This document shows positions 1 to 64,000 of a stretch of DNA of 64,000 nt, piece after piece. The notes under the pieces are model-generated. The model was not told the origin of the DNA. It saw only the letters and a list, made by a program, of their open reading frames with translations, and made no database searches. A program made the position numbers and the translations under genes. The DNA comes from Ruegeria sp. Alg231-54 (GTDB lineage Bacteria; Pseudomonadota; Alphaproteobacteria; Rhodobacterales; Rhodobacteraceae), in assembly GCF_900143525.1 (NCBI RefSeq), contig NZ_FREZ01000003.1, positions 186,001 to 250,000 of the forward strand, written 5' to 3'. The number at the start of each line of letters is the position of its first letter. The first letter of the stretch is position 1.

Positions 1-64
1 GACGCACCAGATTTAGGTTCTGGCGCCGCAAGGCGTGGGGGTTCAAGTCCCTCCACCCGCACCA
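1..64 (+). tRNA. tRNA-Leu (anticodon TAG), 3' part only
   Basis: The window opens inside a tRNA. Visible are an anticodon stem-loop with the seven-base loop TTTAGGT (anticodon TAG), a long variable arm with a short GC stem as in class II tRNAs, a T arm containing GTTCAAGTC, the 3' acceptor strand and an encoded CCA at 62-64. A long variable arm with anticodon TAG identifies tRNA-Leu. The 5' acceptor and D arm lie outside the window. Confidence 0.93.
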
Positions 65-276
65 TATCGTTTCGCAGATTTTTCTTTTCCGGTTCACCTT
101 TGCGGGCTTTCAGGCAATCACCAAAATTATGTACTGGGAAGCCGATTGGATTTTGACGTTTGAACAGTCGGGTACGCTCGCCAAGCGAACGATTAGGTGA
201 CTGCATCCATTGTGAAAACACCTGTCTCGATGTTGTGGAAAGGCTGGTTACATGGCCTGCCTATCGGAACGCATTG

Positions 277-474
277 TCAGGAGAACAGGTAGTAGGTCGT
301 TGGCGACGTGGCCAAAATAGCCAACGCAGCGACAAGCCAAACCAAAACACAAACCCAGTACGTCCCCGGATTTTCGGCAAGGGCTACCCGTTCCCACCAG
401 TAGGTCGAACCAAATGCCAAGTCTCTGATAGCCCATATCAACAAGCCAAGCCCCACATAGAACCAAATATCCAT
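277..474 (-). CDS. small two-helix membrane protein, unknown function
   Basis: A 65-residue reading frame encodes two hydrophobic stretches (about residues 4-17 and 41-57) joined by a charged, Trp/Tyr-rich loop, the layout of a small inner-membrane protein. A GAGGGA ribosome-binding site lies just upstream of the ATG. Codon use is compatible with a real gene. I recognise no family. It sits alone between the tRNA-Leu and the acyl-CoA dehydrogenase, and the flanking stretches 65-276 and 475-642 hold nothing I can support. It could be a chance frame; the RBS and the membrane pattern argue against that. Confidence 0.5.
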   Translation of the reverse strand: MDIWFYVGLGLLIWAIRDLAFGSTYWWERVALAENPGTYWVCVLVWLVAALAILATSPTTYYLFS

Positions 475-642
475 AATTCCCTCGCGTGATGAGTTTGGCG
501 CAACTTAGGTTGTCATAAATGATTGCGCAATTGTGCATTGATCATTTACGGGCAATTGCCGGGCAAAGAACTTGTTTTAGGCCGGCCTGTCGGCGACCTC
601 ATCACGTTCATAGCACGCGCATGCGGACCCACAACGTCGCCG

Positions 643-1800
643 CTATTGCCCTGCCAATCCCATCTGCCGCACGGCCAGATCGCGCAATATCTCTTCGGAT
701 CCGCCGCCAATCGCCATGATTTTGATTTCGCGCCATACACGCTCCACAGGGTTACCCAGCATGTACGCGGCGCCGCCAAAGATCTGCATCGCCTCGGAAG
801 CAACAAATTGCAGCGACGTCGTGGCCTGAACTTTGGCCTTGGCGATTTCGGCGACAGGCATCAAGCCCTGCTCAATCGCCCAGCAGATCCGCTCGATATA
901 TGCCTCATTCATATCTATCCGGGCGGACATTTCTGCAAATTTGTGGCCAATGACCTGATGTTCGACCAGTCGCTTGCCGAATGTCTCGCGTTCCCGTGCC
1001 CAGTCCAGCGCACTATCGTAGCATAGTTTCATCATTCCCAACGAAGCGGATGTCAGGCCGAGCCGTTCAAAGTTGAAATTGTTCATGATTGCGATGAAGC
1101 CCCTGTTCTCAGGCCCCAACAGGGCAGTAGAATCCAGCTCGCAATCATCGAAATGCAGTGTCGCTTGCTGTGAACTGTGCCAGCCCATCTTGCCACCCAA
1201 CGGAGTGCGGCTGAACCCGGGCGCGTCATGAGGGACCAAGAACAACGAAATGCCGGTCAACCCTGGGACGCCAGTGCGGGCACCAACCACAAACCATTCG
1301 GCATCCATTCCCCCGGTGATATAGGTCTTTTCCCCGTTCAGAATCCATTTGCCGCCTTTGCACTCGGCCCTTGTTTGAATATTGGCAACGTCCGACCCTG
1401 CGCCCGGTTCGGTGATCCCAAGGGCCGACATCATGCGCCCCGAGATGATCTCGGGCAGCACTTTCTGTTTGAACTCCTCGGAAGCGAATTTCGCAATTGG
1501 GCTGATTGAAATCGTGCGTCCCCCTACGGCGGCTCCGATACCAGATGCCCCACAGCCAAACAGGATTTCACTATAATCATGGCGCATAAAGGCGTTGTCG
1601 AAACCCAGGCCGCCGTATTCCTCATCGATCCCAAAGCCATATACTCCGAACTCAGCAATTGCTGCATGCAGTTCCCATGGGACGTTGCGATCCGCCTCCC
1701 ATTGCTCAATATTAGGTTTGATTTCGGCATCGACAAACCGCTGGAAATTCCCGCGGAAAGCTTCGCGTTCAGGGGTCATGAAAGGGGATGGCAGGGTCAT
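643..1800 (-). CDS. acyl-CoA dehydrogenase, likely AtuD-type (citronellyl-CoA dehydrogenase)
   Basis: A full-length acyl-CoA dehydrogenase (385 residues) that would introduce the alpha-beta double bond into an acyl-CoA, passing electrons from FAD to ETF. The FAD/substrate motif ITEPGAGSD lies near residues 129-137. At the C-terminal position where short- and medium-chain enzymes carry the catalytic Glu, this protein reads GGGSEE. A Glu is instead present at residue 245 in NFERLGL, matching the helix-G base of isovaleryl-CoA dehydrogenase, which suggests a branched or beta-methyl substrate. The start overlaps the TetR stop as ATGA, so the two genes are translationally coupled. Its place beside atuA and the atuC/F-like carboxylase points to citronellyl-CoA. 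Isovaleryl-CoA dehydrogenase is the main alternative. Confidence 0.85.
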   Translation of the reverse strand: MTLPSPFMTPEREAFRGNFQRFVDAEIKPNIEQWEADRNVPWELHAAIAEFGVYGFGIDEEYGGLGFDNAFMRHDYSEILFGCGASGIGAAVGGRTISISPIAKFASEEFKQKVLPEIISGRMMSALGITEPGAGSDVANIQTRAECKGGKWILNGEKTYITGGMDAEWFVVGARTGVPGLTGISLFLVPHDAPGFSRTPLGGKMGWHSSQQATLHFDDCELDSTALLGPENRGFIAIMNNFNFERLGLTSASLGMMKLCYDSALDWARERETFGKRLVEHQVIGHKFAEMSARIDMNEAYIERICWAIEQGLMPVAEIAKAKVQATTSLQFVASEAMQIFGGAAYMLGNPVERVWREIKIMAIGGGSEEILRDLAVRQMGLAGQ

Positions 1801-2432
1801 TCGACCTCCTCGACGTCATTTTCGGGCAATACCTGAAGCTGGCTTTCCATCATGCGAGCAAAGCGATCCATCATCTGCGTAAGGTATTCTGGCGACGAAA
1901 CAAATTTCTCATGCAACAACAGACCACGCAGGAAATTCCGGGCGATGCTCCACAACAATTCAGTGTCGTCACGGTTGCCTGTTGCGCTGACATACCGGGC
2001 TGAGATCAGGCTCAGGTTCGATTTGTCCCATTCTCTTAGGCTCTGTTCAAGCATTCCGAACAGTGCTGGGTCGGTTCGGCAAGCAACCAGAATCTCGACT
2101 ATGGCACGTCCGCCTGCGGAATTTACGATATTGGCCCAGGCGGACATAATCAGATCATAGACGGGCTGAGGGGCGCGATCATGTGGCCAGAGCGGGTTTT
2201 GCGCATTGCCCAGCAGTCGCATCGCGGTAGCTGCGACCAGGGCCTGTTTCGTGGGGAAGTGATGCGTAATTGCCCCGCGTGAGATGCCCGCCTTGGCTTG
2301 CACCTTGGCAAAAGTAGTCTCGGCATACCCAAGGTGATCCAGACAGGTGACCGTCGCATTGCAGATTTTGGCCTGCATATCCCGGGACCTTTGATCCTGG
2401 ACCGAGGGTTTTTTTGGCATCGTATCCGTCAT
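1797..2432 (-). CDS. TetR-family regulator of the atu-like locus
   Basis: A 211-residue TetR/AcrR repressor. The N-terminal helix-turn-helix spans about residues 34-65 and contains the family pattern GISRGAITHHFPTKQAL. The C-terminal two thirds is the variable ligand-binding and dimerisation domain. It is transcribed away from atuA, shares an ATGA overlap with the downstream acyl-CoA dehydrogenase, and faces a 113-base intergenic region with an inverted repeat. The likely role is derepression of both arms by an acyl-CoA or terpenoid intermediate, as for AtuR and LiuR-type regulators. An alternative ATG lies four codons further in. Confidence 0.85.
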   Translation of the reverse strand: MTDTMPKKPSVQDQRSRDMQAKICNATVTCLDHLGYAETTFAKVQAKAGISRGAITHHFPTKQALVAATAMRLLGNAQNPLWPHDRAPQPVYDLIMSAWANIVNSAGGRAIVEILVACRTDPALFGMLEQSLREWDKSNLSLISARYVSATGNRDDTELLWSIARNFLRGLLLHEKFVSSPEYLTQMMDRFARMMESQLQVLPENDVEEVE

Positions 2433-2491
2433 CTTCCGTCGCGTCGCAGTGGCAAATCTTCGTTGACCAAGGAGGTCAGTAGATCATAAAA

Positions 2492-2509
2492 ACAGAACAG
2501 TCGGTCTGT
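2492..2509. promoter_or_regulatory. inverted repeat, candidate TetR operator
   Basis: ACAGA and TCTGT form five-base arms around an eight-base centre, with one further internal C-G pair. It lies midway in the only intergenic space between the divergent TetR gene and atuA, where a single operator could control both directions. Binding is inferred. Confidence 0.5.
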
Positions 2510-2545
2510 AAACTGCAGATCGTACCCAAGCGGGAGAGACGTGGC

Positions 2546-4330
2546 GTGACACATTCTCTGCGGATCGGAGGAGCAAGTGGTTTTTGGGGGGATGCCCCTC
2601 ATGCGACACAGCAATTGCTGCGTGCCCCAAAGATTGACTTTCTGGTCTACGACTACCTGGCCGAAATCACCATGTCGATCATGGCCCGCGCCCGCCTTAA
2701 AGACCCCCAAAAGGGATATGCGGTGGATTTCGTCTCTGACGTTATAGCCAACAATTTAACCCAGATCGCCGAGCAGGGCGTCAAGGTGTTGTCAAATGCG
2801 GGTGGGGTCAACCCAGTGGCCTGTGCTGTTGCTTTGCGTCGCAAATCTGCTGAATTGGGATTGAACGTGAAAGTCGCAGTGGTCGAAGGCGACGACCTGC
2901 TGCCACGTGTTGCTGAGTTTGTCGATCGGACTGAGATGTTTTCCGGTGCGCCGATGCCACCGACCGAAAAGATCGCCTCGGTGAATGCTTATGTTGGGGC
3001 AGGGCCGATATTGGCGGCGCTGCACGCCAGGGCTGACATCGTCATCACAGGCCGCTGCGTCGACAGCGCGCTGACGTTGGCGGCGTGCATGTATCATTTT
3101 GGATGGCGACAAGAAAACCACGACTTACTGGCTGCCGGGTCGCTTGCGGGGCATCTGCTGGAATGTGGACCCCAAGCCACTGGCGGGAATTTCACGGACT
3201 GGGAAATGGCGGGGGATATCGCCCAAATCGGCTATCCGATTGTCGAGGTAAGCACAGATGGCGGGTTGGTCCTGACCAAGCCGAAGGGCACGGCGGGATG
3301 TGTGACCCCGGCTTCGGTCTGCGAGCAGATGCTGTATGAGATCGGCGACCCGCAGTCCTATATTCTGCCTGACGTGATTTGCGACTTTTCCGATGTCAGG
3401 ATTGAGCAATCCGAGCCAGACCATGTAACCGTTTCCGGAGCAAAAGGCCGCGCGCCGACCGGACAGTTCAAAGTGTCCGCCACCTGGGCGGATGGCTATC
3501 GCGCGGGCATGACGATTCTGATCAACGGGCGTGAGGCACGACAAAAGGCGAAGACTTTTGCCCAAGCGGGGTTGGATCGCGCGCGCGCTGTCCTGCACCG
3601 GATCGGTGCTCCCGACTATCGCGAGGTATCGTTTGAAACCTTCGGAGGTCGGCCTGGCGACGGCGATTACGAAGAGATCTCGCTCAAGGCAGCCGTGAAA
3701 CACGACGACCCTCGCGCGGTTGGCGTATTCCTGCGTGAAATGACCGGGTGCGCACTGGCCGCTCCGCCGGGGTTGCACATCTTTACCGGAGGAGGGCGTC
3801 CAAAGCCCTCGCCAGTCGTTGCCCTGTTTTCCTTCTTGGTGCCAAACGACACGCTGACCTATTGCGTAACGATGGATGGGGACGATATCGCATACAATCA
3901 GCCGAAAACGTTCCTGCAAGACCCGGAACCTGTCCCGGCAAAAGCCCCGGAAATAACCGATGAAAAGGTGACCGAGTGGATCACATGCCCTTTGGAAGAT
4001 TTGGCCTGGGCAAGATCTGGGGACAAAGGCGACGCCGCAAACATTGGGGTCATTGCGCGCCATGCTACCTTTTTGCCCTATATTTGGGCTGCGCTGACCG
4101 AAGCGACGCTGGCAGATGTTTTTTCTGACCATCTATCCGGCAGGGTCGAGCGGTTCTATCTTCCAGGAACACATTCCATGAACATTCTGCTGCACAATGC
4201 GCTGGGTGGCGGTGGCGTCGCCTCGTTGCGCAACGACGCGCAAGGCAAGAGTTATGCCCAGATATTGCTGGCCACACCGATCAGGATTCCTGCAGAGTTA
4301 TCCTCATACACCGAGCGAGGAGAACACTGA
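2546..4330 (+). CDS. atuA: AtuA-like protein (DUF1446 plus C-terminal ferredoxin-like domain)
   Basis: AtuA is needed for growth on citronellol and geraniol in Pseudomonas; its chemistry is not established. This 594-residue protein has the family layout: an N-terminal DUF1446 domain opening with IGGASGFWGD and containing ADIVITGRCVDSALT, then a C-terminal alpha/beta domain beginning near DLAWARSGDKGD (about residues 485-590) with HSMNILLHNALGGGG. Translation starts at a GTG preceded by GGGAGAGA, which places the conserved IGG motif at the usual distance from the N-terminus. The stop overlaps the next start by one base (TGATG). It is the first gene of a rightward operon with the carboxylase subunits. 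Confidence 0.88.
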   Translation: MTHSLRIGGASGFWGDAPHATQQLLRAPKIDFLVYDYLAEITMSIMARARLKDPQKGYAVDFVSDVIANNLTQIAEQGVKVLSNAGGVNPVACAVALRRKSAELGLNVKVAVVEGDDLLPRVAEFVDRTEMFSGAPMPPTEKIASVNAYVGAGPILAALHARADIVITGRCVDSALTLAACMYHFGWRQENHDLLAAGSLAGHLLECGPQATGGNFTDWEMAGDIAQIGYPIVEVSTDGGLVLTKPKGTAGCVTPASVCEQMLYEIGDPQSYILPDVICDFSDVRIEQSEPDHVTVSGAKGRAPTGQFKVSATWADGYRAGMTILINGREARQKAKTFAQAGLDRARAVLHRIGAPDYREVSFETFGGRPGDGDYEEISLKAAVKHDDPRAVGVFLREMTGCALAAPPGLHIFTGGGRPKPSPVVALFSFLVPNDTLTYCVTMDGDDIAYNQPKTFLQDPEPVPAKAPEITDEKVTEWITCPLEDLAWARSGDKGDAANIGVIARHATFLPYIWAALTEATLADVFSDHLSGRVERFYLPGTHSMNILLHNALGGGGVASLRNDAQGKSYAQILLATPIRIPAELSSYTERGEH

Positions 4331-5949
4331 TGGGTTTTGTCAGTAAAGTCGTCCGCGATTCTGACAGCTTTTCCAAGAACCGAGGCGATATGCTGGCTCT
4401 TGTCGACGAGATGCGTGCGCTTGAAGCGCGTCCTGTCGCCCTGTCAGAGAAACGGCGCGAACGGATGGAGGCCCGGGGGCAGATCACACCCCGTGACCGT
4501 TTGGTCCAACTGTTGGATCCCGGAATGCCTTTTTTGCAACTGCACGGGTTGGCGGGCTACTGCGTCGATACAAACGATCCCGAGCAATCGGTTCCGGGCG
4601 CGTCATTGGTCATCGGCATCGGCTTCATCTCCGGCGTGCGCTGCATGATCATCGTCGACGATTCAGGGATCAAAGCCGGTGCGATGGTCGAGATGTCAGC
4701 TGCGGCCTTCCTGAGCGCGCAAGACATGGCATTGAAACAGAACCTGCCTTTTGTGCATCTTGTCGAAAGCGCCGGTGCAAACCTGATGGAATACAAGGTC
4801 GAATTCTGGGCCAATGGCGGCAAACTGTTCCGCAATCTGGCCCGCCATTCGGCCGCAGGACTGCCCAACATTGCAGTGCTGCACGGCCCGTCAACCGCCG
4901 GTGGGGCCTATATGCCCGGCCTTGCAGACTATGTCGTTGGTGTGAAGAACAACGGCATGGCCGCCTTGGCCGGAGCTGCTTTGGTTCATGCGGCGACGGG
5001 CGAAAAGGCCAATGACCGTGATCTGGGCGGGTCCGAGATGCATGCCGCCACATCCGGGCTGGTCGACTATCTGGCCGAGGATGATGCGCACGGTATCGAA
5101 ATGGCGCGGAACGTGATGGCCCGGCTGGATTGGAACAAATCCTTGCCTGAGCGTCGCTGCAAAGAAGTGCAGCCACCGAATTATGATGCGGATGAGATCG
5201 CAGGCATTGTTCCAACCGATTATCGCGTTCCCTATGACGTCCGCGAGGTCGTGGCCCGCATAGTAGACGGCTCGGACTTTGAGGATTTCAAACCCGACTA
5301 TGGCTCGGCGACTGTCTGTTTGCAGGCCGCAATCAATGGTATCGCAGTGGGTATTCTTGGAAACAACGGGCCACTGGAACCTGCAGGCGCAAACAAAGCC
5401 GCGCAATTTATTCAGTTATGTGGTCAGGCCGATATTCCCCTTATTTTTCTCAATAATATCACTGGGTTCATGGTCGGAACCCAATATGAACAAAGCGGCA
5501 TGATCAAACATGGGGCCAAGATGATCCAGGCCGTTACGTCAGTCGATGTGCCCAAGATCACAATCTATGTCGGGGCAAGTTTCGGGGCTGGCAATTACGG
5601 GATGTGCGGCTACGCCTATGACCCGGACTTCCTGTTCGCCTGGCCCAATGCGGCAACGGGCGTGATGGGCGGCGAGCAAGCCGCCGGGACGATGGAACTG
5701 GTCGCGCGCGCAGGGTTTAAACGCAAAGGGATCGACCCCGACGAAGCCAAACTGTCTGCGCAGAAGGCAGCGATCACTGCGCATTTCACACGACAAGAGA
5801 ATGCGTTTTACACCTCGGGCCGGTGTATCGATCATGGCGTCATTGACCCCCGCGACACGCGGCGTGTGTTAGGTTTTTGCCTTGAAACTTGCCTTGAGGG
5901 CCGTTCGCGAACGGTCAATCCCAGTTCGTACGGGGTGCACAGGTTCTGA
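4330..5949 (+). CDS. atuC: acyl-CoA carboxylase beta subunit, geranyl-CoA (AtuC) type
   Basis: Carboxyltransferase subunit (539 residues) of a biotin-dependent acyl-CoA carboxylase. It moves CO2 from carboxybiotin on the alpha subunit to an unsaturated acyl-CoA. Paired crotonase-like N and C carboxyltransferase domains are visible, with GPSTAGGAYMPG around residue 191 and the oxyanion-loop stretch GASFGAGNYGMCG around residue 418. Close relatives are 3-methylcrotonyl-CoA carboxylase and geranyl-CoA carboxylase. The partnership with atuA rather than with hydroxymethylglutaryl-CoA lyase favours geranyl-CoA or the beta-methyl acyl-CoAs of terpenoid breakdown. It is coupled to atuA by a one-base overlap and followed after 55 bases by the biotin subunit. 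Confidence 0.85.
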   Translation: MGFVSKVVRDSDSFSKNRGDMLALVDEMRALEARPVALSEKRRERMEARGQITPRDRLVQLLDPGMPFLQLHGLAGYCVDTNDPEQSVPGASLVIGIGFISGVRCMIIVDDSGIKAGAMVEMSAAAFLSAQDMALKQNLPFVHLVESAGANLMEYKVEFWANGGKLFRNLARHSAAGLPNIAVLHGPSTAGGAYMPGLADYVVGVKNNGMAALAGAALVHAATGEKANDRDLGGSEMHAATSGLVDYLAEDDAHGIEMARNVMARLDWNKSLPERRCKEVQPPNYDADEIAGIVPTDYRVPYDVREVVARIVDGSDFEDFKPDYGSATVCLQAAINGIAVGILGNNGPLEPAGANKAAQFIQLCGQADIPLIFLNNITGFMVGTQYEQSGMIKHGAKMIQAVTSVDVPKITIYVGASFGAGNYGMCGYAYDPDFLFAWPNAATGVMGGEQAAGTMELVARAGFKRKGIDPDEAKLSAQKAAITAHFTRQENAFYTSGRCIDHGVIDPRDTRRVLGFCLETCLEGRSRTVNPSSYGVHRF

Positions 5950-6004
5950 CCATGCTGCATTACTCGCCATATCCACATCCAAGACAGATAACAGAGGCTG
6001 AGGC

Positions 6005-7978
6005 ATGACATTCGACACGCTTCTCGTTGCCAATCGTGGGGAAATAGCCGCGCGTATCATGCGAACCGCTCGGTCGCTTGGCCTGCGCACAGTGGCCGTT
6101 TTTGCAACCGCTGACGAACGGGCACCTCATGTCGAACTTGCTGATAAGGCGGTTTGGATCGGTGAAGGGCCGATAGGTGACAGCTATCTGAACGCAGAAA
6201 AGATCATTGCCGCCGCTCAGAAAGCTAGGGCAGGGGCGATCCACCCGGGCTATGGTTTTTTGTCCGAAAATGCGGGTTTTGCGGCCGCGGTCGAGGCCGC
6301 AGGTCTGACATTTATCGGACCTGACCCTGAAGCGATCCGGCTGATGGGCGACAAAGCCGTCGCCAAACGCCTTGTGATCGGCGCGGGCGTTCCCTGCGTT
6401 CCGGGGTATGAAGGCGATGATCAATCGGATACTGCGCTGGTCGCCGAAGCGAGCAAAATCGGTTTTCCCATCATGGTCAAAGCCGCAGCTGGTGGCGGTG
6501 GACGTGGAATGCGCGTGGTCCAATCCGCCGATGCTCTTTCTGAGGCGATCGCGCTTGCCAGATCCGAGGCAGAGAACGCTTTTGGATCCGGCGAACTGAT
6601 CCTTGAGAAAGCGATCGGTGACGCGCGCCATATCGAATTTCAGATTTTTGCCGATAGCTATGGGAACGTAATTCATCTGGGCGAAAGGGAATGCTCGGTT
6701 CAGCGTCGCCACCAAAAAGTCATCGAAGAAGCCCCAAGCCCTGCCATGACGCCAGAGTTGCGCGCAAAAATGGGGGCTGTGGCTATTGAGGCGGCCCGTG
6801 CGGTGAACTATCGCGGTGCAGGAACAGTGGAGTTTCTTCTGGAACCCTCCGGCGCATTCTTTTTTCTTGAAATGAACACCCGACTGCAGGTTGAGCATCC
6901 TGTGACCGAGATGGTCACCGGCCTTGATCTTGTGGCGCTGCAGATCGCAATCGCGCAGGGTGACGCCCTTCCAATCTCTCAGGAAGACGTCACCATGAAC
7001 GGCCACGCCATCGAGGCGCGGCTTTATGCCGAAGACCCTGCTAACGGATATCTGCCGGCGACCGGTCCAATTGATTTCTGGCAGGCTGCGACTGGACCCG
7101 GTGTGCGTGTGGATTCAGGCATTCAGCAGGGGCAAGAGGTATCGCCTTTCTATGACGCCATGCTTGCAAAGATCATCGCGCAAGGTCCAACCCGCGAAAC
7201 TGCACGTGCGCGGCTGATCAAGGCTGTGGATGAAACTATTCTGCTGGGAACGGTGGCAAATTCGCGGTTTCTTGCAGATGTGCTGCAGCACAGAGATTTC
7301 ATTGCCGGCGATGCAACGACAACATTTCTGGATCGGACCTACCCCCAGGGCATTCCTGCGTACCAGGTAACTGCGCCGGACATCGCGTTGGCGGCCGCGC
7401 TGTTGTTGGATGCGGATCAGGCCCGCGCAAGGGCGGCGTCGGGCTATGTCTCAACCGAACAGTTGGGTTGGTCCAGCGCGGCGTTGCCGCCGTTCGCCGT
7501 GACGCTTGCCTATGGCGACGAAGAGATACAAACGAGCGCACTCGCCCGCCCCGATGGATGGACGGTAAGGGTTGAGGGCAACGCGTATGATGTCTCGTTT
7601 ATCAAGCACAGCAGCGGGAAGGTCCGGGCACGCATAAATGACAACACCGTCGACGCCACCGCACACATAACCCGGGACACGGCCCAGATCGCCATCGGCG
7701 CCGAGCGCCTGACGTTTCGACACCTGCGCCCCGGTGCATTGGATGCGGGAACGATCGCTAGCGGTCGCGTCACCGCCCCCATGCCGGGTGCCCTGGTCGA
7801 GGTGGCGGCAAGAACCGGTCAAAGTGTTTCCAAAGGCGACTGTCTGGCCGTTCTCGAAGCCATGAAGATGCAACACCAGATCACCGCTGCCGTCGCAGGC
7901 GTCATCACCTCTGTCCACGTTGAGGTCGGGCAACAGCTGAGCGCGGGGGATGTGATGATCGAGATTGACGAAATATAG
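6005..7978 (+). CDS. atuF: acyl-CoA carboxylase alpha (biotin) subunit, AtuF type
   Basis: A 657-residue biotin carboxylase and biotin carrier fusion. The N-terminal biotin-carboxylase domain starts at LLVANRGEIAARI, followed by the ATP-grasp fold with KAAAGGGGRGMR and the catalytic stretch FLEMNTRLQVEHPVTE. A linker of about 120 residues corresponds to the BT domain that docks on the beta subunit. The carrier domain ends with EAMKM, where Lys621 receives biotin. The enzyme uses ATP and bicarbonate to carboxylate biotin for the AtuC-like subunit. Biotinylation depends on the cofactor made by the bio operon 4.5 kb downstream. MCC alpha is the alternative assignment, judged less likely by context. 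Confidence 0.87.
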   Translation: MTFDTLLVANRGEIAARIMRTARSLGLRTVAVFATADERAPHVELADKAVWIGEGPIGDSYLNAEKIIAAAQKARAGAIHPGYGFLSENAGFAAAVEAAGLTFIGPDPEAIRLMGDKAVAKRLVIGAGVPCVPGYEGDDQSDTALVAEASKIGFPIMVKAAAGGGGRGMRVVQSADALSEAIALARSEAENAFGSGELILEKAIGDARHIEFQIFADSYGNVIHLGERECSVQRRHQKVIEEAPSPAMTPELRAKMGAVAIEAARAVNYRGAGTVEFLLEPSGAFFFLEMNTRLQVEHPVTEMVTGLDLVALQIAIAQGDALPISQEDVTMNGHAIEARLYAEDPANGYLPATGPIDFWQAATGPGVRVDSGIQQGQEVSPFYDAMLAKIIAQGPTRETARARLIKAVDETILLGTVANSRFLADVLQHRDFIAGDATTTFLDRTYPQGIPAYQVTAPDIALAAALLLDADQARARAASGYVSTEQLGWSSAALPPFAVTLAYGDEEIQTSALARPDGWTVRVEGNAYDVSFIKHSSGKVRARINDNTVDATAHITRDTAQIAIGAERLTFRHLRPGALDAGTIASGRVTAPMPGALVEVAARTGQSVSKGDCLAVLEAMKMQHQITAAVAGVITSVHVEVGQQLSAGDVMIEIDEI

Positions 7979-8066
7979 ATAGAATTGGGTGTGTGTCGGC
8001 CACCGCTGCTCAGACACTGCATCCGGGGACATCGAATAGGCAAACACAAAATCGAGGGAACAAGCA

Positions 8067-8879
8067 GTGCAACAGGCAACGGATTTTCTGCAAGAAAGCG
8101 AGGCATTGTTTGCCATTCTGGACGATATTTCGGGCGATCAATGGGAAGTACCAACTCAGTTCAAGGGTTGGACGCTGAACGATGTTCTGGTGCATTTGCA
8201 CTATTGGAACCAGATGGCAGATCTGTCGCTTCACGACCCCGCCGCGTTCACTGCGCGCATTGGCGCGTTGTTTGTCAAAGCCAAGGCCGAAGGGCTGCGC
8301 GCAGCCGAGAACGAAGCGATCCTGCTGCGTGGGAACAAGCTGCGCGATGCCTGGCGGACACTTTACACAGATATTGGCGCGCGTTGGGCCGATCTCGATC
8401 CAAAGCACCGGGTGCAATGGGCCGGTCCGGATATGTCCGTACGCTCGTCGATCACGGCCCGCCAGATGGAGACTTGGGCACACGGGCAAGAGGTTTTTGA
8501 CGTTCTCGGTATCGAGCGCGTCGAACAAGACCGGGTTAAGAACATCGTCATTCTGGGTGTGAACACCTTTGGCTGGGCTTATCAGGTCAACGGCAAACCT
8601 GTTCCCGAGGCGATGCCGCGGCTTGAACTGACCGCGCCATCCGGAGCCTTATGGGAGTTCGGTGAGCCGGGGGGAAATCTGATAGCGGGCCTCGCGGTGG
8701 AGTTTGCACAGGTCTCAGCTCAAACCCGTAACATCGCGGATACATCGCTGAAGGTGGTGGGACCGGTTGCTGCCGAATGGATGTCAATCGCGCAGTGTTT
8801 TGCCGGTGGTCGCGAAACGCCTCCTGCACCGGGTAGCCGTCACCGCGCTCGGGGCCGCAGATCGCTTGAAAGAAGTTGA
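8067..8879 (+). CDS. TIGR03084-type DinB/maleylpyruvate-isomerase-like protein
   Basis: A 270-residue protein with an N-terminal four-helix metal-binding fold related to mycothiol-dependent maleylpyruvate isomerase and DinB. Likely metal ligands are the His residues in VLVHLHYWN (about residue 43) and ETWAHGQEVFD (about residue 144). From memory, the TIGR03084 family tends to occur beside AtuA-type genes and acyl-CoA carboxylases, as here. No reaction is established for it. Translation starts at GTG with a GAGGGA site upstream. The stop overlaps the TTG proposed for the following membrane protein. Alphaproteobacteria are not expected to make mycothiol, so a thiol-isomerase role should not be assumed. 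Confidence 0.72.
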   Translation: MQQATDFLQESEALFAILDDISGDQWEVPTQFKGWTLNDVLVHLHYWNQMADLSLHDPAAFTARIGALFVKAKAEGLRAAENEAILLRGNKLRDAWRTLYTDIGARWADLDPKHRVQWAGPDMSVRSSITARQMETWAHGQEVFDVLGIERVEQDRVKNIVILGVNTFGWAYQVNGKPVPEAMPRLELTAPSGALWEFGEPGGNLIAGLAVEFAQVSAQTRNIADTSLKVVGPVAAEWMSIAQCFAGGRETPPAPGSRHRARGRRSLERS

Positions 8880-9985
8880 ATATAAGCCTTGAACCCGGCA
8901 CAAAAGAAACCACCCGTCCGACCGAAAGCGAAGATATGCTGCAGTTTAATGTGACAAAACTTGCATCTGGCCTGATCGTCGCTGTTGTCATCGGCTGGCT
9001 GCTGGTGCTGGGCAAAAGCATCCTTCTTCCGGTGCTTTTGGGCATAATCGGAATATACATTCTGGACTCGACCGCTTCGACTATTGGCCGAGTTCCGGGG
9101 TTGCGCCACATACCACGCCGCGGGCGCCGTTTGCTTGCGCTGCTTGCCATATTTCTAACGCTGGTTCTGATAGGGGTCTTTCTTGAGGCAAACGCACAAG
9201 CGGTCGCCCAGAATATCCCGCGTTACCAAGCCAATTTAAAAGCGCTGATTGACTCGGCAATGGCGATGTTGGGCGTCAAAAAACTGCCAGATTGGTCCAC
9301 GATCGAGCAGACGATTGCCGGCAAGTTCGATATTTTGGGTTTTGTTCAGGGGACGCTTTCCACAGTGCAGGGTTTCGGGACGGTCATGTTGATGACAATC
9401 CTTTATATTGTGTTCATCCTGTCCGATCTGGATGACATGCCGGAAAAAGTTAGAAAGGCATTGGGTGATGCCGAAACAGCTGACCGGTCGCTGCAAATCG
9501 TCGCCCAGATCAACCAGAAGATTGGCAGCTACCTAAGCGCAAAGACCCTGATCAACGTCATTTTGGCTGTGATCTCATATGTGATCATGTTGTTGCTTGG
9601 GATCGAGTTCGCAATGTTCTGGGCCATATTGATCGGACTTTTGAACTATATCCCATATCTGGGTTCAATCGTGGGTGTTCTGTTTCCCGTCATGCTGAGC
9701 CTTGTGCAATTCGGCGGCATCTGGCACGCCGGTGTCGCGCTGATCGCGCTTATGGCCGCTCAGCTGTTTGTCGGAAACTTCCTTGAACCCCGCTTGGTCG
9801 GAAACTCGGTGAACCTGAGCGGATTTATGGTGCTGTTTTCGCTGACGATCTGGACCGCGATGTGGGGTCTGGCAGGCACCATATTGGCGATACCGTTGAC
9901 TGCCGTGGTGATGATCATCTTGTCGCAAATCCATTCTACGCGACCGCTGGCGATTTTGATGTCAGAAAGCGGCGAACTTGACTGA
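8876..9985 (+). CDS. AI-2E family transporter (PerM/YdiK-like)
   Basis: A polytopic inner-membrane protein of the AI-2E transporter (PerM) family. It has two closely spaced N-terminal helices, a less hydrophobic central domain (about residues 90-160) and a C-terminal bundle with the family stretch LLNYIPYLGSIVG and later FLEPRLVGNSVNLSG. Family members include Na+/H+ antiporters and proposed autoinducer-2 exporters; nothing here shows the substrate. The start given is a TTG that overlaps the previous stop. An ATG at 8936 is equally plausible and lies just before the first helix. The gene ends the rightward atu-like series and faces cpdB tail to tail. Confidence 0.8.
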   Translation: MNISLEPGTKETTRPTESEDMLQFNVTKLASGLIVAVVIGWLLVLGKSILLPVLLGIIGIYILDSTASTIGRVPGLRHIPRRGRRLLALLAIFLTLVLIGVFLEANAQAVAQNIPRYQANLKALIDSAMAMLGVKKLPDWSTIEQTIAGKFDILGFVQGTLSTVQGFGTVMLMTILYIVFILSDLDDMPEKVRKALGDAETADRSLQIVAQINQKIGSYLSAKTLINVILAVISYVIMLLLGIEFAMFWAILIGLLNYIPYLGSIVGVLFPVMLSLVQFGGIWHAGVALIALMAAQLFVGNFLEPRLVGNSVNLSGFMVLFSLTIWTAMWGLAGTILAIPLTAVVMIILSQIHSTRPLAILMSESGELD

Positions 9986-10040
9986 TTGCCCCCAAGCCCG
10001 GTTTTAGGTGCTGAAATAATTCGCCATCTTCGGTGCGCGA

Positions 10041-10066
10041 CCGCCACCCGTTAGTCGGGGTGGCGG
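10041..10066. terminator. strong hairpin between convergent genes
   Basis: Nine perfectly paired bases (CCGCCACCC with GGGTGGCGG) close an eight-base loop between the converging AI-2E transporter and cpdB genes. Neither strand follows it with a T run, so it may act as a 3'-end barrier rather than a classical intrinsic terminator. Confidence 0.5.
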
Positions 10067-10087
10067 CCGGCTAAAAATCTTTGGCGT

Positions 10088-12067
10088 TTAAAGTTTAATG
10101 CGGAACGCGGCGAAACCATCGGCGCCTTCGCCTGCGTCTTCGATCACCACTCCTTTGACATCGCTCATATAGTCGCGCGCTTTGGGGCCGGTTTCGAAAA
10201 GCACCGTGGTATCTGCAAGCGGGGCGAAGGACCAGTTGGCGTCCGCTTTTGGATCAATTGTACCCTGCTCAACAATATAGCGCACGATGACGTCGCGGTT
10301 GGTGTCTGGGGCCTCGAAAACAATCGTGTCGCCCAATGCGCCCGGGAAGGACCCGCCGCCAGACGCGCGGTAATTGTTGGTGGCGATGATGAACTCCATA
10401 TCGTCCGTAACCGGCGTGCCGTTGAAGGACAGGTTCACAATCCGCGCCGCGTCTGGGTTTACTTCTTCGCTTTTTGGTCCAAATCGCGAGGGTTGGGACA
10501 GGTCGATCTGATAGGTCACGCCGTCCATCACATCAAAATTGTAGGATGGGAACTCTGGGTTCAGCAGGATTGCGTCGGCTGAGCCCGGCTCGATCTGATT
10601 GAACATGCCTGCCGAACGCTCCAGCCAGCCTCGAACCTGTGCCCCGTTCACGCGGACCGCCCGCACGGTGTTCGGATAGAGATACAGGTCAGCCACATTT
10701 TTGATAGCCACATCGCCCACTGGAACGTCGGTATAATACTCTGGCCCACCACGGCCACCGGCCTTGAACGGGGCAGCGGCTGATAGGATGGGTAGCCCCT
10801 CGTGCTCGGTGCCCTTCATCATCTCTTCGACATACCATTTTTGTGCTATCGACACGATTTGCACCGACGGATCATCCGCGACTAGTGCGAAGTAGCTGTG
10901 CAAAGGCGCGGACGTCTTCCCAACGGCGCGGCGAACATATGCCAGTGTTTCGTCGTGATCTTTGGCGACCGAATCCAGCACGGTCTGGTCGTCGCCCACC
11001 AGCGCGGTGATTGAACGATCTTCGTTGCGCTTTGAGATCGGGCGCGCCTCGGACGTCGTCGTCACGACGCGCCATTCATTCCCGTCGCGTTCCAACAGCA
11101 AATCCAGCAGACCCAGATGCGAGCCCCAGAAACCGCCCATGACCGCTGGTTTGTCCATCAGCGTGCCTTTTTCGACATCAATACCCGGGCGATCCGCGAA
11201 GGTGGGCGAAGGGAAGACCAGATGATTGTGGCCCGTGACCAGCGCGTCGATGCCATCGACGCCGGCCAGCACGACCGAGGCGTTCTCCATGCCATCAGTG
11301 TGATCTGCCTCACCGATACCAGAATGCGACAGGGCGATGATCAGATCGCAGCCTTGCTCTTGCATCTCTGGCACATACGCTTGCGCCGTATCGACGATGT
11401 CGCGGGCCTGAACGTTGCCTTCCAGATGCTTGCGGTCCCAATTCATGATCTGAGGTGGGGTAAAGCCAATGACGCCAACCTTGATCGGATGCTTACTGCC
11501 GTCGCCCATTTCAATCTCGCGGTCGAGAATGGCGTAAGGCTTGACCAAAGTTTTGTCGTCGCGTGGCCCTGCGCCTTGCTCCTTGGCGATATTGGCCAAA
11601 ACGACCGGGAAATCTGCACCGGCGAGTGACTTTTCTAAAAAATCCAAGCCGTAATTGAACTCGTGGTTGCCTAAGGTCGCGGCGTCATAGCCCACGGTGT
11701 TGAATGCGGCGATGATCGGATGGCTGTCGCCTTCTTTCATGCCACGCTCATAAGCGATGTAATCGCCCATTGGGTTGCCCTGCAAAAAGTCGCCATTGTC
11801 CACAAGCAACGAGTTGGTTGCCTCTGACCGAATGTCATTGATGATCGATGCGGTGCGCGACAGGCCCACCGTATCGCGCGGCTTGTCTGCGTAGTAATCA
11901 TAAGGGAAGACATGCACATGGATATCGGTGGTTTCCATGATCCGAAGATGCGCCTGATTGTCGGCAGCGGCGGCCGAAAAAGGGTGCAGGGTGATTGCGG
12001 CGGCGCTGGCCGTGGTTGTGGCAAGGAACTGGCGGCGAGACATCGAAAAATGGCTGGAGGAGGTCAT
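10088..12067 (-). CDS. cpdB: 2',3'-cyclic-nucleotide 2'-phosphodiesterase/3'-nucleotidase, Tat-exported
   Basis: A periplasmic phosphatase that opens 2',3'-cyclic nucleotides and removes 3' phosphates to release nucleosides. The metallophosphatase domain shows metal motifs in order: TTDIHVHVFPYDYY, DNGDFLQGNP, GNHEFNYG, SHSGIGEADH and GHNHLVFP. A C-terminal 5'-nucleotidase domain follows, with NNYRASGGGSFPG. The METTDIH/DYY signature resembles CpdB more than UshA. I place the start at 12067: an AAAGG site precedes it, and the protein then begins with a twin-arginine signal (MSRRQFLA) and an Ala-rich region ending in AAAA. The longer frame to 12211 would bury this signal. It is a single gene, divergent from the biotin operon across 389 bases. 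Confidence 0.87.
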   Translation of the reverse strand: MTSSSHFSMSRRQFLATTTASAAAITLHPFSAAAADNQAHLRIMETTDIHVHVFPYDYYADKPRDTVGLSRTASIINDIRSEATNSLLVDNGDFLQGNPMGDYIAYERGMKEGDSHPIIAAFNTVGYDAATLGNHEFNYGLDFLEKSLAGADFPVVLANIAKEQGAGPRDDKTLVKPYAILDREIEMGDGSKHPIKVGVIGFTPPQIMNWDRKHLEGNVQARDIVDTAQAYVPEMQEQGCDLIIALSHSGIGEADHTDGMENASVVLAGVDGIDALVTGHNHLVFPSPTFADRPGIDVEKGTLMDKPAVMGGFWGSHLGLLDLLLERDGNEWRVVTTTSEARPISKRNEDRSITALVGDDQTVLDSVAKDHDETLAYVRRAVGKTSAPLHSYFALVADDPSVQIVSIAQKWYVEEMMKGTEHEGLPILSAAAPFKAGGRGGPEYYTDVPVGDVAIKNVADLYLYPNTVRAVRVNGAQVRGWLERSAGMFNQIEPGSADAILLNPEFPSYNFDVMDGVTYQIDLSQPSRFGPKSEEVNPDAARIVNLSFNGTPVTDDMEFIIATNNYRASGGGSFPGALGDTIVFEAPDTNRDVIVRYIVEQGTIDPKADANWSFAPLADTTVLFETGPKARDYMSDVKGVVIEDAGEGADGFAAFRIKL

Positions 12068-12405
12068 TCGGAACCTTTCAATATGTTGGCTAACGCGCCT
12101 TCTGCATGACTTACAAAACAATCTTGTGACACCGGTATCCAACGCGTTTGCAGCGGCGCGGCGCATGCGGGAATGTTCGGTACTGATGCCCATTGTGATC
12201 TGCTTGCCCAATCATGGCAACATATGTCGTTTTGAGACGGTGGATTATCGCGCGGCGCATATTGCGGAAATGGCGGCATCCGCATTGGGGCAGAATGCTC
12301 CGTATCGTTTGCCAAAGCGTCGTTGGTACAGCGGGCTATCGCAAGCATCCGCGTTTTTCCGCCTGAGTGACGCAGAAGGTAGATTCTGGTTGTGATAGCG
12401 GTCTT
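12068..12405. other. intergenic region between cpdB and the bio operon, no gene seen
   Basis: This stretch separates the divergent cpdB and bioB. Short open frames on both strands lack ribosome-binding sites and family resemblance, and I see no RNA gene. It must hold the cpdB promoter and probably part of the bio promoter. The BioR boxes begin immediately to its right. Confidence 0.5.
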
Positions 12406-12415
12406 TATCTATAAA
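12406..12415. promoter_or_regulatory. BioR box 1
   Basis: TTATCTATAA matches exactly the published BioR consensus TTATMKATAA of alphaproteobacteria, where the GntR-family repressor BioR controls biotin genes. It lies 42 bases upstream of the bioB start codon. A second copy follows with centres 40 bp apart, close to four helical turns. Confidence 0.85.
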
Positions 12416-12445
12416 AGAGTGCATAGCCATGAGAGTTTTCGAAAA

Positions 12446-12455
12446 GTATCTATAA
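12446..12455. promoter_or_regulatory. BioR box 2, abutting the bioB start codon
   Basis: GTATCTATAA matches nine of ten positions of the BioR consensus and ends one base before the bioB ATG. The shared 11-base core TATCTATAAAA occurs at both sites. Its position covers the ribosome-binding region of bioB, whose Shine-Dalgarno is correspondingly weak, so a bound repressor there would block the very start of the transcript. No bioR gene is seen in the window. Confidence 0.75.
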
Positions 12456-12456
12456 A

Positions 12457-13437
12457 ATGAAAAACACTGCCCCGATATGGTCCCGTGAGGCTGCTCAAGC
12501 TCTGTATGACCTTCCGCTGATGGATTTGCTGTTTCGCGCGCAGACAGTGCACCGCGAGAACTTTGATCCAAACAAGGTCCAGACATCGAAACTGCTGTCG
12601 ATCAAAACAGGTGGCTGTGCCGAAGATTGCGCCTATTGCTCGCAATCAGCACGGAACGGATCAAAGCTGTCGGCCTCGAAACTGATTGAGGTTCAGCGCG
12701 TTCTGACCGAAGCCCGCAAGGCCCGCGACGGCGGGGCAACCCGTTTCTGCATGGGTGCCGCATGGCGCGAACCCAAGGACCGCGACATGGATGCGCTTGT
12801 CGCAATGGTCGAAGGTGTGCGCGAGATGGGGATGGAAACCTGCATGACCCTTGGCATGCTGGACGATAATCAGGTGATCCGTTTGCGTGATGCCGGGCTG
12901 GACTACTACAACCACAACATCGACACGTCCGAGCGGTACTATCCTGAAGTTATCACCACTCGCACCTTTGCGGACCGCATTGACACGATGAACCGCGTGC
13001 AGGAAGCGGGTATCAAGGTCTGTTCCGGCGGTATCCTTGGACTGGGCGAAGAGGTTCAGGACCGTGTCGATATGCTGGTCACCTTGGCCAATATGAACCC
13101 GGCACCGGATTCGGTGCCGATCAACATGTTGATGCCGCAAGAAGACACGCCTCTGGCAGACGCCAAACCGATCGATCCGATCGACTTTGTGCGGGTAATA
13201 GCCGTTGGGCGGATCATGATGCCACAGTCTTATGTACGGCTTTCCGCCGGGCGCAGCGATATGAGTGAGGAATTGCAAGCCATGTGCTTTTTCGCCGGTG
13301 CGAACTCGATCTTTGTTGGTGAAACGCTTTTGACGGCAGAAAACCCCGAAGAAGACACTGATGCCATTTTGTTTGCCAAGCTTGGGTTGCAGGCAGAAAC
13401 GTCGGTTGAAAAATCCTGTCTGGATGCTGCTGAATGA
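12457..13437 (+). CDS. bioB: biotin synthase
   Basis: Radical SAM enzyme that inserts sulfur into dethiobiotin as the last step of biotin synthesis. The 326-residue protein carries the [4Fe-4S] motif C54-x3-C58-x2-C61 within [13 protein letters not shown], and also the conserved stretches [12 protein letters not shown] and GGILGLGE. The start is set by alignment to the family N-terminus (the WS-x5-ALYDLP-x2-DLLFRAQ pattern); the SD is poor because a BioR box occupies that region. It is the first gene of a six-gene operon and overlaps bioF by ATGA. Confidence 0.97.
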
Positions 13438-14567
13438 AAGCACTGAGTCGGTTGAACTCGATGCTTGAACTGTTGGACACCCGACACCGCCGCCGGGTGT
13501 TGGCACCACCGCGCGGCCTGGATTTTGCGTCCAATGATTACCTCGGATTGGCGCAATCGTCATTCCTGCGCGATGCCGCGCAAGCGGCATTGGCGCAGGG
13601 CGTGCCGCTGGGATCCGGTGGTTCCCGTCTTTTGCGGGGCAATCATCCCGAACATGAGGCGCTTGAACACGAGGCCGCCGCCTTTTTTGATGCTGAGGCT
13701 GCTTTGTTCATGGGCGGAGGATTCCAGGCCAATCAGGCGATTTTCTCGACCCTTCCTGCCGCCGAAGATCTGATCCTTTACGATGCTTTGGTTCATGCAA
13801 GTGCGCATGAAGGCATGCGGATGGGACGCGGCCAAACACGTGCCTTTGCTCATAATGACGTGACCGCAGCACGTCTGGCCATTGAGGCGTGGGTGGCAAA
13901 AGGAGGGTCTGGCCAAATCTGGATCGCCGTGGAAAGCATCTATTCCATGGAAGGCGACATTGCGCCCTTGGCCGCGCTGTCTGATCTGGCCTGTGAACAC
14001 GGTGCCATATTGGTCGTGGATGAGGCTCATGCGACCGGAGTATTTGGCCCGAACGGTAAGGGTCTGGCGCATGGCATCAAGGCTGAGTTGCTAACTTTGC
14101 ACACATGCGGCAAAGGGTTGGGGGTTTCGGGCGGATTGATTTGCGGCCCTCGGGTGATGATCGAAACACTGATCAACCGCGCACGTCCGTTTATCTTTGC
14201 CACGGCCCCATCGCCATTCAACGCAGCCCTCGTTCGTGCGGTTCTACAGCATCTTCAAACAGATAGCTTGCTGGCCCAGAATGCCCTGTCCCGCATTCGC
14301 CACGCGCATGCCGCCGCAAGTCAGATCGGAACACCCCAAGTGGCGCTGAACAGCCAGATTATCCCCATAATTCTGGACGATGACGCCAAAACAATGGAAA
14401 TGGCTGCGACGTTACAGGCCAAAGGTTTTGATGTCCGTGGTATCCGGCCGCCGACCGTGCCACGGGGCACGTCGCGCCTGCGCGTGTCGATCACTGGCAA
14501 CGTGGGCAAGGATGACATAAGCGCCCTGTTCGAAACGCTGGCGCATCAACAGACGGAGGCGGCATGA
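13434..14567 (+). CDS. bioF: 8-amino-7-oxononanoate synthase
   Basis: PLP enzyme that condenses pimeloyl-ACP (or pimeloyl-CoA) with alanine to give 8-amino-7-oxononanoate. At 377 residues it has the usual length for the alpha-oxoamine synthase family. Visible marks are [10 protein letters not shown] near the N-terminus, the substrate stretch [22 protein letters not shown] with the PLP-contacting Asp, and the Schiff-base Lys in HTCGKGLG. It begins inside the bioB stop and ends inside the bioD start, both ATGA overlaps. Confidence 0.95.
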
Positions 14568-15184
14568 GCGCTGTTATTGTCTCGGGCACCGACACCGGCG
14601 TCGGAAAAACGGTTTTTGCTGCAGGCCTGACGGCCGCGCTTGGCGCGACCTATTGGAAGCCGGTGCAATCCGGGCTTGAAGATGCAACGGACACAGAAAC
14701 CGTCGCGACACTTTCCGGTGCCGAAATTTTGCCGGAAGCCTATCGGCTGAACATGCCAGCCTCACCACATTTGTCGGCCGAAGACATGCGCGTCGAGATT
14801 TCGCCGGATCGGCTTGCGCTGCCGCAGGTCAACGGGCCCTTGGTCGTCGAGGGGGCAGGCGGGATCATGGTGCCGCTGAACCGCAAGACCTTTTTCCTTG
14901 ACGTCATCTCGGTGTGGCAGGCACCCGTGGTTCTGGTGGCCAGAACCGCGTTGGGCACGATCAACCACACTACCCTGTCCCTGATGGCCTTGCGGGGTGC
15001 AGGTTGCAACGTCGTCGGCGTAGCATTCGTAGGCGACGCCGAGCCGGAGGTTGAACAAACCATCGCCGAGATGTGTCAGGTTACCCATTTGGGACGCTTG
15101 CCGTATCTTGAAACCCTGTCGCGGGGAACGCTGTCGGATGCTTTCGATGCGATTGACACAGCAACAATTCGGAGGGCTCTGTGA
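14564..15184 (+). CDS. bioD: ATP-dependent dethiobiotin synthetase
   Basis: Closes the ureido ring of dethiobiotin from 7,8-diaminononanoate, CO2 and ATP. The 206-residue protein begins with the P-loop SGTDTGVGKT and contains YWKPVQSG and the VVEGAGGIMVPL stretch typical of BioD. It is slightly shorter than the E. coli enzyme, but no motif is missing. It is linked by 4-base overlaps to bioF (ATGA) and to bioA (GTGA). Confidence 0.95.
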   Translation: MSAVIVSGTDTGVGKTVFAAGLTAALGATYWKPVQSGLEDATDTETVATLSGAEILPEAYRLNMPASPHLSAEDMRVEISPDRLALPQVNGPLVVEGAGGIMVPLNRKTFFLDVISVWQAPVVLVARTALGTINHTTLSLMALRGAGCNVVGVAFVGDAEPEVEQTIAEMCQVTHLGRLPYLETLSRGTLSDAFDAIDTATIRRAL

Positions 15185-16467
15185 CCGCTCTGGAGTTTGA
15201 TGCCCGCCACCTTTGGCATCCCTATACGAATGTTCTGAACCCCGGTCCGATGCATCTGATCACCGAGGCCGAAGGGGTATGGCTGACCCGGGAAGACGGC
15301 ACTCGGATGATCGACGCAATGTCGTCGTGGTGGTGTGCGGTGCACGGGCATCGTCATCCGGGCATTACTGCTGCGATGCAGGAACAGCTGCGGCAAATGC
15401 CCCATGTCATGTTCGGTGGCCTGACGCATCGACCCGCAATTGACCTGGGCCGCAAGCTGGTCGAGCTGTTGCCTGACGGACTGGATCGCATTTTCTACAG
15501 CGACAGCGGATCGGTCGCGATTGAAGTCGCTTTGAAAATGGCCGTGCAGTTTCAGATGGCGCTGGGTCACACGGGGCGCACGCAGTTTGCGACCATTCAC
15601 GGCGGTTATCACGGGGACACATGGAAAGCGATGAGCGTCTGCGACCCCGAGAATGGGATGCATGGGCTGTTCAGTGGCGCGCTGTCAATCCAACATTTCC
15701 TGCCACGCCCGCCGATATCGTTTGAGCAGGAATGGACGGATGATCCAACCCTGAATGGGCTGGATGCTTTGGAAGAGCTGCTGGAAACCAAGGCCGATCA
15801 AATCGCGGCCCTGATCCTTGAGCCTGTGGTGCAGGGCGCGGGTGGTATGTACTTCTATCACCCCAAGTGGCTAAAAGGCGCGCAAGACCTGTGTAAAGCA
15901 CATGGAATTCTTGTGATTTTTGACGAAATCGCGACCGGGTTTGGTCGCACGGGCGAACTGTTCTCGATGAACCACGCCGAAGTGGTTCCGGACATCATCT
16001 GTTTGGGCAAAGCTTTGACTGGCGGCCATATTACTCTGGCCGCGACCGCCACGACTGAAGATGTCGCGCGCCGAATTGGGGAAAGCGAAGCCAGCGTTTT
16101 GATGCATGGCCCGACCTATATGGCCAACCCGCTGGCCTGTTCTGCCGCGGTGGCCAGTCTGGAACAATTATCGATCAGAGATTGGCACGCCGAAGTGCAC
16201 GCGATCGCCGACCAGATGAAGCAAGAGCTTGCCCCCGCACGTGAATTGCCAGGCGTTGCCGATGTGCGCGTGCTTGGCGCGATCGGGGTCATCGAAATGG
16301 AGCGATGGGTTGATCCTGCGGTTGCGCATGCGCTCGCACCCGATACCGGCGTTTGGTTGCGCCCGTTTGCCCGCAACATCTATTGCATGCCGCCTTACAT
16401 CATCTCTGCGAATGAATTGAGCCGTGTAACATCGGCCATGATCTCGCTCGTCAAAGGCATGTCATGA
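15181..16467 (+). CDS. bioA: adenosylmethionine-8-amino-7-oxononanoate aminotransferase
   Basis: PLP aminotransferase that converts 8-amino-7-oxononanoate to 7,8-diaminononanoate with S-adenosylmethionine as amino donor. At 428 residues it matches the family. Motifs include RHLWHPYT near the N-terminus, SSWWCAVHGHRHP, YSDSGSVAIEVALKMA, HGGYHGDTWKAMSVCDP, DEIATGFGRTG and the PLP Lys in CLGKALTGG. The start is GTG inside the bioD stop, preceded by a good GGAGG site. Confidence 0.96.
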   Translation: MTALEFDARHLWHPYTNVLNPGPMHLITEAEGVWLTREDGTRMIDAMSSWWCAVHGHRHPGITAAMQEQLRQMPHVMFGGLTHRPAIDLGRKLVELLPDGLDRIFYSDSGSVAIEVALKMAVQFQMALGHTGRTQFATIHGGYHGDTWKAMSVCDPENGMHGLFSGALSIQHFLPRPPISFEQEWTDDPTLNGLDALEELLETKADQIAALILEPVVQGAGGMYFYHPKWLKGAQDLCKAHGILVIFDEIATGFGRTGELFSMNHAEVVPDIICLGKALTGGHITLAATATTEDVARRIGESEASVLMHGPTYMANPLACSAAVASLEQLSIRDWHAEVHAIADQMKQELAPARELPGVADVRVLGAIGVIEMERWVDPAVAHALAPDTGVWLRPFARNIYCMPPYIISANELSRVTSAMISLVKGMS

Positions 16468-17084
16468 AACAGCGGTGGTTATCGCGTTCGGGAACGGATG
16501 AATTGATCCTGATTTTTGGTGGTTGGGCGCTGGGGGCTGCGCCTTTTACTGGACTTACAGGGCGCGGCGATGTGCTATTCGTCGACGACTTCCGCCACTT
16601 TGACGATCCTCTGCCTGATATTGCGCAATATGACCGCGTCAATTTGATTGCCTTTTCTTTTGGCGTCGCATCTGCGGGCCACTGGCTGGCGCAAACTGGG
16701 TTTCGTCCCGATCGGCTGATTGCTGTCAGTGGCACGCTATGTCCGGCTGACCCCGAGCGTGGAATCGCGCCGGATATGATCCGCGCCACGGCGGAAAACC
16801 TGACCGCAGCCAGTTTCTCAAAGTTCTGCCGCCGTGCCGGATTGAACGGGCCGGTTCCTGAAATTGATCTGGAGGCTGCGCAGGCAGAGCTTCACGCCGT
16901 GATCGACCGTGGTGGCGCACCCGAAGTGGCGTTTGACCGGATTTGGATCCCCCAGCGGGACCGTATTATCCCGACCCCCGCGCAAGAGGCGGCATGGGCG
17001 CACCAACAATCTGCCGTGCGTGGTATTGCCGCCCCGCATGTTCCGTTTCGCGACAGCCAGAACTGGCAGGAGTGGATCTCATGA
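16464..17084 (+). CDS. bioG: BioG-type pimeloyl-ACP methyl ester esterase (DUF452)
   Basis: Cleaves pimeloyl-ACP methyl ester to free pimeloyl-ACP, ending the disguised fatty-acid-synthesis route that BioC opens; it replaces BioH. The 206-residue alpha/beta-hydrolase-like protein carries the compact nucleophile elbow AFSFG (about residue 58) and a C-terminal His in APHVPF. Low overall similarity and small size are typical of BioG. The assignment rests on sequence plus position between bioA and bioC, with ATGA overlaps on both sides. Confidence 0.9.
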   Translation: MKQRWLSRSGTDELILIFGGWALGAAPFTGLTGRGDVLFVDDFRHFDDPLPDIAQYDRVNLIAFSFGVASAGHWLAQTGFRPDRLIAVSGTLCPADPERGIAPDMIRATAENLTAASFSKFCRRAGLNGPVPEIDLEAAQAELHAVIDRGGAPEVAFDRIWIPQRDRIIPTPAQEAAWAHQQSAVRGIAAPHVPFRDSQNWQEWIS

Positions 17085-17839
17085 ACGTGCAGATCGCGGA
17101 CCGCGTCCAGCGCAGTTTCAGCCGCAGTTTCCGCAGCTATCACGGCTCGGCCAGCCAGCAGGCCAAAATCGCGGATCGGCTGGTCCATGAGATGCGGGCC
17201 GGCGGCGCACCGCATCGTTTCGCGACCGGATTGGAATTTGGCTGTGGTACCGGCCACCTCACGCATCGGGTGTGTAGCGCATTCGATATTGGCCAGTTGA
17301 CGGTCAATGACCTGTCGCCCGAAGCAGCTGAGACCGCAACAGCGGTCGGCGCAGACTTTTTGTGTGGTGATGCCAAAACTGTTGAATGGCCGTTTCAGCC
17401 AAACCTAATTACGTCAGCGTCTATGGTCCAATGGTTGCATGACCCTGCAACCTTTCTACAACGCGCAGCCAAAGCATTGGCTCCAGGTGGGTGGTTGGCG
17501 GTTTCAGGCTTTGGACCGGAACAATATCGGGAGCTGGTGAAAGTAGGGTCAACTGCCAAAGCGCCGGGCTTGCGCCGATCTGAAGATTTGGCCGCGGCAG
17601 TCGAAGGCCAATTAGAGATTATCAGTTGCGGCGAAAACCTTTCTGCACTGCACTTTGATACGCCCCGAGGCGTTCTCAATCACCTTCGAAGAACTGGGGT
17701 CAACGGGCGCGCGCAGAAGGTCTGGACCAAAACCAGTCTTGCCCAATTCTCGGAACAATATGTCCGACACTTTGGCGACGATGATGGCGTGTCCCTGACA
17801 TATAACCCAACTTGGATCGTGGCTCGCAAACATGGCTGA
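17081..17839 (+). CDS. bioC: malonyl-ACP O-methyltransferase
   Basis: Methylates malonyl-ACP with S-adenosylmethionine so that the fatty acid machinery can build pimeloyl-ACP. The 252-residue class I methyltransferase has the SAM motif EFGCGTGHLT (about residue 47), NDLSPEA, and the BioC-like N-terminus VQRSFSRSFRSYHGSASQQ. I use the ATG at 17081, which overlaps the bioG stop as ATGA. The frame is open 138 bases further upstream, but that part has no homology and runs inside bioG. It is the last gene of the operon. Confidence 0.94.
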   Translation: MNVQIADRVQRSFSRSFRSYHGSASQQAKIADRLVHEMRAGGAPHRFATGLEFGCGTGHLTHRVCSAFDIGQLTVNDLSPEAAETATAVGADFLCGDAKTVEWPFQPNLITSASMVQWLHDPATFLQRAAKALAPGGWLAVSGFGPEQYRELVKVGSTAKAPGLRRSEDLAAAVEGQLEIISCGENLSALHFDTPRGVLNHLRRTGVNGRAQKVWTKTSLAQFSEQYVRHFGDDDGVSLTYNPTWIVARKHG

Positions 17840-18047
17840 GTGCCGCTACCAATCAATTCCCTCATAGGCTTCGGTTTGGATACACGAGATCTCAGAGCCC
17901 GGGTTGGTCAGTACCGCTTCGGCCAATAGACGCTGCTTTCCTACTTGTTGAAGCTGGTGCAGATGACAATGGAAAGCGCATTCAGCGAGCGGTAGTTTAC
18001 AGCTGTAAGGTCTTGTAATTATGGACCATTCCTGCTTGCCGGCGCGG

Positions 18048-19940
18048 TCAGTACAGCAAATTGAGCATAAGGAGTGAAACGACAAGAAACAGGATCGTCA
18101 TAACCCCCCCTGAGCGCACAAAGTCCATGACTTTATACCCTGCAGGACCCATAATCAGGGCGTTTACCTGATGGGTCGGAATTATAAAGCTGTTCGACGT
18201 TGATATGGCAACTGTCAGGGCAAATACAGCCGGATTTCCGCCAGCTGCCACCGCAATGGAAACGGCCAATGGCACAAGCAGAACAGTGGCCCCGACGTTG
18301 GACATCACCAATGAAAACGCCGTGGCCAAAATCGCAACGCCGGCCTGAAGTGACCAGATCGGCCAGCCGTCCAGAATGACCATGATCTGTTGTGCAATCC
18401 ACGCAGCCGTGCCGGTGTTCTGTACCGCCTGACCCAGTGGAATAAGGCATGCGAGCAGAAAGACTGTGTTCCATCCGACCGCACGGTAGGCTTCATCGAC
18501 ACTCAACACACGTGTTAGCATCATTCCCGCGGCGCCGGTTAACAGACAGAGCGAGAGCCGAATGTCGGTGAACAGGATCATCGACAAGGAAACGGCGAAA
18601 AACGCCAGCGCCCAACCGACCTTTTGCGGGCGCAGTTCGTCTTGTGGGAAGTCGGTGGTGACGACCACAAAATCGGGATCGCGCTTGATCCGCATCAGGT
18701 TGTCCCACCGTGTATGGGCAACAAGCATGTCGCCTGCGTGAAACTCCTCAAGCCCGATTTGAGTGGACTCGTGCGTTTCGGATTCAACATGGCTAAGCGT
18801 TTCCTCGCCGCGATGGATGGCAAGCAACGACATGCCGTATGTCTTGCGGAACAATAGCTCGCGAGGGCATTTCCCGATCAGCTTGCTGTCGGGTGTTATG
18901 ACAACTTCGGCGATGCCTGCATTGGTTGGCGCGAATTCTTCGACAAAGATGTCCAGCGCCGGCAGCACGGTCAGCCCGTATTTCTGCGCGAACTCCTCTA
19001 CGACCCAGCGCCGACCAATGATCGCCAATCGGCAAGGCGCAGCAATTTCAGCTGTCAGAACCTGAACCATCGAGGTTTTACCGCGATAGAATGTCGAAAT
19101 GATGTACAGGTGGTTTTCGTGGTTTATGTCGGCCAAAATCTGCCCGACCAACGGGCTTTCGGCTGGAACGATTACTTCAAAAACGTCGGCTTTCAGGCCG
19201 TAGACACGTTGCAGATACTCCTGCGTTCCCTGTCCGGTCCCGGTGTTTTCCGATCCCTCATCACCCGGCAAAACCCACCGACCCAGCAGCAGAAAGTAGG
19301 CGATGCCGGTCAGGATCAGAACAATCCCGATCGGCGTCACAGAGAACAGGCCGAACTGTTCCATTTTCTGACCGTCGGGCAGGCTATTGTTGGCTGACTG
19401 GATCAGATCGTTCAGCAATATAAGAGGCGAAGATCCGACCATCGTCATTGTTCCGCCAAGGATGGCGCAGAACCCCATGGGCATCAGCAAGCGCGACAAC
19501 GGGATGCCCGATCGGGAAGATATTCGGCTGACGACCGGAAGAAACAGCGCAGCGGCCCCAACGTTCTGCATGAACGAGGAAATGACCCCAACAGTGCCCG
19601 AAATAATAGGTAGCACGCGTTTCTCGGACGTACCGCCATATTTCAGAATAACAGCGGCGACTTTGTTCATTATGCCGGTCTTGTCGAGGCCCGCGCCGAC
19701 GATCATGACCGCGATAATGGAAATCACCGCATTGGATGCAAATCCATCAAACAGGTGCGGCACGTCAGCGAGTTTTTCGAGCCCGGGCGCGTAACTGAGA
19801 AGGCCGATAAGGACCAGAACAAGTATGGCAGAAAGGTCAATTCTGACGATTTCGGATACAAAGAGAAATACGGTGAAGGCAAGAAGGGCGCAAACAACAC
19901 CCATCTCAAAGTTAAAAGCCACCTGTTCCACAAACGTCAC
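18048..19940 (-). CDS. SLC13/DASS-type anion permease with two RCK_C domains
   Basis: A 630-residue inner-membrane transporter. The N-terminal membrane half has about five to six helices and the SLC13 pattern SFMQNVGAAALFLPV. Two soluble TrkA-C (RCK_C) domains follow (about residues 235-310 and 325-410). The C-terminal membrane half contains SNVGATVLLVPLA. The paired SNVGAT-like motifs and central RCK_C domains match the YbhI/citrate-sulfate permease branch of the family. Substrate is probably a small divalent anion such as sulfate or a dicarboxylate, coupled to Na+ or H+. The start is GTG; an ATG 12 codons in is possible. It stands alone, converging on bioC. Confidence 0.85.
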   Translation of the reverse strand: MTFVEQVAFNFEMGVVCALLAFTVFLFVSEIVRIDLSAILVLVLIGLLSYAPGLEKLADVPHLFDGFASNAVISIIAVMIVGAGLDKTGIMNKVAAVILKYGGTSEKRVLPIISGTVGVISSFMQNVGAAALFLPVVSRISSRSGIPLSRLLMPMGFCAILGGTMTMVGSSPLILLNDLIQSANNSLPDGQKMEQFGLFSVTPIGIVLILTGIAYFLLLGRWVLPGDEGSENTGTGQGTQEYLQRVYGLKADVFEVIVPAESPLVGQILADINHENHLYIISTFYRGKTSMVQVLTAEIAAPCRLAIIGRRWVVEEFAQKYGLTVLPALDIFVEEFAPTNAGIAEVVITPDSKLIGKCPRELLFRKTYGMSLLAIHRGEETLSHVESETHESTQIGLEEFHAGDMLVAHTRWDNLMRIKRDPDFVVVTTDFPQDELRPQKVGWALAFFAVSLSMILFTDIRLSLCLLTGAAGMMLTRVLSVDEAYRAVGWNTVFLLACLIPLGQAVQNTGTAAWIAQQIMVILDGWPIWSLQAGVAILATAFSLVMSNVGATVLLVPLAVSIAVAAGGNPAVFALTVAISTSNSFIIPTHQVNALIMGPAGYKVMDFVRSGGVMTILFLVVSLLMLNLLY

Positions 19941-20128
19941 CAGGAATTCGTTCTTACATTAAAAGAACATCTAACCCATCAACGCTGAATTGTCATGATG
20001 TTTCAAAACCACAAGCTTGGACGAAACAAAATTACCACCACTGCCAAAGCGCCACGTTTCGAACCGGTGTAGGGGCCCCTTTGATTGCTTGTCAGGCTGG
20101 GGCCTACACGCCTCTCAAATCATCGTGG

Positions 20129-20593
20129 TCAACCACGCCCACGGTAAGGCGGCACACCCTGATCCGGGATCCAGACGCCTTCGGGCGTTGGGCCAGTTTG
20201 CCAGAACACGTCGATCGGAATGCCCCCGCGCGGATACCAGTACCCTCCGATACGCAGCCATCGGGGTTCCAGAAACTCCTGCAGCCGGCGGGCAATCGAG
20301 ATGGTGCAATCTTCGTGAAAGGCACCATGATTGCGGAACGAGCCCAGAAACAGCTTGAGTGCCTTGCTTTCCACCAACCACTGATCGGGCACGTAATCTA
20401 TCACCAGATGGGCAAAATCCGGTTGGCCCGTCATCGGGCAAAGCGAGGTGAACTCGGGCGCGGTAAAGCGCACGTTGTAATCCACATCAGCCTGCGGGTT
20501 CTGCACGCGTTCCAGAACCGCCTCTTCCGGGCTGGCTGGCATTTTGGTGTCTCCGCCCAACTGGGTGAGGTTACTGTAGATACTATCGGTCAT
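20129..20593 (-). CDS. queF: NADPH-dependent 7-cyano-7-deazaguanine reductase
   Basis: Reduces the nitrile preQ0 to the amine preQ1 in queuosine synthesis. The 154-residue protein is the short, unimodular QueF form. It shows the catalytic Cys52 and Asp59 in the [14 protein letters not shown] stretch, the ESKALKLF substrate motif, the conserved FHE, and the family C-terminus VPPYRGRG. It is last in queCDEF, 16 bases after queE. Confidence 0.95.
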
Positions 20594-20609
20594 GTTATCT
20601 CTCCTGCAG

Positions 20610-21311
20610 TCAGACGCCGCGTTTGTTGCCCCAGATCAGCACATGTAGCTGGGGCAGAATGCGAGGCGCGAACCAACCGGCATTCAAAGTCTTGTCGATC
20701 AGCCATTCCATGCGGCTGGTGGCATTGTTCAAATCAACCGGGCTGGCCGGATCGGTTTCCGGGTTACCTGGTTGAAGGTACAGCGGAAGGTCCGGATACC
20801 GGTCGGCAACGCTGCGTGCCCAGTTAAAATCCGTGTCGTCAAAGATCACGATTTTGAGGACAGTCTGCACGGGGCGCACGTTGAGGCAGGCGCCAAACGC
20901 CGTCCAATCCATATCCTCGCCACTGCTGGGGGGTTTCGGGCTGAGAACAAGCATAGCAAGGTCGGAAAACCACGGCTTTGCGATTGACCCTTGGGTTTCG
21001 CATAAAAAGGCATAACCTTCCGCTTTGCCCTGTCGGATCAGCGGACCAAAATCCTGAATGGCGGGATTTCCGCCAGACAGAGACACGGTCAGTGGCCGCC
21101 CGCCTGACAAACGCTGAACCTCAGACCAGACGGCCTGCGTTTCCATTGCTGCCCAATCGTGGCGATAGGTGCTGTCGACAGCATGGAGGCTGTCGCACCA
21201 GCTGCACCGAAAATCGCATCCGCCCGAGCGAACAAATACTGTCGGCTGACCGATCAGCGCGCCTTCGCCCTGTACCGTGGGGCCAAATATTTCGGATATT
21301 CGTAGGGTCAT
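20610..21311 (-). CDS. queE: 7-carboxy-7-deazaguanine synthase
   Basis: Radical SAM enzyme that contracts 6-carboxytetrahydropterin to 7-carboxy-7-deazaguanine. The cluster-binding C-x3-C-x2-C motif lies in [11 protein letters not shown], and the SAM GGNP motif is in SLSGGNPA. The chosen ATG at 21311 overlaps the queD stop as ATGA and gives the family N-terminus [13 protein letters not shown]. The frame remains open 25 codons further upstream, but that part overlaps queD and has no similarity. Confidence 0.93.
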
Positions 21312-21661
21312 GGGCGATACTCGGCCCATGTCTTGGGCGTCTCGGACACTTTCACCGCAGCGGTTTCGGGCCAGCGGGCCGCGCACCAGTCAAAGAAGTG
21401 CCGCGCGAGGTTTTCGGCAGTCGACACGACGTTCAGCACATTGTTCAGGTGCCGGTGGTCAAATTCGTCGTCGATATAGGTCTTGAGCGATTTCAGCTCG
21501 TGGTAATCCCGCACGAACCCATCCGCGTTCAACTCGCGCCGGGCCAATTCGACCACGACGACATAGTTGTGTCCATGCATCCGGGCACACTGATGATCTT
21601 CGGGCAGGTGGGTCAGCTGGTGCGAGGCGGAAAAGTGGAATTCCTTGGTGATCCGGTACAT
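21308..21661 (-). CDS. queD: 6-carboxy-5,6,7,8-tetrahydropterin synthase
   Basis: Turns 7,8-dihydroneopterin triphosphate into 6-carboxytetrahydropterin. The 117-residue T-fold protein has the zinc His residues in FHFSASH and HGHNY, the catalytic Cys in CARMHGH, and the DFDH-like segment [10 protein letters not shown]. It overlaps queC by one base and queE by four. The length is normal for QueD. Confidence 0.94.
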
Positions 21662-22359
21662 CAGACCTGTGCCCCCGCGATGGCCGACTTCCAGAATTTG
21701 GCGTCTTCGTATTGCGTTGGGTCCGGCACACCGGCCAGATCAAACGCCTCGCGCCGTTCAACGCATGTTCCGCAACGGCCACAATGCACGTCGCCGCCCT
21801 TGTAACAGGACCACGTCTGATCGAACGGGGTATCCACGCGCGCGCCTTCGCGGACAATATCGGCTTTGCTGCGGTGCACGAATGGCACATGCAGCGCCAC
21901 ATCCGCGTAGCCGTCCAACGCGGCGCGCTGCATGGTGTCAAACGCATCTGTGAATGCCGGACGGCAATCGGGATAGATGAAATGGTCGCCTCCATGCACA
22001 GCTGTCGCGACTGCGTCGTCACCCTGCGCTGCTGCCACGCCATAAGCGATGGTCAGCATGATCGCATTGCGGTTGGGGACAACCGTGACCTTCATCGTTT
22101 CTTCCGCGTAATGCCCGTCAGGCACGTCGACATCGTCGGTCAAGGCCGAGCCTGTCAGCGACGCTCCGACAGAACGCAGGTCGATCACGTGATGAGGCAC
22201 GCCTAGCCGCTTTGCACAGAGGGCCGCGAAGGTCAGCTCCTTGGTGTGGCGTTGGCCGTAGTCGAAAGACACAAGCCGTGACAGGTTTCCTTCCGCGGCC
22301 AGCACATGCGCCAACGACACGGAATCCAGCCCGCCGGAGCAGACCAATGTAGTTTTCAT
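21661..22359 (-). CDS. queC: 7-cyano-7-deazaguanine synthase
   Basis: ATP-dependent conversion of 7-carboxy-7-deazaguanine to preQ0. The PP-loop motif SGGLDS sits at residues 8-13, and a Cys-rich zinc site follows near the C-terminus in HCGRCGTC. At 232 residues it has normal length. It is first in queCDEF; a 129-base leader with a conspicuous hairpin separates it from the upstream racemase-like gene on the same strand. Confidence 0.95.
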   Translation of the reverse strand: MKTTLVCSGGLDSVSLAHVLAAEGNLSRLVSFDYGQRHTKELTFAALCAKRLGVPHHVIDLRSVGASLTGSALTDDVDVPDGHYAEETMKVTVVPNRNAIMLTIAYGVAAAQGDDAVATAVHGGDHFIYPDCRPAFTDAFDTMQRAALDGYADVALHVPFVHRSKADIVREGARVDTPFDQTWSCYKGGDVHCGRCGTCVERREAFDLAGVPDPTQYEDAKFWKSAIAGAQV

Positions 22360-22410
22360 GTTTTCAGTCCTTGTTTTGATAACCGGGTAGGCTGCGACCG
22401 GCGGGCGGGA

Positions 22411-22436
22411 CGCTTACGGTCTTTTTCCGGTAAGCG
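22411..22436 (-). other. hairpin in the queC 5' leader
   Basis: CGCTTAC and GTAAGCG pair perfectly over seven bases around a 12-base loop, 52 bases upstream of queC on the transcribed strand. No T run follows, so it does not look like a terminator of the preceding gene. Queuosine operons are often controlled by preQ1 riboswitches, but I do not see a recognisable class I aptamer and do not claim one. Confidence 0.4.
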
Positions 22437-22488
22437 CAATGCACGAATTGGTGGACAAAAGAGACCTTAGGCCTGACCGCCGCGCCCT

Positions 22489-23208
22489 TTAGGGATTGGG
22501 AAAGCGCGGCGGCACAAGTCCAGCTTGAAACCAACTGACCAATGTCACAATGGAAAAGACGGGCAAACCGGTAGCGCGCTGAATATCTGCCGCGTATGGG
22601 CACATATTCGTGCATTCCAGCACAATCGCGCCAAGGTCCGGATTTTCGGACTGCAGCGCAATTGCGGCATCAACGTTATCGGCACGGGCCTTATCAACAT
22701 CCAGGCCAAGTTCATTCCCCAGTATCGCGCGTGTGAATTCGCGCCCGCCTTCGGTGGATCCGATGGGTGTATCGTCCGGAACCTTAGCACAGCGCAGATG
22801 TTCACGGGTCAAAGTGGAGGCAGAGATGGTCAGAACCCCCGTGCGTTTTCCGGCCGGAAGGATACCGTTCACCATCTCCACCTGCATCAAAGATGAGGTC
22901 ACAACAGGAACCGGCACAGCCTCGGACAGCTCTTTCTGAAACAGGGACAGAAACCCGCAATTGGTGGTAATGCCATCCGCGCCGTCCTTGACCAGTTCTC
23001 GCGCGGCATCAATGAATGCGTCCAACATGCCCTCGGCCCGGTGTCGAACGACTAGGTCCGGCGAGGCATCCCGCACAATGCGATAGAGCACCGGAAAAGG
23101 CCATGTCAGCGCATTTCCCATATCACCGGGGATGCGTGGGAATTGGGCGTCCAGCATCAGAATGCCCACTGACGCTCCGTAAATGGATTTGCCACCTTGG
23201 GCGATCAT
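22489..23208 (-). CDS. aspartate/glutamate racemase family protein
   Basis: A 239-residue member of the Asp/Glu/hydantoin racemase superfamily. The two catalytic Cys positions expected of cofactor-free racemases are present, in TTNCGFL (N half) and LECTNM (C half). Substrate cannot be read from the sequence; relatives include racemases, arylmalonate decarboxylases and maleate isomerases. It overlaps the GntR gene by ATGA and is therefore probably co-transcribed with its own regulator, opposite the ThDP enzyme. Confidence 0.8.
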   Translation of the reverse strand: MIAQGGKSIYGASVGILMLDAQFPRIPGDMGNALTWPFPVLYRIVRDASPDLVVRHRAEGMLDAFIDAARELVKDGADGITTNCGFLSLFQKELSEAVPVPVVTSSLMQVEMVNGILPAGKRTGVLTISASTLTREHLRCAKVPDDTPIGSTEGGREFTRAILGNELGLDVDKARADNVDAAIALQSENPDLGAIVLECTNMCPYAADIQRATGLPVFSIVTLVSWFQAGLVPPRFPNP

Positions 23209-23909
23209 CCGTGCGCCTCCTCGATAATGCGGGCCGAGATGTCTTCGGACCCTTCCATGTAGATGCTGGATATCCCGTGGCGCACGGCGTCCTGCACCTG
23301 ATCCATTCGCTTGGAAATATGCGCGCCCAGTACGCTCGCGGCCTCATCCTCGTCGCGATCCAGCAAGGCCTGCATGACCCGTTTATGTTCGTCTTTCGAG
23401 CGTTGAACCCGATCCAAGCTCATGGAAACCCAGCGGATATATCGGATGCGTTCGTTGATCCGGGTCAGGGTTTGCACCAGCTCATTGTTGCCCGATAGCC
23501 TCGCAATGCCCAGATGAAAATCTTCGTCTCTGCTGACGGCTTCTTCGACGGTCAGGCCGGTGATGTCGATGCCGGTCGCGTAAAGCTCATCCCGAAGTGT
23601 TTGTAGATCTTTGTCAGACGCCTTTGCGCAAGCAACGCGCGCGGCGGCGGATTCGATGATTTGGCGCAGCTCGAACAGATCAAACACGCTCTGCGGGTCC
23701 AGCGGGCGGCAGAAAAACCCCAGACCGGGGCGAAAGTCGAACAGGTGTTCGGCCACCAACCGGTTCAGGGCCTCGCGCAGGGGGGTTCGGCTGACGCCCA
23801 ATTCCTTCGACAGCGCCACCTCGTTCAACCGATCACCTGGTCGAAGGTGAAACGAGACGGCCATCGCCTTTACCTGATCATAGATGTCGTCAACGCGTGG
23901 ACCTGCCAT
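23205..23909 (-). CDS. GntR-family (FadR/FCD) regulator
   Basis: A winged-helix DNA-binding domain (about residues 10-70, with the recognition region ELGVSRTPLREALNRL) is followed by an all-helical FCD effector domain. FCD regulators usually bind organic acids. I favour the ATG at 23909, which has AAGGCGG five bases upstream; a GTG at 23945 would add 12 Lys/Arg-rich residues but has no good SD. Two adjacent perfect palindromes lie between this gene and the divergent ThDP enzyme gene. It is not BioR: it lies far from the bio operon and has its own operators. Confidence 0.86.
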   Translation of the reverse strand: MAGPRVDDIYDQVKAMAVSFHLRPGDRLNEVALSKELGVSRTPLREALNRLVAEHLFDFRPGLGFFCRPLDPQSVFDLFELRQIIESAAARVACAKASDKDLQTLRDELYATGIDITGLTVEEAVSRDEDFHLGIARLSGNNELVQTLTRINERIRYIRWVSMSLDRVQRSKDEHKRVMQALLDRDEDEAASVLGAHISKRMDQVQDAVRHGISSIYMEGSEDISARIIEEAHG

Positions 23910-23973
23910 AAGTGCCGCCTTTTTCCGTTTGCTAAGGCGTGCCACAGGCTGCTCTTGAAATCAATATACAAAA

Positions 23974-23998
23974 CTGTATACAGATCTGCATGCAGATC
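23974..23998. promoter_or_regulatory. two adjoining perfect palindromes, candidate GntR operators
   Basis: CTGTATACAG (23974-23983) is a perfect 10-base palindrome that fits the TNGTNNACNA pattern of FadR-type regulators. GATCTGCATGCAGATC (23983-23998) is a perfect 16-base palindrome whose core CTGCATGCAG has the same spacing. They share one base and occupy the short gap between the divergent GntR gene and the ThDP enzyme, 21 bases before the latter's ATG. Confidence 0.65.
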
Positions 23999-24018
23999 GA
24001 AATCAAAGGAAATCAGCG

Positions 24019-25713
24019 ATGACCGGGACGAATTATCTGACAGGTGCTGAGGCAATGGTGCGCATGCTGGAGGCACACGGCGTGAAACACATGTTCGGCC
24101 TGTGCGGTGATACAACGCTGCCCTTCTATGACGCGTTAGCGCGGGTGGATCATGGTATTCAGCACATATTGACCCGGGATGAACGTCACGCGGCCTATAT
24201 GGCGGATGGATACGCACGCGTCACTGGCAAGCCGGGCGTCTGCGAAGGCCCGTCCGGAGGCGGGGCGACCTACATACTGCCGGGGGTGATCGAGGCCAGC
24301 GAAAGCTCGGTTCCCATTCTGGCGATCACCTCTGACGTGGCGACGACCAGCCGCGGAAAATACCCGTTGACTGAGTTGGATCAGGCTGCGCTGTTCAAGC
24401 CGTTGGCAAAGTGGAATGCGTCTCTGGACGACGCCTCGCGTTTGCCTGCGATGGTGCGGGCTGCGTTTCGTGCAATGACGACCGGAACTCCGGGCGCCAC
24501 ACATCTGGCGCTGCCCTTTGATACGCAGAAAGGTCCGGTGGACGAAGCTGAGGTTTGGGCAGATGCACGCCACCGCAGCTATCCCGCTGAACGGGCTGGA
24601 CCGGATCTGGATGCCATTGAAGCGGCCGCGGATATCCTGGCCAAAGCCAAATCAGCAGTCATCGTTTGCGGCGGCGGGCCGGTTCTGTCCGGGGCCGAAG
24701 AGGCATTGCACCGTGTTGCCACCCTGTTGGATATCCCAGTTGCCACAACAGTTTCCGGTCAGGGTTCCATTGCCGAAACGGATCCGCTGGCCTTGGGCGT
24801 CGTTGGCTCGAACGGTGGTGTTCCGGCCACGCGCGCCATTGTGGATCAGGCCGATGTGGTCATATTTGTCGGATGCCGCGCGGGGTCGGTCACGACCGAA
24901 CGCTGGCGCAGCCCCGGGCGGGATGCTAACATCATCCATATAGACAGCGATCCGATGGTGATCGGCGCAAACTATCAGACAGAGGTGGCCATCTGCGCCG
25001 ACGCCCGGCTAGCGTTAGAGGCCTTGGCGCAGTCACTGAAAACGCGGCGCGATCTGCCAGGCCTTGGTGGAGCGGCCCAGGCCCGTGCCGCCTGGGAGGC
25101 CAAGTTGCAAGCGTTCGCACCGCTTGCGGCCAGTCGCGACACCCCGATCCGGCCCGAAGCCGTAATGGCGGCTCTTGCAGACATCCTGGACGATGATGCG
25201 ATTGTTGTCGCTGATCCGGGCACCCCGTGCCCTTACTTCAGCGCCCATTACCGCTGGCGCAAACCGGGGCGGCATTTTATCACCAATCGGGCGCATGGCG
25301 CGTTGGGTTATTCGCTTGGTGCGGCGATGGGCGCCCATGTAGGTCGGCCATCGGTCAAGACATTGTCCGTTATGGGGGATGGATCGTTTGGCTTCACTTG
25401 CGGTGAGTTTGAAACGATGGTGCGGCACAAAATGCCGATTACCTCGATCGTATTCTCGAACTCAGTCTTTGGCTGGATCAAAGCGGGTCAGGATGCAGGC
25501 TTTGGGCAGCGTTACTACAACGTCGATTTCAATCGGACCGATCACGCCGCTGTTGCAGCGGCATTTGGGGTAAAATCCTGGACAGTGAAAGACCCGGATG
25601 ATCTGCGCAGAGTTTTGAAGCAGGCTGTTGAGCATGATGGCCCGACGCTGGTCGACATCCACTCACAACAGCTTCACGAAGCTGCGGCACCGGTGTCGGA
25701 ATGGGTGGCATAA
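24019..25713 (+). CDS. thiamine-diphosphate-dependent enzyme, acetolactate-synthase-like
   Basis: A 564-residue member of the acetolactate synthase/benzoylformate decarboxylase superfamily with Pyr, central and PP domains in order. The ThDP-activating Glu is E55 in TRDERHAAYMADGYAR. The Mg-ThDP motif begins at GDGSF (Asp454) and ends about 27 residues later at SNSVFGW. It might decarboxylate a 2-oxo acid or act as a carboligase; there is no small regulatory subunit gene nearby, so a role in branched-chain amino acid synthesis is unlikely. The start has a good AAGGA site. The 3' end overlaps the convergent LysR gene by 40 bases. Confidence 0.85.
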   Translation: MTGTNYLTGAEAMVRMLEAHGVKHMFGLCGDTTLPFYDALARVDHGIQHILTRDERHAAYMADGYARVTGKPGVCEGPSGGGATYILPGVIEASESSVPILAITSDVATTSRGKYPLTELDQAALFKPLAKWNASLDDASRLPAMVRAAFRAMTTGTPGATHLALPFDTQKGPVDEAEVWADARHRSYPAERAGPDLDAIEAAADILAKAKSAVIVCGGGPVLSGAEEALHRVATLLDIPVATTVSGQGSIAETDPLALGVVGSNGGVPATRAIVDQADVVIFVGCRAGSVTTERWRSPGRDANIIHIDSDPMVIGANYQTEVAICADARLALEALAQSLKTRRDLPGLGGAAQARAAWEAKLQAFAPLAASRDTPIRPEAVMAALADILDDDAIVVADPGTPCPYFSAHYRWRKPGRHFITNRAHGALGYSLGAAMGAHVGRPSVKTLSVMGDGSFGFTCGEFETMVRHKMPITSIVFSNSVFGWIKAGQDAGFGQRYYNVDFNRTDHAAVAAAFGVKSWTVKDPDDLRRVLKQAVEHDGPTLVDIHSQQLHEAAAPVSEWVA

Positions 25714-26594
25714 GACGCGATTGACGGGGTCAACTGGGCAAGAAACTCTTGTGCAATCATCGACAAAGGACGTCCTTTGGCAGTGATTATCGCAAGATCC
25801 AGCGTAACGGCTGGTCTGAAAGGGCGGGTTTGATATCCGCCCTCTTCATCGAAGGTCACTGTGAACGGATCAATCATCGCCACGCCCATGCCCTGTTTGA
25901 CAAAGCTCAGCAGGTTTTCCGACAAGTGTGTGTGAATTCGCGTCTGCCAGGTACGCTCTGCAGTCTGAAAAATGTCGCGGGTCCTGCGATGGGTTTGGTG
26001 CTCGGGGCCCATGACGATGAACGGCTCATTCTCCAACAGCTCTGGCGTCAGAACGTCATGGGTCGCCAAATGGCTACCCTCGGGGAACGTGGCCATCGTT
26101 TCAAAATGGAAGACCTGATAGTTCAGCGTGTCGTGGAGAATTGGCATCTCGACGATACCAATTTCGAACAAGCCCGAGGTCACCCATTCCTGTATTTTTG
26201 AAGAATACTGCGACTGGAAGCTGACGGATAGATTGGGGCGTGACTTGGCAAAGCGTGCTATCTCTCGCGGCATGAAACCGAACGACAATAAATGCGGCGC
26301 TGCGACCTGCAATTGCCCGGGGTGCTTGTTCTGCAGGTCCGACACGGCCTGCGCAACGTGATCCAGCCCGCGGACCACGGTATCGACCTCTCGATACAAA
26401 AGCTCTGCCTCTGGCGTCGGCAAAAGACGTCCTTTGTTGCGTTCGAACAAAGGCAGCCGGGCCTCACGTTCCAACTGAGCCAACAGATTGCTGATGCCCG
26501 GCTGGGAGATTCCCAGGACTGACGCGGCTCCCGTCACAGTGCCGGTTTCCATGATGGCGTGGAACGCCTGCAACTGACGAAAGCGCAGAGACAT
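25674..26594 (-). CDS. LysR-family regulator
   Basis: A 306-residue LysR protein: an N-terminal winged helix (residues 3-62, RQLQAFHAIMETGTVTGAAS then GISQPGISNLLAQLE) and a periplasmic-binding-protein-like effector domain. It is divergent from the enolase-superfamily gene across about 100 bases, the usual arrangement for a LysR activator with its target operon (26694-32963). Its 3' end overlaps the ThDP enzyme gene tail to tail by 40 bases. Confidence 0.9.
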   Translation of the reverse strand: MSLRFRQLQAFHAIMETGTVTGAASVLGISQPGISNLLAQLEREARLPLFERNKGRLLPTPEAELLYREVDTVVRGLDHVAQAVSDLQNKHPGQLQVAAPHLLSFGFMPREIARFAKSRPNLSVSFQSQYSSKIQEWVTSGLFEIGIVEMPILHDTLNYQVFHFETMATFPEGSHLATHDVLTPELLENEPFIVMGPEHQTHRRTRDIFQTAERTWQTRIHTHLSENLLSFVKQGMGVAMIDPFTVTFDEEGGYQTRPFRPAVTLDLAIITAKGRPLSMIAQEFLAQLTPSIASYATHSDTGAAAS

Positions 26595-26605
26595 AGCTCA
26601 ACCTA

Positions 26606-26620
26606 TCATTTCTTATGATG
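26606..26620. promoter_or_regulatory. candidate LysR binding site
   Basis: ATCAT and ATGAT flank a five-base centre, giving the T-N11-A dyad typical of LysR regulators. It lies 12 bases upstream of the LysR start and 74 before the enolase gene. A further AAATGAT at 26644-26650 is an inverted partner of ATCATTT (26606-26612) and could be the activation half-site. Confidence 0.5.
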
Positions 26621-26693
26621 GACTTACGAAAACATAGTATTTGAAATGATATGCCGGTCAAGGCAGGCTTCCACCTACCGCTGGGGAGGACGA

Positions 26694-27827
26694 ATGGGCG
26701 ATCTGTCACAACAAATCATCGGATACGACCTGTGGCACCTTGAACTGCCCGTCACATCCCGCCGGGACCACGGTATTGGATCTGTCGAAGGCGTGTGCGA
26801 GGTCGTTGTCCTGCGCCTGACGTCCGAGGATGGTAGCCACGGATATGGCGAAGCCTCACCCTGGTCCGTATTCACCGGAACGCCCGAAGCGACTTACGCC
26901 GCATTGAATAGGTATCTGCGTCCGTTGGTGATGGGGGCGAGGGTTGCTGACAGAGCCGCTATCATGGCGCAGGCCGCATATGCGGTTGCGCATTGCACCG
27001 AGGCCAAGGCGGCGCTGGAAGCGGCTTTGCTTGATTTGACTGGCAGGATCAGCGCCGTTCCTGTTTGGGCCTTGTTGGGAGGGAAATGCCGCGACGCGAT
27101 CCCGCTAAGCTGCTCCATCGCTAACCCTGATTTTGCGCAGGATATAGATCTTCTGGCCCGTTTGCAGGACGACGGTGTGCGGATCGTGAAGTTGAAGACT
27201 GGGTTTAAGGATCATGCTTTTGATATCATGCGGCTCGAGTATTTGGCGAAGCATTACCCACAGTTCTCGGCCCGCGTTGATTACAATCAAGGTCTGTCGA
27301 TCGAGGACGCACCGGCGCAGGTACGGGACGTGGCATCGTTCAATCCCGATTTCATCGAACAACCGGTACGCGCACATCACTACGGCATGATGGCGAAGCT
27401 ACGGCAAATGACGGATGTGCCGCTACTGGCCGATGAAAGCGTTTTTGGCCCCGAGGATATGGAACGCGCTGCAAGCGAAGGGATCTGCGACGGTGTCTCG
27501 GTCAAAATCATGAAATCCGGCGGTCTGACGCGCGGGCAAACAGTCGCCCGCATGGCCGCCGCACATGGTCTCAGCGCGTATGGCGGAGATATGTTTGAGG
27601 CCGGTTTGGCACATCTTGCCGGGGCTCATATGATCGCCGCGACGCCGGAAATTACGCTGGGCTGCGAGTTTTATCAGGCCTCATACTTCCTTAACGAAGA
27701 CATTCTTGAAAAACCTTTCGAGGTGAAACAGGGTCAAGTCGTTGTCCCCAACACACCGGGTCTTGGCGGGAAGCCGGACGAGGCAAAGCTGAACCACTAT
27801 GCTGTTTCCAAAGCGGTGGCGGCATGA
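26694..27827 (+). CDS. mandelate racemase/muconate-lactonizing enzyme family protein
   Basis: A 377-residue enolase-superfamily enzyme of the MLE subgroup. All expected active-site residues can be placed: K166-x-K168 (VKLKTGF), metal ligands D196 (RVDYNQG), E222 (FIEQPV) and D247 (LLADESVF), and the general-base Lys271 ([10 protein letters not shown]). Members are cycloisomerases, dipeptide or N-acyl amino acid epimerases, hydroxyproline betaine epimerases and cis-3-hydroxyproline dehydratases, so the reaction cannot be fixed by motif alone. The ATG at 26694 follows GGGGAGGA; a longer frame to 26646 lacks support. It ends in a 4-base overlap with the DadA-like gene, suggesting consecutive pathway steps. 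Confidence 0.87.
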
Positions 27828-29074
27828 GCGAGAAAAAGACAATTGCCATTATCGGTGCCGGTATCGTTGGTGTCTCGACCGCCGTCTGGCTGCAACGTGA
27901 CGGACATGATGTCATCCTGATCGACAAGGCCGGCCCCGGAGAGGGCACCTCGCATGGCAATGGCGGTGTGCTGGCCTCTTGCTCGATTATTCCGGTCACG
28001 GTGCCGGGGCTTTTGAAAAAAGCGCCGAGGATGCTGTTTGACCCGTCGCAACCTTTGTTCATGAAATGGGGCTATGTACCCAAGCTCTTGCCGTGGTTGA
28101 CGCGCTATCTGAAACACGCAAACGCAGGCGACGTCGAACGTATAGCGGCCGCGCTAACCCCCATTGTCGGAGACAGCCTAAACGATCATCAGGCCCTGGC
28201 TCAGGGTACGACGGCCGAGAAATGGATTGTGCCATCCGACTACCTGTTCCTCTACGAAAACCGCCAGCATTTTGAAGGCGATGCCTTTGGTTGGGGTGTT
28301 CGGCGCAAACACGGGTTCAAGTGGGAAGAACTAGAGGGTGCCGCGTTCCACGCCTACGACCCGATCTACAGCAAAGATATCGGGTTTGCTGCCAAACTTC
28401 CCGATCACGGACACATTACCGATCCCGGGCGGTACGTGAAAGACCTCGCCGCACATGTCGAGGCCAACGGCGGCAGGGTCATCCGTGCTGCTGTTGAGGA
28501 TGTCGTACACGAGAACGGTAAAGTCTCAGGCGTTCGGGTGGCTGGTGAGACCATCCCGTGTGACACTGCAATTGTCACTGCGGGCGTCTGGTCGGGACCT
28601 TTGGCCAGCAAATTGGGCGTTTCTGTTCCACTGGAGACAGAACGTGGTTATCATCTTGAATTGGTGGAACCTTCCGCGATGCCGAAAAGTCCGGTTATGG
28701 TTGCTTCGGGCAAGTTCGTTGCCACGCCGATGGACGGCCGCATCCGGCTGGCTGGGATTGTCGAATTCGGCGGGCTGGATGCGCCGCCTTCGAAGGCACC
28801 GTTCGAACTTATGCGCAAATATGCCCGGGCGGCCTTTCCGGGCGTGACATGGAAGGACGAAGTAGAATGGATGGGGCACCGGCCCGCACCGGCAGACTCG
28901 ATCCCGATCATCGGCGAGGTGCCGGGAATTGACGGGGCATATATGGGGTTTGGCCACCATCATATCGGCCTGACAGGCGGGCCGAAAACAGGGCGTCTGT
29001 TGGCGCAGATGATCACGGGCAGGACCCCAAACGCGGATATGAGCGTCTATGCGCCGTCTCGCTACGCGACTTAA
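27824..29074 (+). CDS. DadA-like FAD-dependent amino acid oxidoreductase
   Basis: A 416-residue DAO-family flavoprotein. The dinucleotide-binding motif [10 protein letters not shown] is at residues 9-18, and the family C-terminal stretch ([13 protein letters not shown]-like, near residue 375) completes the FAD site. D-amino acid dehydrogenases of this type deaminate D-amino acids or oxidise cyclic secondary amines to imines, passing electrons to the quinone pool. ATGA coupling to the enolase gene suggests that it oxidises the epimerised or dehydrated product. A TRAP operon follows after 52 bases. Confidence 0.85.
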
Positions 29075-29126
29075 GAAATGTCCGGTAACACAAGCCGGCA
29101 ACACAAAATTAAACAGGGAGAAAAAG

Positions 29127-30104
29127 ATGAAGAAATTGACAAGCCTTCTGGCGGCAACCGCTTTGACAGCCGCAGCAACCGCACCGGCGATGGCCGAGAA
29201 ATGGGATATGCCTATGGCATATTCGGCATCGAACTTCCACTCGGCCACGGGTGCGGAATTTGCCAAATGCGTGACAACAGGCACCGGTGGTGAGGTTGAA
29301 ATCGTCACGCATCCGTCCGGGTCGCTGTTCAAAGGTGCCGACATCAAGCGTGCCATTCAAACCGGGCAAGCACCAATTGGTGAGCGTCTGCTGTCCGGTC
29401 ACCAGAACGAAAACGCACTGTTTGGGTTCGACTCGATCCCATTCTTGGCAACGTCGTTCGATGACAGCGCCAAGCTATGGGAGGCGGCGAGACCCTCGAT
29501 TGAAAGTCTGCTGGCTGAACAGAACCTTACGTTGCTTTATGCTGTGCCTTGGCCGCCGCAAGGGCTGTACTTCAAAGACGAGGTGAACTCGGTCGCCGAC
29601 ATGGAGGGCATCAAGTTCCGGTCCTACAATAATGCCACGTCGCGATTGGCGGAACTAACCGGCATGCTGCCCGTGACAATCGAGGCTGCAGAAATCAGCC
29701 AGGCTTTTGCCACTGGTGTCGCGGACTCAATGGTGTCGTCGGGATCGACCGGATATGACCGCAAAGTATGGGAAAGCCTGAATTATTTCTACGAGGTGGA
29801 CGCGTGGCTGCCGCGCAACTACGTCATGGTCAACTCTGACATCTGGGCTGGCGTTTCTGATGCCAACAAGAACGTCATCAAGGCCTGTGCTGAGCTTGCC
29901 GAATATGCCGGCAACTGGCGCGCCAAGGAATACACCGGCTTTACCCTGCAAGGCTTGCGCGATGGCGGCATGACAGTTGGTCCGGCCTCCGAACAGATGA
30001 CAAACGAGCTGAAAGAGATCGGTGTCACCATGACCAATGAGTGGCTTGAGGCCGCAGGTGACGAGGGCAAGGCCATCGTCGATGCGTTCAATTCGTCTCA
30101 GTAA
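29127..30104 (+). CDS. dctP: TRAP transporter solute-binding protein DctP
   Basis: Periplasmic substrate-binding protein (325 residues) of a tripartite ATP-independent transporter. The N-terminus is a signal peptide (MKKLTSLLAATALTAAATA) with likely cleavage after AMA. The conserved Arg that clamps substrate carboxylates sits in GIKFRSYN, and the downstream AEISQAFATGVADS stretch is the family signature. The ATG at 29127 is preceded by GGGAG; the frame upstream of it is unrelated sequence. A carboxylate-bearing substrate is expected. Confidence 0.93.
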   Translation: MKKLTSLLAATALTAAATAPAMAEKWDMPMAYSASNFHSATGAEFAKCVTTGTGGEVEIVTHPSGSLFKGADIKRAIQTGQAPIGERLLSGHQNENALFGFDSIPFLATSFDDSAKLWEAARPSIESLLAEQNLTLLYAVPWPPQGLYFKDEVNSVADMEGIKFRSYNNATSRLAELTGMLPVTIEAAEISQAFATGVADSMVSSGSTGYDRKVWESLNYFYEVDAWLPRNYVMVNSDIWAGVSDANKNVIKACAELAEYAGNWRAKEYTGFTLQGLRDGGMTVGPASEQMTNELKEIGVTMTNEWLEAAGDEGKAIVDAFNSSQ

Positions 30105-30116
30105 TTGGCCAAAGAT

Positions 30117-30140
30117 GGGCGGCGGATCAACCTGCCGCCC
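30117..30140 (+). other. hairpin between dctP and dctQ
   Basis: GGGCGGC and GCCGCCC form a seven-base GC stem around a 10-base loop, followed only by GTTTCC. Such structures between the binding-protein gene and the membrane genes commonly protect the upstream mRNA or attenuate, making DctP more abundant than DctQM. Confidence 0.5.
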
Positions 30141-30172
30141 GTTTCCATAGAATAACTAATAGTGGGGACAGC

Positions 30173-30706
30173 ATGGCGGCACTACGAGGGTTCAGGTCCG
30201 TATTAGATTTCATCTATCAGGCAGCAGGGGTTCTGGCAGCGCTTAGCCTGATCGCCATTTTGCTGCTGATCGTTGTGCAAATGTTGGCCCGCTGGACCGG
30301 TGAGGTTTTTCCCGGCGCCCCCGATTACGCAGGCTATGCCATGGCCGCCGCGTCCTTTCTGGCATTTGCTAATGCGCTGAACCGAGGCAGCCACATTCGT
30401 GTGTCGATCCTGCTCAATGCGGTTCCCGATCGGGTCCGACGCATCCTTGAAATATGGTGTTTTTCCGTGGGTGCAGCGGTGATGTGGTACTTTTGCTGGT
30501 ATGCCTATCGTTTTGTCTATTGGAGCTGGAAGTTCAACGACATCAGCCAGGGTCAGGACAAAACCGCGCTGTGGATTCCGCAGTCTGCGATGCTGATCGG
30601 CGGGGTCATTCTTGCAATCGCTCTGACCGATCATCTGGTCCACGTCATCTTCCGTGGCAATCACCGTATCGTCCGTGATCTGGCCGATCAGAGCCACGGG
30701 GAGTAA
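30173..30706 (+). CDS. dctQ: TRAP transporter small permease DctQ
   Basis: A 177-residue membrane protein with four hydrophobic helices (about 17-37, 55-72, 92-115 and 135-160), the size and layout of the TRAP small subunit. It forms the membrane complex with DctM. It is separated from dctP by 68 bases holding a hairpin, and from dctM by four bases. Confidence 0.9.
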   Translation: MAALRGFRSVLDFIYQAAGVLAALSLIAILLLIVVQMLARWTGEVFPGAPDYAGYAMAAASFLAFANALNRGSHIRVSILLNAVPDRVRRILEIWCFSVGAAVMWYFCWYAYRFVYWSWKFNDISQGQDKTALWIPQSAMLIGGVILAIALTDHLVHVIFRGNHRIVRDLADQSHGE

Positions 30707-30710
30707 GCGC

Positions 30711-32024
30711 ATGGAAAACTTGTCTGTTATCATCCTCTTCCTCTTTGTTCTTTTCACCCTGTTGGGCACCGGCGTCTGGGTCGGTCTGGCGCTTATGGGT
30801 GTTGCCTGGGTCGGGATGGAGTTATTCACTACACGGCCCGTCGGCGACGTGATGATCACCACCATCTGGTCGGCGTCCTCGTCCTGGACCCTGACAGCTC
30901 TGCCGATGTTCATCTGGATGGGCGAAATCCTGTATCGAACGCGATTATCCGAGGATATGTTCAAAGGTCTGTCGCCGTGGATGGCACCTTTGCCCGGTGG
31001 ATTGGTGCACACCAATATCGTGGGCTGCACAGTCTTTGCCGCCGTATCCGGGTCGTCGGCGGCGACACTGACGACCGTGGGCAAGATGTCGATCCCTGAA
31101 CTGAGAAAACGCAATTACCCCGAACGAATGATCATCGGAACATTGACCGGCGCGGCGACACTGGGTCTGATGATCCCACCATCGCTGACGCTGATCGTGT
31201 ATGGCGTGACCATCAATGAATCGATCACCAAGCTGTTCTTTGCGGGCATCCTGCCCGGATTGGTACTGGCGACGATGTTCATGGGATACGTCGCGATTTA
31301 TTCGAAATTCGGGAAAGACTGGAACCCAAACAGCGAAGATAAGCTGAGCTTTTCTGAAAAGCTCAAGAACTCTCGCTTCTTGTTGCCCGTAATCCTGCTG
31401 ATCATGGTGGTGATCGGGTCGATGTATCTGGGCTATGCCACCGCGACCGAAGCCGCCGCCTTTGGCGTGATCGGTGGTCTGCTGCTCGCAGCGGGACAGG
31501 GGTCGCTGACCTGGAAGACCTTCACCGAAAGCCTGATGGGGGCCACCCGGACCAGTGCGATGATCGCCCTGATCCTTGCTGGGGCTGCGTTCTTGTCATT
31601 GTCCATGGGATTTACGGGTCTGCCGCGGGGTCTGGCTGATCTGATCGCAGGGTGGGAGCTGACGCGGTTCGAACTGTTGATGGTTCTGCTGGTCTTTTAC
31701 ATCATTCTGGGTTGCTTCCTTGATGGTATCTCCTCGGTCGTGCTGACCATGGCCGTGGTGGAACCGATGATCCGGGACGCGGGTATCGACCTCATCTGGT
31801 TCGGTATTTTCATCGTGGTTGTCGTTGAGATGGCGCAAATTACACCGCCAATCGGCTTCAACCTGTTCGTGATGCAAGGCATGACGAACCATGAGATGAG
31901 CTATATCGCCCGCGCGGCAATCCCGATGTTCCTGATCATGGTGGTGATGGTCTTCGTCTTGATCTGGTTCCCGGATCTGGCCACCTGGCTGCCGGAAAAC
32001 CTTAGGCAAAGCCCGGGCGGGTAG
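30711..32024 (+). CDS. dctM: TRAP transporter large permease DctM
   Basis: A 437-residue ion-coupled large subunit with about 11-12 helices. It carries family stretches AAVSGSSAATLTTVG, LMIPPSLTLIVYGV and the duplicated ITPPIGFNLFVMQG near the C-terminus. Na+-driven uptake is expected. The ATG at 30711 follows CGGGGAG; the frame extends 19 codons upstream into dctQ without similarity. Confidence 0.93.
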   Translation: MENLSVIILFLFVLFTLLGTGVWVGLALMGVAWVGMELFTTRPVGDVMITTIWSASSSWTLTALPMFIWMGEILYRTRLSEDMFKGLSPWMAPLPGGLVHTNIVGCTVFAAVSGSSAATLTTVGKMSIPELRKRNYPERMIIGTLTGAATLGLMIPPSLTLIVYGVTINESITKLFFAGILPGLVLATMFMGYVAIYSKFGKDWNPNSEDKLSFSEKLKNSRFLLPVILLIMVVIGSMYLGYATATEAAAFGVIGGLLLAAGQGSLTWKTFTESLMGATRTSAMIALILAGAAFLSLSMGFTGLPRGLADLIAGWELTRFELLMVLLVFYIILGCFLDGISSVVLTMAVVEPMIRDAGIDLIWFGIFIVVVVEMAQITPPIGFNLFVMQGMTNHEMSYIARAAIPMFLIMVVMVFVLIWFPDLATWLPENLRQSPGG

Positions 32025-32030
32025 GGGGCT

Positions 32031-32963
32031 TTGAACCCACTTCATCTGGCGGCACGTAACGGTCCTTATGTTCTGGTCGCAGGGCTGGCCGCCGGATTGG
32101 TGCTGCCCGCGCTAGCCGAGCCGATGCGAGCGATCTTACCGCCGCTTGTCGCACTGCTGCTGTTTCTGACGGTCCTTAGAATTGAGCCTGCTATGTTGTT
32201 GGGGTCCTTGGTCGATTTACGTCAGGTGGCAAACACAGTGATCGCATTCCAGCTGGTTTTACCGCTACTAGTTGTGACTATTGGCATAATCGGTGGGTGG
32301 ACCGGTACGCCGGTCTTTTTGTCTCTGCTGATCATGGCCGCGGCTCCGTCCATCTCGGGCAGTGCCAACATGTGCCTGATGATGGGACATCCGGCAGAAC
32401 AAGCCATGCGCCTTATGGTGATCGGGACCGCCGTATTGCCGTTGACCGTATTTCCCATATTCGTGCTGATGCCCGAACTGGGCGACTTTCAATCCGTTCT
32501 TATCGCCGTCTTTCGCCTGTTTCGGACAATCGCGGGGGCGACTGTTGCAGCCGTTTTGTTGCGCCTCGCGTTTCTGAGAAACCCGTCACAAACTACCCTT
32601 AAAAATCTTGAAGGATTAGCAACGATCACCCTCGCTGTCTTTGTGATCGGCCTGATGCCATCAGTGACCGCGACTGCGCTTGTTGATCCCGGGCTTGCGG
32701 CTTTTTGGGTGGGGTTCGCATGTCTGGCCAATTTCGGCGCGCAACTGGTGATCTACTTTCTGACACGCAACCGAGTGGCTGCCGAAAAAGCCACCGCGTT
32801 GTCCATTGTCGCCGGAAACCGGAATGTCGCGATTTTCCTGATTGCGTTACCACCCGAGGTGACATCGCCACTTTTGGTGTTCATCGGGGCCTATCAGATC
32901 CCGATGTACCTGACCCCCATTGTAATGCGCCGTTTTTACCAAGCTTCGGGCAGGTTGGGGTAA
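32031..32963 (+). CDS. bile acid:Na+ symporter (BASS/SBF)-like transporter
   Basis: A 310-residue membrane protein with about nine to ten helices resembling the BASS/SBF fold (also seen in Asb/ArsB-like and pantothenate/pyruvate carriers). The stretch AAPSISGSANMCLMMG corresponds to a family discontinuous-helix region. It begins at a TTG only six bases after the dctM stop, preceded by AGGGGG, so it is the last gene of the TRAP operon. A second transporter there could export a pathway product or import a related acid. Confidence 0.75.
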   Translation: MNPLHLAARNGPYVLVAGLAAGLVLPALAEPMRAILPPLVALLLFLTVLRIEPAMLLGSLVDLRQVANTVIAFQLVLPLLVVTIGIIGGWTGTPVFLSLLIMAAAPSISGSANMCLMMGHPAEQAMRLMVIGTAVLPLTVFPIFVLMPELGDFQSVLIAVFRLFRTIAGATVAAVLLRLAFLRNPSQTTLKNLEGLATITLAVFVIGLMPSVTATALVDPGLAAFWVGFACLANFGAQLVIYFLTRNRVAAEKATALSIVAGNRNVAIFLIALPPEVTSPLLVFIGAYQIPMYLTPIVMRRFYQASGRLG

Positions 32964-32966
32964 AGC

Positions 32967-32999
32967 GGGTGCGGCAACATTCGCCGCGCCCCCTATTTT
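32967..32999. terminator. terminator between convergent BASS gene and acnB
   Basis: GGGTGCGGC pairs with GCCGCGCCC (nine pairs, one G-T) around a seven-base loop. On the + strand it is followed by CCTATTTTA. The spot between converging genes supports a role as terminator. Confidence 0.65.
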
Positions 33000-33000
33000 A

Positions 33001-35793
<2,793 letters not shown>

Positions 35794-35859
35794 GGCTGTT
35801 TCCGCTTTGTGTGAATCTGCTGCTGTTGAGTGGCGTCGGACAACCCGCTCGATCGCATT

Positions 35860-35877
35860 TGTATGCACCGGTATACA
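35860..35877. promoter_or_regulatory. inverted repeat upstream of acnB
   Basis: TGTAT and ATACA flank an eight-base centre, 67-84 bases upstream of the acnB ATG. The half-sites resemble those of GntR or LysR regulators. No function is shown. Confidence 0.35.
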
Positions 35878-36476
35878 TTTGCCGCCAAGGTTTCAAGATA
35901 CCGCTTGGGAAATTTACCGGTTTTTGTTTGATAACGGTACACAGTTCAAATCCAGAACGCCGGACCAAACCTTCTTCAAGACGATTGAGGTCCAACTTTG
36001 GTGCAACGATCCTCGCAGCCGCGCCATAAAACCTAGATCGCCATACTTGCAAACATCAGCGGATTTTGTGATCCGCGACGGCGACACTCAGCTCTGGGAC
36101 AGAACAGCCTCCGCCGGGCCTTCAAACGAAAGGCCACCAAAATGAGCACCAGGGCCGGTCTCGAGAATGGGTTCATTTGACAAATGTTGGGACTGGAGAC
36201 TGTCGAAAATGTTCTGGCGGTCAACTCTTCTGCGGTCGAATATCCTGAAATTTTTGGTGTTTGCCTCTTCGGGAAATATCCCGATGACGCAGAGGCCGAC
36301 TACTAAGTTGGCAACCTGTCGGCACCGGGATGAGAGACGGCCCAACAACTCGTTCCCTGAATGCGACAGACGCCAACACATAGGTAAACCTGTCTGACGT
36401 CAGCGCTTACCGGTCCAAAAAGCAATACTTGATATGAAGGTGTTTCTGGCTCATCGTAACCATTGAGGAGTGGGAC
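35878..36476. other. non-coding interval upstream of acnB, no supported gene
   Basis: About 600 bases in which the open frames on either strand lack ribosome-binding sites, have poor composition and resemble no family I know. A minus-strand frame at 36088-36381 (97 residues) is the longest alternative; it may be decayed coding sequence. The interval adjoins an IS3 stump and a tRNA duplicate, so debris of a lost mobile segment is plausible. Confidence 0.45.
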
Positions 36477-36521
36477 ATGAGAAAGCCAACGAAGAGCTCT
36501 GGCGAGAAGATCGTCAAAGAC
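36477..36521 (+). pseudogene. IS3-family transposase orfA stump (first 15 codons)
   Basis: An ATG preceded by GAGGAG begins MRKPTKSSGEKIVKD, which I recognise as the N-terminus of an IS3-family OrfA common in Rhodobacteraceae, normally continuing into KRxTRKQYSAEEKIRIVL. Here the similarity stops abruptly after codon 15 and the frame runs into a tRNA-Pro fragment. It is therefore a truncated remnant. The match is from memory of the family, not a search. Confidence 0.5.
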
Positions 36522-36542
36522 ACCTTTGGCGCCTTGACTTAT

Positions 36543-36591
36543 TTGGTCGAAGTGAGAGGATTCGAACCTCCGACCCCTGCCTCCCGAAGAC
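36543..36591 (-). repeat. partial tRNA-Pro duplicate (3' half)
   Basis: These 49 bases repeat 36749-36797 of the intact tRNA-Pro with a single mismatch, covering the CCA end, acceptor 3' strand, T arm, variable loop and the anticodon loop. Similarity ends exactly after the anticodon loop; the D arm and 5' acceptor are absent, so it cannot make a tRNA. Duplication of a tRNA 3' half is the classic footprint of tyrosine-recombinase integration. Confidence 0.85.
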
Positions 36592-36699
36592 CGGTGCAGA
36601 GGGCCAAGTTATTGAATTTTAGTCAAAGGAGCCCTGTTTTCCAGGCGTTGTCGCCAATCAAACCAGCCAAGTTCAGGTTCGGCAGGTTCATTGAACCTC

Positions 36700-36712
36700 A
36701 GAGCACTGTCTT
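36700..36712 (+). repeat. 13-base inverted copy of the tRNA-Pro anticodon arm
   Basis: AGAGCACTGTCTT is the exact reverse complement of 36793-36805 in tRNA-Pro, lying between the partial duplicate and the intact gene. It contains the part of the anticodon arm that the duplicate lacks, which suggests local rearrangement of a second tRNA-Pro copy. Confidence 0.6.
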
Positions 36713-36721
36713 GTAAACAAC

Positions 36722-36747
36722 AAAGGCGCCCTAGAGCGCCTTTTTTT
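36722..36747. terminator. intrinsic terminator downstream of tRNA-Pro
   Basis: AAAGGCGC pairs with GCGCCTTT around a six-base loop. On the + strand it runs into seven T; on the minus strand, directly after the tRNA-Pro 3' end, it is followed by TTTGTTG. It can serve as a bidirectional terminator. Confidence 0.75.
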
Positions 36748-36749
36748 AT

Positions 36750-36826
36750 TGGTCGGAGTGAGAGGATTCGAACCTCCGACCCCTGCCTCCCGAAGACAGT
36801 GCTCTACCAGGCTGAGCTACACTCCG
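36750..36826 (-). tRNA. tRNA-Pro (anticodon CGG)
   Basis: A complete 77-base cloverleaf with encoded CCA. The acceptor stem pairs CGGAGTG with CACTCCG, the D arm contains AGCTCAGCCTGGTAGAGC, the anticodon loop TTCGGGA gives CGG, and the T arm contains GGTTCGAATCC. Its 3' half is duplicated about 206 bases downstream (36543-36591). Confidence 0.97.
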
Positions 36827-36920
36827 ACCGTGGCGCGTGATTTATACTTGCATTTTTGGATGTGCAAGGGGCTTTCCGTGTCGTTTGTGCGAATTGCGTT
36901 CGTCGTTTCCGAACATCAGG

Positions 36921-38036
36921 TCAGGCCAGCACACCGGTTCGATACAGTCGGATTTTGGTGCCACCGTGGTCCACAATTGGCCCCGGGGGCAGCAGAGGCA
37001 GACGGGTAGATCGAGCCAGGCTTGCGTTGCTGGTCACTATGCCGACACGCCAGCCCTTGAACTTGGTTTGCAGTACCTTGCCCAGGCTGCCGTAAACTGA
37101 TCGCAGGCGTTTTTCATCCCCGACCCGGGCACCATAGGGTGGATTGACAATAACAAGACCCGCGGCATCCGACGGGGGTTTTATGTCGCTAACCGAGCGC
37201 GTCTGAAACATGGTGAGATCGGCAATCCCTGCGCGGTCAGCATTTTTGGTCGAGGCCTCAATCGCTCCGCTATTGCGGTCCGAGCCATAAAAAACCACGT
37301 CCGGTTTAGCCAAAGGATGTTGCTCGCGCATCGAGGACCAGGCGTTGGGGTCGAAACTTGGTAGATTTTCAAAGGCAAAATTGCGGGTACGGCCGGGGCG
37401 CAGCCCCAGCGCGATTTCGGCCGCTTCAATGACAAAGGTGCCAGAGCCGCACATCGGGTCCAGAACTGGCTCGGACCCATCAAATCCGCACTCTCGGAGG
37501 AACATTGCCGCCATCGTTTCGCGCATCGGGGCTTTGGCGACAGCCGGTTTGTGGCCGCGTTTGTGCAAAGGCTCGCCGGAACTGTCGATCGAAAATGTGC
37601 ACAGGTCCTTTTCGATGCGCAGCAGGACGCGCACGGCCGCATCGGACGAAACCGGTGCGCCCAGAGTTTCCGTAATTGCCACTTCGATACGTTGCCGGGC
37701 GGCCCCTGCATGGTAGATTCGGGATTTGCGACTTGTCGCTTCGACTTTGACGGGCACATCGGGGCGCAAAAATTCGGCCCAGGGAAATTTTCGGGCCCGT
37801 TTATCCAGTTGTGCCAGGTGAACTGCGGGAAACCCACCCAATCGCACCAGAACCTTGTTCGCACCGCGCAGACACAGGTTCGCGCGCCAAACTTCAGGCC
37901 AGCCGCCGCGACAGGTGACGCCGCCGGGTACGGGCTTTGCATCTGCGAATCCCTGTTCGACCGCTTCGGCATGCAGCGGGGCTTCAAGGCCGGGCGTTGC
38001 CACCAGAAAAATCTCTAAATCGTTGTTTGGTTCCAT
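36921..38036 (-). CDS. THUMP-domain class I RNA methyltransferase (RlmL/YcbY-N-like)
   Basis: A 371-residue protein with an N-terminal THUMP RNA-binding domain (about residues 40-150) and a C-terminal Rossmann methyltransferase domain. SAM motif I is DPMCGSGTFVIEAAEIA, and the catalytic NPPY motif lies in IVNPPYGARVGD, as in N2-guanine RNA methyltransferases such as the N-terminal half of RlmL (23S G2445). The E. coli C-terminal RlmK half is absent, which is normal for many bacteria. Modification target is inferred. It stands alone on the minus strand, upstream of nqr and divergent from it. Confidence 0.85.
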   Translation of the reverse strand: MEPNNDLEIFLVATPGLEAPLHAEAVEQGFADAKPVPGGVTCRGGWPEVWRANLCLRGANKVLVRLGGFPAVHLAQLDKRARKFPWAEFLRPDVPVKVEATSRKSRIYHAGAARQRIEVAITETLGAPVSSDAAVRVLLRIEKDLCTFSIDSSGEPLHKRGHKPAVAKAPMRETMAAMFLRECGFDGSEPVLDPMCGSGTFVIEAAEIALGLRPGRTRNFAFENLPSFDPNAWSSMREQHPLAKPDVVFYGSDRNSGAIEASTKNADRAGIADLTMFQTRSVSDIKPPSDAAGLVIVNPPYGARVGDEKRLRSVYGSLGKVLQTKFKGWRVGIVTSNASLARSTRLPLLPPGPIVDHGGTKIRLYRTGVLA

Positions 38037-38324
38037 CCCGGGTGCTTACACCGGAAGTGTTGTGGGTGCGATATGCAATTTCAACAGGTCCAAAATGCAG
38101 CCCTTCAAGTTAATTTGACAAAATATCGGCAATTTAGGCGGCAACGGGTTTGCGTTTGGCAACATCCCCGCGTAAAGGGACCGTGATCAAAACGAAGCTT
38201 GGAATGAAAACAGGTGCTATGCGCCTTTTTTGCTCTCAGGCTCCCACATACAGATCGTTTTGTGCCACTATGCAGTGGTGGGAACGATGTGTTGCAGGAA
38301 AGAGGCTTGGAAGACAGTAGCGAC

Positions 38325-39668
38325 ATGCAAACTTTCAAACTGAAAAAAGGGTTGGAGCTGCCGGTGCAAGGCGCGCCAGAGCAGACGATCCAACCGGGTC
38401 CTGAATTCAGGTCTGTCGGGGTTTTGGGGGCTGATTATCTGGGCCTGAAACCGCGCATGCTGGTTCAAGAGGGTGAAGAGGTTCAGCGGGGCACACCGTT
38501 GTTTTGCCACAAGGACGTGCCCGAGGCGATGATGGTCGCCCCGCTCAGCGGCAAGATTGTGGCCATCAACCGTGGTGCGCGTCGGGTGTTGCAGAGTGTC
38601 GTGATCGAAGTCTCGAACGTCAACGACACAGGTCTGGATTTCTCGGCTGTGGGCAATGCCGATACCGCCGAGGGCGTGACCGAACGTCTATGTGCGGCTG
38701 GCCTGTGGACCGCTTTCCGCACGCGGCCCTATTCCAAGATGCCCGCACCGGGTACCAAGCCCACGGCAATTTTCGTGACAGCGATGGATAGCGAGCCTCT
38801 GGCCGCTGATGCCGCGATCATTATCCAGGATGCAGGTGACGCCTTTGCTGTCGGCCTGAGCGCAGTTGCCAAGCTGACCGAGGGCAAGACGTATCTGTGC
38901 CAAAATGAGGGCGCAGCCCTGCCGGGCACCGACGTTCCGGGTGTTGAAGCCGCAGCATTTTCCGGACCGCATCCCGCAGGCCTGGCTGGAACCCACATCC
39001 ACTTCCTTGAGCCGCTGGCCGGTGAAAAGCAGGTTTGGACAATCGGCTATCAGGATGTCATCGCGATTGGCCGTCTGATGCAAACGGGCCATCTGGATCC
39101 GAACATCGTGGTTGCCCTTTCAGGCCCCGGCGCGCGTCAACCCCGCCTGATCCGCACCGTCATGGGGGCATCGACCGATGATCTTACCCGTGACGAAATC
39201 AATGTGGACGGCACGGCCCGTGTAATCTCGGGCTCGATCCTGTCAGGCCGTCATGCAGAGGGGCCACAAGCCTACCTGGGCCGTTTCGCGCGTCAGATCA
39301 GCATCATCCGCGAAGACCATGATCAGCATACGTTGGGCTGGATTCTTCCGATGCCGTCGAAATACGCGGTTCAGCCGGTTCTTGGCTCGGCCTTTGCCAA
39401 GAAGCTGTTTGCATTCACGTCCAATCTGAATGGTGGACGCCGTGCGATGGTTCCGACCGGTACATTCGAACAGTTGATGCCGCAGGACTATTTGCCGACG
39501 CAATTGCTACGCGCTTTGCTGGTAATGGACACCGATACTGCACAGGCGCTGGGTGCGCTCGAGTTGGACGAAGAGGACCTTGGCCTTATCGGCTTTGCCT
39601 GTCCGGCGAAATATGAATATGGGCTGGCGCTGCGCGACTGCCTTACAAAGATTGAAAAGGAGGGCTGA
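38325..39668 (+). CDS. nqrA: Na+-translocating NADH:quinone reductase subunit A
   Basis: Peripheral cytoplasmic subunit of Na+-NQR, implicated in quinone binding. The 447-residue protein begins MQTFKLKKGLELPVQGAP, the family N-terminus, and contains the YLGLKPRMLVQEGEEV barrel-sandwich region and LGWILPMP near residue 345. I use the ATG at 38325; the frame is open 37 codons upstream but without similarity. It is the first gene of nqrABCDEF, 288 bases from the divergent methyltransferase gene. That gap must hold the promoter, and nothing else is recognisable there. Confidence 0.95.
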   Translation: MQTFKLKKGLELPVQGAPEQTIQPGPEFRSVGVLGADYLGLKPRMLVQEGEEVQRGTPLFCHKDVPEAMMVAPLSGKIVAINRGARRVLQSVVIEVSNVNDTGLDFSAVGNADTAEGVTERLCAAGLWTAFRTRPYSKMPAPGTKPTAIFVTAMDSEPLAADAAIIIQDAGDAFAVGLSAVAKLTEGKTYLCQNEGAALPGTDVPGVEAAAFSGPHPAGLAGTHIHFLEPLAGEKQVWTIGYQDVIAIGRLMQTGHLDPNIVVALSGPGARQPRLIRTVMGASTDDLTRDEINVDGTARVISGSILSGRHAEGPQAYLGRFARQISIIREDHDQHTLGWILPMPSKYAVQPVLGSAFAKKLFAFTSNLNGGRRAMVPTGTFEQLMPQDYLPTQLLRALLVMDTDTAQALGALELDEEDLGLIGFACPAKYEYGLALRDCLTKIEKEG

Positions 39669-39673
39669 TCCGA

Positions 39674-40882
39674 ATGGGTTTGCGCAACTTCTTTGACCGG
39701 ATCGAGCCGAACTTTACTAAGGGCGGCAAGTACGAGAAGTATTTCCCCATCTACGAGATGGTCGAAAGCTTCATCTACACTCCGAAAACCGTAACCTCCG
39801 TTGCACCCCATGCGCGGTCCTACGTGGATATGAAGCGGATCATGACTTATGTCGTGATCGCTACGATCCCCTGTATCCTGTGGGGGATGTATAATACCGG
39901 CTGTCAAGCAAACACAGCCATTGCCGCGCTGGGTCCGGATTCAGCCACCGGCTGGCGGATCGCCATCCTGCAGATGTTCGGCATCTCGCTGAACCCCGCC
40001 AGCATCTTTGCCAATGTGATGCACGGGATGATGTATTTCCTGCCAATTTACATCGTCACTCTGGTTGCGGGTGGTATCTTTGAGGTCATCTTTGCGACTG
40101 TTCGCGGCCATGAGGTGAACGAGGGTTTCCTTGTAACTTCAATGCTTTACACGCTGATCATGCCCGCATCCACGCCACTTTGGCAGGTTGCGTTGGGCAT
40201 CATCTTCGGGGTGGTGATCGGCAAAGAAGTCTTTGGCGGTACTGGCAAGAACTTCCTGAACCCAGCACTAGTCGGTCGTGCGTTCCTGTACTTTGCCTAT
40301 CCGGCGAACATGTCAGGTGACACAGTCTGGACCCCGGTTGATGGCTTTTCAGGCGCTACAGCGCTGTCGGTATCCGCCTCAGAAGGATATCAGGCGTTGG
40401 CCACTGAGGGGCTGACATGGTGGAATGCGTTTCTGGGTCAGATGCAGGGCAGCTTTGGTGAGACGTCAACGCTGGCCTGTATGATCGGCCTGGCATTCCT
40501 GCTGACGACCCGCATCGCCAATTTCCGACTGATTGTCGGCTGTCTGGCCGGGACCATAGGCCTGACGCTGCTGTTCAACCTCATTGGCTCGGATACCAAC
40601 CCGATGTTCGCGATGCCATGGTACTGGCACGTCGTCGCCGGCGGTTACGCTTTCGGTCTGGCTTTCATGGTGACCGAGCCCGTTTCAGCCAGCCATACCA
40701 ACATGGGCCGTTATATCTACGGTGCTCTGATCGGTATCATGGTTGTGTTGATCCGTGTGGTGAACCCCGCTTTCCCCGAAGGCATGATGCTGGCAATCCT
40801 GTTCGGTAACGTCTTTGCACCGCTGATCGACTACTTCGTCGTTCAGGCAAACATCAAACGGAGGGCGCGTCGCCATGTCTGA
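39674..40882 (+). CDS. nqrB: Na+-NQR subunit B
   Basis: Membrane subunit (402 residues, about 10 helices) that carries covalent FMN and riboflavin and forms part of the Na+ path. The flavinylation motif is DGFSGAT, with Thr229 as the predicted FMN attachment residue, to be modified by the ApbE encoded 6.5 kb downstream. The EGFLVTSMLYTLIMPA stretch is a family mark. The stop overlaps nqrC by eight bases. Confidence 0.96.
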   Translation: MGLRNFFDRIEPNFTKGGKYEKYFPIYEMVESFIYTPKTVTSVAPHARSYVDMKRIMTYVVIATIPCILWGMYNTGCQANTAIAALGPDSATGWRIAILQMFGISLNPASIFANVMHGMMYFLPIYIVTLVAGGIFEVIFATVRGHEVNEGFLVTSMLYTLIMPASTPLWQVALGIIFGVVIGKEVFGGTGKNFLNPALVGRAFLYFAYPANMSGDTVWTPVDGFSGATALSVSASEGYQALATEGLTWWNAFLGQMQGSFGETSTLACMIGLAFLLTTRIANFRLIVGCLAGTIGLTLLFNLIGSDTNPMFAMPWYWHVVAGGYAFGLAFMVTEPVSASHTNMGRYIYGALIGIMVVLIRVVNPAFPEGMMLAILFGNVFAPLIDYFVVQANIKRRARRHV

Positions 40883-41689
40883 TACGCAATCCCCAGAACC
40901 CAAGGGCGCGATTGCCAAGTTTCTGGCGGCCTCGCCGGACTCGGTCGGCAAAACGATCTTTATCGCCGTCGCTGTTTGCCTAGTGGCCTCGATGGTTGTG
41001 TCCGCCGCAGCCGTTAGCCTGCGCCCGGTCCAGGAAGCCAACGCGCTGAAGGACAAGCAGATCAACGTTCTGCAGGTTGCTGGTGTCTATGAACCCGGCA
41101 CCGACGTGTCTGAGGCTTTCGCCGCGTTCGAGCCGCACGTTGTTGAACTTTCGACGGGTGAGTTCGTCGACGACCAGTTCGATCCCGCAACATTCGACGA
41201 TCTGGCCGCCGCAAGCGATCCAGAGCTGAGCGTCGCGCTGGACGATGACCCGGCCGGTATCGGCCGAAAGGCGTTGTACCGCGTTGTCTACTTGCTGCGC
41301 GACGATTCCGGTGCGTTGGACAAGGTTATCCTGCCGCTGCACGGCTATGGCCTTTGGTCGACACTCTATGGCTTTATCGCGCTGGAAAATAACGGCAACG
41401 ATATCTACGGCCTGCAATTTTACCAGCACGGCGAAACTCCCGGTCTTGGCGCCGAGGTGGACAATCCGCGTTGGAAAGCGTTGTGGAACGGCAAGAAGCT
41501 GCGGGACGATGCCGGTGATCTGCAGATCACAGTATCCAAGTCGCAACCTGCCGCTGGCCCCGACTTTTATGTAGATGCGCTGGCCGGTGCCACGCTGACT
41601 TCGGTTGGTGTTGATAACCTGGTGAAATTCTGGATGGGTGATGCGGGCTTCGCTCCGTTCCTGGCCAAACTGCAAGCAGGAGAGTTCTG

Positions 41690-41690
<1 letters not shown>
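40875..41690 (+). CDS. nqrC: Na+-NQR subunit C
   Basis: A one-helix membrane-anchored subunit (helix at about residues 24-46) with a large periplasmic FMN-binding domain. The ApbE target motif reads D234-A-L-A-G-A-T240: the acceptor Thr and conserved Asp and Ala are kept, but the position that is usually Ser or Thr is Ala. GHGLWS in the family appears here as [10 protein letters not shown]. It is coupled to nqrD by a one-base overlap (TGATG). Confidence 0.95.
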
Positions 41691-42342
<652 letters not shown>

Positions 42343-42343
<1 letters not shown>

Positions 42344-42951
42344 TGGAAGGTCTGATTTCACTGGCCGTAAAGGCCATCTTTGTTGAAAACCTCGCGCTCA
42401 GCTTCTTCCTCGGGATGTGTACATTCATCGCCGTGTCTAAGAAGATTTCGACCGCGCTGGGTCTTGGCATCTCGGTCATGGTCGTTCAGGCGATCACCGT
42501 TCCCACGAACAACCTGCTGCTCAGCTATCTGCTGAAGCCCGGTGCGTTGGCCTGGGCGGGTTTCCCCGATGTGGACCTGACCTTCCTTGGTCTGATTTCC
42601 TATATTGGCGTGATCGCGGCGATGGTGCAGATCCTTGAGATGGTTCTCGATAAGTATTTCCCGCCGCTTTATAACGCGCTTGGGATCTTCCTGCCGCTTA
42701 TCACAGTGAACTGTGCCATTCTGGGTGGATCGCTGTTCATGGTCGAGCGTGACTATAACTTTGCCGAAGCAGCCACGTACGGTGTGTCTTCGGGCTTTGG
42801 CTGGGCACTGGCGATCACCGCGATGGCGGGCGTTCGTGAAAAGCTGAAGTACTCGGATATTCCGGATGGCTTGCAGGGTCTTGGTATCACCTTCATCACC
42901 GCGGGACTGATGGCGATGGCCTTCATGTCTTTCTCGGGCGTGAAGCTGTAA
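42343..42951 (+). CDS. nqrE: Na+-NQR subunit E
   Basis: A 202-residue subunit with about six helices, homologous to NqrD and RnfA. The mirrored Cys segments are in [15 protein letters not shown] and [17 protein letters not shown]. With NqrD it forms the inverted-repeat pair that holds the intramembrane iron centre. It is separated from nqrF by 10 bases with an AGGAGG site. Confidence 0.95.
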
Positions 42952-42961
42952 GGAGGGACGA

Positions 42962-44185
42962 ATGGAAACTTTTAGCCTGGGCGTCGTCCTTTTCACCCTG
43001 ATCGTTGTCGCTTTGGTGGCCCTCATCATGGCCGCCCGTTCGAGACTGGTATCGACTGGCGATGTGAACATCACAATCAACGGCGAAAAAACCATTTCCG
43101 TTCCCGCAGGTGGCAAATTGCTGCAGACACTGGCGGCCGAAAAGCTGTTTGTGCCTTCTGCCTGCGGCGGTGGTGGCACCTGTGCGCAGTGCCGTGTGCG
43201 TGTGCATTCAGGTGGCGGTTCGATCCTGCCGACCGAAGAAAGCCATATCACCAAGCGCGAAGCCTCTTGCGGCGACCGCCTGTCCTGTCAGGTTGCGGTC
43301 AAGCAGGACATGAACATCGAAGTTCCCGAAGAGGTCTTTGGCGTCAAGAAATGGGAATGCACGGTTCGCTCGAACGAAAACGTGGCAACCTTCATCAAGG
43401 CGCTGACTCTGGATCTGCCCGAAGGGGAGGACGTGAACTTTCGCGCTGGCGGATACATCCAGATCGAAGCCCCTGCGCATGCGTTGAAATACACTGATTT
43501 CGACGTGGAAGAGGAATACCGCGAAGATTGGGACCGCTTCAATCTGTGGCAGTATGAGTCGGTTGTGAACGAACCGATCGAGCGCGCGTATTCAATGGCC
43601 AACTACCCGGACGAAAAAGGCATGATCATGCTGAACGTCCGCGTTGCCTCGCCACCTCCGGGTTCCGAAGGTATCCCAGCAGGTCAGATGTCGTCTTACA
43701 TCTTCAACCTAAAACCGGGTGATAAGGTCACCATCTCGGGCCCGTTTGGCGAATTCTTTGCCCGCGACACCCAGAAAGAGATGGTCTTTATCGGCGGTGG
43801 TGCCGGTATGGCCCCCATGCGCAGCCATATTTTCGATCAGCTCAAGCGTCTTGAAAATCGCGACCGAAAAATTAGCTTCTGGTACGGCGCACGGTCCAAG
43901 AAAGAGATGTTCTTTGTCGAGGATTTCGACACTCTGGCCGAGGAATTCGACAACTTCGAATGGCATGTTGCCCTGTCGGATGCGCAGCCAGAGGACGATT
44001 GGAAAGGCTACACCGGCTTTATCCACAACGTTCTGTTCGAAGAATATCTCAAGAACCACCCTGCGCCTGAGGACTGTGAGTTCTATATGTGTGGCCCACC
44101 AATCATGAACCAGTCGGTCATCAACATGCTGCTGGATCTGGGCGTGGACCGCGAAGACATCATGCTCGACGATTTCGGCGGGTAA
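42962..44185 (+). CDS. nqrF: Na+-NQR subunit F (NADH dehydrogenase subunit)
   Basis: Entry point for electrons. The 407-residue protein has one N-terminal helix (about 5-25), a plant-type [2Fe-2S] domain with ligands C68, C74, C77 and C109, then a ferredoxin-NADP reductase-like module. FAD is bound by RAYSMANYP; the NADH site has [12 protein letters not shown] and the terminal [10 protein letters not shown]. Last gene of the operon; a strong terminator follows 10 bases later. Confidence 0.96.
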
Positions 44186-44194
44186 GAAACAAAG

Positions 44195-44226
44195 AACCGG
44201 CGCTTACATGCGCCGGTTTTCTTTTG
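44195..44226 (+). terminator. intrinsic terminator of the nqr operon
   Basis: AACCGGCGC and GCGCCGGTT form nine pairs around a six-base loop, followed by TTCTTTT. It ends the nqrABCDEF transcript directly after nqrF and also separates it from the convergent pseudogene. Confidence 0.9.
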
Positions 44227-44229
44227 TGC

Positions 44230-45315
44230 TCAAAGACGAAGGTCGCTGGCCTCTATCGGCAGGACCGACTTGACGTCGAAGACCACGCTTGTGTCTTTTC
44301 CGAACGCTCTGATTTGCGCGGACTCGACATCCAAAGACTCTCGATGTGCGACGGCCAAAACGACGCCGTCATAGGCGTGTTCCTTAGGGGTGTCGACAAG
44401 GGGAATCCCATACTCGGCCAACGCTTTACCAGTTGCGACACTACATAACTGCCCATGCTGTCGTTCAGGCGTCGCCCGGCCAGAATGATCTATGGATGAT
44501 GGCCGATCGCCTCTGCCTTATGTGTCAGGTAGCAAGGGTCAACGCCGATACAGTGTCCGCCAACGAGGCCAGGACGGAAGGGCAAAAAGTTCCACTTGGT
44601 ACCCGCTGCGCGCAGAACGGCATCGGTATCAATGCCCAGACGTCCAAAAATCATCGCCAATTCATTGACCAGCGCGATGTTCATGTCGCGTTGCGTGTTT
44701 TCGATAACTTTCGCTGCTTCGGCCACGCGGATGCTTTCCGCTTTGTGCGTACCTGCCGTGATAATCCGGCCATAAAGCGCGTCTACCAGATCAGCAACTT
44801 CGGGTGTCGAACCCCAGGTCACCTTGCAAATGTCCGAGATCCGATGGGCCTTATCACCCGGATTAATCCGCTCTGGGCTGTATCCGGCAAAGAAATCCGT
44901 GTTGAATGTAAGTCCTGAAACCCGTTCGAGGACTGGCACACAGTCATCCTCGGTTGCACCTAGATTAACCGTGGACTCGTAAATCACCAAGTCAACTTTT
45001 TTTTAGAATACGCCCGACCGCCTCGGACGCACTCAGCAAAGGCGACAAATCCGGTTATTTGCCCGCCGTGATTGGCGTTGGAACGGTTATGACAAAGGTG
45101 TCACATGTTGCCAGATCGGAAGGTTCCGAAATAAAGGGCAAACCTTTCGCAGCGCTCAGATCATTGGGTTCAACTTCCTGAGTGCTATCCTGCCCCGCGC
45201 GCAGCGCGTCAATGCGTTTGGCATTGATATCAAACCCTACTACCGGGCTTTCGCCGGCAAAAGCCACAGCCAGTGGCAGATCGCCAAAGCTAACCCAATG
45301 ACGACATTTTTTCGC
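44230..45315 (-). pseudogene. nucleotide-sugar (UDP-HexNAc-type) 6-dehydrogenase, decayed
   Basis: Segments of a WbpA/TviB-like dehydrogenase are recognisable in order on the minus strand but in different frames: [48 protein letters not shown], the catalytic region [14 protein letters not shown], and the C-terminus VLAVAHRESLD. Lesions that I can place: a frame change in the NAD-binding glycine region near 45287; an in-frame TAA at 45055-45057; a frameshift at the eight-base T run 44997-45004; an in-frame TAG at 44490-44492; and, near 44420-44445, loss of roughly 60 codons with a frame change that removes the MGLTFKENCPD region. Several independent lesions rule out one sequencing error. It would have followed the intact epimerase in one operon. 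Confidence 0.88.
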
Positions 45316-45351
45316 GAACCGAGATTTGTTTCGTACATGCAGAAACTCAGT

Positions 45352-46365
45352 TCATTTCCCGTGATACTCACGAAACCATTCGACAAAACGAACGATCCCG
45401 TCTTTGAAGTCGGTTTTGGGACGATAGCCAGTGAGTTTCTGAAGCAAATCATTGTTGGCCCAAGTCGCGGGCACGTCGCCCTTTTGCATGGGCATGTAGT
45501 TGCGGATAGCTTTCTTACCAACGGCTTCTTCGATGGCATCGATGAAATCCATCAACCGAACTTTGTCGCCATTACCTACATTGACCACGCGCCAGGGCGC
45601 CACGGGTGAAAGGCTGTCTCCGTCTTCGATGTCGTTTGCGTTGTCCGGGCGCACTGGCGGAACGTCGATCAGCAACCTGATTCCGCGCACCAGATCATCT
45701 ACATGGGTGAAATCACGGTACATGTCACCGTGGTTGTAGATGTCAATTGGGCGGTTTTCCAGAATGGCATTTACAAACTTGTAATACGCCAGATCGGGGC
45801 GGCCCCAAGTGCCATATACGGTAAAGAAGCGGAACATTGTGGTCGGAAGGTTCCAAAGATGCGCGTAGGAATGTCCCATCGCTTCATTGGCCTTTTTGGT
45901 TGCCGCATAAATAGTCAGTGGCGCGTCGGCCTTATCCACCTCGGTGAAGGGCATCACTTCATTCGCGCCATAGACCGACGAGGTGGATGCCATCAAAAGG
46001 TGTTCAACATTATGTTCGCGGGCAACCTCCATCACGTTGAATGTACCGACAATATTCGAGTCGATATAGCTGCGCGGATTCTCCAGGCTGTAACGCACGC
46101 CTGCCTGACCGGCCAGGTGCACGATCACATCTGGCTGAAATTCATCACCAACCTGTTTGAGCTTTTCGTGATTTTCCAACAAATCCTCGGTGACGGAAAA
46201 CCCAGGGTTTTGCAGCAGCATCTGATGCCGGCGATTTTTTAGCGCGACATCATAGTAATCGGTCATCCCGTCATAGCCGTGCACCCGGAATCCTTCCGAA
46301 AGCAACAGTTTCGCAAGATGGAACCCGATGAAACCCGCTGTACCCGTTACCAGAACGTGCTTCAT
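45352..46365 (-). CDS. NAD-dependent epimerase, UDP-glucuronate 4-epimerase type
   Basis: A 337-residue extended short-chain dehydrogenase/reductase. It has the NAD motif GTAGFIGFH near the N-terminus, SSVYG, and the catalytic Tyr-x3-Lys in IYAATKKANE. Similarity is to UDP-glucuronate or UDP-galacturonate 4-epimerases of capsule and LPS pathways. All motifs are intact, unlike the dehydrogenase downstream that would have supplied uronic acid substrate. Another dehydrogenase elsewhere in the genome may now feed it, or it may be an orphan. Confidence 0.87.
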   Translation of the reverse strand: MKHVLVTGTAGFIGFHLAKLLLSEGFRVHGYDGMTDYYDVALKNRRHQMLLQNPGFSVTEDLLENHEKLKQVGDEFQPDVIVHLAGQAGVRYSLENPRSYIDSNIVGTFNVMEVAREHNVEHLLMASTSSVYGANEVMPFTEVDKADAPLTIYAATKKANEAMGHSYAHLWNLPTTMFRFFTVYGTWGRPDLAYYKFVNAILENRPIDIYNHGDMYRDFTHVDDLVRGIRLLIDVPPVRPDNANDIEDGDSLSPVAPWRVVNVGNGDKVRLMDFIDAIEEAVGKKAIRNYMPMQKGDVPATWANNDLLQKLTGYRPKTDFKDGIVRFVEWFREYHGK

Positions 46366-46449
46366 TTTACCCTCGACCTATAACCGAACAAATTTTGGCA
46401 TCAAGGATACTGTCAGTCAGCCAAGGTCAAGGGATTTCTGCCGGAAGGA

Positions 46450-46980
46450 TCAGCCTACGATCATTTGTTTCATACGCAACGCTTCATACTCCAGTTCTTT
46501 CAGCCGGAAATGAACAACGTCACCTATTGTGACGACGCCGCGCAGTTTGCCGTCGCCAACAACGGGCATGTGGCGAAAACGTCCTTCGGTCATGGTTTTC
46601 AGGACATCATTCAACAGATCGTCTGGTGAACATGTCTTGACCTCGCGCGTCATCAGATCCTCGACGGATTGCGGCAGGGTCTGGCCGGGCGTGTCAGCCA
46701 TGCGCCGGACGATGTCGCGTTCGGACAGAATACCCTGAAGGGTGCCGTTCTGGTCGGTCACGACCACGGCACCAATCCGCTTTTCACTGAGGGTATTCAC
46801 GACCGAATGGATCGTGTCGTTTGGGCGCACCGCAAATACAGCATCCCCTTTACCCGCAAGCAATTTTGCCACCGTCGTCTGCGAGTGCGACAGATTGGAT
46901 TCAACCGATTGGCTGTGCGTGCTTGTATCGGTCTTGTCGCCGCGGGTAGGGGGCTGATATGAGGTTGGGGCCATTGGCAA
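46450..46980 (-). CDS. CBS-pair domain protein
   Basis: A 176-residue protein with a low-complexity Ser/Thr-rich start (about 1-35) and two CBS motifs (about 45-100 and 110-165) with the typical ends GILSERDIVR and GVVTIGDVV. CBS pairs sense adenine nucleotides or SAM. No attached catalytic domain is present, so it is a stand-alone sensor module. The first ATG is used; a second lies two codons later. It is monocistronic, back to back with the small membrane protein gene. Confidence 0.85.
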   Translation of the reverse strand: MPMAPTSYQPPTRGDKTDTSTHSQSVESNLSHSQTTVAKLLAGKGDAVFAVRPNDTIHSVVNTLSEKRIGAVVVTDQNGTLQGILSERDIVRRMADTPGQTLPQSVEDLMTREVKTCSPDDLLNDVLKTMTEGRFRHMPVVGDGKLRGVVTIGDVVHFRLKELEYEALRMKQMIVG

Positions 46981-47095
46981 TCTCCTCTTATTTTTGAGAT
47001 GGCTTCCCTTACACCTTACCGCAGCAATGCGGTCTGTATAGGGTACAAATGCCCAAACCGGGGAAAACTGCCGCTAAACAAGGATATCCGGCCTG

Positions 47096-47281
47096 TTGTC
47101 TGACTTGTACCTTACCCCGCCCGTCGCAGTGCTGATTTTCTTTGCCGTGGTCGTGTGCGGGCATAACTTTAGAATGGCCTGGAAACAGCAGGCTGTCGGC
47201 TGGCAAAAGAAAGCTTGGCTATTTGGTGTGCCTGCCGGCATCGGACTGCTTATGTTGGGCTTCCTGCCGCTAAAGTTGTGA
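47096..47281 (+). CDS. small two-helix membrane protein, unknown
   Basis: A 61-residue frame with helices at about residues 7-23 and 41-58 joined by a Lys/Trp/Gln-rich loop. The start is TTG with an AAGGA site about 11 bases upstream. It ends 67 bases before apbE on the same strand. I recognise no family. Its position upstream of apbE-nqrM makes a membrane-complex role possible, but nothing shows it. Confidence 0.45.
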   Translation: MSDLYLTPPVAVLIFFAVVVCGHNFRMAWKQQAVGWQKKAWLFGVPAGIGLLMLGFLPLKL

Positions 47282-47348
47282 AGTCGGTTTGACTCTGCAA
47301 GGGGCCGCTGGCATATGCCGGGCACGGTTTTCCTCTGGAGGTCTCTCG

Positions 47349-48374
47349 ATGCGCCTTTTGCCTGTTCTGGCTGTTGCAACACTTGTTTCCGGATGTCTCT
47401 TTGACAAAGAACCCGAGGTTGTGCGCCTGTCCGGTGAGACCATGGGTACCACATTCAACATCACCGCTATCGGCACGGATGTGGATGAGACTGCATTGGG
47501 CTCTGCCGTCGAAGAGACGTTGGCAGACGTGAACGCCAAGATGTCCAACTGGGACCCCAACTCAGAGGTTTCGACATTTTCGGCGGCGTCCAGCACTGAA
47601 CCCACTGAGGTTTCCGAAGAATTTGCGCTGGTTTTAGGCGCAGCAAATGACGTGCATGAAAAATCGGGAGGCACGTTCGACGTAACGCTTGGCCCGCTGA
47701 TCGAACTGTGGGGCTTTGGTCCGCGCAAGCCAGAAGATCCGGTGCCATCAGATGCCGAGATACAGGCGGCGTTGGAAAGCGTTGGTCAGGAACGCTTGCT
47801 GATGTTGGACAGCGACAACGGAACTTTGGCCAAATCAGATGCTGGCGTGGGCATCAACCTGTCAGCAATCGCCAAAGGATATGGCATCGACGCGGTGGCT
47901 GCGACGCTGCGCGACGCTGGGATCGAAAACTATATGGTCGAGATCGGTGGTGATCTGGTCACCATGGGCCAGAACGACAAAGGTGAGGCATGGCGGATCG
48001 GGATCGAAAAGCCCGAAGCGGGGGCCCAAAACCTGCAGTTGGTAGTTGAGCTGGACAACCTCGGTATGGCGACCTCTGGCGACTACAAGAATTTCTTTGA
48101 ACAGGACGGCGTGCGGTATTCGCATATCATCGACCCAACAACAGGTCGTCCGATCACGCATCGCACGACCTCGGTCACGGTTCTGGCCGAAAATGCAATG
48201 ATGGCGGATGCCTGGGCGACAGCGATGTTAGCGCTGGGTCAGGATAAGGGCCTGGGGCTGGCTGAAGAACATAAACTTGCCGTGTATTTTATCTCGCGGG
48301 ATGTGACAGGTGGCGACGATGCCTATATTACGGTTCACAGCACTGCGTTCAAAGACGCACTGGGCACCAACTGA
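47349..48374 (+). CDS. apbE: FAD:protein FMN transferase, lipoprotein
   Basis: Transfers FMN from FAD to the Thr of NqrB and NqrC. The 341-residue protein begins with a lipoprotein signal ending in the lipobox LVSGC, so it is anchored to the periplasmic face of the inner membrane. Motifs include GETMGTTFNI, AKGYGIDAVAATL, YMVEIGGDLVTMG and the C-terminal metal/FAD stretch HIIDPTTGRPI. The ATG at 47349 has a strong GGAGG; the frame upstream is unrelated. It is followed after 15 bases by nqrM. Confidence 0.94.
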   Translation: MRLLPVLAVATLVSGCLFDKEPEVVRLSGETMGTTFNITAIGTDVDETALGSAVEETLADVNAKMSNWDPNSEVSTFSAASSTEPTEVSEEFALVLGAANDVHEKSGGTFDVTLGPLIELWGFGPRKPEDPVPSDAEIQAALESVGQERLLMLDSDNGTLAKSDAGVGINLSAIAKGYGIDAVAATLRDAGIENYMVEIGGDLVTMGQNDKGEAWRIGIEKPEAGAQNLQLVVELDNLGMATSGDYKNFFEQDGVRYSHIIDPTTGRPITHRTTSVTVLAENAMMADAWATAMLALGQDKGLGLAEEHKLAVYFISRDVTGGDDAYITVHSTAFKDALGTN

Positions 48375-48389
48375 TAGGTAGGAACCGGG

Positions 48390-48626
48390 ATGAGCACCTT
48401 TATCATAGCCTTTTTTCTGCTTTTGATCATCGTGGTTGGCATGTCGCTGGGCGTCATGCTGATGGGCAAGACGATCAAAGGCAGCTGTGGTGGTCTGAAC
48501 GCAATCTCTGGCGCGGACAAATGTGTGGTCTGCAAAAAGGATGTCGATCCCAATTCGCCCTTGCGTGATCAGTTGCAATGCAAACGTGCCAAAAAGATGC
48601 TTGAGCAGATGGAGCGTCAGGCCTGA
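48390..48626 (+). CDS. nqrM: Na+-NQR maturation factor NqrM (DUF539)
   Basis: A 78-residue protein with one N-terminal helix (about 3-26) and a short tail with four Cys: C33 in KGSCGGLN, C45 and C48 in DKCVVCKKD, and C64 in QLQCKRAK. NqrM is required for Na+-NQR assembly, proposed to deliver iron to the NqrD/E site. It follows apbE as in most nqr-bearing genomes, although here the pair lies about 3 kb from nqrF. Confidence 0.93.
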   Translation: MSTFIIAFFLLLIIVVGMSLGVMLMGKTIKGSCGGLNAISGADKCVVCKKDVDPNSPLRDQLQCKRAKKMLEQMERQA

Positions 48627-48701
48627 ACGCAGATTGCGCTTCGCTATAGTGATGGTAATGGCTAAATAGACCCCTGAGGTGACTTGGGGGAGAGCGCGCG
48701 T

Positions 48702-50375
48702 TTGGCCAAAGCCAAAAACATCCTGTTTATCATGTTCGATCAGCTGCGCTGGGACTACCTCAGCTGTTACGGGCATCCGCATTTGCACACCCCCAACATT
48801 GACCGGCTGGCTGCTGACGGAGTCCGCTTTGATCGGGCCTACATCCAGTCCCCGATTTGCGGCAGTTCGCGCATGTCGACTTATACCGGCCGCTACGTGC
48901 ATTCACACGGAGCCTCATGGAATGGCATTCCATTGAAGGTCGGTGAAATCACGATGGGGGACCAGCTGCGCAAGGCAGGCATGGGCTGCTGGTTGGTCGG
49001 CAAAACCCATATGCGCGCAGATGCGGAAGGCATGGAGCGGCTGGGGTTGGAGCCTGACAGTCTGATCGGCGCGCGCGTCGCGGAATGCGGGTTTGATGTA
49101 TATGAACGCGATGACGGTATGCTGCCTGAAGGACCCGACGGATTTAATGATCCGGATGGCGCGCAGGAATACAATAAGCATCTGGCTGATAAATGGTATG
49201 AGAGCGACAACCCCTGGCACGACTTTGCCAATTCGGGGCTGGATGAGGACGGCAATGTCCTGTCCGGCTGGTTTTTGAAGAACTCAACCGAGGCGGCCAA
49301 CATAGCGGAAGAGGACAGCGAAACCCCTTATCTGACCGGACGTGGCATCGAATTCATGGACACCCATGATGGCCCGTGGTGCTGTCATCTGAGCTTTATC
49401 AAGCCGCATTGGCCATACATCGTGCCGGAACCTTATGCCTCGATGTACGGGCCGGAACATGTTCTGCCGGTCGTGCGCTCCGACGCGGAACGTCAGAATG
49501 CGCATCCGGTGCTCAAGGCATTCATGGATACTAAAGTCGGGCAGACATTCTCGCGGCAGGATGTACGTGATGCGGTGATCCCGGCCTATATGGGGCTGAT
49601 CAAACAGGCCGATGACCAGATGGGGCGACTGTTTGACTGGATGGGGGAAACCGGCCGGATGGAGGACACGATGATCGTGCTGACATCCGATCACGGCGAT
49701 TTTCTGGGCGATCACTGGATGGGCGAGAAAACGTTCTTTCAAGACGCATCAACCAAGGTGCCACTGATCATCTATGACCCGTCACCCGAAGCAGACGGAA
49801 CGCGTGGCACCGTAAGCGATGCACTGGTCGAATCCATCGACCTTGCTCCGACATGTGTGGATGTGGCGGGTGGTGAGATCGCAGGGCATATCCTTGAGGG
49901 GCACTCCTTGCTTCCGATCCTGCATGGGCAGCAGAACGAAACACCCCGCGACGTGGTGATTTGTGAGTACGATTACTCTGCATCACCAATTGCAGACATG
50001 TTGAATGCCTCTGTCCGGGACGCAGTCATGTTCATGGCAGCCAACAAAAAATGGAAGCTGATACACTGCGAAGGCGGCCATCGGCCTATCCTGTTTGATC
50101 TGGAAAATGACCCTAACGAGCTTGTCGATCTGGGGAACAGTGCCGATCACGCCGATATTATTGCCCAAATGTACGACCACCTGTTCGTTTGGACACGCCG
50201 CCAGTCGCAGCGCACGACGCGGTCGGAACAGCAGTTGATTGAGATGCGGAGCAAAAGCCGGGGCAGGGGGATCGTGGTCGGGGTCTATGATGAAAACGAT
50301 GCGCCGCTGGACCTGACAGTCAAGTATCGCGGTCGCACGGCGCGTCCGTATACGGATTTGATAAACAAGGGTTGA
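48702..50375 (+). CDS. sulfatase/phosphonate monoester hydrolase-family enzyme
   Basis: An alkaline-phosphatase-superfamily hydrolase (557 residues). Metal residues are in FIMFDQLRWDY and in LTSDHGDFLGDH; the nucleophile region is C53-G-S-S-R, expected to be matured to formylglycine. The motif has Ser rather than Pro at the third position. Size and the C-terminal extension resemble phosphonate monoester hydrolases and choline-sulfatase relatives, so the substrate may be a sulfate ester or a phosphonate/phosphodiester. No signal peptide is visible, suggesting a cytoplasmic enzyme. I choose the TTG at 48702, eight bases after GGGGAGA; another TTG at 48684 is possible. Confidence 0.83.
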   Translation: MAKAKNILFIMFDQLRWDYLSCYGHPHLHTPNIDRLAADGVRFDRAYIQSPICGSSRMSTYTGRYVHSHGASWNGIPLKVGEITMGDQLRKAGMGCWLVGKTHMRADAEGMERLGLEPDSLIGARVAECGFDVYERDDGMLPEGPDGFNDPDGAQEYNKHLADKWYESDNPWHDFANSGLDEDGNVLSGWFLKNSTEAANIAEEDSETPYLTGRGIEFMDTHDGPWCCHLSFIKPHWPYIVPEPYASMYGPEHVLPVVRSDAERQNAHPVLKAFMDTKVGQTFSRQDVRDAVIPAYMGLIKQADDQMGRLFDWMGETGRMEDTMIVLTSDHGDFLGDHWMGEKTFFQDASTKVPLIIYDPSPEADGTRGTVSDALVESIDLAPTCVDVAGGEIAGHILEGHSLLPILHGQQNETPRDVVICEYDYSASPIADMLNASVRDAVMFMAANKKWKLIHCEGGHRPILFDLENDPNELVDLGNSADHADIIAQMYDHLFVWTRRQSQRTTRSEQQLIEMRSKSRGRGIVVGVYDENDAPLDLTVKYRGRTARPYTDLINKG

Positions 50376-50478
50376 GCGGCCTAAGTATTAAATCTGCACA
50401 ACCGCGCACAAAATACAGTTCAATTGCCCGAGGGCAGGCGATACAAGACCGAACAGAGCAGAAATCCGGAGAGCCGAA

Positions 50479-51996
50479 ATGACCGCCCCCAAACCCGTCG
50501 TCCTGTGCATTCTTGATGGTTGGGGCCTGTCCGAAGACACGCGGTCTAACGCGCCATTTCTTGCAGATACTCCGACCTTTGATGCGATCATGACCAATAG
50601 GCCGCACGCGACCATAATTACACATGGCCCGGATGCTGGCTTGCCCAGCGGCCAGATGGGCAATTCCGAGGTAGGCCACACCAATATTGGCGCGGGCCGC
50701 GTTGTTGCGATGGATCTGGGGCAGATTGACCTGGCGATTGAAGACGGCAGCTTTTTCGACAATACCGCATTGCAGACCTTCATCGCAAAGGTAAAGGCTG
50801 CAGGTGGAACGGCGCACCTGATGGGTTTGGTCTCGGACGGTGGCGTCCACGGCCATTTGAACCACATCGTCGCGGCTGCCAAGGCTATTACTGATGCAGG
50901 CGTTCCGGTGGCGTTGCACGCCATGACGGACGGGCGCGACGTCGCTCCGAAATCGGCATATACCTACCTGTCAGAGCTTGAAGATCGTTTGCCCGACGGG
51001 GCGCGTATCGTCACGGTTTGCGGGCGGTATTTTGCAATGGATCGGGACAACCGCTGGGAACGCGTCAGCGAGGCTTACGATGCGATGGTCAAAGGCCAGG
51101 GTCGGGCAGCCACAACCGCGCATGGCGCTGTGGATCACGCGTATAACCAGTCTGAAACCGATGAATTCGTCGTTCCCACTGTTCTGGAAGGCTACGACGG
51201 CATTCAGGATGGTGACGGGGTTTTCTGCCTGAATTTCCGTGCGGACCGGGCGCGGGAAATCTTGCGTGCAATTGGCGAACCGGGCTTTTCCGACTTCGAT
51301 ACCGGCCCGCGCCCGCAACTTTCCGCTCTGTTGGGGATGGTCGAATATTCCGATGGTCACAATGACTATATGACAACCGTATTCCCCAAGCGGAAAATTG
51401 TGAACACTTTGGGTGAGTGGGTTGCCAAGAAGGGGTTGCGTCAGTTCCGTCTGGCCGAGACCGAAAAATACCCCCATGTCACGTTCTTCCTCAATGGTGG
51501 CAAGGAAACGCCCGAGGAAGGCGAAGACCGGTTTATGCCGAAGTCGCCCAAAGTGGCCACCTACGACCTGCAGCCCGAGATGTCTTCGGCCGAAGTGACG
51601 GCGAAGTTTGTCGAGGCGATCGAGGCCGGATACGACTTGATCATCACCAACTATGCCAACCCTGACATGGTCGGTCACACGGGCGATCTGCAAGCTGCTA
51701 TCAAGGCATGTGAGGCCGTCGATCAAGGCTTGTCACTGGTTGTCGCGGCGCTGAACAAGGTCGGTGGCGCGATGATCGTCACTGCGGATCACGGCAATTG
51801 CGAGGTCATGGTTGACCCCGAAACCGGCGGGCCGCACACCGCGCATACTCTGAACCCGGTTCCCGTGGCGCTGGTCGGCGGACCAAAAGATGCATCGCTC
51901 CGAAACGGCCGCCTTTCCGATCTGGCCCCGACGCTGCTGGACCTGATGGGTCTTGAGCAACCGCCCGAGATGACGGGGAAGAGCCTGCTATCATGA
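50479..51996 (+). CDS. gpmI: 2,3-bisphosphoglycerate-independent phosphoglycerate mutase
   Basis: Interconverts 3- and 2-phosphoglycerate in glycolysis and gluconeogenesis. At 505 residues it is standard. Ser63 in MGNSEVGH is the phosphorylated nucleophile. Metal motifs are CILDGWGL at the start and TADHGNCE near the C-terminus. It overlaps the envC-like gene by ATGA. The cofactor-independent form uses Mn2+. Confidence 0.96.
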   Translation: MTAPKPVVLCILDGWGLSEDTRSNAPFLADTPTFDAIMTNRPHATIITHGPDAGLPSGQMGNSEVGHTNIGAGRVVAMDLGQIDLAIEDGSFFDNTALQTFIAKVKAAGGTAHLMGLVSDGGVHGHLNHIVAAAKAITDAGVPVALHAMTDGRDVAPKSAYTYLSELEDRLPDGARIVTVCGRYFAMDRDNRWERVSEAYDAMVKGQGRAATTAHGAVDHAYNQSETDEFVVPTVLEGYDGIQDGDGVFCLNFRADRAREILRAIGEPGFSDFDTGPRPQLSALLGMVEYSDGHNDYMTTVFPKRKIVNTLGEWVAKKGLRQFRLAETEKYPHVTFFLNGGKETPEEGEDRFMPKSPKVATYDLQPEMSSAEVTAKFVEAIEAGYDLIITNYANPDMVGHTGDLQAAIKACEAVDQGLSLVVAALNKVGGAMIVTADHGNCEVMVDPETGGPHTAHTLNPVPVALVGGPKDASLRNGRLSDLAPTLLDLMGLEQPPEMTGKSLLS

Positions 51997-53123
51997 GGAT
52001 GCGCGCGCTTATCTTTGCGATATGTCTTGCGTCGCCTGCCAGCGCGCAGAATGATCCGTCCACGGCGGCCTTGAATGCTGCGCGCATACTGGAACAGGCC
52101 TCGATCAACCTGACCGAAGCGGATGGTGCCCGCGACCGCGTGCGCGCCCTGACCGAAACTATCCAGGCTTATGAGGCCGGGCTTTCGGCGATGCGTGACG
52201 GGTTGCGCATGGCAGCGACCCGCGAGGCGCAGCTGACGGCAGAATTGCGGTCGCGGGAACAGGAGGTTGCGCAGTTGCTGGGTGTATTGCAGACCATTGA
52301 GACCACGGCGCCACCCGTTCTGATGCTGCATCCGTCTGGTCCCTTGGGTTCCGCACGGGCGGGCATGATGCTGTCCGAAGTCACTCCCGGTCTGAACGCG
52401 CGTGCGCAGGCACTGGCCCATGATCTGCAAGAGGTTCAGACCCTTCGGAAACTGCAGCAAAGTGCTGCGGATACCCTGGTCGAAGGGTTAACCGGTGTGC
52501 AAAACGCGCGCGCCAGCCTCAGTGAGGCCATCGCCGACCGCACGGATTTGCCCCGTCGCTTTGTCGAAGATCCGGTGCGCACCGCCATCCTGATTTCATC
52601 AACCGAGACGCTGGACGGGTTTGCCAGCGGATTGTCCGAAATCTCGGAAGGCGAAATAGCCGAAACAGACGCGGATGTCTCTGATCGCAAGGGGCGGATT
52701 GCATTGCCGACCCAAGGCGTTGTTTTGCACCGCGCGGATGAGACTGACGCGGCAGGTGTGACGCGCCCCGGTGTGGTTCTGGCCACCCGCCCGCGGGCGA
52801 TTGTTACAGCGCCAACCGCGGCAACAATCCGGTATCGTGGACCATTGCTGGAGCTTGGGAACGTCATGATCCTCGAGCCGCAACCGGGCTTGTTGTTCGT
52901 GTTCGCCGGCCTGCAGTACGTTTACGGAGACATGGGCGAGGTGATCCCCGAAGGCACTCCAGTGGGTTTGATGCCGGGTGAATCGCCCGAAATCGGCGCA
53001 ATTTTGTCAACAAGCGGTGATGGCACTGGAACTGACCGGTCAGAAACGCTCTATATAGAGGTAAGACAGAATAATAGCCCCGTGGACCCGGAATCATGGT
53101 TTCGGACCGACAAGGATGGATAA
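51993..53123 (+). CDS. EnvC-like murein hydrolase activator (degenerate M23)
   Basis: A secreted 376-residue protein: signal peptide (cleavage after ASA, about residue 18), a long helical coiled-coil region (about 25-190) and a C-terminal LytM/M23 domain. The zinc His residues of active M23 peptidases are missing (ILEPQPGLLFVFAGL at the place of the HG-containing strand), as in EnvC, which activates amidases rather than cutting peptidoglycan. The gene order gpmI-envC-ctpA is common in alphaproteobacteria. Confidence 0.86.
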   Translation: MRMRALIFAICLASPASAQNDPSTAALNAARILEQASINLTEADGARDRVRALTETIQAYEAGLSAMRDGLRMAATREAQLTAELRSREQEVAQLLGVLQTIETTAPPVLMLHPSGPLGSARAGMMLSEVTPGLNARAQALAHDLQEVQTLRKLQQSAADTLVEGLTGVQNARASLSEAIADRTDLPRRFVEDPVRTAILISSTETLDGFASGLSEISEGEIAETDADVSDRKGRIALPTQGVVLHRADETDAAGVTRPGVVLATRPRAIVTAPTAATIRYRGPLLELGNVMILEPQPGLLFVFAGLQYVYGDMGEVIPEGTPVGLMPGESPEIGAILSTSGDGTGTDRSETLYIEVRQNNSPVDPESWFRTDKDG

Positions 53124-53129
53124 ACGAGT

Positions 53130-54470
53130 ATGAAGAAATTTCTGATGGCCGGCCTGGCCGGAACCGTGGCAGGTGTAATCGCAACGACACAAATCGCCGG
53201 TCCTTTGCTGGCGCAAGAGGCTGACCGGAAGGCCAGCGTGTACGAGCAACTGGATCTGTTTGGCGATATTTTCGAACGTATCCGCGCCCAGTATGTCGAA
53301 GACGTCGAGCCGGAAGAGCTGATTGAGGCGGCCATTGACGGCATGCTCACGTCGCTTGATCCGCATTCCAGCTACCTTTCGCCCGATGATGCCGAGCAGA
53401 TGCGCGTGCAGACACGTGGCGAATTTGGTGGGTTGGGCATCGAGGTCACGCAAGAGGAAGGCTATGTCAAAGTTGTCTCGCCGATCGACGATACCCCGGC
53501 AGATGAGGCGGGGATCGAAGCAGGTGATTTCATCACGCATGTCGATGGGGAAAGCATCCTTGGCCTGACATTGGACAAGGCCGTCGATCTGATGCGTGGC
53601 CCGGTCGGGTCGGAAATCGTGATCACCGTCGTCCGCGAGGGCGAGCAAGAGCCGTTTGATATCACCATCATCCGGGACACCATCAAACTGACAGCCGTGC
53701 GTGCCCGGACTGAAGGCACCAGCGTTGTCCTGCGCGTCACCACTTTCAACGATCAGACATTCCCGAACCTGCAAGAGGGCCTGAATGAGCAGATCGAAGA
53801 AGCCGGTGGTCTGGACAAGGTCAATGGTGTTGTCCTTGACCTGCGGAATAATCCCGGCGGGTTGCTGACCCAGGCAATCAAAGTTTCGGACGCATTCCTG
53901 AACGAAGGAGAGATCGTGTCCACGCGTGGTCGCGACCCAAGCGATGGCGAGCGGTTCAATGCAACGCTGGGTGATTTGGCCGAAGGCAAGCCGATCGTTG
54001 TACTGATCAATGGTGGTTCGGCATCAGCTTCGGAAATCGTAGCTGGCGCGTTGCAAGATCACCGTCGTGCGATCGTTGTCGGCACCAAGAGCTTTGGCAA
54101 AGGGTCGGTGCAAACGGTCATGCCGCTGCGTGGCGATGGTGCGATGCGTCTGACGACCTCGCGCTATTACACGCCCTCGGGCCGGTCAATTCAGGCACTT
54201 GGCGTTAGCCCCGACATCATCGTCGAACAACCGCGCCCTGCGCCGGATGCCGAGGAAGAGGAAGCCAACGCCCGCACGCGGTCCGAAGCTGACCTGCGCG
54301 GCAGCCTGAACAATGACAGTCTGAGCGAAGATGAAATCCGCCAAATCGAAGAGGATCGCGCCAAAGCCGAAGCCACGGCTGAATTGCGGGAAGAGGATTA
54401 TCAGCTGGCCTACGCCATCGACATCCTCAAAGGTTTGTCGGCGTTCAACCCCAACAGACCGTCTCAGTAA
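53130..54470 (+). CDS. ctpA: S41 C-terminal processing peptidase
   Basis: A periplasmic serine protease with a signal peptide or anchor (about residues 1-28), a PDZ domain (about 95-170) and the S41 catalytic domain. The Ser is in NGGSASASEI and the Lys in GTKSFGKGS, the Ser-Lys dyad of CtpA. The acidic C-terminal tail (about 370-420) is rich in Glu and Ala. It follows the envC-like gene by six bases, and a terminator ends the transcript. Substrates are probably cell-wall hydrolases or lipoproteins. Confidence 0.94.
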   Translation: MKKFLMAGLAGTVAGVIATTQIAGPLLAQEADRKASVYEQLDLFGDIFERIRAQYVEDVEPEELIEAAIDGMLTSLDPHSSYLSPDDAEQMRVQTRGEFGGLGIEVTQEEGYVKVVSPIDDTPADEAGIEAGDFITHVDGESILGLTLDKAVDLMRGPVGSEIVITVVREGEQEPFDITIIRDTIKLTAVRARTEGTSVVLRVTTFNDQTFPNLQEGLNEQIEEAGGLDKVNGVVLDLRNNPGGLLTQAIKVSDAFLNEGEIVSTRGRDPSDGERFNATLGDLAEGKPIVVLINGGSASASEIVAGALQDHRRAIVVGTKSFGKGSVQTVMPLRGDGAMRLTTSRYYTPSGRSIQALGVSPDIIVEQPRPAPDAEEEEANARTRSEADLRGSLNNDSLSEDEIRQIEEDRAKAEATAELREEDYQLAYAIDILKGLSAFNPNRPSQ

Positions 54471-54478
54471 GACAAACA

Positions 54479-54504
54479 GGGCCGCCGATACCGGCGGCCC
54501 TTTC
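54479..54504. terminator. terminator of gpmI-envC-ctpA, shared with convergent MFS gene
   Basis: GGGCCGCCG pairs with CGGCGGCCC (nine pairs) around a four-base loop and is followed by TTTCT on the + strand. It lies in the 48-base gap between converging genes. Confidence 0.85.
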
Positions 54505-54518
54505 TGCAAAGGCCGGGA

Positions 54519-56045
54519 TCAGACCTCAACCTTGTGCAGTTTCTCTTCGTCAAGCATCATCGCCAGAACAATGCCTATCGAGACCGAGATGGCCGCGAAA
54601 ACAAAGGCCATGTTCATACCTGCATCAAATGCGGCGCCGATGGCAGATTTGACCTTTTCAGCCTCTTCCGAGCTTAGTTTTTCCATAACAGCGCGGGCTG
54701 CACCGGTCGTAAGCGTTCCACCGTTGATCGCCTTTTGATCGGTTACGGACATGTTGATCCCATCCGCAACCAGCTGTTTGCTGAGGCTGGACAGGCTGAC
54801 GACATACATTATTGCGGTCGCGAAGGCGACGGATATAGCGCCGTATACCAGATGGGTCATAAAGCTCAGCCCGCCGACAAGGCCAGCGCGTTCAGGTTTG
54901 ACGGCGCACACGGCTGCAGTGCCTGACGGCCCAACCGTCAACGTTGCACCCAGCCCGATCATCGCCATGCCGGGCAAAATCTGAAAATAGCCCAGCCCCG
55001 CCGGCAAGATGATAATGCTGAGAGCGCCAGTCGTTGCGATCAAATACCCCCAGAACAGCAGGCGCTTTGGCCCGAAATCATTATAAAGAGTGCCCGAAAC
55101 AATCGAGCCGACGGCCAGCAGGAGTGTCAGTGGGGCAAGCCCAATCGCGGATTCAAACACGGACCACCCAAGGACCTTTTGCATGTATTGAGGGAAGTAT
55201 AGCAGCCCGACAAAGGCCGCCGATACGTTGAACATGTTCAGTCCCAGCGTGATCCGAAACTCGCGGTTCTGCATCATTTGAGGCAGTATAAGCGGCTCTT
55301 TCACGCGCTTCTCGACCTGCGGAAAAAAGAAGAACAGCGCGGCGCTGACGAAAAACAACATCAGCAGCGGGACAGACGTCCAGCCCCAGTCCGCACCGAT
55401 GTCCAGCCCGTAAAGCAGCAAAAGAACGGCAAACGAAAGAATACCTATTCCGGCGAAATCGATATGTTCGCCCTGTTTGTGTTGAGTTTCACGCTCCATA
55501 AGGATCAGGGCCGTAACCATCGAAATGGTCGAAAACAACACGTTTGCAAGAAAGAACAAGCGCCAGTCGCCAAAGCTGACTGCGGCGCCGCTGATGAGAG
55601 GACCAAAGACATTGCCGCTGGTCACACCGGCGAGGATCATACCCATGATCATGGCGCGGTATTCAGGACGCGAAACTTTGGTGGCGCCAAAAGCAAGTGT
55701 GCAGGGCCAGACGCAACCCGAACCAATCCCTTGCAAAGCACGCGCGGCGATCAGGAAGTCGAGACTGGGAGAGACAAAGCACATGACGGATGCAAATAGA
55801 AAGATCGCCAGCCCGATGATCATCATCTTGCGATGCCCGAACATGTCCCCCATGCGCCCCCCGGCGACCATGGTCATGGCAAAAAACAAGGCGTAGATAT
55901 TCAGAACCCATTGGGTGCTGGTAATATCAGCGTCAAAGCTGTTTTCGATGGCCGGGACAAGAATAAGAGCGCCGGTAAAGTCGATACCGATCCCGAACCC
56001 TGTTACCATCAGAGCGATGACCTTGACGATACTGCTGCGGTCCAT
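54519..56045 (-). CDS. MFS drug/proton antiporter, DHA2 (14-helix) type
   Basis: A 508-residue major facilitator with about 14 helices. The first intracellular loop motif GGRMGDMFGHRKMM (about residue 60) and RALQGIGSGCVWP (motif C region, about residue 108) mark the DHA2/EmrB-QacA branch. No partner membrane-fusion gene lies next to it. Substrate is unknown; it could export a toxic or metabolic compound. Convergent with ctpA. Confidence 0.88.
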   Translation of the reverse strand: MDRSSIVKVIALMVTGFGIGIDFTGALILVPAIENSFDADITSTQWVLNIYALFFAMTMVAGGRMGDMFGHRKMMIIGLAIFLFASVMCFVSPSLDFLIAARALQGIGSGCVWPCTLAFGATKVSRPEYRAMIMGMILAGVTSGNVFGPLISGAAVSFGDWRLFFLANVLFSTISMVTALILMERETQHKQGEHIDFAGIGILSFAVLLLLYGLDIGADWGWTSVPLLMLFFVSAALFFFFPQVEKRVKEPLILPQMMQNREFRITLGLNMFNVSAAFVGLLYFPQYMQKVLGWSVFESAIGLAPLTLLLAVGSIVSGTLYNDFGPKRLLFWGYLIATTGALSIIILPAGLGYFQILPGMAMIGLGATLTVGPSGTAAVCAVKPERAGLVGGLSFMTHLVYGAISVAFATAIMYVVSLSSLSKQLVADGINMSVTDQKAINGGTLTTGAARAVMEKLSSEEAEKVKSAIGAAFDAGMNMAFVFAAISVSIGIVLAMMLDEEKLHKVEV

Positions 56046-56135
56046 TTTCGCACCCGGGTTGCTTCGGATGACATTTATGATGCACGGATTCCGCCTGAAA
56101 GATAGACAAAGCCTTGGAAACGAAGAAAACCCGGA

Positions 56136-56495
56136 TCAGTCCGAAGGTGCCTGAGACCGTCTAAATGCCCGTTTCAACAAGTCCAGCTCCGCCCGCAACA
56201 AAGCGATTTCGGTCCGCAAATCATCCGCGGCTGATGCACCCGCAATGATTGTGAATTCACCGATCTTCTGTGATGTGTTTGCATCGGCTATTACAAAGCA
56301 ATGAACCCCGTCGGCAATCGCGGTTGATGGCACCGGCACACTCAGGTCCCAACCACCATCGGTGGCGGTAATGAACACACCCTCCAGCGCCTGGCCCATA
56401 TAACGGACTTCGACATGCGGTTCAGTGTCGGCCTGCAGGTACCCGCGCCAGATGCCGTTTTCGAACAGGGTTGGGGTCAAGGTTGGTTGTGTCAT
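56136..56495 (-). CDS. conserved-looking protein of unknown function
   Basis: A 119-residue protein of two parts: a beta-rich N-terminal region (about 1-85, with WRGYLQAD and VRYMGQALEGV) that may form a small sandwich, and a C-terminal helix (about 88-112) with a leucine-rich pattern suggestive of a coiled coil. I start it at the ATG at 56495, 11 bases after the DUF6478 gene; the frame continues upstream into that gene without support. The two genes are probably one operon. Confidence 0.65.
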   Translation of the reverse strand: MTQPTLTPTLFENGIWRGYLQADTEPHVEVRYMGQALEGVFITATDGGWDLSVPVPSTAIADGVHCFVIADANTSQKIGEFTIIAGASAADDLRTEIALLRAELDLLKRAFRRSQAPSD

Positions 56496-56506
56496 GGCCA
56501 ATGCTC

Positions 56507-57268
56507 TCACAGGTCGGCGCGGTGGTGGCGGCAAAGGGTCAGGTCCCGCAGAACTATGCGGTTCATAGCCGGATTGGTCAGAACCAGGTCCAGCCAAATC
56601 TTGTCTATGCGCCGTTCGTTCAGCGGCAAATTGGCAAGATCGAAATCCAGAACATTCGAACTTGTCGATAAGTCCAGAGATCGTGGAACGGAATCGGTGT
56701 TTGGGCCGTGCTGAATATTCAGTCGCGCGGTCACGTCCAGCGGGCGTTCTGTTTCAATCTGGGCATCGACCCGCATCAGGTGCTGCCGCGTCAGACCTTG
56801 CACAGCCTCAGGCGGCAAATCCAGCGACACGGAAAGGAATGACCCTGCAAAACCGAACACTTCGACGCCAAGTCCAAAAGCGGCCAGATCCTTTTCGTCC
56901 ATGTTGCGCGCTTGTCGCACGCTGATCTCAGACAAGGCGCAGTCATGGAAGATCTTGACCTGTTGATCCAACTCGACCTTGCGCGGGATTGAGGCGAGAC
57001 CGGGCCGGGGCAAGGGACCCCGCCACAAATCAGGTCGCCAGCACCAGTCAGTACCCAGCGGTTTGGGGAATTGCCTTGATCCAATCAGGGGCAGCGTCAG
57101 TCTTTCGTTTGCTTCACGTAGCAAACGGTCCAATTGCGCGCGCAGTTTGCGCGCCTCATCGCGCTGTTGACGCAATTGGGGGTTCGTGGCCCTGGCCGCG
57201 TCTTGAACGGCCCGTTGCCAACGCGCAATAGTTTTGCGGTGTAGATATCGTTCGAGAAGTCTGCCCAT
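56507..57268 (-). CDS. DUF6478-like protein
   Basis: A 253-residue soluble protein. It has an Arg-rich amphipathic N-terminal helix (about 5-60) and then a globular domain with WCWRPDLWRGPLP and several beta segments, ending in LVLTNPAMNRIVLRDL. I associate it with DUF6478, a family of Rhodobacteraceae with no known role; this is from memory. It leads a two-gene unit on the minus strand, divergent from the ABC-like gene. Confidence 0.6.
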   Translation of the reverse strand: MGRLLERYLHRKTIARWQRAVQDAARATNPQLRQQRDEARKLRAQLDRLLREANERLTLPLIGSRQFPKPLGTDWCWRPDLWRGPLPRPGLASIPRKVELDQQVKIFHDCALSEISVRQARNMDEKDLAAFGLGVEVFGFAGSFLSVSLDLPPEAVQGLTRQHLMRVDAQIETERPLDVTARLNIQHGPNTDSVPRSLDLSTSSNVLDFDLANLPLNERRIDKIWLDLVLTNPAMNRIVLRDLTLCRHHRADL

Positions 57269-57513
57269 GATCCCATCGTCTGAACTTGACCTTCTTTAGT
57301 CAAAGACAACGGCGAGGATAAGGCCGAATTGGTGAAATCCGCATAAAACTATCCGACACTAACGTTGTTGTGACTGGGCGGTTTTGGTTGTGTCTGCTAA
57401 GGCCCCCATCGCCGTTCTTGCAATCATCTGGGACTGTGCGTACCGTCCGGCACCTGATTGCTTTGGATTATCCGAAAAACCGCGTACTAATTTCTTTGAG
57501 GCAAGGCCGGGGC

Positions 57514-60500
57514 ATGGAACCCACACTATTTTCGTTCATCTGGAAACACTCAAAAAAGCAGCAACTTGTGCTGTTGTTTCTGACGGTATTGTCGTTTCCG
57601 TTTCTCTACGCCTCGCTTGAGCTGCCAAAACAGATCATCAACGACGCAATTGGTGCGCCCAACGATAGCGTTACGCTTTTTGGGTTCACCTTCACGCAGG
57701 TCCAATATCTGCTAATCCTCTGTTTTGCATTTTTGGCCACTGTAATCGCCAGCGGCTTGATGAAGATGCGCATCAACACGATGAAGGGCATATTGGCCGA
57801 GCGTATGCTGCGCCGGCTTCGGTTCACGCTGATTCACCGCGCGATGCGATTCCCGAAATCGTATTTTGCCACCACCAGCCAAGGTGAACTTGTTTCAATG
57901 ATCACCTCAGAGGCCGAACCGATGGGCGGTCTGATGGGTGATGCGATTGCCCAACCGGTGTTTCAGTTTGGTCAGATGATGACCATTGTCACCTTTCTGT
58001 TCATGCAAAGCGTTTGGTTTGGTCTGGCCAGCATCGCATTGATTCCGTTGCAGGCATGGCTGATCCCAAAACTGCAGCGCCAGATCAACCTGCTGAACAA
58101 GGAACGTATTCAGCAGGTCCGCCACCTCAGCTCGGAAATTGGCGAAAGCGCGGCGGGCATCAGCGATTTGCGGGCCAATGGTGGCTGGCGCTATCGGTTG
58201 GCACAATTCAGCCACCGGTTGGGAACCTTGTTCGAGATCCGGTTCAAGATCTACAACAAGAAGTTCTTTATGAAGTTCCTCAACAATCTGATCACTCAGA
58301 TGACACCGTTCCTGTTCTATTCGGTCGGTGGCTATCTGGCGATCACGGGTGAGGTGACAGTGGGCGCGTTGGTCGCGGCGCTTGGGGCATACAAGGACCT
58401 AAGTGGCCCATGGAAAGATTTGCTGACCTATTACAACCAGGTTCAGGATATGTCTTTGCGCTGGGAAATCGTCATTGAACGCTTTGCCCCGGACAACATG
58501 ATCCCTGAAGAGCTATTTGTGGGTGAGCCAGAGTCTATTCCGCATCTCAGCGGAGATATCGAACTGCGCAATGTAACAGTGCGCGATGATGACGGGAAAA
58601 CCATCCTTGAAGATATCGACCTGACCATCCCCAAGGGTGCCCGCGTTGCTATTCAGTCTTCAAGCGCCGCCGAACGCGGCGCGTTGGCACAACTGCTGAC
58701 ACGAGAGCTTTTGCCGATACAAGGCAGCGTCACAATTGCGGGTCATGATCTGCAAAAACTCCATCAGACGGTAATTGCGGCGCGGATCGGCTATGCCTAT
58801 TCGCGGCCCTATCTGTTTGACGGGACTTTGGGTGACAACCTCTTGATGCCGTTGCGAACCCGCCCACAACACGAACCCGACGCGAAGAGGGCCCCAAGCC
58901 GGTGGCAGATCGAAGCGGTGCGGGCCGGGAACCCACCGGATTCCCTGTTGGATGAGTGGATTGATCCCGGCCTGGCAGGGCTGGAAGACATCGAGGATAT
59001 CCGTAACTGGTGGTTCCAGCTGGTCGAGGCGATGGGCATCGACGAGTTCATGTTTCGCCGAACATTACGTACCCAGTTCGATCCATTGCAACATTCTGCC
59101 CTGGCGCGGGATATCGTAAATCTGCGCGATACGGTCGCGCAGAGGTTGGAAGAAAAAGACCTGGCGCGGTATGTCTATCGGTTCGAACCGGACCGCTTTA
59201 ACCCGGCGGTTCCACTGGGGGGCAACCTGCTGTTTGCCGCTCCGTCTCGCGATATCTCACCGGATATTCTGGCGGGCGATGATCGGTTCATGTGGATGCT
59301 GCGCCATCACGATCTGGATGATGACGCAATGAGCATTGCAAGCGCGGTGCTGGAAACACTGCTCCAGACGTTTGGGCGGGACGGGGCAGATCACCCGCTG
59401 TTTCTTCGTCTGGGTATGGCCAAGGAAATGTTCCACCGTCTGCTTGATATCGAGGATCGGCGCAAAGCCAAAGGGGATGAAGCAATCAGCGAGGGCGAGC
59501 GTGCCTTGTTGCTGACCGTTCCGTTCCTGCTGACGGCGGAACAGATCGGACCTGATTTTCCGGACGAGTACAAGGATAAGATCTTGGCCATTCGAAGGGG
59601 GCAGGCGGAACAGCTGCGTGCCTCGATGGACGGGATGTTCGTTCCGGTCACGCCAGATGCATATATTGAACGCATGACTGTCATGGAAAATGCCCTGTTC
59701 GGGCGGGTTTCTTTGATGGCCGGGGCGCACGCGGATGAAATCGAAGATGTCGTCGCCGAAGCCATGAACGAAGCTGGCCTGCGCCGCCGGGCGGCAGCCA
59801 TTATCTATGACCTACCGTCAGGACTTGGCGGGAATAACCTGCCGACAGTGTTTCAGGAACGCGCCGCATTCTCACGCGCGGGAATCAAGCGTCCTGATGT
59901 GTTGATCCTGGACAAAGCTCTGGCCAGCCATGATTCCGAGAGCAGGCTGAGAACCCGGCTGAAACTGCGGGAATTGTTGCCGGATTCCATCATGGTCTTC
60001 ATGGAGGATTACTTCGCCCATCCCGAAGCCTATGATCTGTTCGTCGAGATCAAGGATGGTCGAATTGACGGCGTCTCGCGGACCCGTCCAGAAGAGGAGG
60101 CCAGCTCAACGGATGACCTGAGCCGTAAGCTCAAGATTATCTCGTCGACCGAGCTGTTTTCCGGCATTGACGGTCGCAACCAGCGCCTTCTGGCGTTTTC
60201 GGCGCAATGGTACGATGCCGCAGCCGGGCAGATCATCTTTTCCGAAGGGCAAACGCCAGATGCCGCTTATCTGTGTATTTCGGGCGAAGCCGACCTGATC
60301 TGGAATGAAGGGAACGGAACCGCGCGTACGATCTCGGTCATCGAGCCGGGGCGTCTGATCGGAGACTTGTCGATTATCACAGGCGAAATTCGGCAATTTG
60401 ATTTGGTTGCGGTCAAAAATTGTTCGTTCCTGCGCATTGGGGCCGAGGAATTGCGCGCGGTTATTGAAAGTGACGCAGGTGTTGCAATGCAGCTGCTGCA

Positions 60501-60612
60501 AACGGTTGCCGGCTATCTGACTACGATTTCCGAAAGGCTAAACGCCGCCAATGCAACCTCATTGATCTTCGATGATGACGAGCCGAACCGGGAAACGGCC
60601 GACAATGCCTGA
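57514..60612 (+). CDS. ABC-exporter-like protein with degenerate ATPase domain and cNMP-binding domain
   Basis: A 1032-residue protein. N-terminal: an ABC type-1 six-helix transmembrane domain (about 15-310). Next: a nucleotide-binding-domain fold in which every catalytic motif is altered. The Walker A place reads QSSSAAERGA (381-390) with no GK[ST]; the Q-loop Gln is Ser430 (AYSRPYLF); the Walker B Asp800 is followed by Lys801 instead of Glu; the signature LSGGQ is replaced by LPTVFQ (776-781); and the H-loop His is gone. About 270 residues (445-715) are inserted between Q-loop and signature. C-terminal: a cNMP-binding domain (about 865-1015) with a cassette like GRLIGDLSIITGEIR. I start at 57514; 48 codons upstream are open but lack signals. 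It overlaps the CPBP gene by eight bases. Confidence 0.85.
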   Translation: MEPTLFSFIWKHSKKQQLVLLFLTVLSFPFLYASLELPKQIINDAIGAPNDSVTLFGFTFTQVQYLLILCFAFLATVIASGLMKMRINTMKGILAERMLRRLRFTLIHRAMRFPKSYFATTSQGELVSMITSEAEPMGGLMGDAIAQPVFQFGQMMTIVTFLFMQSVWFGLASIALIPLQAWLIPKLQRQINLLNKERIQQVRHLSSEIGESAAGISDLRANGGWRYRLAQFSHRLGTLFEIRFKIYNKKFFMKFLNNLITQMTPFLFYSVGGYLAITGEVTVGALVAALGAYKDLSGPWKDLLTYYNQVQDMSLRWEIVIERFAPDNMIPEELFVGEPESIPHLSGDIELRNVTVRDDDGKTILEDIDLTIPKGARVAIQSSSAAERGALAQLLTRELLPIQGSVTIAGHDLQKLHQTVIAARIGYAYSRPYLFDGTLGDNLLMPLRTRPQHEPDAKRAPSRWQIEAVRAGNPPDSLLDEWIDPGLAGLEDIEDIRNWWFQLVEAMGIDEFMFRRTLRTQFDPLQHSALARDIVNLRDTVAQRLEEKDLARYVYRFEPDRFNPAVPLGGNLLFAAPSRDISPDILAGDDRFMWMLRHHDLDDDAMSIASAVLETLLQTFGRDGADHPLFLRLGMAKEMFHRLLDIEDRRKAKGDEAISEGERALLLTVPFLLTAEQIGPDFPDEYKDKILAIRRGQAEQLRASMDGMFVPVTPDAYIERMTVMENALFGRVSLMAGAHADEIEDVVAEAMNEAGLRRRAAAIIYDLPSGLGGNNLPTVFQERAAFSRAGIKRPDVLILDKALASHDSESRLRTRLKLRELLPDSIMVFMEDYFAHPEAYDLFVEIKDGRIDGVSRTRPEEEASSTDDLSRKLKIISSTELFSGIDGRNQRLLAFSAQWYDAAAGQIIFSEGQTPDAAYLCISGEADLIWNEGNGTARTISVIEPGRLIGDLSIITGEIRQFDLVAVKNCSFLRIGAEELRAVIESDAGVAMQLLQTVAGYLTTISERLNAANATSLIFDDDEPNRETADNA

Positions 60613-61501
60613 CGCCCGCCCCGGCAGGTACATAGCGCATGAACGACTTGTTGCACCTTCGCGCGCACGGCCAGAGCTTTGGCGCCTGCTGGTCGGGCTG
60701 ACCATTGTTGGCGTGGTTGGCATCCTTCTGAACTTTCTACTTTTTGGATTGGTTGCGGGTTTTGGATCCGTCGAATGGGCCCAAGGTTTGCTGACCGGCG
60801 CATCCCCGGTTGCACTTTTGGTTCTACTGGCAAGCTTTGGCTTCATCACATTGGGCGTGTCCATCGCTGCAAAACGCCTACAACATCGAACTCTGAGCTC
60901 AATCTGTGGTCCATGGCGCAAGGGCATTGGGCAATTTTGGAATGTTTTTAAGGCATTGCTGATCGTTGGGATCGTCGTGGCCATCTTGCCGCCATATGGC
61001 ATGGGCGCAACGCTGACGCAGAATTTGGCACTGTCGACCTGGCTGTTGTTTCTGCCTTTCTCGCTTTTTGCAGTGCTGATTCAGACAAGCGCAGAAGAGG
61101 TGCTTTTTCGGGGATACATTCAGCAAAGTCTGGCAGCGCGATTCCGATCGCCGGTTATTTGGTTGGGCGTACCGTCGATTTTGTTCGCGGCAGGTCACTA
61201 TGCCCCCGGCGCGGCCGGAGACAACGCGCTATTGGTTGCTGTGTGGTCTGGGATGTTTGGCCTGATGGCGGCGGATCTGACGGCACGGGCAGGGACGTTG
61301 GGGCCTGCTATCGCATTGCACCTGTTCAATAATATGGTCGCTCTCCTGTTTGTTTCCTTACCCGATGGCTTAAGTGGTCTGGCATTGTATCTGCTTCCTT
61401 ACGACATGTCGGATACCGGGGCGCTGCGGCAATGGCTGTATGTGGATTTTGCTGTGATGATCGTCAGTTGGCTAACAGCGCGGGTTGCGCTCAGGCGTTG
61501 A
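60605..61501 (+). CDS. CPBP family intramembrane metalloprotease
   Basis: A 298-residue membrane protein with about eight helices and the Rce1/Abi motifs: EExxxR in SAEEVLFRGYIQ (about residue 163), FAAGH, and HLFNN. Such proteases act on prenylated or signal-like peptides, or give immunity to bacteriocins. The start codon lies inside the end of the ABC-like gene, so the two are co-translated and probably work on the same process. The accD gene follows after 60 bases. Confidence 0.87.
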   Translation: MPDARPGRYIAHERLVAPSRARPELWRLLVGLTIVGVVGILLNFLLFGLVAGFGSVEWAQGLLTGASPVALLVLLASFGFITLGVSIAAKRLQHRTLSSICGPWRKGIGQFWNVFKALLIVGIVVAILPPYGMGATLTQNLALSTWLLFLPFSLFAVLIQTSAEEVLFRGYIQQSLAARFRSPVIWLGVPSILFAAGHYAPGAAGDNALLVAVWSGMFGLMAADLTARAGTLGPAIALHLFNNMVALLFVSLPDGLSGLALYLLPYDMSDTGALRQWLYVDFAVMIVSWLTARVALRR

Positions 61502-61561
61502 TTGCATTTCTTTCCGTAGCGTCTTATTTGACGTCAAAGCCGCACAAGCCAAGGTTCCGAT

Positions 61562-62494
61562 ATGAACTGGATTACAAACTACGTCCGCCCACGGATCAAC
61601 TCGATCTTCTCGCGCCGAGAAGTGCCGGAGAATCTTTGGCACAAATGCGATGAATGCGGAACCATGCTGTTTCACCGTGAGTTGGCAGAAAACCAGAATG
61701 TCTGCACCCAGTGCGATCATCACATGGCGATCACTCCGCGCGAGCGGTTCGATCATCTTTTCGATGGTGGGATCTTTACCGAGGTCGAGGTTCCCGCGCC
61801 CAAAGACGATCCGCTGCAGTTCCGCGATCAGAAAAAGTACCCCGACCGGATGAAAGCCGCCCAAAAGAAAACGGGCGAGAAAGAGGCGATGTTGGTCGCT
61901 CTGGGTGAAATTGGCCGAACCCCGATTGTGGCAGCTGCGCAGGACTTTTCGTTCATGGGCGGATCCATGGGCATGTATGTCGGCAACGCGATCATCGCGG
62001 CCGCGCAAGAGGCGGTGAAGCTAAAGCGCCCGCTGATCCTGTTTTCGGCCGCTGGCGGCGCGCGGATGCAGGAAGGTATCCTGAGCCTGATGCAGATGCC
62101 CCGCACAACCGTGGCAGTAGAAATGCTGAAAGAGGCAAATCTGCCCTACATCGTAGTGCTGACTCACCCAACGACAGGTGGTGTGACGGCTTCATACGCG
62201 ATGCTGGGTGATGTCCATATCTCAGAGCCCAATGCGCTGATTTGTTTTGCCGGTCCACGCGTGATCGAACAGACGATCCGGGAAAAGCTGCCCGAAGGCT
62301 TCCAACGCGCGGAATACCTGTTGGATCACGGCATGTTGGACCGTGTGACCAAGCGGACCGAAATGCGCGATGAGTTGATCACCATCACGCGGATGTTGAT
62401 GAACCAGCCTCCGGCGGTCAAAGGTGATCTGCCTGCGCCCGAATCCGAAGATGCAGTGGCAGAAGCCCCGGCTGAAGACGCGGAAGAAAAATGA
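61562..62494 (+). CDS. accD: acetyl-CoA carboxylase carboxyltransferase subunit beta
   Basis: Carboxyltransferase beta subunit of acetyl-CoA carboxylase, making malonyl-CoA for fatty acids. The 310-residue protein starts with a zinc ribbon (C29, C32, C48, C51) and has the crotonase-fold stretches [12 protein letters not shown] and [14 protein letters not shown]. The C-terminus is an acidic Ala/Glu-rich tail. It overlaps folC by ATGA, the usual accD-folC pair. Confidence 0.97.
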
Positions 62495-63765
62495 CCTCTC
62501 AGACATCGGACATCATTCTGGAGAGGATGATGGCGCTGCATCCCAAGATCATTGACCTGACCTTGGATCGTGTCTGGCGTCTGCTGACCACGCTGAACAA
62601 TCCGCAAAACAAACTGCCGCCGGTGATCCATATCGCGGGAACCAACGGCAAGGGCTCGACCCAGGCCATGATCCGAGCGGGGCTGGAAGGGGCAGGGCTG
62701 ACCGCCCATGCCTATACCTCGCCCCACCTGGCCCGGTTTCATGAGCGTATTCGTCTGGCGGGTGAACTCATTTCCGAACCGGATCTGACGGCGGTTCTGG
62801 ACGAATGTTATGCCGCCAACGGTGGCGAGAACATCACGTATTTTGAGATCACGACCTGCGCGGCCCTGCTGGCTTTTGCCCGGTCCAAGGCGGACTACAC
62901 GTTGCTTGAGGTCGGGTTGGGTGGCCGGTTGGATGCGACCAATGTCATTCACGACCCAGCGGTAACGGTCATCACGCCGGTTTCAATCGACCATGAGCAA
63001 TTTCTGGGCGATACCTTGGGCAAGATCGCCGCAGAAAAGGCCGGCATCATCAAGCCCGGTGTTCCCTGCATCGTTGGCCCGCAACAGGATGAGGCGCTGG
63101 AGGTCATTGAATACACTGCCGCGCGTCTGGGTGCACCTTTGTTGATGCATGGCCAACACTGGCACGTCACCGAAGAAAACGGGCGGCTCGTCTATCAGGA
63201 CGAAACTGGCCTGCGCGATCTACCGCTGCCAAATCTGTTGGGCGCACATCAGTATCAAAATGCCGGTGCTGCGCTAGCGGTCTTGCGTTATCTGGATCTT
63301 GGGGAAGACGCCTATGAGGCTGCGGTGACCAAGGCTGAATGGCCAGCCCGCATGCAGCGATTGAAAACCGGCCCTCTGGTCGAACAGGCCCCCGAGGCCG
63401 AGCTCTGGCTGGATGGCGGTCACAACGCGGCCGCGGGTTTGGCATTGGCCGATCTACTGGCGAAGCTGCCTGCACGTCCAACCCATATGATCTGTGGGAT
63501 GTTGAACACAAAGGACGTCACCGGGTATCTGGCTCCGCTGGCCGCACAGGCGCAAAGCCTGACGGCAGTCTCTATCCCGGGCGAAGTCAATACGCTGAGC
63601 GCTGACGACACCGCTGAAGCCGCTTCTCGGGTTGGGCTAGCAGCGTCTACTGCCAATAGTGTGGCCGAGGCCCTGAAAAAAATTACTGAAGATGACCCGC
63701 AGGTGCGGGTTCTGATCTGTGGATCGCTATACCTGGCCGGTAATATTTTGCGCGAGAACGGCTGA
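62491..63765 (+). CDS. folC: folylpolyglutamate synthase / dihydrofolate synthase
   Basis: A Mur-ligase-like enzyme that adds glutamate to dihydropteroate and folates. At 424 residues it is standard. The P-loop is [21 protein letters not shown] holds the metal-binding segment; the C-terminal glutamate-ligase domain has LWLDGGHN. It is coupled to accD and ends in a region with an 11-base G run before the convergent zapE-like gene. Confidence 0.96.
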
Positions 63766-63806
63766 AAAAGGCGCATCCGCACAGCTTCATCTGGCCAAAA
63801 TATCCC

Positions 63807-63817
63807 GGGGGGGGGGG
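63807..63817. repeat. 11-base G homopolymer in an intergenic repeat-like sequence
   Basis: Eleven consecutive G follow TGGCCAAAATATCCC between folC and the zapE-like gene. The CCAAAATATCCCGGG core is, from memory, a dispersed intergenic motif in Rhodobacteraceae genomes. The run may vary in length between cells or be a sequencing weak spot; it is outside any coding region. Confidence 0.6.
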
Positions 63818-63833
63818 CCGCACAAAGCGAGGC

Positions 63834-63848
63834 AGGGGCAAAGCCCCT
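63834..63848. terminator. short perfect hairpin at the end of the zapE-like gene
   Basis: AGGGGC and GCCCCT pair around a three-base AAA loop; the right arm overlaps the zapE-like stop codon. A tight GC hairpin at the junction of convergent genes fits a 3'-end structure. The + strand is followed by ATTTCCCCC, so no strong T run exists. Confidence 0.45.
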
Positions 63849-64000
63849 ATTTCCCCCAATCCTGATCCTGCATCTCGCGCAGGCGCGACGCGGTACGCTC
63901 AAACTCAAACGTGCCTTCACCTTCGACATACAGCATTTCGGGCTCTGCCGCAGCTGAACAGATCAACCGGACCTTTCCCTCATACAGTGCGTCGATCAGC
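63847..64000 (-). CDS. zapE: ZapE/AFG1-like ATPase, C-terminal fragment
   Basis: Only the last 50 codons lie in the window. The visible end, containing DALYEGKVRLICSAAAEP, then FEFERTASRLREMQ and ending DWGK, matches the C-terminus of AFG1-like AAA ATPases called ZapE in cell division. The N-terminal AAA domain is outside. The stop codon is at 63847-63849, convergent with folC. Confidence 0.8.
   Translation of the reverse strand, partial: LIDALYEGKVRLICSAAAEPEMLYVEGEGTFEFERTASRLREMQDQDWGK

Follow-up and report, generated by a model that had tools for sequence, protein, structure and literature searches.

An ABC exporter-like protein family of Ruegeria and other Alphaproteobacteria with an eroded ATP site, a tandem-repeat insert and a cyclic nucleotide-binding partner

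We analyzed a 64,000-nucleotide stretch of the genome of Ruegeria sp. Alg231-54 (here called the window), in which one gene, copy A, encodes an ABC exporter-like membrane domain, an NBD-like domain, and a cyclic nucleotide-binding (CNB) domain in one protein (Table 1). The initial annotation described its frame as intact, and we found it to be open over all 1032 codons. A GTG further upstream would extend the product to 1080 residues. Because the alignments of homologues begin at MEPTLF, the ATG at 57514 is the likely start codon. Pfam matched ABC_membrane at residues 41-289, ABC_tran partially at 365-457, and cNMP_binding at 903-987. None of the 25 NCBIfam models among the matches listed reached its cut-off.

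Table 1. Features of copy A and its downstream neighbors (coordinates in the window; residue numbers refer to the copy A product).
Feature	Coordinates	Strand	Evidence
Copy A, pseudo-ABC/CNB protein, 1032 aa	57514..60612	+	ORF, Pfam, orthologues in 24 other genus genomes
Membrane domain, residues 1-325, ABC exporter fold	57514..58488	+	PF00664, AlphaFold2 model, Foldseek, omega 0.031
NBD-like domain, N-terminal part, residues 345-445	58546..58848	+	PF00005 partial match 365-457, column alignment
Former Walker A, QSSSAAERGA, residues 381-390	58654..58683	+	column alignment, orthologue census
Former Q-loop Gln column, Ser430	58801..58803	+	column alignment
Insert, residues 446-715	58849..59658	+	profile self-comparison of distant members versus shuffled columns
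Second ENLLFG-like element, residues 563-577	59200..59244	+	repeat comparison
Third ENLLFG-like element, residues 718-731, start of NBD C-terminal part	59665..59706	+	repeat comparison
Former signature, LPTVF, residues 776-780	59839..59853	+	column alignment
Asp800 (Walker B, kept), Lys801 for Glu, D-loop SHDSES 805-810	59899..59943	+	alignment, census
Former H-loop His column, Asp832	60007..60009	+	column alignment
CNB domain, residues 875-1010	60136..60543	+	PF00027, PDB sequence matches to CNB proteins
CPBP/Rce1-like protease gene	60572..61501	+	PF02517; 41-nt overlap with copy A end
accD and folC, after CPBP	61562..63765	+	ORFs; names from annotated Ruegeria conchae record; recurs in other genera

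As the initial annotation noted, the CPBP gene starts within the 3' end of copy A. In R. conchae the two frames overlap by 11 nt; the overlap is certain in the window, annotated in R. conchae, and extrapolated elsewhere. The order in R. conchae is gpmI, M23 peptidase, S41 peptidase, MFS, hypothetical, DUF6478, copy A, CPBP, accD, folC, and zapE, and the window shows this order up to folC. We found that a CPBP gene lies directly 3' of copy A at 39 of 39 A loci (one of them, L157, partly seen at a contig end) and directly downstream of 0 of 12 other family copies; for three of these 12, the sequence stops at or soon after the gene. This pairing strengthens the earlier hint that the two genes share a process.

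Copy A has the layout of an ABC type IV exporter, a PF00664 membrane domain followed by an NBD-like domain. The AlphaFold2 model, built with 63 homologues, had a pLDDT of 79 and a pTM of 0.74; the membrane domain, the NBD, and the insert were mostly confident, and the CNB domain was below a pLDDT of 50 over most residues. All 50 Foldseek matches listed were ABC exporters of the type represented by P-glycoprotein, TmrAB, and PCAT1; normalized to query length, their TM-scores were 0.23 to 0.37, and normalized to target length they reached 0.61. Pfam, AlphaFold2, and Foldseek thus agree with the proposed exporter membrane domain and NBD-like fold.

We assessed the ATP site in an alignment of 13 family members with five canonical exporters as controls, three from the genome of copy A and two from relatives. 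Seven columns were compared: Lys and Ser/Thr of Walker A, Gln of the Q-loop, Ser of the signature, Asp of Walker B, the catalytic Glu, and His of the H-loop. Four of the five controls have K, S/T, Q, S, D, E, H, and the fifth differed only by Q for H. Copy A reads R, G, S, P, D, K, D. Arg388 and Gly389 occupy the Walker A positions of Lys and Ser/Thr, and Ser430, LPTVF, Lys801, and Asp832 replace the Q-loop Gln, the LSGGQ signature, the catalytic Glu, and the H-loop His. The alignment with canonical exporters confirmed the positions first given for QSSSAAERGA, Lys801, and SHDSES. All ATPase motifs had been called lost; this is correct for K, S/T, Q, S, E, and H, but Asp800 and the D-loop Asp807 remain.

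We then counted these residues in an alignment of 160 rows, consisting of 39 A orthologues, 11 copies of a paralog (paralog B), 109 distant members, and a further copy from genome G178 (L169), which was aligned and kept out of these groups. Four sequences were omitted, two for X residues (L111 and L130) and two comprising the membrane part only (L167 and L168). The distant members were picked by similarity, with one of the searches contributing its best 80 out of 569 confirmed; the counts describe this selection and not a random draw. In all 39 A and all 11 B sequences, five of the seven columns have lost the consensus residue: K of Walker A, Q of the Q-loop, S of the signature, the catalytic E, and H of the H-loop. 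We looked for close homologues with intact Walker A and Walker B motifs and found none in either group. In A, Asp800 is kept in 37/39 and Asp807 in 38/39, and E387 and R388 are both present in 39/39. Column 389 is Ser or Thr in 17 of the 39, in each case without the Walker A Lys. Paralog B had no Pfam ABC_tran match at an E value of ≤0.01.

The distant members retain more of the site. They keep the Walker A Lys in 69/109 and Ser/Thr in 12/109, the Q-loop Gln in 30/109, the signature Ser in 70/109 and signature Gln in 99/109, the Walker B Asp in 11/109, the catalytic Glu in 70/109, and the H-loop His in 46/109. Column 389 is Asp or Glu in 76/109. The best of them hold six of the seven residues (2/109), and all seven occur together in 0 of the 159 members of the three groups. 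Judged from this alignment, decay of the ATP site is family-wide and graded, with distant members partly decayed and A and B extreme; copy A is the extreme end of a family rather than a lone oddity. Many distant members retain signature residues and the Walker A Lys, so they may bind ATP or take part in a shared site. Copy A itself probably does not hydrolyze ATP in the cell.

The reported insertion of 270 residues in the NBD was also found. It is modeled with a mean pLDDT of 65 to 97 per 10-residue block and had no Pfam match at an E value of ≤1 and no PDB sequence match at an E value of ≤10; with both searches empty, we rejected the idea that it is a known domain. When profiles of the distant members were compared with themselves, the post-Q-loop segment matched the next segment with a score of 58.1, against at most 12.0 in 60 column shuffles and 8.8 when reversed; the score of the second segment against the third was 40.1 (at most 11.7 when shuffled and 3.4 when reversed). 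The first and third units gave a short match, which is the shared edge of the units. The family NBD has three ENLLFG-type elements, compared with one in the canonical controls, because the post-Q-loop segment repeats in tandem. By these comparisons, the insert and its flanks are largely diverged tandem copies of that segment.

The CNB domain of copy A scored 54.7 bits against PF00027 (gathering score, 27.5) and has PDB sequence matches to CNB proteins. It had been described as a cNMP sensor; the domain is there, but sensing of a cNMP is uncertain. The phosphate-binding cassette of CNB domains carries a Glu and an Arg. We found that the Glu is Asp in 39/39 A sequences, while the Arg is retained in 39/39. 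Paralog B has the Glu in 9/11 and the Arg in 11/11, and eight separate CNB genes have them in 7 and 8, respectively (one is apparently misaligned). Because the cassette Glu is Asp in A and mostly kept in B, the two may respond to different signals, or A may be unable to bind a cNMP. The CNB module is adjacent to the ABC-like gene across the family: among 80 distant loci, a same-strand CNB match lies 0 to 619 nt downstream in 67. The remaining 13 comprise 4 fusions, 4 loci with the match at another place, 4 in which none was seen, and 1 whose contig ends early. In a PADLOC scan, the CNB part of protein P0001 had two weak matches (E values of 1.1e-5 and 3.1e-5), and the seven other proteins scanned had none. 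With these two matches alone, we rejected a reading as anti-phage defense.

Copy A is present in 25 of 25 genus genomes (its own included) at 75 to 100% identity and without internal stops. The same 25 genomes all carry a full-length paralog B, 50 to 52% identical to copy A, and a membrane-only relative whose frame is open over 315 to 349 codons. The start codon of paralog B is apparently AUA or AUC. Five Ruegeria plasmid records match copy A at 79.7 to 84.6%.

Copy A is under purifying selection. Across the genus, the Nei-Gojobori dN/dS (omega) was about 0.08 for the whole protein, far from 1, and by region it was 0.031 for the membrane domain, 0.09 for the NBD N-terminal part, 0.144 for the insert, 0.06 for the NBD C-terminal part, 0.033 for residues 764-812, and 0.11 for the CNB domain; because dS is near saturation, these values come only from pairs with a dS of 0 to 1.5 (106 of 300 pairs for the whole protein and, depending on the region, 44 to 232 of 300). 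Among large regions, the membrane domain is the most constrained, and the signature-to-D-loop stretch (764-812) is among the most constrained parts despite the loss of its ATPase residues. The proposal of a maintained pseudo-ABC protein therefore holds, with an omega of 0.08 overall and 0.03 in both of these regions. We rejected an isolated pseudogene on the basis of this omega and the open orthologues in 25/25 genomes.

Beyond the genus, we found family matches at an E value of ≤1e-30 in 58 of 190 genomes of the class (Alphaproteobacteria), a few as pieces on different contigs, and in 26 of 120 family-level genomes, two of them (G399 and G400) through membrane-only proteins alone. A draw of 200 genomes from the phylum gave matches at an E value of ≤1e-60 in 19, of which 18 fall within the class, some covering the NBD-insert part alone, and 1 outside it, covering the membrane part alone. 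Named carriers include Azospirillum, Inquilinus, Tistrella, Sneathiella, Nisaea, and Reyranella, and plasmid records extend the family to Rhizobium, Sinorhizobium, and Phyllobacterium. Matches also occur in MAGs labeled beta- or gammaproteobacterial, labels that are perhaps unreliable. The plasmid records listed name the members "ABC transporter transmembrane domain-containing protein," "ABC transporter ATP-binding protein," "cyclic nucleotide-binding domain-containing protein," or similar. In a midpoint-rooted tree of 56 rows, in which the long branches L165 and L186 are uncertain, A forms one group (support, 100/99) within same-family rows and B (100/100). Since the earlier branches of this A/B group, L161 and L163, are assigned B-type, copy A looks like a duplicate that arose inside the B-containing group.

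The family is real and unusual: an exporter fold whose ATP site is dead, whose NBD carries an insert of tandem repeats, and which has a CNB partner. Literature searches on families of this kind and on inactive ABC exporters found no description of it among the titles and beginnings of abstracts listed.

We found that the family co-occurs with glycosyltransferases (GTs) and is partly linked to them. Of 48 long distant loci, 44 have at least one of four GTs within about 8 kb: GT28-like a in 40, GT28-like b in 39, GT4 a in 44, and GT4 b in 41, where names are from Pfam and the paired queries of each type can match each other's genes. The same loci hold a histidine phosphatase (38), a deacetylase-like gene (35), a methyltransferase (21), and Opp-type permeases (7 each). 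The recurrent ABC ATPase of these neighborhoods reads as an importer type and lies beside substrate-binding and permease genes. Azospirillum lipoferum 4B provides an annotated example of the family-GT neighborhood. Across the 190 class genomes, 55 have both the family and GT28a, 3 the family only, 2 the GT only, and 130 neither (Fisher P of about 2e-41, uncorrected for shared ancestry). The GT is present in 26/26 family-level genomes with a family match; four others have the GT only, three of these through weak matches (37 to 38%), and the fourth, G449, carries a membrane-only relative.

In the genome of copy A itself, the GT cluster (G000:C10:62343-67465) lies about 19 kb from paralog B, and copy A is on another contig. 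In the 24 genomes compared, B lies 17 to 33 kb from the GT in 10, 79 kb in 1 (where the B assignment is weak), and on a different contig in 13, which are drafts. Separate membrane-only frames occur in 14/190 class genomes, and an NBD-bearing member is present in 14/14. G399, G400, and G449 have the GT and a membrane-only relative with no NBD-bearing member at an E value of ≤1e-30. Because these three hold this combination, the sequence data suggest that the membrane part is the functional core and is workable without an ATPase. Against this, in two fragmented class genomes (G049 and G148), we found the GT and neither the family nor a membrane-only relative.

Our preferred reading, to which we give an even chance, is that copy A is a nonhydrolyzing, ligand-regulated flippase or scaffold serving a glycan pathway, with a putative transport role and a putative ligand. 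According to this model, the membrane domain would be the working core, and the eroded NBD, enlarged by the post-Q-loop repeats, would act as a structural coupler or docking platform. The CNB module, a neighbor gene in most distant members and fused in copy A, would provide the control signal. The family would most likely serve the conserved glycosyltransferase pathway and move or hold a lipid-linked product at the inner membrane; we infer ligand gating, flippase or scaffold activity, and this product. In this genus and its relatives, copy A would be a duplicate; it lies outside the glycan cluster beside the CPBP gene and retains hardly any ATP-site residues. Counting against this reading, copy A is unlinked to the glycan cluster, and paralog B was not seen near it in 14/24 genomes; three class genomes have the family and no GT, and G049 and G148 have the reverse; and the CNB domain of A carries the cassette Asp and is modeled at a pLDDT of <50. 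A more specific version, in which the family exchanged ATP for gating by a small molecule sensed by the CNB module and became an ATP-independent flippase or channel for a glycan precursor, is a possibility to which we give a low probability.

Other explanations account for parts of these data. Copy A could be the degenerate half of a heterodimeric exporter that lends its signature, or its fold alone, to a canonical half-transporter with an ATP site of its own to power transport, as in TM287/288 or TmrAB. The distant members lose the Walker A Ser/Thr, Walker B Asp, and Q-loop Gln more than the signature, and TmrAB is within the 20 best PDB matches of Foldseek, which is consistent with this idea. 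However, A and B lack the signature too, so neither composite site would be complete with a canonical partner, and the neighborhood ABC ATPase reads as an importer type; we consider such a heterodimer rather unlikely. We also regard as doubtful a nonhydrolytic sensor whose NBD would bind ATP or another nucleotide through Asp800, Asp807, and a rebuilt E387-R388 pocket and report to the membrane domain. The near-invariance of these four residues in A argues for it, as does the constraint on residues 764-812, which is about that of the membrane domain, but Walker A has lost its Gly residues and its Lys, and paralog B has no ABC_tran match.

Copy A could instead transport nothing and act purely as a membrane scaffold or receptor, either for the CPBP protease or for the glycosyltransferases. 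In favor, CPBP follows copy A at 39 of 39 loci and none of the 12 other copies tested. Yet no other large region is as constrained as the membrane domain, which also stands alone in relatives, which is more than a docking NBD would need, and we give this explanation little weight. The loss of most ATP-site residues might also suggest a decaying remnant without function, but this is extremely improbable and is refuted by the low omega of 0.08; the frames are, moreover, open in 25/25 genus genomes and in other genera.

The preferred reading, a ligand-regulated flippase or scaffold, can be set beside known systems. Type IV ABC exporters (MsbA, PCAT1, and P-glycoprotein) resemble the family in fold and domain order, with PDB sequence and structure matches, and copy A differs from them in its lost ATP-site residues, its 270-residue repeat insert, and its CNB module. 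In TM287/288 and TmrAB, as in the family, at least one ATP-site residue is replaced in a stable family. Heterodimers of this type retain one consensus ATP site; in contrast, A and B lack both Walker A and the signature. SUR1 and CFTR use the ABC exporter fold for regulation or channel work and have kept nucleotide binding, whereas the Walker A of copy A is erased. SbmA/BacA-type peptide transporters, a separate Pfam family, have an ABC exporter-like membrane domain that works without an ATPase; they are comparable to the membrane-only relatives (L003 and L004) and have neither an NBD remnant nor a CNB domain.

ATP-driven alternating access is the defining feature of ABC exporters. This widespread, conserved family, with its eroded site, its paralogs eroded to different degrees, and its membrane-only relatives, offers a natural experiment on this fold without ATP, and the glycosyltransferase link offers a concrete place to seek a substrate. 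In bacterial CNB proteins and cNMP-gated channels, a CNB domain is joined to or lies beside a membrane protein, as in the family. Unlike those channels, the family has no channel domain, and the gated part would be the ABC fold; the CNB gene, split in some members and fused in others, makes such gating testable.

We found that in Ruegeria sp. Alg231-54 the second copy of the pseudo-ABC protein, paralog B, appears to start at ATA where copy A has ATG (L002, near 1498, corresponding to G000:C10:86355). The start of paralog B was compared in 20 of the 24 other genomes of the genus, where it was ATA in 17 and ATC in 3 (L221-L240). B-type copies from other genera had an ATA or ATC start in 8 of 10 cases (L039, L158-L160, L162, and L170-L172), and the remaining two (L161 and L163) had ATG. 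Most paralog B copies carry a GGGGC(A/G)GG-like stretch immediately 5' of the ATA or ATC. No in-frame ATG, GTG, TTG, or CTG was found after the last stop upstream of paralog B in 15 of 20 copies. We also found that codons 2 to 17 vary mainly at silent positions. On these comparisons of sequence, paralog B likely has a conserved, non-canonical start codon.

At all 39 copy A loci, copy A is followed by an immediately adjoining CPBP protease gene. This gene adjoined none of the 12 non-A copies tested, 3 of which had little or no downstream sequence.

Features of the pseudo-ABC family and its neighbors
Feature	Location	Strand	Remark
CPBP protease gene	window 60572-61501		directly downstream of copy A
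Membrane-only relative	L003 1474-2679	-	402 aa, without NBD
Membrane-only relative	L004 1468-2409	-	314 aa, without NBD
Pseudo-ABC protein, CNB, and GGDEF domain	L107 2077-5613		one fusion (P0004)
Glycosyltransferase cluster, own genome	L213 7004-19851

Judged by eye, multicopper-oxidase-like genes adjoin the L003-type membrane-only relative in two genera. A divergent group (L217-L220) matches a distant family member at 32 to 34% over the NBD and insert; its membrane domain is scarcely recognizable. The homologue on pSymB of Sinorhizobium meliloti 1021 matches as two pieces in different frames (L210 13962-16713); several further Sinorhizobium records match as a single piece.

Also present in the glycosyltransferase cluster of the window's genome are genes for peptide-importer-like permeases, a deacetylase-like gene, and one gene each for a histidine phosphatase and a methyltransferase.
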